Assembly: GCA_029260315.1 (NCBI GenBank)
Contig: JAJDDM010000126.1
Coordinates: 1-64,000 of the forward strand
Direction: 5' to 3'
DNA length: 64,000 bases
From: Phycisphaerales bacterium
GTDB lineage: Bacteria > Planctomycetota > Phycisphaerae > Phycisphaerales > UBA1924
Positions 1-64,000 of this stretch are shown one piece after another. The notes below the pieces were generated by a model, which saw nothing but the letters and a program-made list of their open reading frames with translations, made no database searches and had not been told where the DNA came from. The position numbers and the translations under genes were made by a program. The stretch's first letter is position 1. Each line of letters opens with the position of its first letter.

Positions 1-2013
1 ACCGAACTGGCCAAGAGCAGCGAACTCGATCCGGTCATCGGACGCGAGAACGAAATCGAGCGTCTGATCCAGGTGCTTTGCCGGCGGACGAAGAACAACC
101 CGGTGCTCCTGGGCGAAGCCGGCGTTGGCAAGACCGCCATCGTCGAAGGCCTCGCACAGAAGATCATTGCGGGCGACGTGCCGGACATCCTGCACGAGCG
201 TCGCCTGGTCGTGCTCGACCTCGCGATGATGGTCGCGGGCACCAAGTACCGCGGTCAGTTCGAAGAGCGGATCAAGGCCGTGATGAACGAAGTTCGTCGC
301 GCCAAAAACGTCATCCTGTTCATCGACGAGCTGCACACGCTCGTGGGTGCAGGTGGTGCCGAGGGCGCGATCGACGCGTCCAACGTGCTCAAGCCCGCGC
401 TCAGTCGCGGCGAGATCCAGTGTATCGGTGCCACGACCTTCGATGAGTACCGCAAGTACATCGAGAAGGACGCGGCACTCGCAAGGCGATTCCAGGCGAT
501 CACCGTCGAGCCGCCCAACGCCGAGCAGACCGTGGAGATCCTCAAGGGTCTGCGCGAGCGTTACGAGCAGCACCACCGGGTCTCCATCACCGACGACGCA
601 TTGCGTGCGGCGGTGGATCTGTCCGGCCGGTACATCTCCGGCAGGGTCCAGCCCGACAAGTCGATCGACGTGATCGACGAAGCCGGTGCTCGGGTCCGGC
701 TCAAGACCATGACCAAGCCGCCGAACCTCGCCGAGATCGAGGGCGACATCGAGCGCCTGAGTGTGGACAAGGACGACGCGGTCAAGGCGGCGGACTACGA
801 GAAGGCCGCCGAGCTTCGCGACCAAGCCGAGCAGCTCCGCAAGAAGCGCGAGCAGATCCAGCAGGACTGGAAGAAGAAGGTGCAGGAGACCGACGGGCTG
901 GTGGACGAGGAGGTCATCGCCGAGGTCGTGAGCAACATGACCGGCGTGCCGCTCCAGCGTCTGGAGAAGGAGGAGGCCGCGCGTCTGCTCGATCTCGAGA
1001 AGGAGTTGCACAAAAAGGTCATCAGCCAGGACGAGGCGATCAAGGCCGTCTCCAAGGCGATCCGTCGCGCCCGCGCCGGGCTCAAGGATCCCAAGCGTCC
1101 GATGGGCAGCTTCATCTTCGTCGGGCCATCTGGCGTCGGCAAGACGCTCTTGAGCAAGGCGCTGGCGGAGTTCATGTTCGGCGACGAGGACGCGCTGATC
1201 CACCTGGACATGTCCGAGTACATGGAGAAGCACAACGTCAGCCGACTGGTCGGCGCGCCCCCCGGGTACGTCGGCTACGAGGAGGGCGGGCAGCTCACCG
1301 AGCGGATCCGCAGGCGCCCCTACAGCGTCGTGCTGCTCGACGAGGTCGAGAAGGCCCACCCGGATGTGTTCAATATGCTCCTCCAGATCATGGAGGAAGG
1401 ACGCCTCACCGACAGCTTCGGGCGCCACGTCGATTTCCGCAACACCATCATGATCATGACCAGCAACATCGGCGCTGATCTGATCAAGGGCGGCGGCGGG
1501 TTCGGCTTCCAGAAGCGCTCGACCGAGGTCGACTACGAGAACATCAAGGCCATCCTGATGAAGGAGATCGAGCGGTTCTTCCGCCCGGAGTTCATCAACC
1601 GCCTCGACGACATCATCGTCTTCCAGCCGCTGACACGCGACGACCTGGTCGAGATCATCGAGTACGAGGTCAGCAAGGTCTCCAACCGCCTCAGCGAGCA
1701 GGGGTTCTCGCTCAGCCTCGAGCAGTCCGCCAAGGACTTCCTGATCGACAAGGGCTACAACCCCGACTACGGCGCAAGACCGCTCCGCCGGGCCATCGGC
1801 AACTTCATCGAGGACCCACTGAGCGAGATGCTCCTCGCCGGCGAGCTGCACGGCAAGAACTTGCTCGTCGTCTCGCACAAGGAGGGCGCGGAGAACCTCT
1901 TCTTCGAGCCCAGCCACCGCCCGCCGGACGACGACGACAAGGGCGACGGCGGCGATGGCGAGCCCGCGCCGAACAACGGCGAGCCGATCGAGGCCGAGGC
2001 GTCCTCGACCTGA
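1..2013 (+). CDS. clpC: ATP-dependent Clp protease ATP-binding subunit ClpC (5' truncated by window edge)
   Basis: Open in frame from base 1 ([53 protein letters not shown]); two Walker A motifs ([16 protein letters not shown]); UVR-like segment ([21 protein letters not shown]); C-terminal D2 domain. Confidence 0.95.
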
Positions 2014-2038
2014 ATCCTCGCCCCACGAACGATCCATC

Positions 2039-2069
2039 AGGCCCAGCCGATCTCGGCTGGGCCTTTTTT
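2039..2069 (+). terminator. Rho-independent terminator after clpC
   Basis: aggcccagccga-tc-tcggctgggcct stem followed by a T-run. Confidence 0.9.
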
Positions 2070-2130
2070 TCGTCCTTAGATGGGCAGTGCCATCGACCCG
2101 CCACGTCGCCCCGGACGAATACCATGGGCC

Positions 2131-3948
2131 ATGCCGCCCATCCTCCGCTGGCTGCTGAACCTGCTGATCACGAACCCAATCGCGGTGCGCCTGGTACAGA
2201 ACGGCTCGCGCCGGCCCAAGCACCTCTACGTCCGCTCGATCTACCTCGCCAGCCTGATCCTCGTCTTGCTGTGGATCCTGGTCGCGAACACCGGGGCGGG
2301 GAATCTCGACTATCGCGACCTCGCCGCGGCGGGCTCGACGGCGTTCGTCTGGATCGCCTACCTCCAGATTTTTCTCATCACGGTGCTGAGCCCGGTCTTC
2401 CTCGCCGGGGCGATCGCGCAGGAGGCGAACCCCTACACCTGGGAGATCCAGCTCACGACGCCGATGAACCGCCTCCAGATCGTGCTGGGGCATCTGTTGG
2501 GGCGGCTGTTCTTTGTCCTCGCGCTGCTGTTCGCGAGCCTGCCGCTGTTCGCCCTGACGCAGTACTTCGGGGGCGTGCCGGGCTCGAGCATCCTGGCGAG
2601 CTATCTCGTGGCGGCGTGCGCGGCGATCGCCGTCGGCTCGATCGCGGTCTCGCTGGCGGTCAGCCGGGTCGCCGGCAAGCGCGCGGTCTTTGCGTTCTAT
2701 ATCGCCGTCGTCAGCTATCTCGCGGTCACGATTGCGCTGGATCGTGGTCTCGGCGCAGGTGGGGTCACATGGTTCACGAGCCTGAACCCGTTTCTTGCAC
2801 TCCACGCCCTGCTTGACCCCTCGGGCTACCCCAGGGCCGGCGAGGGCGCGCCGTGGGCGCTCCAGAACCCCGTGACCGCCTTCTGCACGGGCGCAATCGT
2901 CCTCAGTGTCATCCTCATCACGCTCAGCGCCATGACCGTCCGCTCCGGCGGGCTCCAGCAGGTCGTCTCCGGCGGCTCTGCGATGCCCTGGTATCGGCGC
3001 TGGTTCAAGCTCGGCGCTGCCGGAAGCGAGCACCGCCCGCCAAGGACCGTCTGGCAGAACCCGATCACCTGGCGCGAGGCCGCGGCGAGGAACAGCACGC
3101 TCGGACGCATCGTCGCAAGATGGAGCTTCATCGCGGCGGGAGCGCTCTGGGGCATCGGCATCATCGCGGCGTTCCATGTGGGCGAGCTCGACGCGGGCAC
3201 GTTTCGCTTCGTGATGCTCTCCACCGTCGCGACCGAGCTCGCGGTCATCACGCTCATCGCGATCAACATGTCCGCGACCGCCGTCAGCCGCGAGCGCGAG
3301 GACGGCACGCTCGATCTGCTGCTCACCACGCCGCTCACGCCCAACGCCTACCTGCACGGCAAGATGCGCGGCCTGATCGCCTACCTCCTTCCGCTCATCG
3401 CCGTGCCGATCGGCACGCTCCTGCTCGCGGCGATCTACGCGATGAGCGGCGGGCTGGGGCGCGACGGCGGGGTGATGGTCAAGGCCGCGTTCCCCGGCAA
3501 GACCTACGACATCCCCGTCGTGCTGCCCGAGGCGGCGCTGCTCGCGCCGATCGTCTTCGTGCCGTTCATCGCGTTCTGTGTCATGATCGGCCTGCACTGG
3601 TCGCTGAAGACCAAGGGCACGATCGGCTCGGTCGTCAGCGCCTTCGGGGTGGTCGCCGCGATCGCGGGGGTCATCGGGCTGTGCGGCTGGAAATCGGGCT
3701 CTGACATCCAACTGCTGGGTCCGGCGCTGGCGGCGCTGAGCCCCGCGAGCTTGACCTATGCCCTGATCGAGCCCGCCGCGGCGCTGAATCAGACCATCGC
3801 GAGCACCGGGCTGAACAAGGCGCGGGTGTCGCTGGTCGTCGGTGGGCTGATCGCGGGGGGCGCGTACATCGCGATCGTCAGCGCCATGCATACCAATCTC
3901 GTTCGCGGGTTCGATATGACGGTGCGGAAGCTGGCGGGAATGAAGTAG
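2131..3948 (+). CDS. ABC-2 type transporter permease-like membrane protein
   Basis: Multiple hydrophobic segments; motif SATAVSREREDGTLDLLLTTPLTPNAYLHGKMRG typical of ABC-2 permeases; likely start MPPILRWLLN at 2131 inside the longer ORF. Confidence 0.75.
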   Translation: MPPILRWLLNLLITNPIAVRLVQNGSRRPKHLYVRSIYLASLILVLLWILVANTGAGNLDYRDLAAAGSTAFVWIAYLQIFLITVLSPVFLAGAIAQEANPYTWEIQLTTPMNRLQIVLGHLLGRLFFVLALLFASLPLFALTQYFGGVPGSSILASYLVAACAAIAVGSIAVSLAVSRVAGKRAVFAFYIAVVSYLAVTIALDRGLGAGGVTWFTSLNPFLALHALLDPSGYPRAGEGAPWALQNPVTAFCTGAIVLSVILITLSAMTVRSGGLQQVVSGGSAMPWYRRWFKLGAAGSEHRPPRTVWQNPITWREAAARNSTLGRIVARWSFIAAGALWGIGIIAAFHVGELDAGTFRFVMLSTVATELAVITLIAINMSATAVSREREDGTLDLLLTTPLTPNAYLHGKMRGLIAYLLPLIAVPIGTLLLAAIYAMSGGLGRDGGVMVKAAFPGKTYDIPVVLPEAALLAPIVFVPFIAFCVMIGLHWSLKTKGTIGSVVSAFGVVAAIAGVIGLCGWKSGSDIQLLGPALAALSPASLTYALIEPAAALNQTIASTGLNKARVSLVVGGLIAGGAYIAIVSAMHTNLVRGFDMTVRKLAGMK

Positions 3949-4001
3949 CCGACGAACCGGCGACAGCATCCCTAGCGCCATCGTGGAAGGATGACCCGGG
4001 C

Positions 4002-4448
4002 TTGTCTTGGTCCCGCGCATGGAATCTCCTGAATGACCCGGCACCGCCGTGGTGGGCGGGAAGCGTCGCGTGGTCGGCGGTCGCGGCGCTGGTGCTGGTC
4101 GTCTTTCTCAAGGGACCCGCGCACGGCATGCCGACATCAATCGCATGGCGGGGGCTCACCGTCTGGTTTCTCGTCATGGTCCCGGTTCTGGTTGCGGCCA
4201 TGCTGCTCAGAACGCGCGAGCTGCGCCGATGCCAATACGCGACCAATCGCTGGTTCGCCGGCCTTTGTCCCGTGTGCAAGTACCCGCGCGACGACGACGC
4301 GGACGATATCTGCCCGGAGTGTGGGAGGGATATGCCCGAGCAGGCACGCCTCGCCGCGCGCCGCATGGGGCGCACGCTCGACGATCTGCGGGACTCATCC
4401 GGGCGGCACACGACGCTCAGCGCCGTAACCGATCGACGCCGGGCCTGA
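4002..4448 (+). CDS. Small membrane protein with C-terminal zinc-ribbon-like motif
   Basis: Two TM-like segments then CPVCKYPRDDDADDICPECG; start codon uncertain (TTG). Confidence 0.5.
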   Translation: MSWSRAWNLLNDPAPPWWAGSVAWSAVAALVLVVFLKGPAHGMPTSIAWRGLTVWFLVMVPVLVAAMLLRTRELRRCQYATNRWFAGLCPVCKYPRDDDADDICPECGRDMPEQARLAARRMGRTLDDLRDSSGRHTTLSAVTDRRRA

Positions 4449-4489
4449 CGGCGCAAGCGCCGCGTTGCCTCGCAGCGAGCCCACTCCCC

Positions 4490-4575
4490 GTGCCACCAGC
4501 CGTGGCTTTGCACGGCTGGTGCTTCTGGGAGAGTGCCATGAAACACCAACCGCTCAAAGCAGCGGTTGGTGGCAC
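4490..4575. repeat. Double-hairpin dispersed element, family B copy 1
   Basis: gtgccaccagccgtggctttgcacggctggtg ... caccaaccgctcaaagcagcggttggtggcac; 86 bp; related copies at 35245..35330 and 48158..48245. Confidence 0.9.
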
Positions 4576-4678
4576 GACGCTCGACACCCGCGCAAGCATC
4601 CTGCCGCGAAGCGCTTGTGACAAACAACGCAAATGGCTCGCAAGCTCGCACAAGGTCGCACAAGCGCCGGCGGCTCTG

Positions 4679-5950
4679 CTATCCAGCCGCGCCGCCCGGC
4701 TCCAGATCCTCCCACGTCAGCGGCGCATCGCCCTCGACATCGCGCGCGAGCCTTCGCCCGATGACCTCGCCGAGCATGAACGGCTCGATGCCGGTGCCGG
4801 GGCGTTTGATGGTGAGGTCGTCGCTGTTCAAGACTACTCCGGTTTCGCACAACCGTTTCACCACGATCGACTGGCGTGATGCATACCGAACGTCGGACTC
4901 CCACTCGAAGATCTGCTTGCGATACGGGAACACGGCGCCATAGAGGCCTGTGTCAAACGCATACTCCAACTCCCACACAGACTCATAAAACTCGGGAGAG
5001 AACGACCTTGCGAACAGTGACTGGTGGTCGTATCGACTCATCACCTCGATGAGTCTTGCGTACATCTCCCCGCCGACCGACATGTCGCACTCGACATCCA
5101 ACTCATCCATATAGAAATCCCGGAACGGCTCGGCGTGATTGCGCAGACGTGTGAGCTCAACATACTCGGCGAACTGCGATGGCCCCAGTGACGCCGCATG
5201 GTCGGGCCCCTGAGAGTTGGGATCGAGCGTGATGTGCTTCTCGATGAGGCTCGCGCCGTAATGCGTTGCGAGCCAGCCGGTGATCGTCCCGGCTGTGTGA
5301 TCGCTGTAGCCAATTGGAGCAACCTCGTCAAACGTCGGTGGCCGACGTGTCACATTGCGGAGCGAGTGCATCGCGCCGACGTTTGCGGATGCGAGTGGAC
5401 ACGGATAACAACTCACACACTGCAACACCGCCAGCCGCTCCCTCGCGTCCTCCAACCACCCCACCGCCCGCTTGACCTCTTCGAGCGTGCTCGCCCCCGA
5501 GCTCACGATCATGGGCCTGCCCGTCGCCGTCAGCGCCTCCAGCAGCGGGCGATGGATGATGTCCGGGCTCGCGCTCTTGACCGCGTCCCAGGGCAGGGCC
5601 ATCGCCGGTTCGACGAGTTCGGTGCTGAAGACCGTCACGATCGCGTGGATGCCGCGCTCGTGGGCGCGGCCGACGACCCTCGCCATCTCGTCCAGGCTCA
5701 GCTCCAGACGCCTCAGCATCTTGATCGGATCATCCTCGCCCGCGGCCCTCTGGTACGCCGCGAGCTTGGCGGCCTTGCTCATGAGCAGATCGGTCTCGAA
5801 ATACTGGAGTTTGATGGCGTCTGCGCCCGCGCTCGCCGCGGCGTCGGTGAGCATGAGCGCCTTGTCCACCTCGCCGTCGTGGTTCACCCCGATCTCGGCA
5901 ATGATGTACACCGGCTCGCCGGGACCGATCTGTTTGACTCCTATCTTCAT
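4679..5950 (-). CDS. neuB: N-acetylneuraminate synthase / NeuB family (SpsE) with C-terminal SAF domain
   Basis: MKIGVKQIGPGEPVYIIAEIGVNHDGEVDKALMLTDAAASAGADAIKLQ; GYSDHTAG; EKHITLD; SAF-like RRSI-type region (RQSIVVKRLCETGVVLNSDDLTIKRPGTGIEP). Confidence 0.92.
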   Translation of the reverse strand: MKIGVKQIGPGEPVYIIAEIGVNHDGEVDKALMLTDAAASAGADAIKLQYFETDLLMSKAAKLAAYQRAAGEDDPIKMLRRLELSLDEMARVVGRAHERGIHAIVTVFSTELVEPAMALPWDAVKSASPDIIHRPLLEALTATGRPMIVSSGASTLEEVKRAVGWLEDARERLAVLQCVSCYPCPLASANVGAMHSLRNVTRRPPTFDEVAPIGYSDHTAGTITGWLATHYGASLIEKHITLDPNSQGPDHAASLGPSQFAEYVELTRLRNHAEPFRDFYMDELDVECDMSVGGEMYARLIEVMSRYDHQSLFARSFSPEFYESVWELEYAFDTGLYGAVFPYRKQIFEWESDVRYASRQSIVVKRLCETGVVLNSDDLTIKRPGTGIEPFMLGEVIGRRLARDVEGDAPLTWEDLEPGGAAG

Positions 5951-5960
5951 AAAGGCATTT

Positions 5961-6160
5961 CACCACAGAGGGCGCAGAGAGCACAGACGAAGAGACGAAG
6001 AGACGAAGAGAAGAGTATGGACCACGGAGTCACACGGAGTGTCACGGAGTGGGGAAGAGAATGGTTGCGCTCGTGTTCTGAACTCCGTGCAACTCCGTGT
6101 GACTCCGTGGTGAGAGTTCTTCTCCTGTACTTCTCTGTGTGCTCTGTGCCCTCTGTGGTG
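5961..6160. repeat. Nested palindromic element (family F) between neuB and neuA, overlapping the neuA 3' end
   Basis: Outer arms caccacagagggcgcagagagcacag / ctgtgtgctctgtgccctctgtggtg; inner arms accacggagtcacacggagt / actccgtgtgactccgtggt. Confidence 0.9.
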
Positions 6161-6893
6161 CATCCTCCCTTTCCGAAAGCAGCGCGTCCGCGACCAGCAG
6201 GTCAACCCGCGAGTCGATGTCCACGACCTCGCCCTCGCCGGTGAGGACGCCGCGCCTGTCGCGCCCGAAGAAGGCGTGCGGCCCGGGCTCGACGCCCTCG
6301 ATGCGCAGCTCCAGCGACCGCTTGGTCACGCACAGCACGCCGCCGTCGGGAATGAACGCCGCCGGCAGGTTCTGGCGGCGGTGTACGCCGTGGTTGAGCA
6401 CGTCGCCCTCCCATGCCCGCACGACGCCATCGCCCACGCCGACGCGGGCGGTCCACCAGGGGTGGTGCTTGCCGACGGGCGCGTAGCTCTGCACGCTGTC
6501 GCAGCGGGTCGAGCCGAGCAGCTCGACGGCCCTGTCGATCAGCCCCGCCGGCCGCACGGGTACGTTGGCGTACAGAATCACGGTTGGCGTGTCCTCGTGG
6601 GCGTCGGGCGCGATGCGCATGATCGCGTGGCGGGCCGCGTCGTCGACCGTCGCGGCGTCGCCGGCCAGCTCCGTCGGGCGATCCACCACGCCCACGCTCA
6701 TCACGCCCGCGATCCGCGCGACCTCTGGCGCATCGGTCGAGACCGCAACTGTGCCGACAGTGCGCGCGCGCAACGCATCCTCGATCGACCACGCGACGCA
6801 GGGCTTTCTCCCGACCTCCGCCCAGTTCTTCCCCGCCAAGCCCTTGCTGCCCGCACGCGCCAGCACGATCGCGATGGCGGGGATGCCGCTCAT
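6042..6893 (-). CDS. neuA: Acylneuraminate cytidylyltransferase (CMP-sialic/legionaminic acid synthetase)
   Basis: MSGIPAIAIVLARAGSKGLAGKNWAEVGRKPCVAWSIEDAL; the last ~40 aa are encoded by the palindromic element. Confidence 0.88.
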   Translation of the reverse strand: MSGIPAIAIVLARAGSKGLAGKNWAEVGRKPCVAWSIEDALRARTVGTVAVSTDAPEVARIAGVMSVGVVDRPTELAGDAATVDDAARHAIMRIAPDAHEDTPTVILYANVPVRPAGLIDRAVELLGSTRCDSVQSYAPVGKHHPWWTARVGVGDGVVRAWEGDVLNHGVHRRQNLPAAFIPDGGVLCVTKRSLELRIEGVEPGPHAFFGRDRRGVLTGEGEVVDIDSRVDLLVADALLSEREDAPQRAQSTQRSTGEELSPRSHTELHGVQNTSATILFPTP

Positions 6894-9800
6894 GCGACCA
6901 GCCTCGCCCGTGATCTCGGCACCCGCACAATGTCCAACAGTGACTTCTCCACAATGCTCCCCAGCTTGCGCCCGCCCAGCACGACCGTCCCGTCGCTGCG
7001 CAGCACAAGCCCTTCCATCGTCCGCCGATCTCGCGCGATCCGCGGCACGGTCAGCGGCCCAATCCGCTCACCCGCGACCCGTCCCGGCAACGGGTCGATC
7101 ACGCACGCGCCCAGCGTCGAGATCCAGTGGTCGTAGAACCCCTCGAGCTGCTCGTACACGGCGTCGCATCGGGTGAGCCGCGGCACGATCCAGGGCATCG
7201 CCATCGGCCCGCCATCGCGCGCCCGCCGACCCTCGATCAGGCGATTGAGATTGGCGCTCACTCGCTCGAACGCATCCAGAGCCGTGAGCTCGGCGTAGGT
7301 TCTCGCGTCGTTCGCGAGCAGATCGACGCTGACAATGCCGACCGACGTATCCAAGAGACGATCGACGGCACGCTCGTCGAGAAGATCAGTCCGCATATGG
7401 ATCCCGGCAACCCCGGCATCCTCGGCGAGATGAATGAACTGGTCAAACTCGGGGTGCTGGAGCGGATCGCCGGCACCCGCAAACGTCACCGCCGCGTCAG
7501 GATACGCGTCCGACAGGGCCGTCAGCGCTCTCGCCGTGAGGTCGAGATCCGTCGGCGGGCGTTCGTCTGGCTCGCGGTTGCTTCGCTGCCACGAACCCCG
7601 CTGACCACTCGTCAGCCTGCCGGTGCAGAGCTCAATGGTGAGTTGTCTCGGCGTGCGCTGCTCGCGGTAGGCGAACTCCGCGAGTGCCGCGCCGAGTTGG
7701 GATCCAACAAGCGACTCAAGATCGCCCGCGTGGTCTTCGATGACCCGTGCGATGCCGCTCGCTCGGCTGGGCGAATCGGCGATGATACGCGCCCCGAGAT
7801 CGCGCAGACTCGGATGGATGCGCACGCATGTGTCCCGCGCGATCGGATCCGCACGCCCGGCGTCGGGGATATAGCCGGTCACGCCGCCAAGGCTCGCCAG
7901 CGGGCCCGCCCGCTCGATCTGCGCCGCGATCTCGCCGACGAGTTGACGAGCGATCACGCACGCCCCGAGCCCCGGCGCGGCCTGTGAGAACACGAACGTG
8001 TGAGACTCCGGATCCTCGCGATGGCGCTCGATCAGCCGGTCGATGAGCGTCGGATCGACGAGGCACCAGTCCGGCCCGATGAGGCACGCCGCGTCGATCG
8101 CCAGGTCCTGCATGACCTCGTGCAGCAGTTTCGGATCGAGGATCTCGTCGAAGACGGTGAGCCCCGCGAGCCCGCCTCGCCAGCTCGCGTGCGCAAACAC
8201 CCGCCCGAGCGACACGCTCTTGCGGCGCGCTCGCTCGCATTGGGCATGCACGATCTCGATCTCGCCGGGGCAGTCACGGACAATCGCCCGCACGCGCTCG
8301 GGCTCGTCGCTGAGCAGGATGACGCGATCGAGCCGCTCACACATCGCGAGGCGCTCGATGGTGAGTTGGAGGATGGAGCGGCCGAGCGCGAGCGGCTCCT
8401 CGATCGAGCGAAGGTTGCCCAGCCCGCCGCGTTCGAGATCGACCGGCACCACGGCGCACACCCGTGCCCGCCGGCACCCCACGCGAACGGCGTCCGCCGC
8501 GGGCGGGCGTGTCAGCTTCGGCCCACCATCCAGTGCGCTGAGAGTCCGATCCATCAGCTCTGCGAGGCGGTCGGCTGACTCCGCCAGGCCGGTCACGTTC
8601 CGCAGATCGCGTTCGATCTGCGCGAGCTGCTGCTGCAACGCCGAGCTGTCGCGATCCAGCGCGATGATCCGATCGCGTTTGGCCCTCTCCAGCGCCTCGG
8701 ACTGGCTGAGGAACTGGGTCAGCTCCCACGCGGACTCGAGCGAGGTGACCTCGTCGCGACAGACGTTGATCTTGTCGATGAGCTGGGCGACTCGCTTCTG
8801 GTTGTTCTGCACCTTCTTCATCTGGCGCAGCCACTCGCCGGCGCGCCGGCTCGCGGCGGCGACGGACCTCGCGTCACGCGCGATGCGCTCGATCCGCGAT
8901 CGCAAGGCGGCGATGGTCTCCTCGCGCCGAGACGTGCCGCGTCTCTCGTCCGTCCAGTCGGTGGGGATCGCGAACACGCCGGTGTCGAATCTCGCCAACG
9001 CCTCGTCGACCGCCATCGGCGGTGCGCACCGCTTCAGTGTCCCGCCCTCGGAGCAGTCGATCGTCCGCAGCCCCCGCTCGTGGTCGCGCGCGAACATCTC
9101 CTCGAACTGCACCTGGTAGGAGTGCATCTGCTCGTCGGCGTAGATCGTCCGCCCGAGCTGGTCCGGCACGCGCATCAGCAGGTGGCGCTGGCGCACGACC
9201 CGCTCGTGCTCGAACATCTCCAGCGTGCGGAACTCGTTGAGCTCGCACGCCCAGGTGTCGTGGATCGCCGCCCCGCCGGCGTAGTATTGGCCGTCGGTGA
9301 ACCCGAGGTCCTGCCCGACCAGCAGCACGGGGTCGCACCCGAGATATCGCGCGAACTCGTACGACAGGTGCGCGACCGTTGCGCCCGGGCGCAGCTCGCC
9401 CTTGACGCCCGCGAGTTCCTCGCCCAGCAGCGCGTCCAGGTGCTCGTCGCCGACCAGGCGGATCGCGCCGCAGAACGCGTCGAGCACGCCGGGATTGACC
9501 ATGGGCTCTGCGATGAGCGTCACGCCCCGCAGATCCTCCTCGCTCAGTCCCTCGTAGAAGCGATTGGAGATCTCGTGGTGGTCGAGGGCCGTGACGAAGT
9601 GCGGGCGGATGCCGCGTTCCAGCAGCGGCTTGAGCACCGTCTGCACCGCGATGAGCACGAACTTCTCGCGGATCTCCGGGCGCGCGAGCGCCTCCATCGC
9701 CTGCGCCAGGCTCGGCCCGGCGGCGATCACGATCGCCGGGCGGCCCCGGCACGCACCCTCAAGCTCAGCGATGCCCGGGCACGTCGCGTAGTGCTCGGCG

Positions 9801-10450
9801 TTCATCGCCAGATTCCGCAGCGTCGTCGGCGACTGCACGAGCGTCGTCATGATCGTCGTGCGCAGCGCCTTGACCGTGCGCGCGATCGTGTCGGCGAACG
9901 CCGGGGCGTGCGGGCCCAGTCGCGCGTTGCTCGGCGGGTGGTCGATGATCTGGAGCCCCATCGCGACCAGCCCCTCGAAGCCGCGCAGCGCCGCCGAGAG
10001 CGCCGCGGGCTGATCCGCGGTCTCGACGATCAAGAGATTTGTCCCGTTGATCCACTGGCTCATGTCCACGCTCTCGAAGACAGCGCGAAGCAGCCCGAGA
10101 TCCGGCTCGAACACGAGGATGACGCCCTGCCCGCCCAGACGCTTGGCGAGGGCCGCAACATGGGCCCCGGCACCGAAGCCCGCGATCGCGAACGCGCCGT
10201 GGGTCTCCAACTCGCCGCGGCTGGCGAACCGCTTGGCCTCCTCAAGCGGGCGACGCTTGCTCGCAAGCGCCCGCGACGAGGATCCGCCGACGATCTCGCC
10301 GGTGACACCCCCGTCGTCGGCGAGGAAGATCGACGCGTCCTGACGCGCGGGGATCGAGAGGAGGCGCTGCGCGAGTGCCGGGCAGGTCCGCCCGAGAGCC
10401 TGGAGATTCGACCGCAGGGTCTCCGGCGATGGTGAGCAGCAGATGATCAT
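6890..10450 (-). CDS. DUF115 (MAF/MptE-like) protein fused to a SpsF-like nucleotidyltransferase region and a cysteine-poor radical-SAM-like C-terminus
   Basis: AIVIAAGPSLAQAMEAL...LIAVQTVLKPLLERGIRPHFVTALDHHEISNRFYEG (DUF115); VVPVDLERGGLGNLRSIEEPLALGRSILQLTIERL; VTFAGAGDPLQHPEF; RBS ggaggg before ATG at 10450; 4-bp overlap with neuA. Confidence 0.8.
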   Translation of the reverse strand: MIICCSPSPETLRSNLQALGRTCPALAQRLLSIPARQDASIFLADDGGVTGEIVGGSSSRALASKRRPLEEAKRFASRGELETHGAFAIAGFGAGAHVAALAKRLGGQGVILVFEPDLGLLRAVFESVDMSQWINGTNLLIVETADQPAALSAALRGFEGLVAMGLQIIDHPPSNARLGPHAPAFADTIARTVKALRTTIMTTLVQSPTTLRNLAMNAEHYATCPGIAELEGACRGRPAIVIAAGPSLAQAMEALARPEIREKFVLIAVQTVLKPLLERGIRPHFVTALDHHEISNRFYEGLSEEDLRGVTLIAEPMVNPGVLDAFCGAIRLVGDEHLDALLGEELAGVKGELRPGATVAHLSYEFARYLGCDPVLLVGQDLGFTDGQYYAGGAAIHDTWACELNEFRTLEMFEHERVVRQRHLLMRVPDQLGRTIYADEQMHSYQVQFEEMFARDHERGLRTIDCSEGGTLKRCAPPMAVDEALARFDTGVFAIPTDWTDERRGTSRREETIAALRSRIERIARDARSVAAASRRAGEWLRQMKKVQNNQKRVAQLIDKINVCRDEVTSLESAWELTQFLSQSEALERAKRDRIIALDRDSSALQQQLAQIERDLRNVTGLAESADRLAELMDRTLSALDGGPKLTRPPAADAVRVGCRRARVCAVVPVDLERGGLGNLRSIEEPLALGRSILQLTIERLAMCERLDRVILLSDEPERVRAIVRDCPGEIEIVHAQCERARRKSVSLGRVFAHASWRGGLAGLTVFDEILDPKLLHEVMQDLAIDAACLIGPDWCLVDPTLIDRLIERHREDPESHTFVFSQAAPGLGACVIARQLVGEIAAQIERAGPLASLGGVTGYIPDAGRADPIARDTCVRIHPSLRDLGARIIADSPSRASGIARVIEDHAGDLESLVGSQLGAALAEFAYREQRTPRQLTIELCTGRLTSGQRGSWQRSNREPDERPPTDLDLTARALTALSDAYPDAAVTFAGAGDPLQHPEFDQFIHLAEDAGVAGIHMRTDLLDERAVDRLLDTSVGIVSVDLLANDARTYAELTALDAFERVSANLNRLIEGRRARDGGPMAMPWIVPRLTRCDAVYEQLEGFYDHWISTLGACVIDPLPGRVAGERIGPLTVPRIARDRRTMEGLVLRSDGTVVLGGRKLGSIVEKSLLDIVRVPRSRARLVA

Positions 10451-10587
10451 GGGCCCTCCGGACCGCGAACAAGGCCGCCCGTATCGCCCGGCGGCCCACG
10501 AAACGATCGAACCGATCGCGCGCCGATCGCGCACAACCAAGGAATCATCGGCCCTGGTACCCTCTCTCTGCCAACATTTGGAGCCCC

Positions 10588-11241
10588 ATGCCGCAGAATA
10601 CCCCACAGCTCCGAGAGATCGCCTCGCCCGACCTCGTCTCCCTGCTGCTGCTGGAGAACCCGTGGATCCTGGCGGGCCTGCTCGCCGTGAGCGCCGCGGC
10701 GGCGTTCATCATGCTGAACAATCGACGCCGAGCTCGCGCCGGAGCGATGGTGGGCGCGATCCTCACGCTGCTCGCTGTTGGCGTTCTCGCGACCGCGACG
10801 CTGGTCACGACCGATCGCGAGCGAGTGCGCGCGTTGTCGCGCGAGCTGATCGACGCCGTGGCCCGGGCCGATCCGGCGCCGGTCGACGCGATCCTCTCGC
10901 AGATCGCGACGCTCGCCGCCGAGGGCGCGCTGCGCGACGATCTGGACCGCGAACAGATCCTCGACATCGTCGCCGACGCGTCGCGCAATGGCGGGGAGTA
11001 CGACGCCGGGGGCACGCGCGTCGGGGCGGTCGAGCATCGGATCCGCGAGATCCGCGTGGGGATACAGACCGACGTGATCGCCCGCTCGCAGGTGAACGTC
11101 GTGGTGACGCCAAGTCTGACCAATGTTCCTACGGGAACGTGGTGGGAGATCGATTGGGACAGGCATCCGGACGGGGCCTGGAAGGCCCGGCGGATCGAGC
11201 TGGTCTGGGTCGCGGGGGCACCGGGGGCGGGGCCGCGCTGA
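10588..11241 (+). CDS. Hypothetical membrane protein
   Basis: 217 aa, two predicted TM segments, divergent from the DUF115 gene. Confidence 0.65.
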   Translation: MPQNTPQLREIASPDLVSLLLLENPWILAGLLAVSAAAAFIMLNNRRRARAGAMVGAILTLLAVGVLATATLVTTDRERVRALSRELIDAVARADPAPVDAILSQIATLAAEGALRDDLDREQILDIVADASRNGGEYDAGGTRVGAVEHRIREIRVGIQTDVIARSQVNVVVTPSLTNVPTGTWWEIDWDRHPDGAWKARRIELVWVAGAPGAGPR

Positions 11242-11376
11242 GCTACTCGTGCGGAGTTAGACCAATCTGAGCGACCTCGCGACTGAGAAAGCGCCGAGCC
11301 AGGCCTTCGCCGAGCCTCAGGCCCGGCGTCCATTCACAATCTCGGCTTCGGAACAGAACGAGACCCGGGGGCAAAC

Positions 11377-11409
11377 GAAAAAGCGAGCCTCCCGAGAGAG
11401 GAGGCTCGC
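11377..11409 (-). terminator. Rho-independent terminator of the 11434..12798 gene
   Basis: gcgagcctcc/ggaggctcgc stem, T-run on the minus strand. Confidence 0.85.
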
Positions 11410-11433
11410 GTCGTTCTCGTTCTCGTTGTTGAG

Positions 11434-12798
11434 CTAGCAGCCCTGGGCGAACAGATCCAAGTACCCGAAGAAGTCGTCGGCGTCGCAGTCCTCGTCCCCA
11501 TCAATGTCGCACACGCCGAAGTCGCCGCTGGCGAACGCGTCGAGGTACGCGAAGAAGTCGTCGGCGTCGGCGTCCTCATCTCCGTCGAGATCAGCGGCGC
11601 AGCCCTCGCACGAATCGGGGATCCCGTCGCCATCGCTATCCGGCGGCGGATCGGCGGGGATGATCTTGCGAATGATGCCGCCAAAGATGCAGAGATAGAG
11701 CTCCCCGTGGTAGTCCACACCAAAGCTCGTCACGCGCCCGTTGCCCATGAGCTCGACCGAACGGTCCATGAAGTCGGTGATCTGCGCGCCGTCGTATCGG
11801 AATGTCCAGTACGTCGACGTGCAGAAGTCGAGGAAGAAGTACGTTCCGTCGAGTTCTGGGATCGCGCAGCCGCGGTAGACGCGTCCGCCGGTGACCGCAC
11901 ACCTGTTGTCTTCCTGGGTGAACTCATGGATCGGCGCGACGTGATTGACCGGCAGATCCAGGCACCGCCCGGTCTCCTGCGAGCCCTCGAAACAGTCCCA
12001 GCCGAAGTTCTCCCCCCCGGGGCTCGTGCCCGAGACGAAGTCGATCTCCTCGATGCTCTGCTCTCCGACGTCGCCGATGTAGATATCGCCCGTCGCGGCG
12101 TCGAACGACGCCCGCCAGGGGTGGCGCAGGCCGTACACCCAGATCTCCGGCGCGGCACCCTGCACGCCGACGAACGGGTTGTCGGGCGGGACCGCGTAGT
12201 TCTTCAGATCGTCGTTGGGAAAGTCGTCACCGCGCGGATCGATCCGCACGAGCGTGCCGAGCAGGTTGGAGGTATCCTGGCCATTGGAAAAATCGCCGTT
12301 GGTGCCGAGCGAGAAGTAGAGCATCCCGTCGTTGGGCCCGAACTCGATCCACCCGCCGTGGTGATTCACGCCGAGCTGCTCGATCTCCATGACCGTGACC
12401 GCGGAGTTCGGATCGGCGCGATCCGGATCTCCCGAGACCGTGTAGCTCGCGATGATGACCGGGTCCTGGCCGAGCTGCTCGCGGGTGTAATGGACATAGA
12501 ACTTGCCGTTGGTCTGATAATCCGGGTCGAACGCCATGCCCAGCAGGCCGCGATCGAACCCGTCAATGGTCACGATGTCGGTGATATCCAGGAACGTCTC
12601 CATGGGCTCGCCCGTCCGCTTCACACGGATGCGCCCGGGCTGCTCCACGATGAAGATCCGATCGGGATCGCCCGGCGCGAAGGTGACCTCGAGTGGTTGC
12701 ACCAGCCCAACCGCGATGTCCACCACGTCGAGTGTCTGAGCCAATGCCGCCTGACCAAGGGCCCACAGCCCGCAGGCAACGATCATCCGCGTCTTCAT
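11434..12798 (-). CDS. PQQ-dependent sugar dehydrogenase-like (glucose/sorbosone dehydrogenase family), secreted, with duplicated C-terminal EF-hand/dockerin-like motif
   Basis: Signal peptide MKTRMIVACGLWALGQAALAQ; QPLEVTFAPGDPDRIFIVEQPGRIRV; DLDGDEDADADDFFAYLDAFASGDFGVCDIDGDEDCDADDFFGYLDLFAQGC; RBS gaggag. Confidence 0.88.
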   Translation of the reverse strand: MKTRMIVACGLWALGQAALAQTLDVVDIAVGLVQPLEVTFAPGDPDRIFIVEQPGRIRVKRTGEPMETFLDITDIVTIDGFDRGLLGMAFDPDYQTNGKFYVHYTREQLGQDPVIIASYTVSGDPDRADPNSAVTVMEIEQLGVNHHGGWIEFGPNDGMLYFSLGTNGDFSNGQDTSNLLGTLVRIDPRGDDFPNDDLKNYAVPPDNPFVGVQGAAPEIWVYGLRHPWRASFDAATGDIYIGDVGEQSIEEIDFVSGTSPGGENFGWDCFEGSQETGRCLDLPVNHVAPIHEFTQEDNRCAVTGGRVYRGCAIPELDGTYFFLDFCTSTYWTFRYDGAQITDFMDRSVELMGNGRVTSFGVDYHGELYLCIFGGIIRKIIPADPPPDSDGDGIPDSCEGCAADLDGDEDADADDFFAYLDAFASGDFGVCDIDGDEDCDADDFFGYLDLFAQGC

Positions 12799-13139
12799 GG
12801 GATCCTCCTCGCCGCGACGCCCACCGTCCCGGCCGCCCCCCCTGCACGGAAAGTACCGGAATGTCCGCGGTCGATCCACACAACTGGCAGATTTCTTCCG
12901 ACGCGCTCGGGCCCAGCGACTTTGCACGCGACCGAAGACCTGACAGTTCGGGGCATAACCCCTATTCGGTGGCCTCGGGGTCCAGCATCAAGGGTCTCGG
13001 TGCTCCAGAATGACGAGCGTCAGAGGCCTCTAGGTCGCTCGGAACGTCCCTCGGTCTGCGAATGTACATCACTCGCTGAATGTGCCTCGAATAGTCACCA
13101 AACGCACTCAAATGGGGCTCGATCCGCCAGATACTTGTC

Positions 13140-14402
13140 CTACGCCCCCACCCGCCGCCGCAGATCATCCAGCACATTCATGAAGTTGATATACCCGTCG
13201 TACGGCGAGTCGTACGGGCTGAAATACTTGTGCACGTCCCCGTCCGCCCAGTACTTCGTGCACATGTAGTAAAAGTGATCGCTCGTGCTCAGCTTGCGCC
13301 AGTCGTTGAGCAGGTGGCTCGCGTTCTCCAGGCGATTGGGGTCGCCCGTGTCCTTGGCCTCGACGATCCGCTCGTGGATCGGCCTCTCCAGCTTGTAGAA
13401 CGCGTCGATCGCGTTGTGCTGCATCGCGTTGCCCAGCCACGCGCTCAGGTCGCGCTCGGTGTCCGCCCACGAGATCGGGTTCGGCGCGTCGTACTCGCCC
13501 ACCGGCGTGAACATCTGCATCGCCTCGCTCGGCGTGTTGAAGTGGTTCTCGCCGGGGTTCACATCGAAGACCTTCTCCGGCATGGCCTCCAGAAAACTGA
13601 AGATCCCGGTATCGGCCCACTGGTGCTCGCCGAACGTCTCGTAGTCCATGAACAGGTTGCACAGATGCCCGTCGCCGTTGATCTGATCGACCCACTTCGC
13701 GAACTTCTCGGCGCTCAGCGGCCACTCCGCCCAGTTGCGATTGCTGAAGCGGAACGCGATGTCGTCGCTCAGCCGGTAGTTCTTCAGCAGCAGCGTGAAC
13801 GCCCGCCCGTCGCGCCCGATGAGCCCGCCCGGCGGCGCATACGGATAGTTCGGCGAGCGGTATCCGAGGATCCGATCCACGCCCTCGCACAGCGTGCCGT
13901 AGAACCGCGGGTTGCCCGACGCGTCCTTGATCGACGCCAGCTCGCTGGCGATGTCGTTGTTATAGATCAGCTCGGTGTCGCGAAAGACCGTCGGCGTCTG
14001 GTCGAACAGGCTCTCGATCCGCGCCGTGTGCAGATCGATCTGACGCCGGAACTCCTCGCGCGAGTACAGAAAACTCAGCGAGTGGTAGTAGGTCTCCGCC
14101 AGGAACTCGCAGCACCCGGTCTTCGCCAGCTCCTGGAACGTCTGAAGCACGTCCGGACAGAACCGCTCCCACTGGTCCAGCACCGTCCCGGTAATCGAGT
14201 AGCTGACCTTGAAGTTGCCCTTGTGCCGCCGGACGAGATCGAGGATGAGCCTGGTCGCCGGGCGGTAGCACTTGTCGGCGACCTTCTCGCAGATCGCCCG
14301 GTTCTTCTCGTCGTCAAAGTAGAACGGGTGGTCGTCGAAGACGGTGTACCGCTTTAGGCGGTGCGGCTGGTGGACCTCGAAATAGAACACGATCGACGCC
14401 AT
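13140..14402 (-). CDS. Glycoside hydrolase family 57 (alpha-amylase-like)
   Basis: MASIVFYFEVHQPHRLKRY; SITGTVLDQWERF; CCEFLAETYYHSL; MDYETFGEHQW. Confidence 0.9.
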   Translation of the reverse strand: MASIVFYFEVHQPHRLKRYTVFDDHPFYFDDEKNRAICEKVADKCYRPATRLILDLVRRHKGNFKVSYSITGTVLDQWERFCPDVLQTFQELAKTGCCEFLAETYYHSLSFLYSREEFRRQIDLHTARIESLFDQTPTVFRDTELIYNNDIASELASIKDASGNPRFYGTLCEGVDRILGYRSPNYPYAPPGGLIGRDGRAFTLLLKNYRLSDDIAFRFSNRNWAEWPLSAEKFAKWVDQINGDGHLCNLFMDYETFGEHQWADTGIFSFLEAMPEKVFDVNPGENHFNTPSEAMQMFTPVGEYDAPNPISWADTERDLSAWLGNAMQHNAIDAFYKLERPIHERIVEAKDTGDPNRLENASHLLNDWRKLSTSDHFYYMCTKYWADGDVHKYFSPYDSPYDGYINFMNVLDDLRRRVGA

Positions 14403-14497
14403 GACGCTCCTCTTCCAGTCGCGACCCTGAGCACCATTGTTCCGCTCGCCAACAGATCGGCAAGGCACGCCCCGAGATTGAGCGCAGGCCGCTCAGA

Positions 14498-15017
14498 TCA
14501 TGGCGGATTCTCGCCCTCCATCCGCTCGCGCTCGGCCTTGATCGCCCGCAGTTCCGCCAGCGAGGCCTGATCCTTCGGGCGATTGATGTGGTTCTTGATG
14601 CGGATGAGATCGTCGACCGACATGACCAGCAGCGGCTCGCCTTCGAATGTGTACGCCTCGGCCCGCCCCTCGAAGGCCTCATAGGATCCCAGCGGCTCGA
14701 CCCAGCCCAGCAGATCCAGGCCCCCATTGGTCAGTCTCGAACGTAAAGTTCGGTCCGAGGGCGAGCGATCTCGCGTCCAGGAGAAAAGGCAGATCGGGCG
14801 GAGCGCCCCGCAGACGCGGATGCATCTCTCTCAGCGCCTCGGCGAGCCGCTCAAGATTCGCCTCGCTCCGCCGATATGCCAAGTCGATGTCATAGGTGAC
14901 CCGCGCTCCCCCGTGGAGCGTCTCGGCCTGCCCACCGATCACAATGAACTCCACGCCGTGCCGCCGGAGCGTTTCAACGACCCTGTGAAACGGAGTTTGC
15001 CCGGTGTCGTCTGCCAA
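14498..15017 (-). pseudogene. MNT-type nucleotidyltransferase, frameshifted
   Basis: Frame 1: VVETLRRHGVEFIVIGGQAETLHGGARVTYDIDLAYRRS...GPNFTFETD; continues in another frame as GGLDLLGWVEPLGSYEAFEGRAEAYTFEGEPLLVMSVDDLIRIKNHINRPKDQASLAELRAIKAERERMEGENPP*. Confidence 0.75.
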
Positions 15018-15183
15018 TCTCTCGCAATGCTAGTGCCTGGCGCCGCGCCGTGTCGGCCCGCGAGATCCGCTCCTCGGGGGTTCGACGCAGGTTCTCCCGG
15101 ATGAGCGTCAGATCCACCCCGTCGGCGTTCTGCTCCGGAAACTCCGGCTTCGGACATGGAGGAAGCTCGCCCATCAACGCCAT
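14974..15183 (-). CDS. Small partner protein of nucleotidyltransferase module
   Basis: 69 aa MALMGELPPCPKPEFPEQNADGVDLTLIRENLRRTPEERISRADTARRQALALREI..., overlaps the nucleotidyltransferase start. Confidence 0.6.
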   Translation of the reverse strand: MALMGELPPCPKPEFPEQNADGVDLTLIRENLRRTPEERISRADTARRQALALREIGRRHRANSVSQGR

Positions 15184-15191
15184 TGTATCGC

Positions 15192-16334
15192 CTAGCTCCG
15201 CACCCGCATCATCAGCCCCGCGGCCATCGGAAACAGGATCACCACGGGCAGAAACACCCCGATCACCGGCGCAAGCCCCGGGAACGCCACGCTCGAACCG
15301 ATGATCGCACCCATGATCGCACCCAGGCTCACCGGGGCGCAGCGGACCGACACCAGCAGCATGTTCCTCGGCACCCGCGTCAGGAAATACGGCAACCCGA
15401 TCAGCAGCCCCACCAGGTTCGCCAGCGCGATGCTGAACCGCCCCCAACGCAGCCGCTCAAGACGCTCCTTCCGCCGCTCGATCTGCTCGGCGTCGCCCCG
15501 GGCGTCCTCCAGCCCCTCGAGCATCCGTCCGAGCTGCGAGAAGCTCAGGCTCTGGCTGTACGCCGCGTATTGGATGGTCGTGACCGTCCGCGGGTCGAGA
15601 TCGGTCTCGATCCGCGCCACCAGCGTCGGCTCAGGCTGGCGGACCTCATCGCTGACCACCTCTGCGAAGCCGCGCTCCAGATCCCACCCGCCGTCGCGCC
15701 ATTCTGCCCGCTCGGCGTGGATCCGGCGCGAGACGAGCCCGCGCTCGTCGCGTTCCCAGACATAGAGATCGCCGATCGACTCCTCGCGGGCGTTGAAGCT
15801 TCCCGCGATGAACACCCTGCCGAAGCCGTCGCCGGCCAGCGGGATCGCGTCGGCCCCGGCGACCTGACGCCCAGCGTCGCCGTGATCGCGCGTCAGCCGC
15901 GGCCCGATCCTCGGGATCACCAGCTCCTGGCTCAGAAGCTGCACGACCACCAGCAGCACGCCCACGATCAGGATCGGGCGGGCCACCCGGCGGAGGCTCT
16001 GCCCGCTGGCGAGGATCGCCACGAACTCGCGATACCGCACCATCTGCGCACAAGTAAAACCCATCCCCCCCACCATCACGAACCCGAGCAGATACGGCAC
16101 GAGCTGCAGCAACCGCGGCCACCACAGATCGAAAACCAGATACCCCGTCTTGAGAATCCGTCCGAACGCCCCGAGATCCTGCCCCTGATCGCTCGCCAGA
16201 TCGTCCGCCGCGTTCACGAACCGATCGATATTCAGCGTCGCGTCCACCGCCACGATGAACGTACACAGGATCACCAGCAGCGCCAGGGTGTTCAGCACGA
16301 AGTGGCGCGCGATGTAGCGATCCAGCAGGCTCAT
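15192..16334 (-). CDS. LptF/LptG family permease (YjgP/YjgQ)
   Basis: MSLLDRYIARHFVLNTLALLVILCTFIVAVDATLNIDRFV; SQELVIPRI; conserved TM pattern. Confidence 0.85.
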   Translation of the reverse strand: MSLLDRYIARHFVLNTLALLVILCTFIVAVDATLNIDRFVNAADDLASDQGQDLGAFGRILKTGYLVFDLWWPRLLQLVPYLLGFVMVGGMGFTCAQMVRYREFVAILASGQSLRRVARPILIVGVLLVVVQLLSQELVIPRIGPRLTRDHGDAGRQVAGADAIPLAGDGFGRVFIAGSFNAREESIGDLYVWERDERGLVSRRIHAERAEWRDGGWDLERGFAEVVSDEVRQPEPTLVARIETDLDPRTVTTIQYAAYSQSLSFSQLGRMLEGLEDARGDAEQIERRKERLERLRWGRFSIALANLVGLLIGLPYFLTRVPRNMLLVSVRCAPVSLGAIMGAIIGSSVAFPGLAPVIGVFLPVVILFPMAAGLMMRVRS

Positions 16335-17032
16335 CCGCGCCCTCCACCCCGCGTCGGATAGGCCGGGTATCGATCCCGCGGCAAGAACATCTCCACGACC
16401 ATCCACGCGACGATCGCTCCCAGAACGACATCGCTCAGGAAGTGCGCCCCCATCCGCACGCGCGTGTACGCACACCCCGCCGCCAGCGGCAGCGCGATCA
16501 GCCCCGTCCCCGGACGCAAACGCGAGATGACCAGGGCCCCCGCAAACGCGATCGCCGCGTGGCTCGAAGGCGTCGCCAGATTCGACCCATCGACGAATCC
16601 CTCGAAAAGAGACTTGAAGTACAACTCGCCGTCGTGCTCCGAAGGGCGTTCCCGCCCGATCAACGCCTTCAGCAGCGCGACAACAGCTCCCGTGACGACG
16701 GTGCAGACCAGCATCCCCGGCGTCACCCACGCCGCCCGCGCTCCCCCTCGATCCAGCCCCGAGTTCGCGCGACGCCGCGACGCCAGATCAACCCCGATCG
16801 CCACCGCCAGCCACACCGGCACGAACCCGACGAGGCGCAGGAACTGATAGAACTGGCTCTGCTCGAGCTTCCACTTGGGCCCGCCCTCGCCCTCGTCCTG
16901 CCATTTGAAGCTGATGAGCTCATACGCGAGCCCATCGAGGAGCAGCGCAAGCACCAGCGCTGCGATCGCGATCATCGCGAACAACCGCCAGCGGTCCCGC
17001 CGAAGCTCGCGATGGAAGACGCTGACGCTCAT
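16331..17032 (-). CDS. PAP2 superfamily phosphatase
   Basis: KALIGRERPSEHD...NLATPSSHAAIAFAGALVISR...RVRMGAHFLSDVVLGAIVAW. Confidence 0.88.
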   Translation of the reverse strand: MSVSVFHRELRRDRWRLFAMIAIAALVLALLLDGLAYELISFKWQDEGEGGPKWKLEQSQFYQFLRLVGFVPVWLAVAIGVDLASRRRANSGLDRGGARAAWVTPGMLVCTVVTGAVVALLKALIGRERPSEHDGELYFKSLFEGFVDGSNLATPSSHAAIAFAGALVISRLRPGTGLIALPLAAGCAYTRVRMGAHFLSDVVLGAIVAWMVVEMFLPRDRYPAYPTRGGGRG

Positions 17033-17058
17033 GGAACACCCGCCGCTAGGCTAGCGGC

Positions 17059-18717
17059 CTACTCAAAGCCCCGGAACCCGTACCCCACGAACGTCACCCG
17101 ATCCTGCTCCCTGCCGTCCTCGAGCAGCTCCGAGACCTCATCAAACGCCTCCAGCCATTGGCGGCGCGTCGCGCCCAACAGAACCGCCGGTCGCCCGCGC
17201 AGACGCTCGATCACCGCCGGATCACGCAGATCCGTCTCGCTCCAGAGGTCGTACTGCGTCCTGCGGCCCGGGCACAGACCCTCCTCGGGAAATGAAGCCA
17301 GCACCGCCGAGGCGCAGTACAGATCGGCCTCGACCCCGAGCCTCGCCAGCTCGAACGCCAGCAGGCTCACCCGCCCGTAGTGGCTGCCGACGACGAACGG
17401 CTCCTGCCCGGTCTGCTCGCGGATCGCGTCGAGCCGATCGCGCACATGCTGCGCGAGCCTCGGCCCCCGCCGAACGCGATCGAGGCTCAGCAGCTCGCCC
17501 GCCGCCCCGTCGCCCGCGATGCGCGAGATCGGATCCAGCAGCACCAGCCCGAACCCGGACACCAGCCCGAACGCGATCGTCGCGTGCCAGAGCACATGCC
17601 GGAGATTCGCCGGCGGCCTGCCGGGAAGATCCTTCCGCCGCCAGCGGCGCCGCTTGTGCAACAGTCGGTCCATGCCGCGGATCGCCGCCCGCGCCGCCAG
17701 CGGCAGCAGCGTGAGATACCCCGCGATCGCCCAGTTCGCCTCTGCGTCGCTGACGAGCGTCACCAGCAGATAGAAGACCAGAATCGGCATCGCCAGCCAG
17801 ACGCACAGCAGCACACCGATGCGCCGTTCGAACGGCTTCTGACGGAGCGTTCGTACGATCGCCAGCGCCGCCAGCGCGAGCGCCGGCCCGATGATCGCCG
17901 CCTGCGTCGCCATGAACTCCAGCGTCGCCAGGCCGAAGAAGCCGTCGCGCCCGCCGCAGCCCTCGGGCGTCGGGATATCCCCGCCCGCGACGCCCAGATG
18001 CCCGAGCAGGTGGCGCACCGTCGGATAGCCCTCGCGGGCGTTCCAGACCACCACCGGCAAGAGACACAGCACGAACAACCCGAGCCCGATCAGCACCGCC
18101 GAGGCGTTCTGCCTCGCAAGCCGAGGGCGATGGATCAGGGCAAAGAGCACCAGACCGACGACTAGAAGCAAGATCGTGTACTTGAAAAGAAATCCCACGC
18201 CGAGCGCGAGGCCCAACCCCCACCACGCCCGGCTCGACCCGCCGACGAGCGCCCGATGCGCGAAGACGCTCGCGACGATCCAGCACGCCAGGTACGGCCC
18301 GTCGATCGTCATCAGCAGGCTTGTGAGCTGATACGCCGGGATCAGCAGCACCATCGCGGCGGCGACGAACGCCACCCGCCGGTCGCCGAACACCTGCCGC
18401 GCCAGCGCCCCCGCCCCCAGCGCCGTCACCGCCCCGAACACCGGCGACAGCGCCCGCACGCCGAACACCCTGTCGCCGAACACGCCCGTGCTCAGCCAGA
18501 TCGTCCACGCGATCCCTGGCCCCTTGGAGTAATACGACAGATCCAGCCGACGCGACCACTCCCAGTAATGCGCCTCATCCTCCGAGAACGCATACGGGCT
18601 GATGTACGCGAGCCAGAGAAGACGGAGCACCGTCACCCCCAGCACCAGCGCGACCGTCCATCGCCACGATCGTGCCCACGGCGCGAACTGCCCCGAGTTT
18701 GCCCCCGTGTGCCCCAT
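17059..18717 (-). CDS. GT39-family (ArnT-like) glycosyltransferase
   Basis: YISPYAFSEDEAHYWEWSRRLDLSYYSKGPGIAWTIWLSTGVFGDRVFGVRALSPVFGAV; multi-TM. Confidence 0.85.
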   Translation of the reverse strand: MGHTGANSGQFAPWARSWRWTVALVLGVTVLRLLWLAYISPYAFSEDEAHYWEWSRRLDLSYYSKGPGIAWTIWLSTGVFGDRVFGVRALSPVFGAVTALGAGALARQVFGDRRVAFVAAAMVLLIPAYQLTSLLMTIDGPYLACWIVASVFAHRALVGGSSRAWWGLGLALGVGFLFKYTILLLVVGLVLFALIHRPRLARQNASAVLIGLGLFVLCLLPVVVWNAREGYPTVRHLLGHLGVAGGDIPTPEGCGGRDGFFGLATLEFMATQAAIIGPALALAALAIVRTLRQKPFERRIGVLLCVWLAMPILVFYLLVTLVSDAEANWAIAGYLTLLPLAARAAIRGMDRLLHKRRRWRRKDLPGRPPANLRHVLWHATIAFGLVSGFGLVLLDPISRIAGDGAAGELLSLDRVRRGPRLAQHVRDRLDAIREQTGQEPFVVGSHYGRVSLLAFELARLGVEADLYCASAVLASFPEEGLCPGRRTQYDLWSETDLRDPAVIERLRGRPAVLLGATRRQWLEAFDEVSELLEDGREQDRVTFVGYGFRGFE

Positions 18718-20414
18718 CAGTGGCGCGCGAGCCCTCGATAGGCGATCAATGTGTACAACGCCAGCGCCACGTTCCCGCCCCAGAGTAGCGGCAGCCCCGC
18801 CTCGCCCAAACGATGCACCAACTGCTGGCCCCCGTTGATCGTGATCAACGCACCCAGCGCCGGGAAGAAGCTCCAGAGGTACACCGTCAGCGGCGTCGCG
18901 TGACGCAGCCGCAGCGCCACCACCGCCCCGGTCATCACCATCACGAAGCAGCTCACGCTCATCGCCAGCCGCTCGTGCTGCTTGGAGAGGATCTCGCGTT
19001 TGAGCCGCGCGATCCGCTCGACTAGATCGTCGCGCGCCGCGATCAGCGGCCGCCCCCGGCGCTCGCCCATCGCCGCGATCTGCGCATCGACATCCTCCAG
19101 CAGCGCCTCGGTGGGCTGTTCCGCCAGTTCGTCGGGATCGACCCCCGCGAACGTCAGCGACCCGAACGCGAGGCGCTCGCGTTCGCCCTGCCCGACCGCA
19201 TCCTGCCCGCTCACGACCCGAGCCTGCTCGAGCTCCAGCTCGAACTCCAATCGCCTCTCCTCGCGCGTCCGCCCCAGATTGGCCCGCAGAATCGCCCGAT
19301 CGGTCTGCCAGCGATGCACCCGCCCCCCGCCGCGAATCTGGAGCACCTCGATCACCCCGCCCTCGCCCGGAGCCACCCGCCAGTCCCCCTGCTCGGGTTC
19401 GAGATCCGAGCCCTCGACCCGGATCGGCTGGCCCAGCGGCGTCTCCAAACGCACCTGCCCGCTGTCGCGCAGCGACGCGCGAATCGCGTCGATCGCCCGC
19501 GCCTCGCCCAGGCGATACGCCAGTTCCCGCTTGCGCCACGCGATGAACTCCATCCGCTCGGGATTTCCCGGCAGCTCGCGCAGCTCGCCGAACGTCAAAA
19601 ACTTCGGATCATTGCTGAACGCCCCCGGCAAAAACGTCGGCCCGATCTCGATGCGATCCTCGACGCGCACCATCGTTCGGTCGCCCTCGCGCCGCAGCAC
19701 CGAGTCGTCCAGGCGGATCACCGCGACCGTCCCGTCGCCCAGCGTCGGATCATCCAGATCCGCGCCCTGGAACAGCCAGATCGTCGCGCTGGAGGTGAAC
19801 AGCTCGGCCTTGATCTCGACCGAATCATCGCTCTGGGGCTCACCAAGCTCGAGAAACGCCACGCCGCGCATCGCGATCCGCTCGTACGCCCCCGACGCCG
19901 GATCCGGCCCCAGCGCCTGGGCCGCCTCGGCGTAGATCACCCCGTCGCCGAACTCCACCGCCCGCCCCTGTTCGACAGAGCGCACGACGACCCGCGCCAG
20001 ATTGCGGGTCACCATCTCCTCCATCGACCGCAGGAACCGCGGGATGACCTGTTCATTGAGCGCCAGCAGCGCCAGCGAGAGTACCAGCCCGCTCATCGCC
20101 GCCGGCATCAGCACGCTGCGATGGCTGATCCCCCCCGCGTGTGCCGCCAGCGTCTCGTTGTCCTGGGCGATGCGATGGAAGGCCAGTGTCGTGCCGAAGC
20201 CCCCGGCAAACGGCAGCGTGTAGGCAAGCATGGGCACGATCGCCAGCAGCATGAACTTGGGGGCGTCCAGCGGATCGAGGTTGCCGTCGGCGATCGGCTT
20301 GATCGCCGCGGCGAACACGATCACCGCCACGACGACCGCGATCGTGACCAGCACAAGCCTGAGCTGCTCGGCGAGCATGTGACGCCAGAGCGTGATGGGC
20401 AGGCCTCGACGCAT
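18717..20414 (-). CDS. LptF/LptG family permease with enlarged periplasmic domain
   Basis: MRRGLPITLWRHMLAEQLRLVLVTIAVVVAVIVFAAAIKPI; LNEQVIPRF; C-terminal TM bundle. Confidence 0.8.
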   Translation of the reverse strand: MRRGLPITLWRHMLAEQLRLVLVTIAVVVAVIVFAAAIKPIADGNLDPLDAPKFMLLAIVPMLAYTLPFAGGFGTTLAFHRIAQDNETLAAHAGGISHRSVLMPAAMSGLVLSLALLALNEQVIPRFLRSMEEMVTRNLARVVVRSVEQGRAVEFGDGVIYAEAAQALGPDPASGAYERIAMRGVAFLELGEPQSDDSVEIKAELFTSSATIWLFQGADLDDPTLGDGTVAVIRLDDSVLRREGDRTMVRVEDRIEIGPTFLPGAFSNDPKFLTFGELRELPGNPERMEFIAWRKRELAYRLGEARAIDAIRASLRDSGQVRLETPLGQPIRVEGSDLEPEQGDWRVAPGEGGVIEVLQIRGGGRVHRWQTDRAILRANLGRTREERRLEFELELEQARVVSGQDAVGQGERERLAFGSLTFAGVDPDELAEQPTEALLEDVDAQIAAMGERRGRPLIAARDDLVERIARLKREILSKQHERLAMSVSCFVMVMTGAVVALRLRHATPLTVYLWSFFPALGALITINGGQQLVHRLGEAGLPLLWGGNVALALYTLIAYRGLARH

Positions 20415-20462
20415 GAGCGGGGATGATACGGGCCCCGCCCACACTCCCGCCCGAACGCCAAG

Positions 20463-21434
20463 TCATCCCGGAATCGCCACCAGGGCGCTGCGCTGGAGCG
20501 ACTCGACCGGCCTGCCGCTGGCGTTGCGCCGGGTCTCCATGATCCCCTTGCCGTTGAGCAGGTTGTGCGGGTGGCTCTCGCGGGCGGCCCGAAGGCGCGG
20601 GCTCTCGCCCCGAACGCCCGTTGACGGGTCGTGGTCCTCCTCGTCGAAGATCCCCACGCTCACAATGCTGCTGGTCGGCCCGTGGTAGTAGAACGCCTCC
20701 TCGCCATCGGCCCGGAGCTGCGCCACCGCCTGCTCGGCCGCCTGGCGGTACTCCATCAGCTCATCAGGATCCGGGCGCGTCCGGTCGATCCTGCCGTAAA
20801 TACCCACCTGGAGCGTGTACAGGGCGTCCTTGCCGTATTGCGCCTTGGCGTTGCGCAAGTCGAACTCGGGCATCGAGCCCGCCGACTCATCTGCCCACGG
20901 CGGGGCCAGAATCGCCCCCTGATACGGCTTCACGGGCGTGCCGTCGCTTCGCAGCTCGAGGTTGCGGACATGGGCCAGCTCTCTGCGGGCCTGCTCGATG
21001 GTGCCGTGACGCCCCACGATCAGCGCGATCGACTCGCCGCGCTCTTCCAGGAACGCCCCCGGCAGCCCACCCTGGGACCGGACCCTCGGCAGCGCCGCGC
21101 GAGCGCTTGCCTGGCCCGCCGCGTCTGCCGAGAACTGGGCGATGAGGACCCCCCACGTCGGTGCCGAGGCGTCCGCCGGCGCGCCCGATCGCGGGTTCGG
21201 TCTCACCCCGCCGACATCCGCGAAGACCTCCCCTGCCTCCTCGCGGAAGCTCCGCTGCTCATCGCGCGTGGAGCGAATCTCGCCGGGGCGCGAAGAGCCG
21301 CCGGAGCCGCAGCCGACGCCCACCACCACGAGCAGCGCGCCTGCGAAAGCGCACCCCGCGGCACATGCCGGGATCGGCGAAAAAAACTGTCTGGTCCCGG
21401 AAGCGGTTATCCGAGCTAAATGCCTGAGGGTCAT
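20463..21434 (-). CDS. Hypothetical lipoprotein
   Basis: N-terminal hydrophobic segment ending VGVGCGSGG (lipobox-like); no clear family. Confidence 0.65.
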   Translation of the reverse strand: MTLRHLARITASGTRQFFSPIPACAAGCAFAGALLVVVGVGCGSGGSSRPGEIRSTRDEQRSFREEAGEVFADVGGVRPNPRSGAPADASAPTWGVLIAQFSADAAGQASARAALPRVRSQGGLPGAFLEERGESIALIVGRHGTIEQARRELAHVRNLELRSDGTPVKPYQGAILAPPWADESAGSMPEFDLRNAKAQYGKDALYTLQVGIYGRIDRTRPDPDELMEYRQAAEQAVAQLRADGEEAFYYHGPTSSIVSVGIFDEEDHDPSTGVRGESPRLRAARESHPHNLLNGKGIMETRRNASGRPVESLQRSALVAIPG

Positions 21435-21575
21435 GGGGTTTCTTTATTTCGGATCCCGAGGTGTGTTTTGAAGCGAGTCCCGCCGGTTCGACGATAGTCG
21501 CAGTGTCAGCCAACCAAGCACGCTTGGACTCGGCGGTGTATTCTTGACAGTCGAACGAGGGAAGGAGCTCGGCGC

Positions 21576-21863
21576 ATGTCTGAGATCTCAGGAGTCGGAG
21601 GAGAGGGCGTCAGCCCGGTGCGTTTCCAGCAGGGCCCGCTGTCGGGACGATCGGTCGATTCGCCCGCGGTCCGGCGCGGATCCGACGAGGTCGATGTCTC
21701 GCGCTTGTCGACGTATCTCCAGCGTCTGCGGGCGACGCCGACCCTGCGCGAGGATCTGGTCGCCGAGGTTCGGCGCGAGCTCGAAGCGGGCGTTTATGAC
21801 GAGCCCCATCGCTTGGACGTTGCGCTCGATGAGATGATCCGTGAGATCGGCGAGGATCTCTAG
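21576..21863 (+). CDS. FlgM-like anti-sigma-28 factor
   Basis: 95 aa; C-terminal LREDLVAEVRRELEAGVYDEPHRLDVALDEMIREIGEDL resembles the FlgM C-terminus. Confidence 0.6.
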   Translation: MSEISGVGGEGVSPVRFQQGPLSGRSVDSPAVRRGSDEVDVSRLSTYLQRLRATPTLREDLVAEVRRELEAGVYDEPHRLDVALDEMIREIGEDL

Positions 21864-22888
21864 TCCTCGCCCGCTTGAACCGCTTCTGAGGCGCTTGGAT
21901 TGGCCAGCGCCCACACACCCGCCGCCACACCCCGTATCGCGTTTGTGAATCGCTCGGCGTCGATCGTGTCCACACGATCCGACGCCTTGTGATAATGCGG
22001 CGTGCGGAACTCCGAGGTGTCGGTCAGCATCACCGCCGGCACGCCGATCCGCCAGAACGGATCCTGATCCGACCGGCGCATGTCCGGCAGCGGCTCGGGC
22101 AGCATGTCGAACACCAGCAGCTTCAGGTCCGGCGCACCGGCCTGCATCGCTGAGGCGAGCGGGCGAACGAATGTCTGCTGATCGCGCAGCAGGCCGACCA
22201 CGGCGACAAAGTCGCCCTTCGTCGGCGGCTTGAACACGCCCGGGATCCCCTTGATCGGCGTCCGCTGCGAGCCCTCCTCGTCGCTGTAATACCCCAGCAT
22301 CTCCAGGCTCATCATGCCCACGACCTCGAGCTCCTCGGCGTCGATCGCGGGCTTGATCGACGTGTTCGCATGGAATCGCGAGCCGATCAGCCCGATCTCC
22401 TCGAGATTGAAAAAGACGATCCGGATCGTCCGCTCGGGCTCGAGGCCTCGGAACACGCGCGCCAGCTCGAGCGCCCCGGCGGTGCCGCTGCCGTTGTCGT
22501 CGGCGCCGGGCGAGCCGGGAACCGCGTCGAAGTGCGCCCCGACAATCATCATCTGCTCGGGCGAGACCGTGCCCTCGATTTCGACCCAGAGGTTGTGCCA
22601 CGCCGGATCCTTGACCTCGACGCCTTCGGGCGGCTGGAAGGCGACGATCCGCTGCTGATGGACCTCGTAGCCCATGTCCTCCAGCGTCGTGCGCAGCCAC
22701 GCCTCGGTCTCGATGAGCCCGCGGACATGGCGCGCATCGCCATTGGGTGCCCGCGCCTCGGGCAGAGCGCGCAGATAGCCCATCAATCGGGTCTGATCGA
22801 CCTCCTCGTGGGGCTTTGCCTCTGGCGAGAGCGAGCAGCCGAGCAGCGTCAGGGCGCTCAGCGACGCGGTGATTACGGTGAGCATCAC
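21860..22888 (-). CDS. M28 family metallopeptidase (lipoprotein)
   Basis: VGAHFDAVPGSPGADDNGSGTAGALELARVF; FFNLEEIGLIGS; lipobox LLGC. Confidence 0.9.
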   Translation of the reverse strand: MMLTVITASLSALTLLGCSLSPEAKPHEEVDQTRLMGYLRALPEARAPNGDARHVRGLIETEAWLRTTLEDMGYEVHQQRIVAFQPPEGVEVKDPAWHNLWVEIEGTVSPEQMMIVGAHFDAVPGSPGADDNGSGTAGALELARVFRGLEPERTIRIVFFNLEEIGLIGSRFHANTSIKPAIDAEELEVVGMMSLEMLGYYSDEEGSQRTPIKGIPGVFKPPTKGDFVAVVGLLRDQQTFVRPLASAMQAGAPDLKLLVFDMLPEPLPDMRRSDQDPFWRIGVPAVMLTDTSEFRTPHYHKASDRVDTIDAERFTNAIRGVAAGVWALANPSASEAVQAGED

Positions 22889-23922
22889 AGGGACTGTAGC
22901 GAGGCCTCGGGGCTCTCAAATCGCGGATCGCCAAGTCTCTGAGCCGCGAGCATCGCGGCGCCCAGCACGCCCGCGTCGTCCTCCAACATCGTCGCGAAGA
23001 CCTCCAGAGCCTTTGCCGAGTCGGGAAACGCGACTTTTCGGGCGCGGGCCGCGACCCGATCGACCCAGCCCTGGCCCATCGCCTCGGTCAGCCCCCCGCC
23101 GAGCACGACCCGCTGGAGGCTCAGGAGTGTCTGGAAGCTGCCGATCTGGGTGCCGAGCATCTCGCCGGCGTGGTCGGCGACCTCGACGGTCAGCGGGTCG
23201 CCCTCGGCGTAGGCCTGCCCGATGGTCTTGGACTTGATCTTGTCCAGATCGCCCCCCACCAGTTCGCTGATCTTGCTGTCGTGGCTGGAGAGGATCATCG
23301 CCCGCAGGCGGTTGACGATCGCGGTCCTGGAACAGACCTGTTCGAGCGTCCGCAGGCCCGGCGGGCCGGAGGGATAGAGCCAGGTCTGCCCGATCTCCCC
23401 GGCGGAGAAGAACTTGCCGTAGTGCAACTGTCCGCCGAGCATCAGCGCCCCGCCGACGCCGGTCCCAACCCAGACGCCCATGAGCGGGTCGGCGTCCTTG
23501 CCCGCGCCGAAGTGGGCCTCGCCGACAAGGGCGACGTTGACGTCGTTATCCAGGAAGACGCGCGTGCCGAGGCGGCGCTCGAGCAGCGACGAGAGGGCCA
23601 CGTTCTTCCATCGCAGATTGACCGCGTGCAGCAGGATCCCGCGGTAGGGATCGACCGGGCTGGGCGCGCCGACGCACAGGCCCGAGAGGTCGCTCGGGCG
23701 GATCCCGATCTCGGTGCAGATGTCCTCGACGCCCCCGACCAACCGCCCGAGCACATGCTCCATCCCCTGATCCGCCTTGGTCTTGAGCTTGCGGCTGGTG
23801 GTCACCTCGGCGTGCTCGGCGGCCTCGCCCGGGGCCTTGTCCAGATCCACCAGCCCGATCTGCATGTTCGTCCCGCCGAGATCGATCCCGATGTAGCGGC
23901 CGGGGGTGAACGACTGGGTCAT
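22885..23922 (-). CDS. ROK family sugar kinase / glucokinase
   Basis: YIGIDLGGTNMQIGLVDL; LDNDVNVALVGEAHFGAG; GVWVGTGVGGALMLGG. Confidence 0.9.
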   Translation of the reverse strand: MTQSFTPGRYIGIDLGGTNMQIGLVDLDKAPGEAAEHAEVTTSRKLKTKADQGMEHVLGRLVGGVEDICTEIGIRPSDLSGLCVGAPSPVDPYRGILLHAVNLRWKNVALSSLLERRLGTRVFLDNDVNVALVGEAHFGAGKDADPLMGVWVGTGVGGALMLGGQLHYGKFFSAGEIGQTWLYPSGPPGLRTLEQVCSRTAIVNRLRAMILSSHDSKISELVGGDLDKIKSKTIGQAYAEGDPLTVEVADHAGEMLGTQIGSFQTLLSLQRVVLGGGLTEAMGQGWVDRVAARARKVAFPDSAKALEVFATMLEDDAGVLGAAMLAAQRLGDPRFESPEASLQSL

Positions 23923-23994
23923 GGAGCGGCTCCGCGAGGGCGATCGAGAGGGCGAATCGACGATGATATGGGCCGAGCGTCGCGTTCGAGTATG

Positions 23995-24180
23995 GGTGCC
24001 GTAGTCTGAGGAGGCTCCGCGGGCGAACGCCCTGCCGGGTGCCGTGGTCTGAGGAGGCTCTGCGACGAAGGCCACGCCATCGGCACAGCGATCACCCATG
24101 AAGCAGTAAACGCCGGTATCGAACAAACCCAGGTGCATCCGCGTGGCCTTCGCTCGAAGACTCACTCAGACCACGGCACC
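23995..24180. repeat. Dispersed inverted-repeat element, family A copy 1 (with partial tandem copy of left end)
   Basis: ggtgccgtagtctgaggaggct... ggtgccgtggtctgaggaggctctgcgacgaaggccacgc ... gcgtggccttcgctcgaagactcactcagaccacggcacc. Confidence 0.88.
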
Positions 24181-24219
24181 GCGCGCTCGGGACCGTCCGA
24201 CGCGCGGATGGAGCCTGCG

Positions 24220-25107
24220 CTACACCAAGCGTGCGCGAACGAGCGCGGCCCCGTGCCGATCGGCGATCTCCGTGATCCGATCCGGATCGGTGGAGAATGT
24301 GAAAAGGGCCGAGCCCGAGCCCGTGAGATGGACCCGCGCCGCGCCAAGTTCACTCACCAGATCCTCGTACAGGGTTTCGAGCCGTGGCGCAACGCCGAGG
24401 GCTGCCTCGAAGAGGTCGTTGAACAGGAGATCATCCACCAACGTCGAGCCCTCGGCTCGCTGAATGATCCCTTCATCGCTTATTGGCGTAGACCTCGCCC
24501 CGAGCGCGTCAAACGCCCGATACACGTCGGGCGTCGGACACGAGACATCGGACAGGATGAGCGTGAGCGCGTCGTCGCGGGGCGCGACGCGCCGGATCGT
24601 CTCGCCGAAGCCGGTGACGACCGCAGGGCGCGCCGGCGTCTCGACATCGATGAGAAACGGCACGTCGCTGCCCAGGCTCAGCCCGATGGCGCGCAGCTCG
24701 TCGCTTTCCAGACCGAGCTCGAACAGCTCGTTGAGCGCACGCAGCGCACACGCCCCATCGGACGATCCGCCGCCCAAGCCCGCGCCCGTCGGGATCCGCT
24801 TGCGCACGCGGATCCCGACCGGAAGCTCGCGCCCGCATCGCACTTGCAACGACGCGTGCGCTCGCGCGACAAGGTCGCGATCCATCGGCCAACCGATCGG
24901 CGTCGGACGAGGCGCATCGTCGGCCCACTCGACGACAACGCGAGCCGTCTCGCCCTCCTCGAGCCGCTCGAACGTCAGCTCGTCGGCGAGATCGATCGCG
25001 TGCATCCAAGACGCGATCGGGTGCCAGCCGCGGCGCGCGCCCTCGGCGACCGGCGCATCCACCCGCAGGATCAGGTTGAGCTTCGCGTGGGCGAGGCGGG
25101 TGAGCAT
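24220..25107 (-). CDS. ispE: 4-diphosphocytidyl-2-C-methyl-D-erythritol kinase
   Basis: MLTRLAHAKLNLILRVDAP; IPTGAGLGGGSSDGACALRALN; HLTGSGSALF. Confidence 0.92.
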   Translation of the reverse strand: MLTRLAHAKLNLILRVDAPVAEGARRGWHPIASWMHAIDLADELTFERLEEGETARVVVEWADDAPRPTPIGWPMDRDLVARAHASLQVRCGRELPVGIRVRKRIPTGAGLGGGSSDGACALRALNELFELGLESDELRAIGLSLGSDVPFLIDVETPARPAVVTGFGETIRRVAPRDDALTLILSDVSCPTPDVYRAFDALGARSTPISDEGIIQRAEGSTLVDDLLFNDLFEAALGVAPRLETLYEDLVSELGAARVHLTGSGSALFTFSTDPDRITEIADRHGAALVRARLV

Positions 25108-25293
25108 GGGGAAAAGTAGCAAAGCGGCAAAGCGAAGAACAGCAAAGCGCGAACTGGCGGGTTCGCCGCCCGTCCCGGCGTCATTTCACCGGTCGATGAG
25201 TGTAAACCGAGCCTCCAAGCTACCCTCTCCCGCTATCGGCTCGGAGAGCCGATCCACCCGGGCCATCGGCCGATCTACCCAGGAGGACCTCGC

Positions 25294-26430
25294 ATGCGTG
25301 TCGCCGACCTGATCCACGCGATGGACCTGATCGCCCCGTTGCGCTACGCCGAGCCGTGGGATCGCGTCGGGCTGCACATCGGGCGTCCCGAGGCGGCGCT
25401 CGCCGGCGGAGTGCTGCTGACGATCGACCTGACCGAGCGCGTGCTCCGCGAGGCGATCGAGCGCGGCTCGCGCGCGATCGTCGCGTATCACGCCCCGATC
25501 TGGGATCCGATCAAGACCATCACCAGCACGACCAGCCGCGGGCGGATCCTGCTGGGCTGTGCCGAGGCGGGGATCAGTGTGTACACGCCGCACACGGCCC
25601 TCGACGCCGCGCCCGGGGGCGTGACCGACTGGTTCTGCGAGGGCCTGAGCGCCGGCGACGGTCGCATCGAGGGCGATTGCCGGGCGCTGACGCCATTGAT
25701 CGAGGACGAGAAACAGCGCGTCAAGATCGTCACGTTCGTGCCCGAGAAGGATCTCGAGCGGGTGCGCTCTGCCCTGGCGACCGCCGGTGCCGGGCGCATC
25801 GGCGACTACGAGGTCTGCTCGTTCAGCTCATCGGGCGAGGGCACGTTCCTGGCGGGAGATACGACCAACCCCGCCGTGGGCAGCGCCGGGCACTTCGAGA
25901 CCGTCGACGAGCGTCGGCTGGAGATGATCTGCAACAAGGGCGCCGTGGCCCTGGCGATCGAAACGCTCCGCCAGTTTCATCCCTACGAGGAGCCGGCGAT
26001 CGACATCTACGAGCTGCTCGGCACCCCGATGCGCAGCATCGGGACCGGGCGTCGCCTCGTGCTCGACCAGCCCGCGACGATGCGCGAGCTCGCCCAGCGC
26101 CTGCGCGGGTTTCTCGATCACGCGCGGATCAAGATCGCGCTGCCCGCGAATGACGAGCCGATCACGCACCTGGGCGTGGTGCCGGGCGCGGGCGAGAGCC
26201 TGCTGCCCGAGGCGATCCGCGAGGACTGCCAGGCGTTCATCACCGGCGAGATGCGTCATCACCAGGTCGTCGATGCGCTGCACGCGGGGCTCGCGGTCAT
26301 GCTCTGCGGGCATACCAACACCGAACGCGGCTACCTGCCTCGCCTCGCCGACCGCCTCCGCGAGGCGCTCGCGGGCGTCGAGATCGCGTGCAGCGAGGCG
26401 GATCGGGATCCGCTGAGAGAGGTGGAGTAG
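25294..26430 (+). CDS. Nif3-like dinuclear metal center protein (YbgI/YqfO family)
   Basis: MRVADLIHAMDLIAPLRYAEPWDRVGLHIG; AIVAYHAPIWDPIK; YTPHTALDAAPGGVTDW; ITGEMRHHQVVDA; GHTNTERGYL. Confidence 0.9.
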   Translation: MRVADLIHAMDLIAPLRYAEPWDRVGLHIGRPEAALAGGVLLTIDLTERVLREAIERGSRAIVAYHAPIWDPIKTITSTTSRGRILLGCAEAGISVYTPHTALDAAPGGVTDWFCEGLSAGDGRIEGDCRALTPLIEDEKQRVKIVTFVPEKDLERVRSALATAGAGRIGDYEVCSFSSSGEGTFLAGDTTNPAVGSAGHFETVDERRLEMICNKGAVALAIETLRQFHPYEEPAIDIYELLGTPMRSIGTGRRLVLDQPATMRELAQRLRGFLDHARIKIALPANDEPITHLGVVPGAGESLLPEAIREDCQAFITGEMRHHQVVDALHAGLAVMLCGHTNTERGYLPRLADRLREALAGVEIACSEADRDPLREVE

Positions 26431-26557
26431 AGAGGCTCAGCGAGAATCGGCAAGGGAGCGGTTCGAGCCGCATGCCGCGACGCAAGGCCGAGTTCGGGCG
26501 CTTCGGACTCGCTTGCTTGCTGTGCTTCGTCTTGCCGCCCCGTTCGCTCGTCCTCCG

Positions 26558-26700
26558 CCACGGAGTGGCGCTGCGATTCTGGCGAGGGGCGATAGCCCCT
26601 CGATTCTCGCGACGTGAGATTTCAGCCGCGGAGCGGCTGGGTTCCGTGTTGCCACTTCCGAGGGGCTATCGCCCCTCGCCATTTTCGCAGGCTGCTCGGC
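26558..26700. repeat. Structured intergenic element, family C
   Basis: ccacggagtggcg; hairpins gaggggcgatagcccctc and cgaggggctatcgcccctcg in inverted arrangement. Confidence 0.75.
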
Positions 26701-26761
26701 AGCAAGGGATCCGAGGCGCCTCAAGAGGTGCGGCCCAGCGATGATCTGCCCTATACCAGCT

Positions 26762-27253
26762 CTATTTGTTGCTCTGCTGATTCTCGATTTGCTGATCTCC
26801 GACCAGCGTCCCCGCATCGCGAAACGACACCGAGGGCCGACGCACGCCGTTGTCGTACATCGCGTCGGCAAGCGGCCCCGGCGCGACGTAGCTCACGCTG
26901 CCGCGCAGCACATAGCCGACGGGCTCGCCGGACAGCGCCATCGGCAGGCTCACCGGCAGCGTGAAAATGATCCGCCCCTGACTCGGCACGGTCACCTGCG
27001 GCGCGCGAGTCCCCGAGAACACCCGCTGCCCGCCCGCGTCCAGCGAGTACGAGACCTCCCGTAGCGGCAGCGGATCGGGCCCGTCGTTGCTCGCCTCGAT
27101 GTCGAACTCGACGACCGCGGCGCTTGCCGTTTGCTGCACGACACGCGCATCGGCGACGCGCAGCGCCGGCGATTCGGTCAATGCGCACCCGCCAGGGAGA
27201 ATGGCGAGCCCAAGCCCGATAACCGCAGAGACGCCGCGCGCAGAGCCGATCAT
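26762..27253 (-). CDS. LEA14/WHy-like lipoprotein
   Basis: Lipobox LPGGC; ADARVVQQTASAAVVEFDIEASNDGPDPLPLREVSYSLDAGGQRVFSG. Confidence 0.65.
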   Translation of the reverse strand: MIGSARGVSAVIGLGLAILPGGCALTESPALRVADARVVQQTASAAVVEFDIEASNDGPDPLPLREVSYSLDAGGQRVFSGTRAPQVTVPSQGRIIFTLPVSLPMALSGEPVGYVLRGSVSYVAPGPLADAMYDNGVRRPSVSFRDAGTLVGDQQIENQQSNK

Positions 27254-27296
27254 GGTGCAGAGGATACCACGCTCAGGTGGGTCTCACTCGCCGAGG

Positions 27297-27764
27297 CTAT
27301 TCGGGGGTCATGGCGAGCCACTGCCCGCCGGGCATCTCGCGGGCGAAGTCGAGATAGGGCGTCAACTCGCTCGCCGAGTCGATATAGCGGAGCCAGTGGA
27401 TCGTGAGAGCCACGAGCACCAGGCAGGCAATCCAGGCCCCGACCTCGGCGACCCGCGCCCGCCTGCCGAGAAAGACCACCATGCACGCCCCACCCACGAT
27501 GCCGAGCTTCCAGAGCGTCAGGAGCGTCGGCGAGCCGTGGGCCATGACTTTGCGGGCCAGCGGATTGAGTTCCACCATCCCCACGCCCTGGACGTATGTA
27601 AGGGTGAGCAGGAGGTCGAACACGCTCATGGTGAAGATGGCGACAAGCAGAATCACGATTCGGCGGGTCCGTGGCTCAGAGCGACGGACCCATGCCAGGA
27701 AGTCGCTTGCCCGCTGGCGGAGGCGGCCGATGACACGCTGGGCTGGATCTCCCGCCTTCTCCAT
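27297..27764 (-). CDS. DUF5658-like small membrane protein
   Basis: MSVFDLLLTLTYVQGVGMVELNPLARKVMAHGSPTLLTLWKLGIVGG; 3 TM. Confidence 0.6.
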   Translation of the reverse strand: MEKAGDPAQRVIGRLRQRASDFLAWVRRSEPRTRRIVILLVAIFTMSVFDLLLTLTYVQGVGMVELNPLARKVMAHGSPTLLTLWKLGIVGGACMVVFLGRRARVAEVGAWIACLVLVALTIHWLRYIDSASELTPYLDFAREMPGGQWLAMTPE

Positions 27765-27896
27765 AGGCTCTCAGGTCGGCCGGTGGAGCAGCGGGCTTTC
27801 TGGGATAGGCGCGGGCAAGCCGTCGCCGGCGGGGCGAGCGGGAGGCCCGGAGCGCATGGGCGATCTGGTCCGGTCCGAGTGCGCGGGAAGGACACG

Positions 27897-30800
27897 ATGA
27901 GGCATTTGCGACAGAACCGTCCGATATTGCTCGCGGCATTCTGGGCGCTCTTGTGCGCCAACGCCGCGTTCGGGCAGCGCCCGGCGGAGAACCCGGTGTA
28001 TGTGGACGACGCCCCGCTCGCCGAGGAGGCGATGGCGCTGATCCCGGGCTTGGTGGACTCGGGCAACCACGCCGAGGCGATCCGGGTGCTCCAGCGGATG
28101 CTGGATGAGTCGGGCGAGCGGCTGATCCCGCTCGCGAGCGATGGCGAGCGGTTCACGAGCGTTCGGGCGCGGGTTCACGCGAAGCTGCTCGCAGACGCGG
28201 CTCTGCTCGAGCGGTATCGCCAGTCCCAGAACCCCCTGGCCCAGCGGATGCTGGCGGAGGGCTCGTTCGAGGGCGTCGAGCGGACCCGCCTGCTGACAGC
28301 CAGCGGCTACGAGGCGGCGCTGCGGGTCGCCCAGCGCCTGCTGGAGCGGGGCGATTTCGAGGGGGCGCGTCTGGTCGCGACGCAGTTGCTGACCCATCCG
28401 GATCGCGGCGAGGGGCCCGACGAGGTGGGCGAACTGTTGACAACGATCGCGCGATACCTCGATCGCGAGGCGGTCTGGCTCCAGGCCGAGGCGGCCCGGG
28501 GCGAGGCGGTCGAGCGCGAGCCGATTCAGCCACCGGCGATCGTCGTCGAGCCCAAGCGCACGCCAATGGCACAAGTGGAGGCTGTCGACCTGAACGAGAT
28601 GGTCGCCAGCCCGCTGCACTCGACGGACTTGCCGGGGCTGACGAGCGACCCGAGCGACGGGGGGATCAACTTCGACGCGTTCAGCCCGTGGGCGATGCCG
28701 CTGGTGACCGCCGACGAACTGATCGTCAACGACGGGGGCGCGATCACGAGCTGGGACCGCTTCACGTTCGAGCGGCGCTGGTCGGCCCGCCCGCCGGGGT
28801 ATGAGTATCCGAACCGCATCCCGGGCTATCGCCCCGGTCGGCGCGGGCGGAGCGAACTGCAGATGCAGGACGTCTCGACGGTCGATGCGCGCGGCGATCT
28901 GGTCGCGGGGATCACCGGCTGGGTCGTGACCTACGGGCGCGGCGGGGTCGCGCAGCGCCACGGCGACCCGCGCCTGCACGTCATCGAACGCGACACCGGC
29001 AGGGTCCTGTGGTCGTGGTGGCCCGTGCTGCACGATCTGGACATGGCCCAGGCGATCCTCGTCGGACGACCGGTCTTCGTGGGCGATCTGGTGCTCGTCC
29101 AGGCCCGCAAGCAGGTCGCGGCGAGGCGGAGCCTCGGAACGTACCTGTACGCGCTGCACGCGCGCAGCGGCGAGGTCGTGTGGTCGCGTCTGGTCGGCTC
29201 CAGCGGCTCGCTGCCGTACCAGTCGCAGGCGGGGCTCATCAGCCCCGATCTGCTGGTCCACGAGGGCGTTGCGTACATCTCCAGCGAGATCGGCGTGATC
29301 GCCGCGATCGAGGCGTGGTCGGGCAGGTTCGTCTGGGCGCGCGTGCGCGCGGGGGCGACCTTTGGCGGATATGACCCAGCGCCGGCGCACGCGCTGTGCC
29401 CGCCGGTGATGGCCGACGAGGGCCTGTTCGTGCTCAGCGCCGATCGCACCGACGTGCTGCGCATGGATCCGGGGGATGGCGCGATCCTGGGTGAGCGCAG
29501 CGCCGATCGCCTGGGTCGCCCGCGGTATCTGCTCGCGGTCGACGGCATGCTCGCGGCGGTCGGGGACGATCAGCTCACGGTCACGCCGATGGAGAACTTC
29601 GAGACCGCCACCGTGCGGCTTGTGCTCTATCCCTCGGACCAACAGCCCGCGGGGCGGGTCGTCGCGGCGGGCGATCGCCTGCTGGCGCCGGTCGAGGGCG
29701 GGCTGTTCGAGATCGTGGCGCGCGACCCGGATCGCACGCGCCTGCTCTCGCTGCGGGCCTCGGGGCTGGTGACGCCGACGAACGGGCAGCTCGTGGTCTC
29801 GGACTCGTCGGCCGTGCATGGCTACCTGGTCTGGAGCACCGCCGAGCGCGTGCTGAGCGAGCGGATGGACGCGGACCCCGACGACCCGACGCCGGCGATG
29901 ACGTTCGCGCAGCTCAGCGTGCAAGCGGGCCGCCCCGAGCGGCTGGTGGAGGCGCTGGAGCGGGCGCTGGCGGCGATCGAGCGTCAGGGCTCGGGCGATC
30001 TGGCGGGGGCGTATCGCGATCGCCTGTTCGAGCTGATCCTCGCGATGATCCGCGAGAACTCGTTCGAGGTCGCGATGATGGATGAGCTGGTCGGCCTGCT
30101 CGAGGCGTCGGCGGATGCGCCGGCGCAGCGCGTGGCGCACCTGATCGAGCTTGGGACCCATCGCGATCGCCAGGGGCGGGCGCGCGAGGCGATCGACGCC
30201 TACCAGCGGATCCTGCTCGACGACGAGCTCGGCTCTGCGACATGGCCCGGGCCGCGGTTGAGCGTGCGGGCGGATCTGGAGGCCGCCCGCCGATTGCGCG
30301 GCGTGCTGGCGCGCAACGGGCACGAACTGTATCAGCGGTACGAGACGCTCGCCAGCAGCGAGCTGCGGGCGCTCGGCGCGGACGCGACTCCGGCGGCGCT
30401 CGAGCAGTTCGCCAGGCGCTACCCGGCTTCGGGTGCGGCAACCGAGGCGTGGCTCGGCGCGGCGGATCGCTACGGCGCGCGGGGCGAGGGCCACCAGGCG
30501 GTGCGGGCCCTGCGGCTGGGGCTCCAGAGCGGCTCGCCCGACGGCTCGGCCCGCGCCGAGCTCTCCGGGAGGCTGCTCAACTCGCTGGTCGAGCAGGAGC
30601 GTTGGGGCGAGGTCGCGGGTGCGCTGCGCGCGCTCGACGACGCCGCGAGCCCGACCAATCGGGGGGTCGCGGTCGATCTGGCGATCATCCGGCGGACGGT
30701 CGAGCGACAGCTCCGGGAGCGCCGCGCCGTGGCAAGCGTCGGTGCGCCCGACGCCGAGGGGCTGCTCTTCGTCGAGTCGTGGACGCTCGCGCGACCGGCG

Positions 30801-32045
30801 CTGAAGAGCGACTGGGCGCACGTCGGCTACGCGGCCATCGAGCAGCGCCGCGACGATCGCGTGCGCGTGGGTGCGATGCAGAGAGAGGGCGAGATCCGCT
30901 GGGAGCGGGATCTCGCGCCGGGGGCTCGGATCGTGCGCGCCGATCCGCACGCCATGCTCGTGCTCGAGAACATCGACGACGCGACGCGGATCGCGAAGCT
31001 CGATGCGATCAGCGGCGAGACGGTCTGGACCAGCGAGCCGCTCGACCTGCGCCATCCCGGCGATGAGATCGAGTTCAACACGCCGATGGATGGGCCCGTG
31101 CGTGCCAGCGAGCTGATCGCCGTGGGCGATGCGCACACGCTCGTGCTCGGCACACGCGGCGGGCGGGCGGTGGGCATCGATCTGGGCGACGGGCGCAAGC
31201 TGTGGACCTCGCAGATGCCGATCCGGCGGGTGCACGACATGGCGATCGGCGCGGGGATCGTCGCCGTGGGCGGCGCGGTCGAGCCCGCCGACGCCACCTG
31301 GCCCTTCCTCGACGCCAGCACGCCGATGATCGCGGCGCTGGACGCGCGCAGCGGGCAGGCGATGTACACGGCGCTCGGCGAGGCGGGGGGCATCCAGAGC
31401 GAGGTCCGCTGGCTGCGCGTCGCGATGGGCGGGCGCGTCGTCGCGGGCGTGGGCGACGGCGTGCTGTCTGCCGACCCGCTCGCGGGCGAACTCGCCTGGC
31501 TCAACGACGAGCAATCGCTGCGGGGCAGCCTGGACGCGTGGATCGTCGATGGCGGTGGCGGGCGGGCGCTGGTGTTGAGCGCCAGCCGCGACCTGTGGAG
31601 CGTGGCGCTGGAGAGCGGCAGGACCGATCCCGCGCCGCTGCCGACGCGCAGCACGACGTACACCAAGTCGCGGATCGAGGTCGCGGCTCTTGATGGATTG
31701 CCCAATGACGGACGAGCCGGCGGGCTCGTGGTCTCTTCGGCGCGCGGCGCTGTGGTGCTCGACGCGGACGATGTCGTCGTAGGCGCGGACGCGATCCCGG
31801 CGCAGGACACGCTTCTCCCCGCGCTCGTCGGCTCGGGCGCGCTGCTGACCATCGACACCGCGGCGACCCCCAGCGGGCGCGAATACCCGCTCTACGCGCT
31901 GGACTTCACGGGCAAGCTCATCGCCAAGCCGATCGGCGTCGTGCTCAACCAGGCGATCGGGCCCGAGGCGATCGGGCTGCTCGATGGCGAAGTGCTGATC
32001 TCGACCGGCGCGGGGATCGTCGTCGTGCCGGCGCCGGCGCAGTGA
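27897..32045 (+). CDS. Large secreted PQQ-binding-like beta-propeller protein with central helical/TPR-like region
   Basis: Signal peptide MRHLRQNRPILLAAFWALLCANAAFGQ; repeated GxVVWSRLVG / GRFVWARVR / GRKLWTSQMP motifs; 1382 aa. Confidence 0.8.
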   Translation: MRHLRQNRPILLAAFWALLCANAAFGQRPAENPVYVDDAPLAEEAMALIPGLVDSGNHAEAIRVLQRMLDESGERLIPLASDGERFTSVRARVHAKLLADAALLERYRQSQNPLAQRMLAEGSFEGVERTRLLTASGYEAALRVAQRLLERGDFEGARLVATQLLTHPDRGEGPDEVGELLTTIARYLDREAVWLQAEAARGEAVEREPIQPPAIVVEPKRTPMAQVEAVDLNEMVASPLHSTDLPGLTSDPSDGGINFDAFSPWAMPLVTADELIVNDGGAITSWDRFTFERRWSARPPGYEYPNRIPGYRPGRRGRSELQMQDVSTVDARGDLVAGITGWVVTYGRGGVAQRHGDPRLHVIERDTGRVLWSWWPVLHDLDMAQAILVGRPVFVGDLVLVQARKQVAARRSLGTYLYALHARSGEVVWSRLVGSSGSLPYQSQAGLISPDLLVHEGVAYISSEIGVIAAIEAWSGRFVWARVRAGATFGGYDPAPAHALCPPVMADEGLFVLSADRTDVLRMDPGDGAILGERSADRLGRPRYLLAVDGMLAAVGDDQLTVTPMENFETATVRLVLYPSDQQPAGRVVAAGDRLLAPVEGGLFEIVARDPDRTRLLSLRASGLVTPTNGQLVVSDSSAVHGYLVWSTAERVLSERMDADPDDPTPAMTFAQLSVQAGRPERLVEALERALAAIERQGSGDLAGAYRDRLFELILAMIRENSFEVAMMDELVGLLEASADAPAQRVAHLIELGTHRDRQGRAREAIDAYQRILLDDELGSATWPGPRLSVRADLEAARRLRGVLARNGHELYQRYETLASSELRALGADATPAALEQFARRYPASGAATEAWLGAADRYGARGEGHQAVRALRLGLQSGSPDGSARAELSGRLLNSLVEQERWGEVAGALRALDDAASPTNRGVAVDLAIIRRTVERQLRERRAVASVGAPDAEGLLFVESWTLARPALKSDWAHVGYAAIEQRRDDRVRVGAMQREGEIRWERDLAPGARIVRADPHAMLVLENIDDATRIAKLDAISGETVWTSEPLDLRHPGDEIEFNTPMDGPVRASELIAVGDAHTLVLGTRGGRAVGIDLGDGRKLWTSQMPIRRVHDMAIGAGIVAVGGAVEPADATWPFLDASTPMIAALDARSGQAMYTALGEAGGIQSEVRWLRVAMGGRVVAGVGDGVLSADPLAGELAWLNDEQSLRGSLDAWIVDGGGGRALVLSASRDLWSVALESGRTDPAPLPTRSTTYTKSRIEVAALDGLPNDGRAGGLVVSSARGAVVLDADDVVVGADAIPAQDTLLPALVGSGALLTIDTAATPSGREYPLYALDFTGKLIAKPIGVVLNQAIGPEAIGLLDGEVLISTGAGIVVVPAPAQ

Positions 32046-32059
32046 TGCGCCGGTCCATC

Positions 32060-32195
32060 GGAGCCGCGTGCGTGAGCACGCGGACCGAGATCGCTCGCCC
32101 GGCGAAGACGCCCGACCCCGCGGGATCTCGGCCTCATTCCGAGACCTCGTTCCATTCCTGAGCGCAAGGCTCGCGTGCTCACGCACGCGGCTCTG
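32060..32195. repeat. Inverted-repeat intergenic element, family D
   Basis: gagccgcgtgcgtgagcacgcg ... cgcgtgctcacgcacgcggctc. Confidence 0.85.
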
Positions 32196-32218
32196 ATCCA
32201 ACTCATGCGCAAGTTGCG

Positions 32219-32683
32219 CTATTCGCTGACGGTCGACGGCTGCTCGCCGCGCTCGATGGCCTCCATCTTGCGGATGCGCCGCGCGTGCCGCCCGCCCTCG
32301 AAGGGCGTGCGCAGGAAGGCGCTGACGATCTTCTCGATCAGGCGCTGGCCGAGCAGGTCGCCCGAGAGGCAGACGACGTTGGCGTCGTTGTGGCTGCGGC
32401 TGAGCTCGGCGGTGAGTTCATCCTGCACGACCGCGGCGCGGACGCCCCGGATCTTGTTGGCGGCGATCGACATGCCGATGCCCGTGCCGCAGATCAGGAT
32501 GCCACGTTCGACCTCGCCCGAAGCGACGAGGTTTCCGACCTCGTACGCCGCCTCGGGATAGTCGCTGGGCTTGTCGTCGCAGAGGCGGACGAGCTTGGCG
32601 TCGTGCCCCTCGCGGGCGAGCACGGTCTGGATGGCGCGGGCCGCGGTGGCCCCACGATGGTCGGCGCTGATGGCGATCTTCAT
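32219..32683 (-). CDS. rpiB: Ribose 5-phosphate isomerase B
   Basis: MKIAISADHRGATAARAIQ; GILICGTGIGMSIAANKIRGVRAA; SRSHNDANVVCL. Confidence 0.93.
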   Translation of the reverse strand: MKIAISADHRGATAARAIQTVLAREGHDAKLVRLCDDKPSDYPEAAYEVGNLVASGEVERGILICGTGIGMSIAANKIRGVRAAVVQDELTAELSRSHNDANVVCLSGDLLGQRLIEKIVSAFLRTPFEGGRHARRIRKMEAIERGEQPSTVSE

Positions 32684-33633
32684 GGGTCCAGCTCCTTCAG
32701 ACGCCCCTCGATGGCCTCTTTGATCCGCGCGGCGCACTCGCGATACTCGCGCAGCGGGCCGCCGATGGGATCGGGGATATCGCCCGCGACGTCCAAGCGC
32801 TCGGCGGGGGCGAACGGATCCATCGACAGCACGCCCCGCAGATGGGTGTCGGTCATCGTATAGATCGCGTCGGCCCCGGCAAGCTGGGAGAGGCTGAGGG
32901 CACGCGATCGATGGGTCTCCATCTCGTAGCCCATCTCCCGCAGGGCCTCGATCGCCTGCGGCGTCGCGGGCGAGCCCTCGCCCGCGTGAAGCCCGGCACT
33001 CAAAATCTCGGTCTCCAGCGGCTCGGCCTCCTTGGAGACCCGGGATCGCGCGATCGCCTCGGCCATCGGGCTCCGGCAGGTGTTGCCCGTGCAGACGAAC
33101 ACGATCCGACGCCGAAGCCTCTCCCGGATCGCCTTCTCGCCGATCGCGCCGACCCGCACGATCTCCGGCGACGGGCTGGCGTTGAGGCGCACAACCGTCG
33201 GCTCGACGCCCTCGCGGATCGGGCCCTCGTCGATCGCAAGCGTGGCGTCTTGGAGCGGGGCGATCGACTCGGGCGTGATCGCCGAGTCGTTCGCGACGCC
33301 GAGGTCCGCCAGCGGGTATCCGACGATCGGGCCGCGTGCGCCCTCGACGACTCTGGCCAGCAGCGACAGCTCGCTGACGCGCACGGCGTACACGCCGTCG
33401 CGATCGAAGACGCCGGCGGGCTGGCTGGCGCTGGAACTCGGAGGCAAGATGAGATGGAAGACAACGGGCCCGGGAGCGAGCCGGCGGATGGCCCGCCGAT
33501 CGATCCGGGCGGGGGGTGAGAGTGCCTCGATGATCCGCCGGGGCGACGGCGCGAACCAGGTGCCGGGGGCTTCGGTGGTCCGTGCGTCGCGGAGCCTTGC
33601 CACCGCGTCGGGATCGTCGGCCCGCGCGTACAC
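32680..33633 (-). CDS. YrdC-like domain fused to low-molecular-weight phosphatase of the YwlE type (N-terminus may extend to ~33790)
   Basis: C-terminal RRRIVFVCTGNTCRSPMAEAIARSR...DIPDPIGG; N-terminal YrdC-like region; ATGA overlap with rpiB; listed start is GTG. Confidence 0.82.
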   Translation of the reverse strand: MYARADDPDAVARLRDARTTEAPGTWFAPSPRRIIEALSPPARIDRRAIRRLAPGPVVFHLILPPSSSASQPAGVFDRDGVYAVRVSELSLLARVVEGARGPIVGYPLADLGVANDSAITPESIAPLQDATLAIDEGPIREGVEPTVVRLNASPSPEIVRVGAIGEKAIRERLRRRIVFVCTGNTCRSPMAEAIARSRVSKEAEPLETEILSAGLHAGEGSPATPQAIEALREMGYEMETHRSRALSLSQLAGADAIYTMTDTHLRGVLSMDPFAPAERLDVAGDIPDPIGGPLREYRECAARIKEAIEGRLKELDP

Positions 33634-33991
33634 GCCGTAGCTCGATTCGCTGGCGAGGATGACAAGGTCGCCGGCGTCGAGTCGGCGGATCGCCTCGGCG
33701 ACATCCTCGGACTCCGTCTGCGGAGCGTGCTGGCGAAGGATGGCGGATCGGGTTGCGATACGGGAGTATCCCGCGAATCGGGAGAATGTTCAAATGGGCG
33801 TGTTTGTACGGTTTTTAGTTGGTTGCCCGAACCGTGACTGACCTGAAGGTGGCTTGGGCGTCCGTATACTGTCGTCGGCGGATTTGGTGGAAACACCGGC
33901 GCGCGGGGCGACGAATGGACAGTCGCGGGCCGTTCTGGCCCCGGTTGGGCGCCCGATCGGGTCGCCGGTGGGATTGCATGGGGAGCACGTC

Positions 33992-35104
33992 ATGGCGGAT
34001 AGGCGGTCTACATCGAACTTGGCGACCAGTGGACGGGGCTTCAGCCTGATCGAGTTGCTCGTGGTCATCGTGATCATCGTGATCGTGGTCTCGCTGCTCT
34101 TGCCGGCGATCGGGGGTGCGCGCGACATCGCCAAAGCCGCGACGACCCGCTCGGTCATCAAGGAGTTCGGCAACGCGGTCGATCGCTTCCGGCAGGACAA
34201 CAGCGGCTTCCGCCCGGGCGTGTTCAGCGAGCAGGAGATGGGCAATAGCGAGAACGCCGACGTGTACGGCTTCACGGCCCAGGAGAACATGATGCTCGAA
34301 CTCGCCGGCGGCATCGTGTTCGACGAAGGCGGCGGGGGCCCGCAGCTCAAGACCTTCGGCCCGACCCAGCTCGCCCACCAGGAGAACGACGACAGCGGGC
34401 GGTTCGTCCGCGAGGATCTGATCGGGGCCGACGTCGAGGGCAACCCGGGGTACTTCCAGCCCGATTCGAAGTTCTTTGCCGCACAGTCTCGCCCGGAGGG
34501 CCAGTTCGCCGACAGCGCGGGATTGAGCCAGGGTGAGGCGAACATTCCCGATTTTCTGGATGCGTGGGGCAACCCGCTGGTCGTGTGGGTCCGCGACGGG
34601 CAGGCCCCGCCGGTGGTCGATCAGGAAGAGCAGTTCGCGCGCGAGGATAGCGACAGCGACCCGGCCCTCTTCTACTGGGCCTCCAACGCGGGATATCTGA
34701 AGGCGACCGAGCTTGGGCGTTCGAGCAAGGACCAGAATCGCAACAACAGCGAGCCGTACAGCCTCATCGGCGGTAACGCGCAGAACATTGAGACCTCGAT
34801 CACGGGGCTGCTGGGCAACTCGTCCTCGCCGCTGCAGGAGCTCGACGGCGGCGTCGCGCTCGATGCCCTGCTGCCCGCCAGCGCCCGCGGCGAAATCGTC
34901 GTCCACTCGGCCGGGACGAACGGCTTGTTCCTTGGCACCAAGGAGCGGGCGAGCAAGTCCTATGACGCCGAGGCCAATGGCCTGCGGTACGGGCTCACCT
35001 ACTTCACCAGCGGCTCGAATCGGCGTCTCAGCAGCTCGGGATCGATGGAGACCCAGGAGCTCACCGAAGGCTTCGACGACATCATCCTGACCTTCGGGAA
35101 CTGA
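33992..35104 (+). CDS. Prepilin-type N-terminal cleavage/methylation domain protein (pseudopilin-like)
   Basis: SGRGFSLIELLVVIVIIVIVVSLLLPAI. Confidence 0.85.
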   Translation: MADRRSTSNLATSGRGFSLIELLVVIVIIVIVVSLLLPAIGGARDIAKAATTRSVIKEFGNAVDRFRQDNSGFRPGVFSEQEMGNSENADVYGFTAQENMMLELAGGIVFDEGGGGPQLKTFGPTQLAHQENDDSGRFVREDLIGADVEGNPGYFQPDSKFFAAQSRPEGQFADSAGLSQGEANIPDFLDAWGNPLVVWVRDGQAPPVVDQEEQFAREDSDSDPALFYWASNAGYLKATELGRSSKDQNRNNSEPYSLIGGNAQNIETSITGLLGNSSSPLQELDGGVALDALLPASARGEIVVHSAGTNGLFLGTKERASKSYDAEANGLRYGLTYFTSGSNRRLSSSGSMETQELTEGFDDIILTFGN

Positions 35105-35177
35105 GCCTTCCTCGCGGGCGAACCTCGTCCCTTTGCAACGATCGCGTAGCAATCAGCATCCGCGACATCAATCCCAG

Positions 35178-35407
35178 GCCCGACCGTGAGAGCCATTTGC
35201 GTCAACCGGCGGAGAGATCGAACAACTGCGGATGACCGAGCGACGTGCCACCAGCCGTGGCTTTGCACGGCTGGTGCTTCTGGGAGAGCGCAAAAAAACA
35301 CCAATCGCTCAAAGCAGCGGTTGGTGGCACGACGCGAGACACGCGTGCAAGCATCCTGCCGCGCAGCACTTGTGACAAGCGACGAAAATGGCCCTCACGG
35401 TCGGGCC
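35178..35407. repeat. Composite nested element, family B copy 2 (outer arms plus 86-bp double hairpin core at 35245..35330)
   Basis: Outer arms ggcccgaccgtgagagccatttgcgtc / gacgaaaatggccctcacggtcgggcc; core matches 4490..4575. Confidence 0.9.
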
Positions 35408-35514
35408 TGTGAGGGGCAGGCTCGCGCACGGATGCTTCGACTGATCTTGCGACGCTCCGGGGCGACGCCCGCTTCGGGCTTGCATTTTGACCACAACCTC
35501 GCCAGAGTGTGGCG

Positions 35515-37980
35515 ATGCGTCCTGCGCGTCGGTCCCTGGCCGTCTTTGCTCTGCTCGCCCTCGGCGTCGTGCTGGGGCGCGTGCTGCCCGAGGGCCCCGC
35601 GCCCGGGTGGTTCGCGATCGCTTGTCTGGGTTGCGCGATGGCTGCTATGACGCACGGGTGGACTTGCCGAGTGGCGCTGATGCTCGCGTGCGTCGCGTTC
35701 GCGGGCGGGTGGTGGACGCTCCAGGTGGCGATGCGGGGTGGCTCGACGCTCGATGTCGCGCTGGAGGCTGATCGCCCACCCGCCGAGCGCCGCGTCGTCG
35801 AGGTCGAGGGCGTCGTGCTGGGAACGCCCCTCGCGAGCGAGCGAGGCGGGGCGTTGGCCCGGTTCGTGCCCGCCGAGGCGAGCGAGTCGTTCCAGCTCGA
35901 AGTGAAACGAGTTCGTGGCCAGCGCGGGTGGCGTGAGGCGAGCGGGCGACTGCGCGTCTTCGGCGAGCGGTTCGCGGTCGGCGCGGGACAGCGCGTTCTC
36001 ATCGTGGGACTGCACACGCCGACGCGCCCCGCCATGAACCCCGGCGACCCCGACGCACGCCTGTGGGCGGCGACGCGGCGCGACGCGGGGTCGCTCAGCG
36101 TCCCGAGCATGGATCTTGTGAGCGCGGTGCAAGATGACGGGCGATCGCTGTCGGGGGCGTGGGTCTCGGCCCGCGCGTGGCTGCGCGATCGGGCGCGCGG
36201 CGTGCTGAGCCGACAAGACTCCGACGGCGGCGCGCTGCTGCGCGCCATCACGATCGGCACGCACGACCCCGAACGGCGAGACGTCCGCGATGCGTTCACG
36301 CGCGTCGGCCTGGCGCACCTCATGGCGATCAGCGGGTTCCACCTGGCCCTGCTCGTCGCGCTCGTGCTGCTCGCGCTACGACTCACGGGCGATTGGGGGC
36401 GGCTGGAAGCGGTCGTGCTGATCGCGTTGGTGCTGGGGTATCTGATCATTGTTCCGGCCCGCCCGCCGATCGTGCGGGCGGGGCTGGTCGTTCTGGCGAT
36501 CGTCCTGAGCGAGTCGCGGGGGCGTCGCTACGACCGGCTGAGCGTGCTCGGCTGGGTGGGCGTCGCCCTGCTGCTCTGGCGGCCCATGGACCTGTTCACG
36601 CTGGGGTTCCAGCTCAGCCTCGGGCTGACCGCGGCGTTGCTCTGGCTCGCGCCGAGAGTCGAGAACCGCCTCCGCCCGACGCGCATCCGCGGGCTTATCG
36701 AGCGCCCGGATCCGCGCCTGTCCAGGGCGATCCTGCCCGTCTTCGGCGCTCGCGTGCGTTCGGCGTTCGTGGTCACGCTGGTGTGCTGGCTCGTCGCCCT
36801 GCCGGTGGTGATCCACCACACGGGGCTGGTGAGCCCGATGGCGATCCTGACGACGCTGCTGGTGACGCCGGTGATCGTGCTGATTCTGGCGCTGGGATTC
36901 GCGGGCGTGGTGATCGGGCTCGCCTCGCCGGCGATCGGCACGGCGATCGCGGGCCTTGGCGCGAGTGTCGGCGACGGGCTCGCGTGGTCGGTGCAAGCCC
37001 TGGACGAGATTCCTGTCTCGTCGTTCCGCCTGCCGGCCGTGTCGCTCGCCTGGGCCGCGCTGGGTGTCGTGCTGGCGGTCGCGTGGCTGCGGCTGGGGAC
37101 GGCGCGATGGCGCGCGCTGCTCGCGGGAACGGCGCTCGCGCTGGTGTGGCTCGGCGTCGAGGTGCGAGCATCGAGGGTGGATCGCGATGTCGTCCTGCGC
37201 GTGGATGCGCTGAGCGTCGGCGACGGGACGTGCTTCCTGCTGCGATCCGGGGGCGAGGCTCTGCTCTGGGACTGCGGCTCCTCGCGCCCGGCGTTCGGCG
37301 AGCGCGAGCTCGGGCGGATCGTGCGGGCCCTCGGCGCGTGGGAAGTGCCGCGGGTCATCATCACGCACCCGAATCTCGATCATCACAACGCGCTGCTGGA
37401 CGCGATCGAGGCGCTGGGGGTGCGCGAGGTGCTGGTCAATGACGCGTTCCTGCGACGGGGCGAGCTCCGACGCGCTGGGGCCGAGGCCTTCATCCTCGCG
37501 GAACTGGCCGAGACAGATGTTCGCGTGCGCGTCCTCAAGGCGGGCGACACGCTCTCGCTCGGCGGGGTCTCGCTCGACGTGCTCTCGCCGGATGCGGGCT
37601 GGTTGCCCGCGAATGTCAACGACTCGTCGCTGGTCGCGATGGTGCGAGCGCCCACATCCGAGGGCGAGCGACTTGTGCTCCTGACCGGCGACATCGAGCG
37701 TGAGGCCATGGCCCGCCTGCTCGCCTCGGGCGAGGATCTGCGGGCCGACGCGATGGAACTGTCCCATCATGGCAGCCACCATGCAACCGCCGAGGACTTT
37801 GTCGAGGCCGTGGACCCCACGATCATGGCGCAGAGCACTGGGCCGACGCGCCTGCTCGACGAGCGGTGGGAGCGGGCTCGCCTGGGGCGTGAGTGGCTCG
37901 TGACGGCGCGCGATGGGGCGGTCACGCTGGTCGTTCATAAGAACGGTCGCGTGGAAGCGCGGGCGTTCAACGGGAGGTGA
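35515..37980 (+). CDS. comEC: ComEC/Rec2 family DNA internalisation protein with C-terminal metallo-beta-lactamase domain
   Basis: AFTRVGLAHLMAISGFHLALL; C-terminal ITHPNLDHHNAL...LTGDIEREAMARLL...ELSHHGSHHATAEDFVEAVDP. Confidence 0.9.
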   Translation: MRPARRSLAVFALLALGVVLGRVLPEGPAPGWFAIACLGCAMAAMTHGWTCRVALMLACVAFAGGWWTLQVAMRGGSTLDVALEADRPPAERRVVEVEGVVLGTPLASERGGALARFVPAEASESFQLEVKRVRGQRGWREASGRLRVFGERFAVGAGQRVLIVGLHTPTRPAMNPGDPDARLWAATRRDAGSLSVPSMDLVSAVQDDGRSLSGAWVSARAWLRDRARGVLSRQDSDGGALLRAITIGTHDPERRDVRDAFTRVGLAHLMAISGFHLALLVALVLLALRLTGDWGRLEAVVLIALVLGYLIIVPARPPIVRAGLVVLAIVLSESRGRRYDRLSVLGWVGVALLLWRPMDLFTLGFQLSLGLTAALLWLAPRVENRLRPTRIRGLIERPDPRLSRAILPVFGARVRSAFVVTLVCWLVALPVVIHHTGLVSPMAILTTLLVTPVIVLILALGFAGVVIGLASPAIGTAIAGLGASVGDGLAWSVQALDEIPVSSFRLPAVSLAWAALGVVLAVAWLRLGTARWRALLAGTALALVWLGVEVRASRVDRDVVLRVDALSVGDGTCFLLRSGGEALLWDCGSSRPAFGERELGRIVRALGAWEVPRVIITHPNLDHHNALLDAIEALGVREVLVNDAFLRRGELRRAGAEAFILAELAETDVRVRVLKAGDTLSLGGVSLDVLSPDAGWLPANVNDSSLVAMVRAPTSEGERLVLLTGDIEREAMARLLASGEDLRADAMELSHHGSHHATAEDFVEAVDPTIMAQSTGPTRLLDERWERARLGREWLVTARDGAVTLVVHKNGRVEARAFNGR

Positions 37981-39970
37981 GCCCTCGCCTGGCGTCCAGC
38001 AGGACCTGACGCTCGCGCTGGGTGCGCGGCTCGATCGAATCGAGGTACTCCATCGCCGCGGCGGGCGATTGGAGCTGGGCGATCGCCCCCGTGAGGTCCG
38101 CCGCGTCCTCTGCCCGCTGGTCCTCGCGCAGGCGCGTGCGGAGATACGCGATCATGGCCCGGTCGTCCTCACCGGGCGCGTTGAGGCGCAGACGCACGAG
38201 ATTCCAGAGATGATCGAGGCGGTACGGGTCGCGCGATCGCTCGTCGTCGAGGCGGGCGTAGATCGCGAAGAACTCTGATGGAAGGGCTGTCCGGCCCACC
38301 GCGAACATGGCGACTGCCGCGAGATCGGAGTTGATCGCCTCGGGCCGCTCGCGGACCAGGGCGCGGACCAGTCGCAGCGCATCGTCGTCGCGCCCGAGCA
38401 GGCTCAGCGCCGCGAGGGCGTCGGCGAATCGCTCCTCGCGGGCCGCGACGCCGACCGACTCGCCGAGATCCTCGGCCCCATCCAGTTCGATCTGCGCGTC
38501 GTCGCGAGAGAGCGGCGCGCCGAGCGTCACCAGCGGGTCGCCGAAGCACGCGAGCTTCCAGACCGGCGAATCCTTGATCCGCACGCCCGCGGCCCAGGGA
38601 AACGCGCCACGCATGCGCGCGACGACCTGCCCCGGTGGGACAAACGCCTGCAAGAAAGGCTCATCGACAGAGCCGTAGTACGCATGCGCCCCGCGCTCGA
38701 ACCAGCGCCCCGCGACGGTCGTGCGATCGCTCGGGCGCACCGCCGACCACGAGTGGATGAAGTGGATCATCGCGGGGCGAGCCAGGATCGGCAGCGACCC
38801 CGGGCGGAGCCTGCCGGGCGAGAGATTGAACGCGTCGCGCATGCCGTGGGTGTTGACGAAGATGAGCCCGGCGTCGAGTGGGCGGGCGGCGAGGATCAGC
38901 CAGCGATCGCGCCCGTTCGTCGGCGGCCCGAACGTGGTGACGGTCAGCCCGCCGGATTCGAGCATCGGGCGGGCGGACTCGAGCTCGTAGTTCGAGTACG
39001 GCGGCTTGTTGTCGTAGCCGTCGAAGAGCAGGGCGGTCTGGGGCGTGAGAAACAGCCCGCACATGGCCGCGTACGACGATTGGGCCTCGTCGCCGAATAT
39101 CTGGCTCGTAAACGCCCAGCGGGTCTCGCCCAGCTTGTCGCTGGCGAAGCGTCCGATGCGGTCGGTCGTTGCGCGAATCTCGCCCTCGGCGTGGGTGTAC
39201 TTCGCCGGCGCGTTCAGACAGAGCGCGACGGCGTCGATCTGGTCGCCGAGCTTTTTCCAGGAATAATCCAATCGCTCGCAGCCGGACTCGATGGTCTCGC
39301 TGAGTTCTTCGACCTGCTTGCGAGAGAGCTTGCCGCTTGGGTTCTTGGGGCTGAGCGCCCAGGCGATCGGCTGGGCGCGGAACGAGGCCAGCGCGAGCGC
39401 GGCGGGCCAGGCGGCATCGCCCGGGTGTGCGACGACGACGCCGGGGGCGAACTGGTCCTGATCTCGCCATATCTCGTACAGAGCATCGAGCGGCTGATCG
39501 AACCCCCATGAGGCGACGAGGGCTCGTTCGATCGCGGCTTGGCGCTGGGGATTCGTGCCGGAGAGCCGGACCGACGCGGCGTCTTGGCCATCGGCGGGCT
39601 TGCCGACTCGCCATCGGAGAACATGCTTCGGGTCATACGCGCGCACGAACCGGGCGATGTTCTCGCGCGTCTCGACCGAGCCGTCGTCGATGAGCACGGG
39701 GAATCGCAGTGTCGGGCGCCAGCGGGTGATCGCGGCGAGGTACGACACGCCGTCGGGTACGAGCACGACCGTGTCGCTCGCGCTCATCGCGGTGCGGATG
39801 ATCTCGCATCGCAGGCCCAGCCGAGCCGGAGACGGGATCTCCCGCGGCTGGGCGTTCTCCGCTTGGGCGCTTTCTTGGCCAATTGCGCCAACCCGTCCAG
39901 CGGACAGCCAGAGCACAAGAAACGCGAAGAGCGCAACGGAGCGAGGCCCGGTCGTCTGAGGCATGGTCAT
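37967..39970 (-). CDS. Secreted protein, possibly a degenerate caspase/gingipain-fold (clan CD-like) protein
   Basis: Signal peptide; LIFVNTHGMRDAFNL, IHFIHSWSAVRPSDRTTVAGRWFERGAHAYYGSVDEPFLQ, VWKLACFGDPLVTLG pattern. Confidence 0.5.
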   Translation of the reverse strand: MTMPQTTGPRSVALFAFLVLWLSAGRVGAIGQESAQAENAQPREIPSPARLGLRCEIIRTAMSASDTVVLVPDGVSYLAAITRWRPTLRFPVLIDDGSVETRENIARFVRAYDPKHVLRWRVGKPADGQDAASVRLSGTNPQRQAAIERALVASWGFDQPLDALYEIWRDQDQFAPGVVVAHPGDAAWPAALALASFRAQPIAWALSPKNPSGKLSRKQVEELSETIESGCERLDYSWKKLGDQIDAVALCLNAPAKYTHAEGEIRATTDRIGRFASDKLGETRWAFTSQIFGDEAQSSYAAMCGLFLTPQTALLFDGYDNKPPYSNYELESARPMLESGGLTVTTFGPPTNGRDRWLILAARPLDAGLIFVNTHGMRDAFNLSPGRLRPGSLPILARPAMIHFIHSWSAVRPSDRTTVAGRWFERGAHAYYGSVDEPFLQAFVPPGQVVARMRGAFPWAAGVRIKDSPVWKLACFGDPLVTLGAPLSRDDAQIELDGAEDLGESVGVAAREERFADALAALSLLGRDDDALRLVRALVRERPEAINSDLAAVAMFAVGRTALPSEFFAIYARLDDERSRDPYRLDHLWNLVRLRLNAPGEDDRAMIAYLRTRLREDQRAEDAADLTGAIAQLQSPAAAMEYLDSIEPRTQRERQVLLDARRGLTSR

Positions 39971-40037
39971 CTCAAGAGTGTATTGGTCGGGGGATAGGGT
40001 GGTTCCCAGGACGGGATTCCTACACTGGCATTCGCCC

Positions 40038-41651
40038 ATGCCCAGCCTCAGCTTTGCACAGTTCGAGCGGATCGCCGAAGAGCGTGCCGGGGGCGCGCTG
40101 TGCGTGCCGATCTCGATCCGCGTGCTGGGCGATCAGTTGACGCCGGTGCTTGCCTATCGTCGGCTCGTCGCCGACGACGAGCGGACGGCGCCGTCATTCC
40201 TGCTGGAGTCGGTCGAGGGCGGCGAGCGTCAGGGGCGTTACTCAATCATGGGCGCACAGCCCGTGCTGCGGGTGATCGCAAAGGGGCACGAGGCGCGTGT
40301 GCTGGACGCCGCCGGGGGCGAGCTGCACCGACAGTCCCACGCCGATCCGGTGTCTTTGCTCCGCGAGATCCAGGGCGAGTATTGCCTGGTGACGCCCGAG
40401 GTCGGCGAATCGCTGCCGAGGTGCGTGCTCGGCGGGTGGTTCGGGTACGCGGGGTACGACACGGTCCGCTACGCCGAGCCTTCGAAGCTGTCGTTCGATC
40501 ACGCGCCGCGCGACGACCGGGAGCTGGCGGACCTGGAGTTCGGACTTTATGACGGCGTGATCGTCTTCGACCATGTGGACAAGATCGTTCACGTCGTGCA
40601 GCTCGCGATCCTGCGCCCGGGCTTGGACCCGCGAGGTGTGTACGACGAAACGATCTCTCGCCTCGAAGAACGCGCGGCGAGGATCCAGCGCCACGCCAGG
40701 CCCCTGCCCCTCGGGCGGATGGGCCCCGATGCGCCGCCGAGCCCGATGCGCTCGAACATCGACGAGGCGGCGCACGCGAGGATGGTCGCTCGAGCCCAGG
40801 AGTACATCCGCGCCGGCGACATATTCCAGGTCGTCGTCGGCCAACGATTCGAGCGAGAAAGCACCGCCGACCCGTTCGACGTGTATCGCTGCCTGCGCGC
40901 CGTGAACCCGAGCCCGTACATGGTGTACATGCAGACGAGCGGGTGCATGCTGGTGGCGTCGAGCCCGGAGATTCTGTGTAGGGTCCGACGAGGGCGTGAA
41001 CGACGGGTCGAGCACGAGAACGAGAACTTCGTCGTCACGAATCGTCCGCTGGCGGGGACGCGCCGGCGGGGGGCGACGCCCGACGAGGACTTGGCCCTGG
41101 AGCGTGAGCTGCTGGCGGATCCCAAGGAGCGGGCCGAGCACGCGATGCTGGTGGATCTCGGGCGCAACGACGTGGGCAAGGTCGCGCTCGCCGAGTCCGT
41201 GACGCTCGAGCGATGCATGGAGATCGAGCGGTATAGCCACGTCATGCACATCAGCTCGACGGTGACAGGGCGATTGCGCGGCGGGCTCGACGCATGGGAT
41301 GCCTTGCGAGCAGCCCTACCGGTAGGGACGATCTCCGGAGCGCCCAAGATCCGGGCCATGCAGATCATCGACGAGCTCGAGCCGCTCCGCCGAGGGCCCT
41401 ACGGCGGGGGGATGGGCTACGCCAGCCTCGACGGCGAGATGGACCTCGCCCTATCGCTGCGCACGATGGTCGTCCCGATCGCGCTGAGAAATCGCGAAAC
41501 CTGGACGTACCATGTCCAGGCGGCCGGCGGCATCGTCACGGACTCGATCGCACACGACGAGTTCCAGGAGACGGTGAACAAGGCCGCGGCCCTCGCGCGG
41601 GCGATCGACCTCGCCGAGAGCGCTTTCGCCCAGGATCCGAAGGGAGGATGA
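40038..41651 (+). CDS. trpE: Anthranilate synthase component I
   Basis: SFLLESVEGGERQGRYSIMG; GDIFQVVVGQRFER; PSPYMVYM; NRPLAGTRRRGATPDED; GTISGAPKIRAMQIIDELEP. Confidence 0.93.
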   Translation: MPSLSFAQFERIAEERAGGALCVPISIRVLGDQLTPVLAYRRLVADDERTAPSFLLESVEGGERQGRYSIMGAQPVLRVIAKGHEARVLDAAGGELHRQSHADPVSLLREIQGEYCLVTPEVGESLPRCVLGGWFGYAGYDTVRYAEPSKLSFDHAPRDDRELADLEFGLYDGVIVFDHVDKIVHVVQLAILRPGLDPRGVYDETISRLEERAARIQRHARPLPLGRMGPDAPPSPMRSNIDEAAHARMVARAQEYIRAGDIFQVVVGQRFERESTADPFDVYRCLRAVNPSPYMVYMQTSGCMLVASSPEILCRVRRGRERRVEHENENFVVTNRPLAGTRRRGATPDEDLALERELLADPKERAEHAMLVDLGRNDVGKVALAESVTLERCMEIERYSHVMHISSTVTGRLRGGLDAWDALRAALPVGTISGAPKIRAMQIIDELEPLRRGPYGGGMGYASLDGEMDLALSLRTMVVPIALRNRETWTYHVQAAGGIVTDSIAHDEFQETVNKAAALARAIDLAESAFAQDPKGG

Positions 41652-41652
41652 C

Positions 41653-42324
41653 ATGGCGGTCACGATCGAGTTTCTCGGACACTCCGGCTTTCTGATCAGC
41701 GCTGGCGAGCACACGCTGGCGATCGACCCGTTCCTGGAGGGCAATCCCGTCGCGGTCAAGAAGCCGCTCAATGTCTCGTGCACCGCCCTGGCGCTCACCC
41801 ACGGGCACGCCGACCACATGGGCGATAGCGTGACCATCGCCGAGGCCAACAAGGCGACGGTCTACGCGGCGTACGAGATCTGCGAGCACTTCCAATCCCA
41901 GGGGTACGAGAACTGCGAGCCGGGCAACCCAGGCGGCAAGATCGAGACCCCCTTCGGCTGGATCGCCTTCACCCAGGCGTTCCACTCCTCGAGCTTCGAG
42001 GGCAGGTACATGGGGATGCCCTGCGGCGTGGTCGCCAACATCGGGGGCGTCACGCTGTATCACCTGGGCGACACCGGCCTCTTTGGTGACCTGAAGCTCC
42101 TCGGCGAGATCTACAAGCCCGATGTCGCCATGATCCCCGTGGGCGACCGGTTCACGATGGGCCCGGAACTGGGCAAGCTCGCCGCCGAGATGATCCGCCC
42201 CCGCATGGCCATCCCGATCCACTACGGGACCTGGCCGCTGCTGGTGAGCGACATCTCGGCGTTCCGCCCCGAGGGCGTCGAGGTGCGGGCGATGAAGCCG
42301 GGCGAATCCATCGAAGTTGGCTAG
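41653..42324 (+). CDS. UPF0173-type metal-dependent hydrolase (MBL fold)
   Basis: MAVTIEFLGHSGFLISAGEHTLAIDPFLEGNP; ALTHGHADHMGD; HLGDTGLFGDLKL; PIHYGTWPLL. Confidence 0.9.
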   Translation: MAVTIEFLGHSGFLISAGEHTLAIDPFLEGNPVAVKKPLNVSCTALALTHGHADHMGDSVTIAEANKATVYAAYEICEHFQSQGYENCEPGNPGGKIETPFGWIAFTQAFHSSSFEGRYMGMPCGVVANIGGVTLYHLGDTGLFGDLKLLGEIYKPDVAMIPVGDRFTMGPELGKLAAEMIRPRMAIPIHYGTWPLLVSDISAFRPEGVEVRAMKPGESIEVG

Positions 42325-42448
42325 ATCAAGGCGGGCTGAGGCGTCAGGTCGGCGTTGGGGTCCGAGAAAATCCCCCAGACCGTCCGCCGATTCGTGGTGA
42401 TAGCCTGGCGCTGCTGACTTCCCGCGATCGGAATCGTAAGATAGAGCG

Positions 42449-42793
42449 ATGCCAGGAACGCAGACTCAGACCCAGACCGAATCGACGCCGAGCACCCAGC
42501 GCCCGGTGCCGTGGAACGTGGTGCTGCTCGACGACGACCAGCACACCTACGACTATGTGATCCGGATGATGCAGCAGCTCTTCGGGCATCCGCTGGAGAG
42601 GGCCTACCAGCTCGCCAAGCAGGTGGACGCCGACGGGCGGGCGGTGTGCAAGACCACGCACAGGGAGCTCGCGGAACTGAAGCAGGAGCAGATCCACGCG
42701 TACGGTCGCGACGAGCTGATCGCCGGGTGCGCGGGCGCGATGAGCGCGATCATCGAGCCCGCCGAGCACGATGGCGAGGACGACGACGACTAG
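42449..42793 (+). CDS. clpS: ATP-dependent Clp protease adaptor ClpS
   Basis: PWNVVLLDDDQHTYDYVIRMMQQLFGHPLERAYQLAKQVDADGRAVCKTTHRELAELKQEQI. Confidence 0.92.
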   Translation: MPGTQTQTQTESTPSTQRPVPWNVVLLDDDQHTYDYVIRMMQQLFGHPLERAYQLAKQVDADGRAVCKTTHRELAELKQEQIHAYGRDELIAGCAGAMSAIIEPAEHDGEDDDD

Positions 42794-43721
42794 CAAGGCG
42801 ATCGTCCTTGTTGCCGAGGAGCTGGAGCCCGAGGCTCTGGCGTGGCTTGCGGCTCGTTGCTCTGTGGTGCGCGAGAATCCGGACAGCGATGCGTTCGAGT
42901 GCGCGCTCGCGGCTTGCCGGGGGCTCGTCGTCCGCACCTATACCCAAGTCGATGAGCCGCTGCTGAATCGAGCGCCCGAGCTGCGCGTCGTCGCGCGGGC
43001 TGGCGTCGGGTTGGACAACATCGACCATCAGGCGTGTGAGCAGCGGGGCGTCCGCGTCGTGCATACGCCGGACGCCAACACCCAGAGCGTCGTCGAGTTC
43101 ACGCTCGGCGCGATCCTCGATCATGTCCGACCGCGCACGCCGGCACGCCCGGGGCTCTCCCTCGCGGACTGGAAGAGCGACCGCGAGCGGGCGAGGGTGG
43201 AGCACGATCTGGCGGATCAGACCCTGGGGATCTGGGGCCTGGGACGGATCGGCACTCGCCTCGCCCGGGCGAGCAACGCGCTGGGCATCGAGACGATCTA
43301 TCACGACATTCGTGAGATCCCCGAGACCGAGCGTTGCTTCGCCGAACCCGTGACATGTGACGAGTTGCTGGCGCGAAGCGACATCCTGACGCTCCACATG
43401 GACGGACGATCCGAGAACCACTACCTGCTCGCAGCCAAGGAACTCGCTCGCGTCCGTCCCGCTGTGCTGATCGTCAACACCAGCCGAGGCTTCGTGATCG
43501 ACAGCGCCGCCCTCGCGGCATTCCTGACATCGAACGGCGGGGCCCGCGCGATCCTCGACGTGCACGATCCGGAGCCGATTCCCTCGGATTCACCGCTTGT
43601 GGGGCTCGCGAACGCGACGCTGACCCCGCACATCGCCGCGGGGACGCGCAGCGCCAAGCTCGCGATGAGCTGGGTGGTCCGCGATCTGTGGGACGCGCTG
43701 CGCGAGGACGAACCCGCGTGA
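42771..43721 (+). CDS. D-isomer-specific 2-hydroxyacid dehydrogenase (phosphoglycerate-dehydrogenase-like)
   Basis: RVVARAGVGLDNIDHQACEQRGVRVVHTPDANTQSVVEFTLG; LGIWGLGRIGTRLA; LIVNTSRGFVID. Confidence 0.88.
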   Translation: MARTTTTSKAIVLVAEELEPEALAWLAARCSVVRENPDSDAFECALAACRGLVVRTYTQVDEPLLNRAPELRVVARAGVGLDNIDHQACEQRGVRVVHTPDANTQSVVEFTLGAILDHVRPRTPARPGLSLADWKSDRERARVEHDLADQTLGIWGLGRIGTRLARASNALGIETIYHDIREIPETERCFAEPVTCDELLARSDILTLHMDGRSENHYLLAAKELARVRPAVLIVNTSRGFVIDSAALAAFLTSNGGARAILDVHDPEPIPSDSPLVGLANATLTPHIAAGTRSAKLAMSWVVRDLWDALREDEPA

Positions 43722-43783
43722 GACGCGGATAATCGAGCCACCGAGAGGAGTTCGATGAAGCTGAGCGACGCGAGAGGCCCACG

Positions 43784-44968
43784 ATGATCGGCGACGGCTG
43801 GGCGGGAGAGCCCGCGACCAGGCCGGGCGAGTATGGTGATGTGCCGCAGCGCCCTCGCAGGGTCGCGATCGTCACGGGCTCGCGCGCGGACTTTGGATTG
43901 CTGGAGCCGGTGATCGAGGCGTGCCGGGAGCGTCCGCTGCTCGAGCCGCTGGTGATCGCCGCGGGCTCGCACCTGGTCGGCCCGACGCTGACCTATCGCG
44001 AGGTCGCGGCGAGGTTCGAGGTGATCGACAAAGTCCCGATGCAGGTCGCCGGGCGGACCGGCAGGGCCGCGGATGTCGAGGCCCTCGGGCGCGGGATCCA
44101 GCGCCTCGGCAGAGTGCTGGAGTTCCATCAGCCGGACTGGACGGTCGTGCTGGGCGATCGGATCGAGGCGATGGCCGCGGCGACCGCGGCGAGCGTGGGC
44201 GGGTTCGCGCTGGCGCATATCCACGGCGGGGACCGGGCCGAGGGCGTCGCCGACGAGGCGATGCGCCACGCGATCACCAAGCTCGCGCACCTGCACCTTG
44301 CCGCGAGTGAGCACTCGGCAGAGCGGATCCGGCGGATGGGAGAGCCGCCGGAGACGGTGCATCTGGTCGGCTCGCCGGCGCTGGACGGGCTGGATGCGAT
44401 CGAGGCGATGGAAGATGAGCCGTTCGAGGAGCTGGGCTCGCCCGAGTTGCTCGTGCTGATGCACCCGATCGGCAGGACGAACGAGGCCGAAGAAGCGATC
44501 ATGTCCGGCGTGCTCGCAGCGTGCGCGGGACGCCGGGCGCTGGCGCTGATGCCCAACTTCGACGCCGGGCGCGTCGGCATCGTGCGGGCGATCGAGGCGT
44601 GGGGCGGACCGCATCGCTACCACCTCGCCCGCCCGCAGTTCATCGCGTTGCTCAAGCGGCTGGCCCGGGATGGCGGCGTGCTTGTGGGCAACAGCTCCGC
44701 GGCGCTGATCGAGGCCTCGGCGCTGCGGTTGCCTTCGGCCGACATCGGGCCGAGGCAGGGTGGACGCGAGACGGCGGGCAACGTGCTGCACGCGCAGAGC
44801 GAGTCGGCCGAGGAGATCCGCGCGACGATTGAGCGCGCGGGCGGCATCGATCGCGACACGATCGCGGACTCCTTCGGGGATGGACACGCGGGCGCCCGGA
44901 TCGCCTCGATCCTCGAACGCGTAGATCCCGGCGCACCAGGTTTCACGCGAAAGCGCTGCGTCTATTAG
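43784..44968 (+). CDS. neuC: UDP-N-acetylglucosamine 2-epimerase (hydrolysing), NeuC/LegG-like
   Basis: VAIVTGSRADFGLLEPVIEACRER; VVLGDRIEAMAAATAASVGGFALAHIHGGDRAEGVADEAMRHAITKLAHLHLAAS; exact start uncertain. Confidence 0.88.
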   Translation: MIGDGWAGEPATRPGEYGDVPQRPRRVAIVTGSRADFGLLEPVIEACRERPLLEPLVIAAGSHLVGPTLTYREVAARFEVIDKVPMQVAGRTGRAADVEALGRGIQRLGRVLEFHQPDWTVVLGDRIEAMAAATAASVGGFALAHIHGGDRAEGVADEAMRHAITKLAHLHLAASEHSAERIRRMGEPPETVHLVGSPALDGLDAIEAMEDEPFEELGSPELLVLMHPIGRTNEAEEAIMSGVLAACAGRRALALMPNFDAGRVGIVRAIEAWGGPHRYHLARPQFIALLKRLARDGGVLVGNSSAALIEASALRLPSADIGPRQGGRETAGNVLHAQSESAEEIRATIERAGGIDRDTIADSFGDGHAGARIASILERVDPGAPGFTRKRCVY

Positions 44969-44980
44969 GCTCCCGTGAAA

Positions 44981-45159
44981 CGAGCCCGACGCGCGAGCGA
45001 GGTTCTTGGTATCACCCAGCGCATCCAATACACGATGGACTCACTTGCGCGCCGTGCGCGCAAGATATCTCTCGGTAAGGAACACGAGATTGTGAGGCGC
45101 GGACCTTGGTTGTCAATGCAAGGACGCTTCGAGGAAACCTCGCTCGCGCGTCGGGCTCG
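44981..45159. repeat. Palindromic intergenic element, family E
   Basis: Perfect 24-bp terminal inverted repeat cgagcccgacgcgcgagcgaggtt / aacctcgctcgcgcgtcgggctcg; internal hairpin cttgcgcgc-cgt-gcgcgcaag at 45044..45064. Confidence 0.93.
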
Positions 45160-45164
45160 TCGGC

Positions 45165-45509
45165 TCACGCCGCCAGCAGGTCGCAGGTGCTGATGCCCAG
45201 GATGTACCCGCCGTCGGTCTCGGCGACCCGTGCGACGACACCGGAGGTCCGCCCAGGATGCAGCTCATCGCGGAAGATCGTGCAGGGCTCGCCCGTGGGG
45301 ATGTGCTCGGTGCAGAACACGCCGTAGCCCTCGGCGCTGATATCCAAGAGCTCGACGCCCAGCAGGCGCTGGAAGCCGTCCTCGCTGCTGGCCGCCAGCA
45401 TGGCCCGCTCGCACTTGGGCTCGCGCTCCGACCGTCTGCGGTCGTAGCCCTGCTCTCGCGTCCAGGTTTGCCTCTCAGAACCCAAGTCCAACAGCTCGGC
45501 GATCGCCAT
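45165..45509 (-). CDS. PilZ-like domain protein
   Basis: 114 aa; YDRRRSEREPKCERAML...GVELLDISAEGYGVFC...GVVARVAETDGGYILGI. Confidence 0.65.
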   Translation of the reverse strand: MAIAELLDLGSERQTWTREQGYDRRRSEREPKCERAMLAASSEDGFQRLLGVELLDISAEGYGVFCTEHIPTGEPCTIFRDELHPGRTSGVVARVAETDGGYILGISTCDLLAA

Positions 45510-45609
45510 GTCTGTGCCCTCGGTGGCTCTCGACCCTTGGGCCGATGCTAACCAGCGCCATCGGACCGCTCCAAGAGTGACTTCAGCCCGGAAACATGAA
45601 ATTCTGGGA

Positions 45610-46980
45610 TCATCCCCCCAGCTTGCGGGCCAGCAGAAAGGCCATCTCCAGGCTCTGCTCATAGTTGAGGCGGGGATCGCAGGAGCTGGTGTAGTTCTGG
45701 TGCAGATCCTCGGCCCGCAGGCCAGCGGCCCCACCCACGCATTCGGTCACATCGTGCCCGGTCAGCTCGAAGTGGACCCCGCCCAGCGGATGCCCCTCGC
45801 TGGCGTGGATGTCGCAGGTCGCCTCGAGCTCTTTCAGGATGTCGTCGAACGAGCGGGTCTTGACGCCCTGTGGCGTGGTCATCGCGTTCGCGTGCATCGG
45901 ATCGCACACCCACAGCACGCGCTTGTGCGCGCTGCTGACGACGCGGACCAGACGCGGCAGGACCTCCTCGACCCGATCAGCGCCCATGCGCGTGATCAGC
46001 GCCAGCTTGCCGGGCTCGCCGTCGGGATTGAGTACGTCAATGAGATCGAGCAGCTCGACGGGATCGGCGTCCGGCCCGACCTTCACGCCGATGGGATTGG
46101 CGATGCCGCGGAAGTACTCGACGTGCGCGCCATCCAGCGCCCGGGTTCGCTCGCCGATCCAGGGCATGTGCGTCGTGAGGTTGTAGAAGTCCTGTCGCCG
46201 CGGCACCTTGCGGGTCTGGGCGCTCTCGTAGTAGAGATTCAGCCCCTCGTGCCCGGTGAAGAACCGCACGCGCGAGAGGTCGTCCACGCTCTTCTCGCCC
46301 AGGGCCTCCATGAACCGCAGGGCCGAGGCGAGCTCGCGGCTGGCCGACTCGAACCGCGCGCGTTTCTCGGGGCTGAGCCCCGCGTTAGAGAGAAACCGCA
46401 GGTCCCAGTACTCGGGGTGGTGCAGGTCGGCGAAACCCGCCTCGCAGAGCGAGCGGACGAAGTTGAGCGTCATCGCCGCGTGGTGATAGCCACGCAGCAT
46501 CCGCTCGGGATCCGGCGTGCGGTCGGCCTCGGTGAACGGCGCGCCGTTGACAATGTCGCCGAAGTAGCTGGGCAGCGTGACTTCATTGCCGTCGATCTCG
46601 CGGGTCTCGCTAGGGCTGGATCTGGGCTTGGCGTACTGCCCGGCGAACCGCCCCATCCGCACCACCGGCTTCTTGGTCCCCTGCACCAGCACCAGGCTCA
46701 TCTGGAGCAGGATCTTGAGGCGGCTTGTCACCTCGTCGGGCGTGCAGGCGTCCAGCGACTCGGCACAGTCGCCCCCCTGGAGCACGAACCGCTTGCCCGC
46801 CTGGGCCTGTGCGAGCTGGGCCTTGAGGGCCTCAATCTCCCAGGAGGTCACCAGCGGCGGCAGCGCCCGCAGACGCCCGACGGCCTCGCCCAGCGCCGCC
46901 TCGTCCGGATAGGCGAACTGGTGGCAGGGCTCCAAGGCTCTCCACGAATCGGGCGACCAGGATGGCTTGGACTTGATCAT
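45610..46980 (-). CDS. Class II 3-deoxy-7-phosphoheptulonate (DAHP) synthase
   Basis: WSPDSWRALEPCHQFAYPDE; RFVLQGGDCAESLDACTPDEV; VRMGRFAGQYAKPRSSPSE; WVCDPMHANAMT; GGVHFELTGHDVTECVGG. Confidence 0.95.
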   Translation of the reverse strand: MIKSKPSWSPDSWRALEPCHQFAYPDEAALGEAVGRLRALPPLVTSWEIEALKAQLAQAQAGKRFVLQGGDCAESLDACTPDEVTSRLKILLQMSLVLVQGTKKPVVRMGRFAGQYAKPRSSPSETREIDGNEVTLPSYFGDIVNGAPFTEADRTPDPERMLRGYHHAAMTLNFVRSLCEAGFADLHHPEYWDLRFLSNAGLSPEKRARFESASRELASALRFMEALGEKSVDDLSRVRFFTGHEGLNLYYESAQTRKVPRRQDFYNLTTHMPWIGERTRALDGAHVEYFRGIANPIGVKVGPDADPVELLDLIDVLNPDGEPGKLALITRMGADRVEEVLPRLVRVVSSAHKRVLWVCDPMHANAMTTPQGVKTRSFDDILKELEATCDIHASEGHPLGGVHFELTGHDVTECVGGAAGLRAEDLHQNYTSSCDPRLNYEQSLEMAFLLARKLGG

Positions 46981-47222
46981 GCGCCCTACATCATTCGGCC
47001 CCGGGGGCCCCGGCGCGCGACAATCCTCCACCCTTACCAGCAACTTTCGCGCGATAGAAGGAATTTTGCACCAAAAGCTCATCTTCGGTCATTGTGAGGT
47101 CGATTGGCGGCAACGTCCGCGTCATTCCCCATCAGTGGATGGGAGGCGGACGCCGCCCCAACGGGCGATCATGGACGATCGGCGGGCAGAGGCCTCGCCG
47201 GATATGACCAGGAGTCAATCAC

Positions 47223-47981
47223 ATGCCCAGCAGGACCACCACGCGGAAGTCGACGCACAGCGCCGGCAGGAAACGAACCCCGGCCCGCAAGTCGGCGAGC
47301 CCCCGGAAGTCGGCGACGACCCGCAAGCCCGCTCGCAAGAGCCCCACCCGCAAGAGCACCACCCGCAAGAGCTCGACCGCGACCAAGGCCCGCAAGAGCC
47401 CGGCACGCAAGAGCACCACCCGCAAGCCCGCCGCTCGCAAGACCACCGCCGCCAGCAAGCGCCGCACGACTACCGCGAGCAAGGCCCGCAAGAGCCCGAC
47501 GCGCAAGTCGACGACCGCTCGCAAGCCCGCGGCCCGCAAGACCACGACCGCACGCAAGACCACCGGCGCCAAGCGGACGACCGCCCGCAAGGCGACGACG
47601 GCCCGCAAGCCCGCCGCTCGCAAGAACACGACGGCCCGCAAGAACACCGGCGCCAAGCGGACGACCGCCCGCAAGACCACGACCGCCAGCAAGCGCCGTC
47701 CCGCGACCGCGCGCAAGAGCACGGCCCGCAAGCCCGTCGCTCGTAAGAGCACCGCACGCAAGACCACCGCGCGCAAGCCCGTGGCCCGCAAGAACACCGC
47801 TCGCAAGGCAACAACCGCCCGCAAACCGCGCACCACGGCCCGCAAGGCCAGCACGAACAAGCGGACCACCGCGAAGCGCACTATCGCTCGCAAGCCCGCG
47901 GCCCGTCGCACGACCGCGCGCACGCTGCGCATCGGCAACGCCCGCAGCAGCAGCCGCGCGACTTATCGTCGCGCCGCCTGA
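47223..47981 (+). CDS. Histone H1-like Lys/Arg-rich low-complexity protein
   Basis: 252 aa made largely of TARK(P/T)/(K)PAARK-type repeats (MPSRTTTRKSTHSAGRKRTPARKSASPRKS...). Confidence 0.85.
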   Translation: MPSRTTTRKSTHSAGRKRTPARKSASPRKSATTRKPARKSPTRKSTTRKSSTATKARKSPARKSTTRKPAARKTTAASKRRTTTASKARKSPTRKSTTARKPAARKTTTARKTTGAKRTTARKATTARKPAARKNTTARKNTGAKRTTARKTTTASKRRPATARKSTARKPVARKSTARKTTARKPVARKNTARKATTARKPRTTARKASTNKRTTAKRTIARKPAARRTTARTLRIGNARSSSRATYRRAA

Positions 47982-48004
47982 TCGCGGCTGACCTGATCGA
48001 CCGG

Positions 48005-48031
48005 AGCCCCGGGCGTTGCCCGGGGCTTTTT
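48005..48031 (+). terminator. Rho-independent terminator after H1-like gene
   Basis: agccccgggc-gtt-gcccggggct then TTTTT. Confidence 0.92.
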
Positions 48032-48052
48032 CGTGCGCTGCACGTCCTCCCT

Positions 48053-48145
48053 GGTGCCGTGGTCGAAGCGAGTCTTCGAGCGCAGGCCACGCGATTGCAC
48101 ATTCGACGTGGCGTTCGTCGCAAAGCCTCCTCACACCACGGCACC
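48053..48145. repeat. Dispersed inverted-repeat element, family A copy 2
   Basis: ggtgccgtggtcgaagcgagtcttcgagcgcaggccacgc ... acgtggcgttcgtcgcaaagcctcctcacaccacggcacc. Confidence 0.85.
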
Positions 48146-48157
48146 CTCACGACACCC

Positions 48158-48245
48158 GTGCCACCGACCGCTGCTCTGAGCGGTCGGTGCTCTTACGCGA
48201 TCAGGACGAGAAGCACCGACCATGCAAAGCCATGGTCAGTGGCAC
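48158..48245. repeat. Double-hairpin element, family B copy 3 (opposite orientation)
   Basis: gtgccaccgaccgctgctctgagcggtcggtg ... caccgaccatgcaaagccatggtcagtggcac, followed by a partial family A end (cctcctcacaccacggcacc). Confidence 0.88.
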
Positions 48246-48273
48246 GAATCGCCTCCTCACACCACGGCACCGC

Positions 48274-50919
48274 TCACATCTGCGGCTTGACGACCCGCTC
48301 CGGCGTCGCCTCGCGCGTGCCGTTCGCCAGCCCCTGGCGATCGAGGTGCCCCTGCCACGCCCGCTCGTGGACGCCCCAGAAGTGCTCGAACATCCGGGCG
48401 TTGGAGTATCGGTCCGTGGCGGCGAGGGCCGCGGCTCCCATGCCCTCGCGCCGGTCGCGATCGCGCGCCAGCCCCACCACCGCCTCGACCCACGCCTGGA
48501 CGTCGCTCCCGGCGACGACGAGCCCCGTGTGATCGTGCTCGACGATCTCCTTGGGCCCACCCGCGTCGCTGACGATCGCCGGCAAGCCCGACGCCTGGGC
48601 CTCCATCACCGCCTGGCCCAGCGTGTCGGTCAGCGAGGGGAAGACGAACACGTCGCCGGAGGCGTACAAAGCCGAGAGCTCCTCGGCGTGCCGGAAGCCC
48701 AGGAAGGTCGCCGGGGTGCGGGCGAGTTCTCGGGCCATGCGCGCGCGGTAGGGTCCGTCGCCGACGACGACGAGCTGGGCCTGGACGCCGAGGTCCGCCA
48801 GACGCCGGCTGGCGCGGGTCCAGACATCGGTGAGCATGTTCAGGTTCTTCTCGACGCTGACGCGCCCGCAGTAGATGACCTTGACCCCCGGGCCGACGCC
48901 CAGGCGCTCCCAGATCGCCTCGTCGCGCCAGCGGGGGTTGAAGGCCTCGGTGTCGCAGCCGGCGGGCAGAACCTCCAGGCGGTCGTCGTCCACGCCGATC
49001 TGGCGCAGGGGCTCCAGGTACGCGCTGCTGCGGGTGAGCACCGTCGAGAACCGCCGATAGAAGAGCTTCATGGAGCGGTTGGCGGTGCGGGTCATCACAT
49101 GGTCGTCGAAGAGGTCCTCGACGTAGGCGGGGAAGTCGGTGTGGTAGGTGCCGACGACGGGCACGCGCTTCATGCTCGAGGCGATCAGTCCCAGCACGCC
49201 GACCGGCCCCGGCGTCGAGACGTGGATCACGTCCGGCTGGAGGTGGTCGACGACCCGCAGAGCATCGAGGATCGGCGGGAGGACGATCTCCAGGTGGTCA
49301 TAGCGGGGCATCTTGGCCGCGAACCGCGGACGGAGGTTGTGGATGTACGCCTCGCCGGGGACGTCCATGTTGGTGGACGTAATGATGTTGAGCTCGCGCC
49401 CGCTGGAGCGCGCGAGCGATCCCATCGTGCGGATGAAGCGCGTGACGCCGTTGACATCGCCCAGCGTGTCGGTGAATAGCGCCACGCGGATCGGGCGGTC
49501 GCGGATGGGCACATGCCCATCAAGCGTCTCGCGCAGGCGCTCGGCGAGCCAACGCTCTTTGTTCTGCTGGAACATGCTGTAGACATAGGGCATCTGGGCC
49601 ACCTCGAGCATCGCGTAGGACATCGCGTGATTCAGGATCGCGACCCGATCGTTGCGGGCGATCGAGCGCAGGGTCCGCTCGCTGAGCAGTTCACTCACCG
49701 CTCCGCACAGGTCACTGACGAACCGCTCCATCTCCTCGTGGCGGCTGAATGGCGGGCCGTCGGTCCATGTTTGCGGGTCAAGCCGCGCGCCCAGATCGGG
49801 GTACCGCTCCAGCGTCCGCGGCAGGGCCTCGCGCAGGGCTCGGACCAGCGGGTGCGAACGACGCTTGTGTTCGAGCAGCCGCTTGCGGAGCGTGTCGACC
49901 GCCAGCGCCACGCGGCCGGGCTCGCGCTCGCGAACGCCCGCGAAGCGCAGCAGCCGGGCGCGGGCGATGCGGGTCCGGGCCCGCCCCTGCCCCTCGTAGC
50001 GCTTCGCGGCGAACTGGGCGCCCACGCCCATGAACTGATGGGCCAGTCGGGCTGCGTGGCCTCCCTCGCCGCGCGCCCGGCAGCGGGTCGCCATCACCTC
50101 GGCGAGGAAGCGACCGGGCGTCTGCTCACCGTCGGCGGGCAGGTCGATCTCCGTCCAGGTGCGCCCGATATGCAGATCCGCGTGGTCGTCCGAGCCCCCG
50201 GTTAGGCCCTTCTGCCAGCACCGGGGCCAGACAGGCTCGAGGTCGTGGCGATTGGCGAGATCGAGCACGCGTCTCGGCGAGAGCGATCGGCAGAAGCGCT
50301 CGATCGTGTCGCGATGGGAAGCATCGTGCCCGCCATTGAGCGTCTCGAAGCACTTGAACAGCAGCGCGCAGCGCTCGACGTGCCGGACGCCCAGACGGGC
50401 GTTCTGGTCATAGAGCGGATGGGCGAGCGAGTGCGCGAGGTTTCGCCGCTTCAGCCAGTGCGCGAAGTCGTAGATGTCGTTGCGCAGGCCGAGGGCGTGG
50501 ATCTGCTCGTGCAACTCGGGCGTGAGGCCCCAGACGAGCACATGCATCTTGCAGCGGTCCTCGGAGAAGTGGGTCGTGACCTCCTCGCCGACGATGAGGT
50601 CCTCGAAGCCGCGCTCGACGAGGGACATCGCGCCGTCGATGGTGTCGTGGTCCGTGATGGTGACCAGGTCCATGCCGCGCGCCCGCGCCCGGTCGTAGAC
50701 CTGCTCGGGCGTGGTATAGCACTCGGGCACGCCCAGCAAGCCCAAGGCCGCCAGCGCCGAGCCGCTCGAGGCGTTGGTGTGGACGTGGGTGTCCATGCGG
50801 ACGACCGTCGTCGGCGCTGCGCGCTGCGAGGGCTGGGTGTCCGACGATGCGGGCATGCGGTCTGATTGGGCACCCGTGCCCGCGGTTTTCTCGCCCACCG
50901 GCGTTGATGCGTCGTTCAC
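48274..50919 (-). CDS. PHP-domain / GT4 glycosyltransferase fusion protein
   Basis: PHP: MDTHVHTNASSGSALAAL...DLVTITDHDTIDGA...GGSDDHADLHIGRTWTEI; GT4: RVALFTDTLGDVNGVTRFIRTMG...VIHVSTPGPVGVLGLIASS...FVFPSLTDTLGQAVMEAQASGLPAIVSDAGGPKEIV. Confidence 0.9.
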   Translation of the reverse strand: MNDASTPVGEKTAGTGAQSDRMPASSDTQPSQRAAPTTVVRMDTHVHTNASSGSALAALGLLGVPECYTTPEQVYDRARARGMDLVTITDHDTIDGAMSLVERGFEDLIVGEEVTTHFSEDRCKMHVLVWGLTPELHEQIHALGLRNDIYDFAHWLKRRNLAHSLAHPLYDQNARLGVRHVERCALLFKCFETLNGGHDASHRDTIERFCRSLSPRRVLDLANRHDLEPVWPRCWQKGLTGGSDDHADLHIGRTWTEIDLPADGEQTPGRFLAEVMATRCRARGEGGHAARLAHQFMGVGAQFAAKRYEGQGRARTRIARARLLRFAGVREREPGRVALAVDTLRKRLLEHKRRSHPLVRALREALPRTLERYPDLGARLDPQTWTDGPPFSRHEEMERFVSDLCGAVSELLSERTLRSIARNDRVAILNHAMSYAMLEVAQMPYVYSMFQQNKERWLAERLRETLDGHVPIRDRPIRVALFTDTLGDVNGVTRFIRTMGSLARSSGRELNIITSTNMDVPGEAYIHNLRPRFAAKMPRYDHLEIVLPPILDALRVVDHLQPDVIHVSTPGPVGVLGLIASSMKRVPVVGTYHTDFPAYVEDLFDDHVMTRTANRSMKLFYRRFSTVLTRSSAYLEPLRQIGVDDDRLEVLPAGCDTEAFNPRWRDEAIWERLGVGPGVKVIYCGRVSVEKNLNMLTDVWTRASRRLADLGVQAQLVVVGDGPYRARMARELARTPATFLGFRHAEELSALYASGDVFVFPSLTDTLGQAVMEAQASGLPAIVSDAGGPKEIVEHDHTGLVVAGSDVQAWVEAVVGLARDRDRREGMGAAALAATDRYSNARMFEHFWGVHERAWQGHLDRQGLANGTREATPERVVKPQM

Positions 50920-51019
50920 GGCGCCTATAGCCTACCGCGAGGGAGCGCCGGCGGCGCGGAATAGATCGCCACCCGGCACCGTTGTCCCTGCGGTTCACCA
51001 CTCTTCATGGGAGCTTGAC

Positions 51020-51553
51020 ATGGCACGTTTACAGATGATCGACCCGAAACAGGCCGACGGACGCGTGAAGGAGATCTTCGAGGGGCCCCTCAAGGGCAAA
51101 GAGATCAACATCTTCAAGGGGATGGCGAACTCCCCGGCGGTGCTGGACGCCTACCTGGGCATGTCCGGCGCGCTGCAAAGCGCCTCGCTCAGCGCCAAGG
51201 AGCAGGAGGTGATCCAGCTCGTCGTCGGCGAGGCGAACGATTGTGACTATTGCCAGGCGGCGCACACCGCCCTGGGCAAGAAGGCCGGGCTGAGCGAGGA
51301 GCAGACCGTCCAGGCCCGCAGGGGCAAGATCGAGGACGACCCGAAGCTCAACGCGATCGCCAAGTTCGCCTCGGCGATGCACGAGAAGAAGGGATTCGTC
51401 AGCGACGACGACCTCTCGGCGTTCCGCGACGCGGGATTCGACGATGGCGCGATCGCCGAGGCCGTCGCGACGTACGCGCTGGCGAGCTTCACCAACTACT
51501 TCAATCATGTGAACCAGACGCCGGTGGACTTCCCCGAGCCGCCCAAAGCGTAG
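51020..51553 (+). CDS. Carboxymuconolactone decarboxylase / AhpD-like peroxidase family protein
   Basis: QEVIQLVVGEANDCDYCQAAHTALGKKAGLSEEQ; CxxC motif. Confidence 0.9.
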   Translation: MARLQMIDPKQADGRVKEIFEGPLKGKEINIFKGMANSPAVLDAYLGMSGALQSASLSAKEQEVIQLVVGEANDCDYCQAAHTALGKKAGLSEEQTVQARRGKIEDDPKLNAIAKFASAMHEKKGFVSDDDLSAFRDAGFDDGAIAEAVATYALASFTNYFNHVNQTPVDFPEPPKA

Positions 51554-51612
51554 CGCGACATCCGATCCGTCTTTCGAATAGAGCATCTTCGCTCATCGCA
51601 TAGCGGGTTCGG

Positions 51613-51748
51613 GGTGCCGTGGTCTGACGAGGCTCTGCGAGGAAGGCCACGCGAGCCGCCGGCGATACCCGAACGGCAAGGCTGTTTGAGAGCGCATGGC
51701 GGTGTCGGCGTGGCCTTCGCTCGAAGACTCGCATCAGACCACGGCACC
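51613..51748. repeat. Dispersed inverted-repeat element, family A copy 3
   Basis: ggtgccgtggtctgacgaggctctgcgaggaaggccacgc ... gcgtggccttcgctcgaagactcgcatcagaccacggcacc. Confidence 0.92.
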
Positions 51749-51983
51749 CCCCAACGGCCTGCCCCGAAACGCTACGCGATCACAAAGACCGCTCTAGCCA
51801 TCGCAGAAAATAACAGGGCCCCGCGCCGGTGAGGCTTCCGACGCGGGGCCTGTCGCAGGGGATGCCTGAGTTGCTGAGCCTCAGCCCCGAGTATCCGATT
51901 GCGTGCGCGGATGGGCAAACTGCGCAAGCGAACTCGTGCCCCTCACCCGCCGGTCGTGCCGCGCCTGCGGTCTACACTGGCCC

Positions 51984-52532
51984 ATGGCTCGCACGCATGT
52001 GGGCGTCTTCCCGGGCTCGTTCGATCCGATAACCTTCGGGCACATCGACGTGATCGTGCGCGGCAGGCGTCTGTTCGACGAACTCGTCGTCGCCGTGGGC
52101 CAGAACCCGGGTAAGGACGAGCTGTTCAGCCCCAGCGAGCGCGAGCAGATGGTCCGCGAGCTGATCGACGAGATCGTCGGGCAAGACCCCGACGAGGCGA
52201 GCGTGCGGGTCGAGACCTACTCGGGACTCACCGTCGACTTCGCCCGCTCGGTCGGGGCCACCGCCCTGCTGCGCGGCATCCGCAACCTCTCGGACCTGCA
52301 ATACGAGATCCAGCAGGCGGTGACCAACCGCGAGGTCGCCAACCTCGAGACCGCCTTCGTCGTCGCGGGCCAGAGCCTTGCGTACGTCTCCAGCAGCCTC
52401 ATCAAGCAGGTGACGGCCCTGGGCGAGGATCTGAGCGTGCTCAAGGCGATGGTGCCGGAGCGGGTGATCGAGCAGCTGCAAGCAAAGAAAGCCGAGCGGC
52501 ACCCAACGCTGGAGCGGCTGCGGCAGGTGTGA
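51984..52532 (+). CDS. coaD: Phosphopantetheine adenylyltransferase
   Basis: MARTHVGVFPGSFDPITFGHIDVIVRG; LLRGIRNLSDLQYE; YVSSSLIKQVTALGEDL. Confidence 0.95.
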   Translation: MARTHVGVFPGSFDPITFGHIDVIVRGRRLFDELVVAVGQNPGKDELFSPSEREQMVRELIDEIVGQDPDEASVRVETYSGLTVDFARSVGATALLRGIRNLSDLQYEIQQAVTNREVANLETAFVVAGQSLAYVSSSLIKQVTALGEDLSVLKAMVPERVIEQLQAKKAERHPTLERLRQV

Positions 52533-52635
52533 CGGTCCGCTCAGGATTGATGAAATCGATGGTGAGCTGATATCCGCTCGTGTACCCGGCACTAGTCGAA
52601 CGATATGGGAGTTGATTCGGTATGATGATCCTGCC

Positions 52636-53124
52636 ATGACCGTCCTCCTTCAAGATGAAGCCGATGCACTGCGAACGATGCCCAAGAGGCTGACGAACGT
52701 GGCACGTCGTAGCTTCGAGATGCCAATGGCTGGAGATGGGCATACATACACAGTCGAATCCCTGGATGGCAGAAGCGCTTTTTTGATCGATGTGAACCGG
52801 CGCGGGAAGATCAAGCTCACGCGATGCTCATACCAAGAACGGTTTCGGGTTACGGACATCCTCGCCCGGCTGGATATCGACGGACCGCCGCACACCAACC
52901 CGACAGTGGATCACCCCCCGCTTCCAGAGCTTGCCGCCCATATCGGAGCGAGCATCTCGTGCCCGAACTATCACTTCTACGTTGAGGGGTTTGGTGCCCG
53001 TTGGGCGGTCCCGGCCAACGAAGCGGGTTTTCATCACGCCACCGACCTTGTCCTGGCGCTTCGAGAGTTTATGGCACATTGTGGTGTACAAAGCGTACCA
53101 GAGATTCAGTACCCGACCTTCTGA
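52636..53124 (+). CDS. DUF6978-like accessory protein
   Basis: MTVLLQDEADALRTMPKRL...YTVESLDGRSAFLIDVNRRGKIKLTRCSYQERFRVTDILARLDIDGPPHTNP; tight linkage to the next gene; family assignment from memory. Confidence 0.6.
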   Translation: MTVLLQDEADALRTMPKRLTNVARRSFEMPMAGDGHTYTVESLDGRSAFLIDVNRRGKIKLTRCSYQERFRVTDILARLDIDGPPHTNPTVDHPPLPELAAHIGASISCPNYHFYVEGFGARWAVPANEAGFHHATDLVLALREFMAHCGVQSVPEIQYPTF

Positions 53125-53127
53125 GCC

Positions 53128-53892
53128 ATGGATAAGCCAATCAGCCAACTCATCGACGAGTACGCCCGCTGGCTGCGGGCCGGAATCACCGTCACCGAGA
53201 TCGGCGACGCCTACGAGATCACGACTCCATTTCTTGACCGGCACAACGACCACATTCAGATATTTGTGCGCAGGGAAGATAACCACCTCATCCTCACCGA
53301 CGATGGGTACGTTCTCGCCGACCTTCGGCAGAGTGGATGCGTGCTGGAGAGCCCGCGGAGACGGTCGCTTCTCATGTCAATTTTGGGTGGCTTTGGCGTG
53401 TCGCTGTCAGGCGACGAGCTGACGACCGTGGCACACAACGGAGACTTTTCGCAGCGAAAGCACTCGCTCATCCAGGCGCTGCTTGCCGTGGGAGACCTCT
53501 TTTCCACGGCGAGATCCCATGTGCGAAGCCTGTTTCTTGAAGACGTAGCTGTATACCTGGATTCGATTCAGGCCCGCTGTCTTCCAAACATTCAACTTGT
53601 TGGCAAGAGCGGCCTCCAGCACAAGTACGACTTCGCCATCCCCAAGTCCGCAAAGGCACCGGAACGACTGATTCTCGCTCTCAGTAACCCATCCAAGCAA
53701 ACCGCGAAGCTGGCTATCTTTGCGTGGACGGATACCAGAATGGTTAGGGCCGACAAAGCAATGATGTATGCGATGCTCAATGACTCCGAGGCACCGGTTG
53801 CGGGCGAAGTCGCAGACGCACTCAAACAGTACGACATTGTACCGGTCGCGTGGAGTGATCGACGACAATATGCAGACAAGCTCGCGGCATAG
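53128..53892 (+). CDS. DUF1828/DUF1829-like protein
   Basis: ITVTEIGDAYEITTPFLDRHNDHIQIFVRREDNHLILTDDGYVLADLRQSGCVLESPRRRSLLMSILGGFGVSL; starts 3 bp after the previous stop. Confidence 0.7.
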   Translation: MDKPISQLIDEYARWLRAGITVTEIGDAYEITTPFLDRHNDHIQIFVRREDNHLILTDDGYVLADLRQSGCVLESPRRRSLLMSILGGFGVSLSGDELTTVAHNGDFSQRKHSLIQALLAVGDLFSTARSHVRSLFLEDVAVYLDSIQARCLPNIQLVGKSGLQHKYDFAIPKSAKAPERLILALSNPSKQTAKLAIFAWTDTRMVRADKAMMYAMLNDSEAPVAGEVADALKQYDIVPVAWSDRRQYADKLAA

Positions 53893-53929
53893 GGCCGGAA
53901 GCTAAGCAACCACGACCTCCCGGAGAAGA

Positions 53930-54151
53930 TCAGAAGGCTCCATGCGAGAGCCTCCGGGCCGTCTCATGTGCAACCTGTGACTCGTCCCACTCGGAATGGC
54001 ATCGGCGCACGCTTTGGCGGATCATCTTCGACGCCGAGCGCCACATCGCATCGAGGATTGCCAGCCGCTCCGCCGGCGACTTCGCGCGAAGCACCGCCTG
54101 CATCCGGATCCTGGCCTCGGGCGATGTGTCTGTGGCAGACATGCCGGTCAT
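53930..54151 (-). CDS. Small hypothetical protein
   Basis: TDTSPEARIRMQAVLRAKSPAERLAILDAMWRSASKMIRQSV; resembles short 'SPAERL' proteins often seen in planctomycete-like genomes. Confidence 0.5.
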   Translation of the reverse strand: MTGMSATDTSPEARIRMQAVLRAKSPAERLAILDAMWRSASKMIRQSVRRCHSEWDESQVAHETARRLSHGAF

Positions 54152-54176
54152 TCTATCGAGCAGACTCGACGCCGCG

Positions 54177-55232
54177 CTACTGATCGTGCCCGGTGAACTC
54201 CGGCATCGCGTGCCCGGCGTCCTTCAGCGTCTTTTCCCTCGACGCAAGCTCCAGGTCGTGCTCGACCATCATCGTCACCAGCTCGTCGAAGCTGGTCGTG
54301 GGCTCCCAGCCGAGCGTGTCCTTGGCCTTGCTCGGATCGCCCAGCAGCAGCTCGACCTCGGCGGGCCTCAGATAGCGCGGGTCAAACTCGACGAACTCCT
54401 GGAAGTCGAGATCTGCCTTGGCGAAGGCCATCTCCGCGAACTGGCGGACCGACCAGGTTTGGCCGGTAGCGATGACATAATCGTCGGGCTGCTGCTGCTG
54501 GAGCATCATCCACATCATGCGGACGTAGTCGCCCGCGAAGCCCCAGTCGCGCTTGGAATCCAGATTGCCGAGAAAGAGTTTGCTCTGGAGCCCGAGCTTG
54601 ATCCGCCCGACCGCGCGGGTGATCTTGCGGGTGACGAACGTCTCGCCGCGCCGAGGGCTCTCGTGGTTGAAGAGGATGCCGCACGAGGCGTGCATGTCGT
54701 AGCTCTCGCGATAGTTCACCGTCGCCCAGTGGGCCATGACCTTCGCGCAGGCGTACGGCGATCGCGGATAAAACGGCGTCACCTCGGTCTGCGGCGTCTC
54801 GATGACCTTCCCATACATCTCGCTGCTGGAGGCCTGGTAATACCGGACCTGCTTGCCGCTCTTGCGCTGGAAGTCCCGCACGGCCTCGAGCAGCTTGAGC
54901 CCCCCCATCGCGACCGTCTCGGCGGTGTAGATCGGCATGTCGAAGCTCACACGGACGTGACTCTGGGCCCCGAGGTTGTACACCTCGTCGGGCTCCACCT
55001 CGTCCAGGAGCTTGCTGATGACGTTGGCGTCGCACAGGTCGCCGTAGTGCAGGAACAGGTTGGTGCCCTGGAGGTGCGGATCCTGGTAGATGTGATCGAT
55101 CCGCTCGGTGTTGAAGCTGGAGGCCCGGCGGATGATGCCGTGGACCTCGTAGCCCTTGGCGAGCAGGAACTCGGCGAGGTAGCTGCCGTCCTGCCCGGTG
55201 ATGCCCGTGATCATCGCCTTTTTGCCGGCCAT
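54177..55232 (-). CDS. gmd: GDP-mannose 4,6-dehydratase
   Basis: [82 protein letters not shown]. Confidence 0.96.
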
Positions 55233-55352
55233 CGAAGCCCCTTTCGTGGTGCCATCATCGGCCCGTGAGAGCCGAGACTCAGGCTACGCCGGGGATCGGG
55301 ACGGGTTCGGTGCAAGGATTATCCGGACTGATGCGGCGTGGATGCACGCCCG

Positions 55353-56753
55353 CTACATCACCTGCACTTGGGGCGCGTGCTCGTCGTCTTCGGCGTAGTC
55401 GTCCCAGGCGTCCTCGGACTCATCGTCGATCGGCGGCGGGATGGCGACCGAGGGGAAGCCGCCGATCAGGGCGCTGGCGGTGTATCGCACGAAGTAGAGC
55501 ACCGCGAACGCCGAGATCCACGCGGCGATGATCTGGACGAAGAACAGACCGGTGTCGCCCCGAGCGAGCGCCATGACATTGGCAAGGCCCGCGCCGATGA
55601 CGGCGACGAAGAACGGATGGTCGGCCCTGCGCCGGAGCGTCGTGTCGATGATGGTGACGAACGCACCGAAGAAGAGCCCGTAATAGACGATGCCGACCCA
55701 CGCGAACTCGGACCAGCCGTGCCCGAGGATGCCGGGCCCAAGCGTCGCGTCGGCATCGAGCTGGTCCTGCACGGCGACGCCCAGCGCGTTGGGTTTCTCC
55801 GCCCAGAACGCCCGGGGGATGGGCATCGCGAACACATACGCAAGCCCGTTGAGCGGCGTGCGCTCGTAGGAATCCGGATACGCCTCGAATATGAACGACG
55901 TGATCGCCGGCGTGTCGGGCGTAAACACCTTGATCGCATCGCCCATGCCGCCCAGCGGGTTCTTGGCGACATCAACGAGCTGGGAGACGCGCTGGTTGTA
56001 GGACGCGTCGGTGCCGTAGTCGTGGCGAATCGCCGAGTACGAGATCATGATCACAAGCGTCGCCACGACGACGGGGGTGAGCTTGATCGCGACGGGGACC
56101 AGCGATCGGTAGCGCAGCGTCGCGTAGTACCACGTCCACGCGATCGCGAAGAAGATCGTGAGCCACTCGCGACGCCCCGTCGTGTTGAACGTCGTCACGA
56201 CGGACGCCAGCACGAATGTGACGCCGAAGATCGACCAGGCGAGTGGGTTGTACTTCCTGCTCACCAGGTAGTAGGTCGCCAGCCCCATGGCGCAGGCGGC
56301 AAAGCCGCCGGAGAACTGGAGAATGAGCACGTCGGTATAGGTCATCCGCTCGCCGCCGCGCAGCGTGATGACGACGCCGACGGCGATCATCATCAGCGCG
56401 ATAATCGAGAGGATGAGCGACGGGCTGGTGACCGGGAAGTTCGCGGGGGGGATCGCCCGCCCCAACGACGTGACGCGCTTGCCCAGGAGTTCTCCGACGA
56501 AGAAGCTGCCCATGAAGATGGGTAGCCCAATCGCGATCAGGCCCATGCCCTCGCCTCGCGAGACATAGGGGAATCCGCCGGGGCTGGAACCGTACACGAT
56601 GCCGGCCCAGCCGTAGAAGAACGCGATGCCGAGGAGGAAGAAGTTGCGGACGCTCAGCAGGTCGCGCTGGCGGTGGACCATGTCACGAAAGAAGATGACC
56701 CCGATCAGGACAAGGACCAGCGCCGAACTCAGCATGAGCGAGGGAGATTCCAT
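55353..56753 (-). CDS. Wzy-like oligosaccharide repeat-unit polymerase
   Basis: ~466 aa multi-TM; IPRAFWAEKPNALGVAVQDQLDADATLGPGILGHGWSEFAWVGIVYYGLFFG. Confidence 0.7.
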   Translation of the reverse strand: MESPSLMLSSALVLVLIGVIFFRDMVHRQRDLLSVRNFFLLGIAFFYGWAGIVYGSSPGGFPYVSRGEGMGLIAIGLPIFMGSFFVGELLGKRVTSLGRAIPPANFPVTSPSLILSIIALMMIAVGVVITLRGGERMTYTDVLILQFSGGFAACAMGLATYYLVSRKYNPLAWSIFGVTFVLASVVTTFNTTGRREWLTIFFAIAWTWYYATLRYRSLVPVAIKLTPVVVATLVIMISYSAIRHDYGTDASYNQRVSQLVDVAKNPLGGMGDAIKVFTPDTPAITSFIFEAYPDSYERTPLNGLAYVFAMPIPRAFWAEKPNALGVAVQDQLDADATLGPGILGHGWSEFAWVGIVYYGLFFGAFVTIIDTTLRRRADHPFFVAVIGAGLANVMALARGDTGLFFVQIIAAWISAFAVLYFVRYTASALIGGFPSVAIPPPIDDESEDAWDDYAEDDEHAPQVQVM

Positions 56754-56823
56754 GGGGCATCGGAGGGTATCGGTCTATCGGGTGCGGTCGTGAAGGCGTT
56801 TCTGGCCAAGGCCGAAGCGGAGG

Positions 56824-58425
56824 TTACGCCCCGGGCGGGTTGGGGGTTCGGCCCCCGCCTCGCAGCACGACCCGGCGGATCGTGCGGACCGCCCGCCCCC
56901 GCTCCTGGCGATCCAGCACGAACGCCCAGGTCGCCCCGAGATAGACCAGCCCGAAAACCACGCCGACGAGCAGCAGATACACGGCCCGCCAGCGCCCATG
57001 AAAGTACCAGCCGCCCAGAACGAGCACCGGCGAGGCGATGGCCGTCGCGAGCATGGGCCCGAGCAGCGGGCGCAGGTAGGCCGAGATGCTTGTGTTGAGG
57101 ATCCGGGCGCCGAGGACCGGCAGCAGCACCAGATTCACCATGATCGCAAGCACGGCGTAGGCGAGCGCGGGGGTCTCAAAGCGGATCGAGGCCGGCACCG
57201 TCTCCATGGCGATCCAGAGCAGCAGGGGCGTGCCAAGGTTGGAGAGGATAACCAGCGGGGCGAACTGGCGGACATGCCCCGCGCCATAGAGCAGGCGCTG
57301 CCAGCCCTCGCTGATCCCTCGGACCGTCGTGCTGATGACCAGGATCCGGGCGATGATCGCGCCGTCGTCGGCGAAGCTCGGATCGTCGGTCGAGCGGGCG
57401 AGCCAGAGCTTGATCAGCGGCTCGACGAGCACGAAGATCGCGACCCCCGCGGGCAGGGCCACCCACGCGTTGAGCCTGGTGGAGTGCTTGAGCAGCCCCT
57501 CCATCGCGCCGTCGCGGTTGTCCGAGCTCACCCGGGCCGAGACGGCGTCGATGCCGAACGTGACGCCGACCGAGAGCATCCGCGCGTACGCGCCGAGCCT
57601 GCGAGCGATCCCGTAGATCGCGTTGGCGCCCAGGCCGAAATAGAGGTTGACGAACAGCAGCGGGAGGTTGTCGGCAAGGGTCGTCGTCGCGACCACGCCC
57701 GAGTTCCAGCCGAACGTCGAGCGGATCTCCCGAAGGGCGTCGCGGTCGGTCCGACGCAATCGAGGAATGAGCTCCCGGTTTCGAACCCACAGGATCACGA
57801 TCGAGAGCGCCATTTGCAGGATGTTGAGGCCCTGCGCAACCACGGCGTAGAGGATGACGCCGAGAGGCGGATCGTCCTTGATCCCGACGATGAAAAAGAG
57901 CACGACAGCCGCGATGACCTGCGAGAGTCGCCGGCAGAGCAGCCAGAGGTTCTGCCACCCGAACCGCTCTTGGACGGCGTACATGTTGAAGGTGGGCGTG
58001 ACGAGCACGGAGAAGCTGTTGAACGCGGCGGTGCAGATCGCCATGATCAGCGCCGGCGTCATGAGCTCGTCGCTGATCGTCAGGCGCGGCAGGAGGAACG
58101 CGATGACAGCGGTGAACAGGGCGATGCTGACCAGAAACGCCCCGATCGAGTACACCCAGCAGCCGTTGTAGATTCGCTGGAACGCCCGCTCGTCGCGCAG
58201 GTGGTGGGCCTGCCCCAGCTCGCGGACCATCGATCGGCTGACGATGTCCTGCACGATGGCGCCGATCCCGATCGTCGGCCCGAGCAGGCTGATGAGCCCG
58301 AAGGCGTCCTTGCCGAGCCAGGCGATGAGGATCGGCACCTCGATGATGCCCAGCAGGAGGGTCGAGCCCAGGCGCGAGTAGTTGCTGAAGACGCGCCAGA
58401 ATCCCCGCCGCACCTCGCCGCTCAT
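56824..58425 (-). CDS. Wzx-like polysaccharide flippase (MOP superfamily)
   Basis: ~533 aa, about 12-14 TM; MSGEVRRGFWRVFSNYSRLGSTLLLGIIEVPILIAWLGKDAFGLISLLGPTIGIGAIVQDIVSRSMVREL. Confidence 0.8.
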   Translation of the reverse strand: MSGEVRRGFWRVFSNYSRLGSTLLLGIIEVPILIAWLGKDAFGLISLLGPTIGIGAIVQDIVSRSMVRELGQAHHLRDERAFQRIYNGCWVYSIGAFLVSIALFTAVIAFLLPRLTISDELMTPALIMAICTAAFNSFSVLVTPTFNMYAVQERFGWQNLWLLCRRLSQVIAAVVLFFIVGIKDDPPLGVILYAVVAQGLNILQMALSIVILWVRNRELIPRLRRTDRDALREIRSTFGWNSGVVATTTLADNLPLLFVNLYFGLGANAIYGIARRLGAYARMLSVGVTFGIDAVSARVSSDNRDGAMEGLLKHSTRLNAWVALPAGVAIFVLVEPLIKLWLARSTDDPSFADDGAIIARILVISTTVRGISEGWQRLLYGAGHVRQFAPLVILSNLGTPLLLWIAMETVPASIRFETPALAYAVLAIMVNLVLLPVLGARILNTSISAYLRPLLGPMLATAIASPVLVLGGWYFHGRWRAVYLLLVGVVFGLVYLGATWAFVLDRQERGRAVRTIRRVVLRGGGRTPNPPGA

Positions 58426-59276
58426 AGCGCAGTCCGCGCGGGCTCGCCCGCGCCGCCGACGGACTCCACCCACCGCCGATCCGCCTCGTACCCAAGTCGA
58501 ACCAGCTCCTCGCCGGCGACGCGATCGAACTCGCGAGCCGCCTCCGCCGTGAAGTGGTTCTTCCAGTCGCCCACGATCCCCTTGCGGATGAAGTGCCCCC
58601 TGCTCTCCTCGCCCGGCTTGCGACCGGTCTGGTTGGCCATGGAGAACTTCTCGATCGTCATCTCGATCCGCCAGGCGGGGATCTCGCGGTCGGCGGCCGC
58701 CTCACAGACGCGCCGGAGGTGGGCGACGGGATCCTCGCGGAGCTGCTCGTAGCTCACATAGCAGACGTGGGGCCTGCCTCCCTCGGGGCGCCACTGGTTG
58801 ATGTGATCGGCCCAGGTCATCCTCGCGCCCCAGGGGTGCTTGTAGAGATCCTCGATGAACCGGGGCAACAGCGACCCGGCGTCCTTGCTCTCGAATCCCG
58901 CGCCGAAGATACGGTCGAGCGCCCGCCGGGTTCGACGCCGGATCACCGTGTTGTCGCTGTCCATATCCCGCAGGCGGTGAAACAGGGCCGAGACCACGAC
59001 GTCGCGCCCGTCCCGATAGAGGTAGGTGACACGGCGCAGGCGGGGCATGTACTCCCAGTGGTTGTGCAGCACCGACGCGCAGCCGATCGGGAAGATCGAG
59101 CGATCCGGTCGCTGGGCCTGTAATACGTCGGCCATCATGTTGCAGAGCCAGGTGCCGCCGCTCTTGGGATACTCCGAGACGTAGAAGAACGGAAAGGTCT
59201 CGCCGTACCGCTGGGCGACGAAGCGGTTAACGAGGTTGGACGCCCGCCGCATGAGCTGGAGCACCGCGTCAGGCAT
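58422..59276 (-). CDS. Sulfotransferase domain protein
   Basis: FFYVSEYPKSGGTWLCNMMADVLQ (PAPS-binding-type motif); YLYRDGRDVVVSALFHRL; YEQLREDPVAHLRRVCEA. Confidence 0.85.
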   Translation of the reverse strand: MPDAVLQLMRRASNLVNRFVAQRYGETFPFFYVSEYPKSGGTWLCNMMADVLQAQRPDRSIFPIGCASVLHNHWEYMPRLRRVTYLYRDGRDVVVSALFHRLRDMDSDNTVIRRRTRRALDRIFGAGFESKDAGSLLPRFIEDLYKHPWGARMTWADHINQWRPEGGRPHVCYVSYEQLREDPVAHLRRVCEAAADREIPAWRIEMTIEKFSMANQTGRKPGEESRGHFIRKGIVGDWKNHFTAEAAREFDRVAGEELVRLGYEADRRWVESVGGAGEPARTAL

Positions 59277-60483
59277 GGTTCGCGCTCGGCTCGGCGTGGC
59301 CAATGGTCGCCGGTAATTGCGCCGCTCGATCGCCCGCCGAGCGGTACAGATCCAGGAATCGCGCGACTGTCCGGTCCGAATGGAGCTCGCGCATCACCCA
59401 CTCGCGTGCGCCCTCGCCTCGGCGATCCAGGGCGGCTCGATCGCCCAGGAGCCCGATCACACGCGACGCGAGTTCCTTTGGAGGAGTCTCGGTCTCGACG
59501 ATCTCACCGGCGCCGCTGGCCTCGATCTCGGGCCATGCATCAACGCCGCGTGTCGTCACCACCGGCGTCCCGCAGGCGAGCGACTCGAAGAACACGAACC
59601 CCCAGTTCTCCTGGCTCGTCGGCAGCACGAACAGATCGGTCGCCTGGTACAGGCTGATCTTGAGCGAGCCGGTGACCATGCCGACAAAGCGGACGCTCTT
59701 GCCGAGTTCGAGCTCGCGGTGCAGTGCCTCGAGCTGGGCGACATACGGCGCGTCGCCCGTGCCGGCGATGAGAATCTGCGCGTCGCTTCCGGCGTCCCGC
59801 ATTGCCTTCGCCATGCGCAGCAGCCGTTCGACGCCCTTCTTGGGGTGCAGCCGGCTCAGGAACAGGACGTGCGCCGTGCGCGGATCCATGGCGAACGCCT
59901 CGCGCGCCGCCGCCGGACCCGGAAGCTCCTTGAACTCGCCGAAGTCAAAGACATGCGGCACGACCGCGACGCGCCCGTTCCCGATCCATTGCTTCGCCTG
60001 CTCGCCCTCGGCACCGGCGGTCGTGTGGACCCAGCCCGCCCGCTCCAGCCTCCGGCGCAGCACCAGCCGCAGGTACGCTCTCTTCTTGCCGCCCCCTTGG
60101 CGCATGCACCAGTCGTCGAGCATGCCGTGGGCGCTGATCACATACGGCACGCCCGCGCCAGCGCAGGCGTCGGCGAACTGAGCCGCGGCGTATTCCCAGA
60201 GCCCATGCACATGCGCCGCGTCTGCGCCCCGCAGCCTCGCAATGAGCCCCTTGGCGGCGCCCTTGCGCATCTTTCGCAGGGGCGTCGACGTCGGGCCCAG
60301 CTCGTGCACACGCGGCCCGGGCGCGTCCGCTGATCGCCAATGGTCGGGCGCATCGGTCGCGTCGTGGGTGTAGACATCGATCTCGCAGCCGCGGGCGCTC
60401 AGCTCCTCGCACAGGTCGAGCACCGTTCGCACCGTACCGCCAGATTCCAACCGGAGGTTGTCGATGTAGTGTGCGATTCTCAT
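59269..60483 (-). CDS. GT4 family glycosyltransferase
   Basis: MRIAHYIDNLRLESGGTVRTVLDLCEELSARG; HVLFLSRLHPKKGVERLLRMAKAM; FVLPTSQENWGFVFFESLACGTPVVTTRGVDAW. Confidence 0.92.
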   Translation of the reverse strand: MRIAHYIDNLRLESGGTVRTVLDLCEELSARGCEIDVYTHDATDAPDHWRSADAPGPRVHELGPTSTPLRKMRKGAAKGLIARLRGADAAHVHGLWEYAAAQFADACAGAGVPYVISAHGMLDDWCMRQGGGKKRAYLRLVLRRRLERAGWVHTTAGAEGEQAKQWIGNGRVAVVPHVFDFGEFKELPGPAAAREAFAMDPRTAHVLFLSRLHPKKGVERLLRMAKAMRDAGSDAQILIAGTGDAPYVAQLEALHRELELGKSVRFVGMVTGSLKISLYQATDLFVLPTSQENWGFVFFESLACGTPVVTTRGVDAWPEIEASGAGEIVETETPPKELASRVIGLLGDRAALDRRGEGAREWVMRELHSDRTVARFLDLYRSAGDRAAQLPATIGHAEPSANHA

Positions 60484-60717
60484 GTGCTGGTCGAAGCCCG
60501 GGCCCCAATGAACAAGCGGCGGGTCTGCGCCCGCGAGCGTACGATAGGGCGATATCCGGTGTCATCGGGTGTCCGCCGACCCCGCTTTATCGCCGACCGA
60601 GAACAGGATCGGACCTCGGGCCGACCAGAGAATCCGCAAGGCCGCTCGCCTCCCTCTCATCGCGCGATCGCGATGCTCCGATCATTCCCGAGATTCTGAG
60701 CGTATGAGTTCCGAGAC

Positions 60718-61350
60718 ATGAAAGACGCACCCCCGGTCGGCGCCGCCACGTCGCCGACCGACCCAACCAGGGCGTCCGCACCCGAGGTGTTTCAGCGTCT
60801 GGACACCTGCGCCGCGTTTCCGTACCGGCGCTCGGAGTACGCCCGCCGAGCCCTCTGGCTGATCGTCTCTCGCGTGCTCATCCGCCCAAGCCCGGCAAGG
60901 CTCAAACGCTGGCGGATCTTCTGGCTCCGGCGCTTCGGCGCAAGGATCGACTCAACGTGCAACATCCGCCCCTCGGCGCGCATCCGCCACCCCTGGCTGC
61001 TCACCATGGGCGCGTACTCGACCCTCGCCGACGACGTGGATGTGTACAACCTGGGTCCCATAACGATCGGCTCGCACACGGTCATCAGCCAGAACTCGCA
61101 CCTGTGCAACGGCACGCACGACTACAAGGATCCCAGCCTGCCGCTGCTGCGACCGACGATGACCATCGGCTCGGGCGTCTGGGTCTGCGCCGACGCGTTC
61201 GTCGGACCCGGCGTGAATATCGGCGACAACGCGCTGGTGGGCGCTCGTGCGGTGGTCACCCGCGACGTGCCGGCGGACATGATCGTCGCCGGCAACCCCG
61301 CCAATGTCATCCGCGCCCGGTTTGACGAGCGACCCGGGGCCGACGCGTGA
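60718..61350 (+). CDS. Left-handed beta-helix acyltransferase (WcaF-like)
   Basis: ISQNSHLCNGTHDYKDPSLPLLRPTMTIGSGVWVCADAFVGPGVNIGDNALVGARAVVTRDVPADMIVAGNPANVI. Confidence 0.88.
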   Translation: MKDAPPVGAATSPTDPTRASAPEVFQRLDTCAAFPYRRSEYARRALWLIVSRVLIRPSPARLKRWRIFWLRRFGARIDSTCNIRPSARIRHPWLLTMGAYSTLADDVDVYNLGPITIGSHTVISQNSHLCNGTHDYKDPSLPLLRPTMTIGSGVWVCADAFVGPGVNIGDNALVGARAVVTRDVPADMIVAGNPANVIRARFDERPGADA

Positions 61351-62321
61351 GCCCCGTATGGCTGGGCCATCCAACCCTCGCGCCAATCCGTGGCCAGCGC
61401 GCCCTGGTCACCGGCGGGGCCGGGTTCATCGGCTCGCACATCGCCCAGGGTCTCCTGGATTGCGGCGCGCAGGTCACCGTCCTGGACGATCTGAGTTCCG
61501 GGCACGCGCACAACGTCCCCGCGGACGCGGCGTTCATCGAAGGGTCGATCCTCGAAGAGCGCAGTCTGGATCGGGCGATCGAGGGCTGCACCCTAGTCTA
61601 CCACCAGGCGGCGATGGTCTCGGTGCCCCAGAGCGTCGAGCAACCCGAGCAATGCCTGATGGTCAACGTGCTCGGCACCCAGCGTGTGCTCGAGGCCGCC
61701 CGTCGGGTCGGCGCCACACGAGTCATGTTGGCCGCGAGCGCCGCGGCATACGGCGACACGCCCCAACTGCCGAGCTCCGAGACCGACCCGACGGCTCCCT
61801 GCTCGCCGTACGCGATGAGCAAGCTCGCCGGCGAGCAACTGCTGCGTGTCTGGAACCGCACCCACGGACTGGAAACGCTCAGCCTGCGGTACTTCAACAT
61901 CTTCGGCCCGCGCCAGGATCCCCGCTCGCCCTACGCCGCGGTCATCAGCGCGTTCGCCGATCGCCTCGCGGCGGGCAAGTCCCCGATGATCTTCGGCGAC
62001 GGGTCGCAGACACGGGATTTCACGCACATCTCCAACGTCGTGCTCGCCAACCTGCTGGCCGGCGCGGCAGAGAGAAGCTGGGCGGGCGAGGTCGTCAACA
62101 TCGGCACCGGGCGGTCGATCAGCCTGCTCGAACTCGCGAGAACGATGTCGACCGTCGTCGGGTTCTCGGGTGAGCCCGTGCACGAGCCCGCCCGAGCCGG
62201 CGACGTGGCGCACTCGCGGGCGGACATTGCCGTCGTGCGAGAGCTGCTTGGATACGAGCCGATGACCGACCTGGAGGAGGGCCTGCGGGATACGCTGGCG
62301 TGGCACGCATCGACGACATAG
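61347..62321 (+). CDS. NAD-dependent epimerase/dehydratase (WbpP/GalE-like)
   Basis: RALVTGGAGFIGSHIAQGLLDCGAQVTVLDDLSSGHAHN; SPYAMSKLAGEQLLRVW; LRYFNIFGPRQDPRSPYAAVI; GTGA overlap with previous gene. Confidence 0.92.
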   Translation: MSPVWLGHPTLAPIRGQRALVTGGAGFIGSHIAQGLLDCGAQVTVLDDLSSGHAHNVPADAAFIEGSILEERSLDRAIEGCTLVYHQAAMVSVPQSVEQPEQCLMVNVLGTQRVLEAARRVGATRVMLAASAAAYGDTPQLPSSETDPTAPCSPYAMSKLAGEQLLRVWNRTHGLETLSLRYFNIFGPRQDPRSPYAAVISAFADRLAAGKSPMIFGDGSQTRDFTHISNVVLANLLAGAAERSWAGEVVNIGTGRSISLLELARTMSTVVGFSGEPVHEPARAGDVAHSRADIAVVRELLGYEPMTDLEEGLRDTLAWHASTT

Positions 62322-62329
62322 GAGAGTCC

Positions 62330-63175
62330 ATGGGCGAGCGGTTTCCCATCTCGGTGATGATCCTGACCAAGGACGAACAGATCAACATCGGCGCGTGCCT
62401 GGACTGCCTGGGCTTCTCCGACGACGTGGTCGTCTACGACAGTCTGAGCACCGACAAGACCGTCGAGATCGCGCGCGGCTACGGCAACGTCTCCATCGTC
62501 GAACGCAAGTTCGACAACTGGTCGAGCCACCAGAACTGGGGCGCAAAGAACATCGCGTTCAAGCATCCCTGGGTCCTGTATGTCGACGCCGACGAGCGCG
62601 TCGATGAGGAACTCGCACAAGAGGTCCAGCGCAGGGCGGATCCGGACGCGCCCGAGTCGGCGTTCCGGATGCGCCGCAAGGACTACTTCATGGGTAAGTG
62701 GCTCAAGAGGGCACAGCTCTATCCCTCGTGGTTCGTGCGGATGTACCGCCCGCAGAAGATCCGCTACGAGCGCCTGGTCAACCCCGTCGCCCACGTTGAC
62801 GGGCCCATCGGCGACCTGCAGGGGCACATCATCCACTATCCCTTCAGCAAGGGGCTGGTCCACTGGTTCGAGCGCCACAACAGCTACTCGGGCTTCGAGG
62901 CCGCCGAGCAGCTCAAGGTCACCGGCGGCGACCGGCGACCCATCTGGCAGGTGCTCAGTCGCGACCCCAACGATCGGCGCGCGGCCCTCAAGGACATCTT
63001 CTTCCGCCTGCCGCTGCGCCCGCACGTCAAGTGGCTGTACTTCATGCTCTGGCGTCGGGCGTTCATGGACGGGCGCGCGGGCATGACCTACGCGAGGCTT
63101 CAGTACATGTACGAGTACATGATCCAGATGAAGGCCCGCGAGCTGCGCCTGAAGCAATCGGGCGAGCAGCTGTAA
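62330..63175 (+). CDS. GT2 family glycosyltransferase (WaaE/KdtX-like)
   Basis: FPISVMILTKDEQINIGACLDCLGFSDDVVVYDSLSTDKTVEIARGYGN; WVLYVDADERVDEEL. Confidence 0.9.
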   Translation: MGERFPISVMILTKDEQINIGACLDCLGFSDDVVVYDSLSTDKTVEIARGYGNVSIVERKFDNWSSHQNWGAKNIAFKHPWVLYVDADERVDEELAQEVQRRADPDAPESAFRMRRKDYFMGKWLKRAQLYPSWFVRMYRPQKIRYERLVNPVAHVDGPIGDLQGHIIHYPFSKGLVHWFERHNSYSGFEAAEQLKVTGGDRRPIWQVLSRDPNDRRAALKDIFFRLPLRPHVKWLYFMLWRRAFMDGRAGMTYARLQYMYEYMIQMKARELRLKQSGEQL

Positions 63176-63227
63176 CCACGATCCTGCACCACGAGGGCCT
63201 GCACGACGAGGGTGGGAGCAACGACCG

Positions 63228-64000
63228 TTGACCAGCGTCCCCGAGAATCCCGGCACACCGGACCAGCCCGGGCTGTTCATCGTCGGGATGTCGCGCGCGG
63301 CGACCACCTGGCTCGCCAAGTGCCTCAACGAGCACACAGAAGCCGCGGTCTTCGGAGAAAACGGATACTGGGGCAAGCGATTCGTCAAGCCGGACACCGA
63401 CGGCAAATACTCCAGGGCGCAGATCGACCAGATCCTCGCCCAGCAGCGCGACGGGCGGATGGTGCGGGCGGTCGTCGGCGAGGGCCCGGGCAACCTCAAG
63501 CACGTCACGACCGAGAACATCGGTGACCTGCTCGAGAAGGCATACGCGAAGCTCTCGCCGCCCGTCACACCCGGCGAGCTCTATCGCGCCGCGCTCAAGG
63601 CCGTCGCCCAGGCCGAGGGCAAGCGGATCGCGATCGACAAGACGCCGCAGAACGTGTACTGGATCTCCCACATCCTCCAGGAGATGCCGGGCGCCCGCTT
63701 CGTGTCGATGGTGCGCGAGCCGTACGGCTTCATGCTGAGCTACAAGTACCAAGGCAAGCGCAAGGGCGAGGAACGCTGGAGACAGTTCCGCCGGCTCTAC
63801 CACCCCATCGCCTGCTCGTTCGTCTGGCGCGCGTATGTGCGGGCCTCGCTCCGCTCGGCGGGCGAGCATCCCGATCGCGTGCTCATCGTGCGCTTCGACG
63901 AGGTGCGCGAGAACAACGAGGACGTCCTGCGCAGAGTTCAGGAGCACTTCGGGCTCCCCCACGAGGACCTCGCGTCAAGGATACCTCCGGACAACACCAG
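63228..64000 (+). CDS. Sulfotransferase family protein (3' truncated by window edge)
   Basis: Not in the supplied ORF list (no stop in window). Translation from TTG: MTSVPENPGTPDQPGLFIVGMSRAATTWLAKCLNEHTEAAVFGENGYWGKRF...IAIDKTPQNVYWISHILQEMPGARFVSMVREPYGFMLSYKYQGK. Confidence 0.8.
   Translation, partial: MTSVPENPGTPDQPGLFIVGMSRAATTWLAKCLNEHTEAAVFGENGYWGKRFVKPDTDGKYSRAQIDQILAQQRDGRMVRAVVGEGPGNLKHVTTENIGDLLEKAYAKLSPPVTPGELYRAALKAVAQAEGKRIAIDKTPQNVYWISHILQEMPGARFVSMVREPYGFMLSYKYQGKRKGEERWRQFRRLYHPIACSFVWRAYVRASLRSAGEHPDRVLIVRFDEVRENNEDVLRRVQEHFGLPHEDLASRIPPDNT

Follow-up and report, generated by a model that had tools for sequence, protein, structure and literature searches.

What could a Maf-type glycosyltransferase do with a fused radical-SAM-like half that lacks the cysteines of radical chemistry? 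The question is raised by one gene in the window, a stretch of 64,000 nucleotides from a Phycisphaerales bacterium, for which the original prediction proposed a fusion of 1186 residues with Maf, nucleotidyltransferase-like and radical-SAM-like regions. The reading frame is borne out on the minus strand, with its ATG at 10450 and its stop codon at 6892-6890, and all motifs that had been quoted from it are found in the translation. Overlap with a gene for a CMP-nonulosonate synthetase had also been claimed and is present: the stop of the fusion gene and the start of the next gene share the sequence ATGA (4 bp), and this link between the genes is conserved across loci. The features are collected in Table 1.

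Table 1. Features of the fusion gene and its downstream neighbors, in positions of the window
Feature	Position	Strand	Basis
Maf / NTase-like / pseudo-radical-SAM fusion protein, 1186 aa	6890..10450	minus	translation; full-length AF2
Maf nonulosonate glycosyltransferase part, residues 1-640, including C-terminal helical bundle (506-640)	8531..10450	minus	Foldseek 5mu5
MptE-like/DUF115 core, PF01973, residues 213-386	9293..9814	minus	profile
SpsF/KdsB-like cytidylyltransferase fold, residues ~662-900	7751..8467	minus	Foldseek; NTP_transf_3; residue table
Pseudo-radical-SAM (beta-alpha)6 barrel, residues 934-1136	7043..7651	minus	AF2 strands; Foldseek
Lost CxxxCxxC triad site, IELCTGRLTSGQR, residues 939-951	7598..7636	minus	alignment of 110 homologues
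VTFAGAGDPLQHPEF, remnant of AdoMet-contacting GGEP-type motif, residues 988-1002	7445..7489	minus	homologue motif counts
SPASM remnant without Cys, residues 1140-1186	6893..7033	minus	SPASM Cys columns
CMP-nonulosonate synthetase (PseF/NeuA-like)	6042..6893	minus	CTP_transf_3 1e-13, PseF 1.5e-17
NeuB-type nonulosonate synthase with SAF domain	4679..5950	minus	NeuB 8.8e-59, NeuB_NnaB 3.9e-77

The Maf core is intact. PF01973 matches with an E-value of 2.9e-34 and 118.7 bits (cut-off 34.6), 47 of its 174 columns carry a single residue in at least 95% of 71 homologues, and the main motifs are invariant. The Maf part finds its best Foldseek match in 5mu5 from Magnetospirillum magneticum (E-value 6.2e-19, 721 columns, TMt 0.48), with which it has the PF01973 core, the overall fold and the C-terminal helical bundle in common. 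The DUF115/Maf identity of the N-terminal region thus stands, but it is not confined to a third of the protein, as had been stated, and takes up more than half of it. The difference from 5mu5 lies in approximately 550 additional C-terminal residues, which form two further domains. Known Maf proteins function without such a module, and hence the chemistry as such should not require it. Glycosylation of flagellin by Maf proteins takes place in the cytoplasm, prior to export (PMC4065374); in the only Maf crystal structure that is public, the central domain is Cst-II-like (PMC11339370). The source genome contains one PF01973 gene and several flagellin-like genes; together with the adjacent nonulosonate genes, this resembles the setting of Maf flagellin glycosyltransferases.

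Scanning a genome collection with the Maf region as query yielded 80 named loci (a single-protein query gave no match), almost all of which are labelled Phycisphaerales, Phycisphaeraceae or Planctomycetota and most of which are metagenome-assembled. The fusion is found in 76 of them, while the other four are cut by contig ends. The operon is conserved: among loci with at least 900 bases after the fusion, 66 of 70 have a NeuA homologue that starts between -9 and +67 bases from the fusion stop, and 57 of 67 have NeuB after it. The sugar type leans, not decisively, towards the neuraminic/legionaminic route, with a NeuC-type epimerase above its cut-off and PseB- and LegB/LegC-type models below theirs. 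Module and flagellin were scored in 201 genomes of the order: both occur in 146 and neither in 37, while 10 have the module without flagellin and 8 have flagellin without the module. This co-occurrence has a Fisher p of 2e-23 in a test that ignores phylogeny. Eight of the 10 genomes with the module and no detected flagellin belong to the genera g16 and g23; in one examined member of each (G295 and G360, respectively), only part of the Maf profile was matched.

The middle of the protein had been read as a SpsF-type nucleotidyltransferase-like region, and fold and profile comparisons agree. Foldseek matches this part to 6oew (TMt 0.69), KdsB and IspD. A search of the phylum gave 39 further homologues of the C-terminal half across Planctomycetota; NTP_transf_3 matches 12 of 40 sequences of this half, and a profile built from the 40 and compared with the PDB retrieves BtrN as well as a Leptospira cytidylyltransferase. 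The SpsF/KdsB cytidylyltransferases (PDB 6oew, 1h6j) share the fold, whereas the fusion has an altered signature loop and is joined to other domains.

For the C-terminus, a radical-SAM-like region with a SPASM-like tail had been proposed, and structure prediction recovers it. AlphaFold2 models computed with 71 homologues reach a pLDDT of 93.1 and a pTM of 0.92 for residues 641-1186, and 92.4 and 0.89 for the full-length fusion. The radical-SAM/SPASM fold spans approximately residues 934-1186 and comprises a partial TIM barrel, with strands at 936-939, 987-990, 1016-1021, 1039-1043, 1087-1093 and 1117-1119, and a SPASM-like hairpin. Foldseek matches the C-terminal half to SuiB, SkfB, DesII and MoaA (prob 1.00) and also to BtrN, and the homologues have the same domains: of 40 C-terminal-half sequences, 28 match the Radical_SAM profile and 17 the SPASM profile. 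The six-stranded barrel and the SPASM-type hairpin are shared with radical SAM/SPASM enzymes (SuiB, SkfB, anSME, BtrN), but CxxxCxxC and the SPASM cysteines are missing.

This loss is not peculiar to the window protein. CxxxCxxC occurs in none of 110 aligned homologues, a set that also covers stand-alone genes located next to maf from across Planctomycetota. Absence of the triad had been noted correctly, while the reading of its site has to be corrected to IELCTGRLTSGQR, which contains one Cys. Among the 88 fused homologues, 45 have a G.G[DE]P-type motif, as do 17 of the 22 single ones. The four SPASM Cys columns are all without Cys in the window protein, as predicted; 0-1 of the four is retained in all 88 fused Phycisphaerales proteins, and 3-4 in 20 of 22 single-gene relatives. 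Because the cluster-ligand cysteines are lacking, the C-terminal part would not be expected to perform radical chemistry. The clade-wide absence of ligands supports, at the level of sequence, the proposal of a catalytically silent radical-SAM scaffold, and annotation of such genes as radical-SAM enzymes would misstate their chemistry.

Relatives that lack the fusion encode the module on its own, usually directly beside maf. A tree of 84 sequences requires two origins of the fusion, one in a single Phycisphaerales clade (support 99) and one in L189, from a distant planctomycete whose genome also has a split pair, L188. The fusion of maf with the module therefore arose at least twice and is a conserved lineage trait rather than a one-off event. 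The triad is intact in two related proteins, L190 and L194, whose N-terminal parts resemble the NTase region weakly (approximately 11 bits). L183/L186 were also considered as triad-bearing relatives and rejected: only their SAM part matches, and the N-terminal part does not resemble the NTase region and looks WbqC-like by eye. The triad was probably lost first and the SPASM cluster later, on the fused branch. A simple link by which fusion caused SPASM loss was rejected, since the independent fusion L189 retains the SPASM cysteines; in Phycisphaerales, fusion and SPASM loss map to the same branch of the tree, so that the correlation between them counts for little as independent evidence. Taken as living intermediates, triad-bearing relatives, relatives that keep only the SPASM cysteines and fused forms devoid of both would trace how a radical-SAM enzyme was retired step by step.

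Conservation within the fused clade is uneven. The barrel has a mean entropy of 1.99 bits, close to the 2.03 bits of the NTase region, while the triad loop (2.49 bits) and the SPASM remnant (2.78 bits) are drifting, the latter ranking with the most variable segments of the protein. Judged from these sequences, the C-terminal half does not appear to be in mere decay. In a set of 71 rows, R1020, R1091 and R1129 show no variation and D1043 and D1119 almost none; at these positions, single-gene relatives often have Glu or Ala (1020), Glu (1091), Ala or Ser (1129), Arg (1043) and Arg (1119). From the predicted strand positions, the topology would place R1020, D1043, R1091 and D1119 at or near the C-terminal ends of barrel strands, the face on which active radical-SAM enzymes hold their cluster and AdoMet.

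We consider it reasonably probable that the fusion is a cytoplasmic Maf-type transferase of nonulosonic acid to flagellin, in which the C-terminal half serves as a non-redox substrate-handling module. The next two genes would make CMP-nonulosonate, from which the Maf part would transfer the sugar to flagellin. The cytidylyltransferase fold and the pseudo-radical-SAM/SPASM region would together derive from a partner gene that was once separate and lay next to maf, and the resulting module may bind the acceptor flagellin, the anionic CMP-sugar, or both on behalf of the Maf domain. This role is suggested by analogy to FlmG, a flagellin transferase that needs a separate flagellin-binding domain (PMC7591256), and by the two independent fusions of the partner gene with maf. 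Little is understood of how Maf proteins select their flagellin and are supplied with CMP-nonulosonate, and a conserved partner module, fused or stand-alone depending on the lineage, offers a direct handle on both. More tentatively, the barrel may have lost its catalytic and then its auxiliary cluster and been rebuilt as an anion site (R1020, R1091, R1129, D1043, D1119) where CMP-nonulosonate or the acceptor is held and passed on to the fused Maf domain; we regard this as possible rather than probable, and the Arg/Asp remodelling could also be purely structural, e.g., by salt bridges. If true, it would be a case of a radical-SAM fold turned into a substrate-handling domain of a glycosyltransferase.

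Other readings assign different roles to the C-terminal half. It might be a passive remnant that serves folding or oligomerisation only, without a ligand, as the stepwise loss of cluster ligands and the drift of the SPASM tail would allow. However, conservation of the barrel matches that of the NTase part, its charge pattern is specific to the fused clade at R1020, D1043, R1091, D1119 and R1129, and fusion with maf happened twice, so that we regard this explanation as unlikely. That the cytidylyltransferase-like domain still makes a nucleotide sugar for Maf, with the pseudo-radical-SAM region as a structural partner only, is a quite unlikely alternative. The domain has the fold of active cytidylyltransferases, and the candidate metal-binding residues D794 and D892 as well as R758 are conserved in Phycisphaerales; yet D794 is not retained in distant relatives, and the bona fide synthetase is encoded by the next gene. 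Furthermore, the signature loop R(M/A)GS-LPGK is not kept and its Lys is gone, the corresponding stretch reading GLGNLRSIEEP in a weak, local hhalign alignment to the neighboring synthetase whose register is uncertain.

A module that acts as a radical enzyme with unusual cluster ligands, editing the sugar or flagellin, appears very improbable. Non-canonical radical-SAM enzymes with different motifs do exist, as exemplified by ThiC (PMC4389238) and Dph1-Dph2 (PMC11048331), and the related pair L190/L194 retains the triad. In the fused clade, however, no alternative trio of conserved cysteines is found in the C-terminal half, whose sole invariant Cys is C875 in the NTase-like part.

In our search of the open-access literature, we found no mention of spiro-SPASM, of TIGR04321 or of a fusion between Maf and radical-SAM. 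Among named families, the nearest relative of the C-terminal half is the NCBI family spiro-SPASM (TIGR04321), which it matches below the curated cut-off (2.6e-8 and about 33 bits against 250). None of 392 planctomycete genomes reaches at least 250 bits, the best score in the phylum being 158. In planctomycete relatives up to this score, the profile covers both the NTase-like and the radical-SAM/SPASM regions; it differs from the fusion in that it includes no Maf part. The family TIGR04347 (pseudo-SAM/SPASM) is haloarchaeal by name and is joined to neither an NTase nor a Maf domain, unlike the fusion. It gives weak sequence matches in 10 of 40 homologues and, as its name implies, likewise has a radical-SAM-like fold without radical function.

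Residue C875, in the nucleotidyltransferase-like part of the fusion protein, is kept in all 71 of the 71 fused homologues and is not invariant in distant relatives. Loci L190 and L194 encode related proteins in which the radical-SAM triad is intact. Their triad reads FDVTNVCNARCVHCPQ, the N-terminal part ahead of it is weakly nucleotidyltransferase-like, and neither gene adjoins maf. A second fusion (L189) and a split pair (L188) both lie in G180, the genome of a distant planctomycete.

Features located in the window and at related loci
Feature	Position	Strand	Remark
Residue C875	window 7826-7828	-	
Related protein, triad intact	L190:8778-10451		
Related protein, triad intact	L194:4009-5715		
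Maf/pseudo-radical-SAM fusion	L189:8607-12125		independent of the Phycisphaerales fusion; SPASM cysteines retained
Split maf/pseudo-radical-SAM pair	L188:4511-6181		
NeuC-type UDP-GlcNAc 2-epimerase	window 43784-44968	+	scores above the TIGR03568 cut-off

Fused relatives at L045 and L050, from the genera g16 and g23, match the Maf profile in part only, and flagellin was not detected in their genomes; possibly, these proteins changed function once flagella were lost.

Parts of the fusion protein are also matched by several MptE-like phage proteins and by each of two uncultured phage proteins in BFVD, A0A6J5SAF2 and A0A6J5SAC2, which are annotated as GT-A type and SPASM and whose accessions lie close together.

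The NeuC-type epimerase gene shares the window with those of NeuA and NeuB, which suggests a neuraminic/legionaminic-type route.
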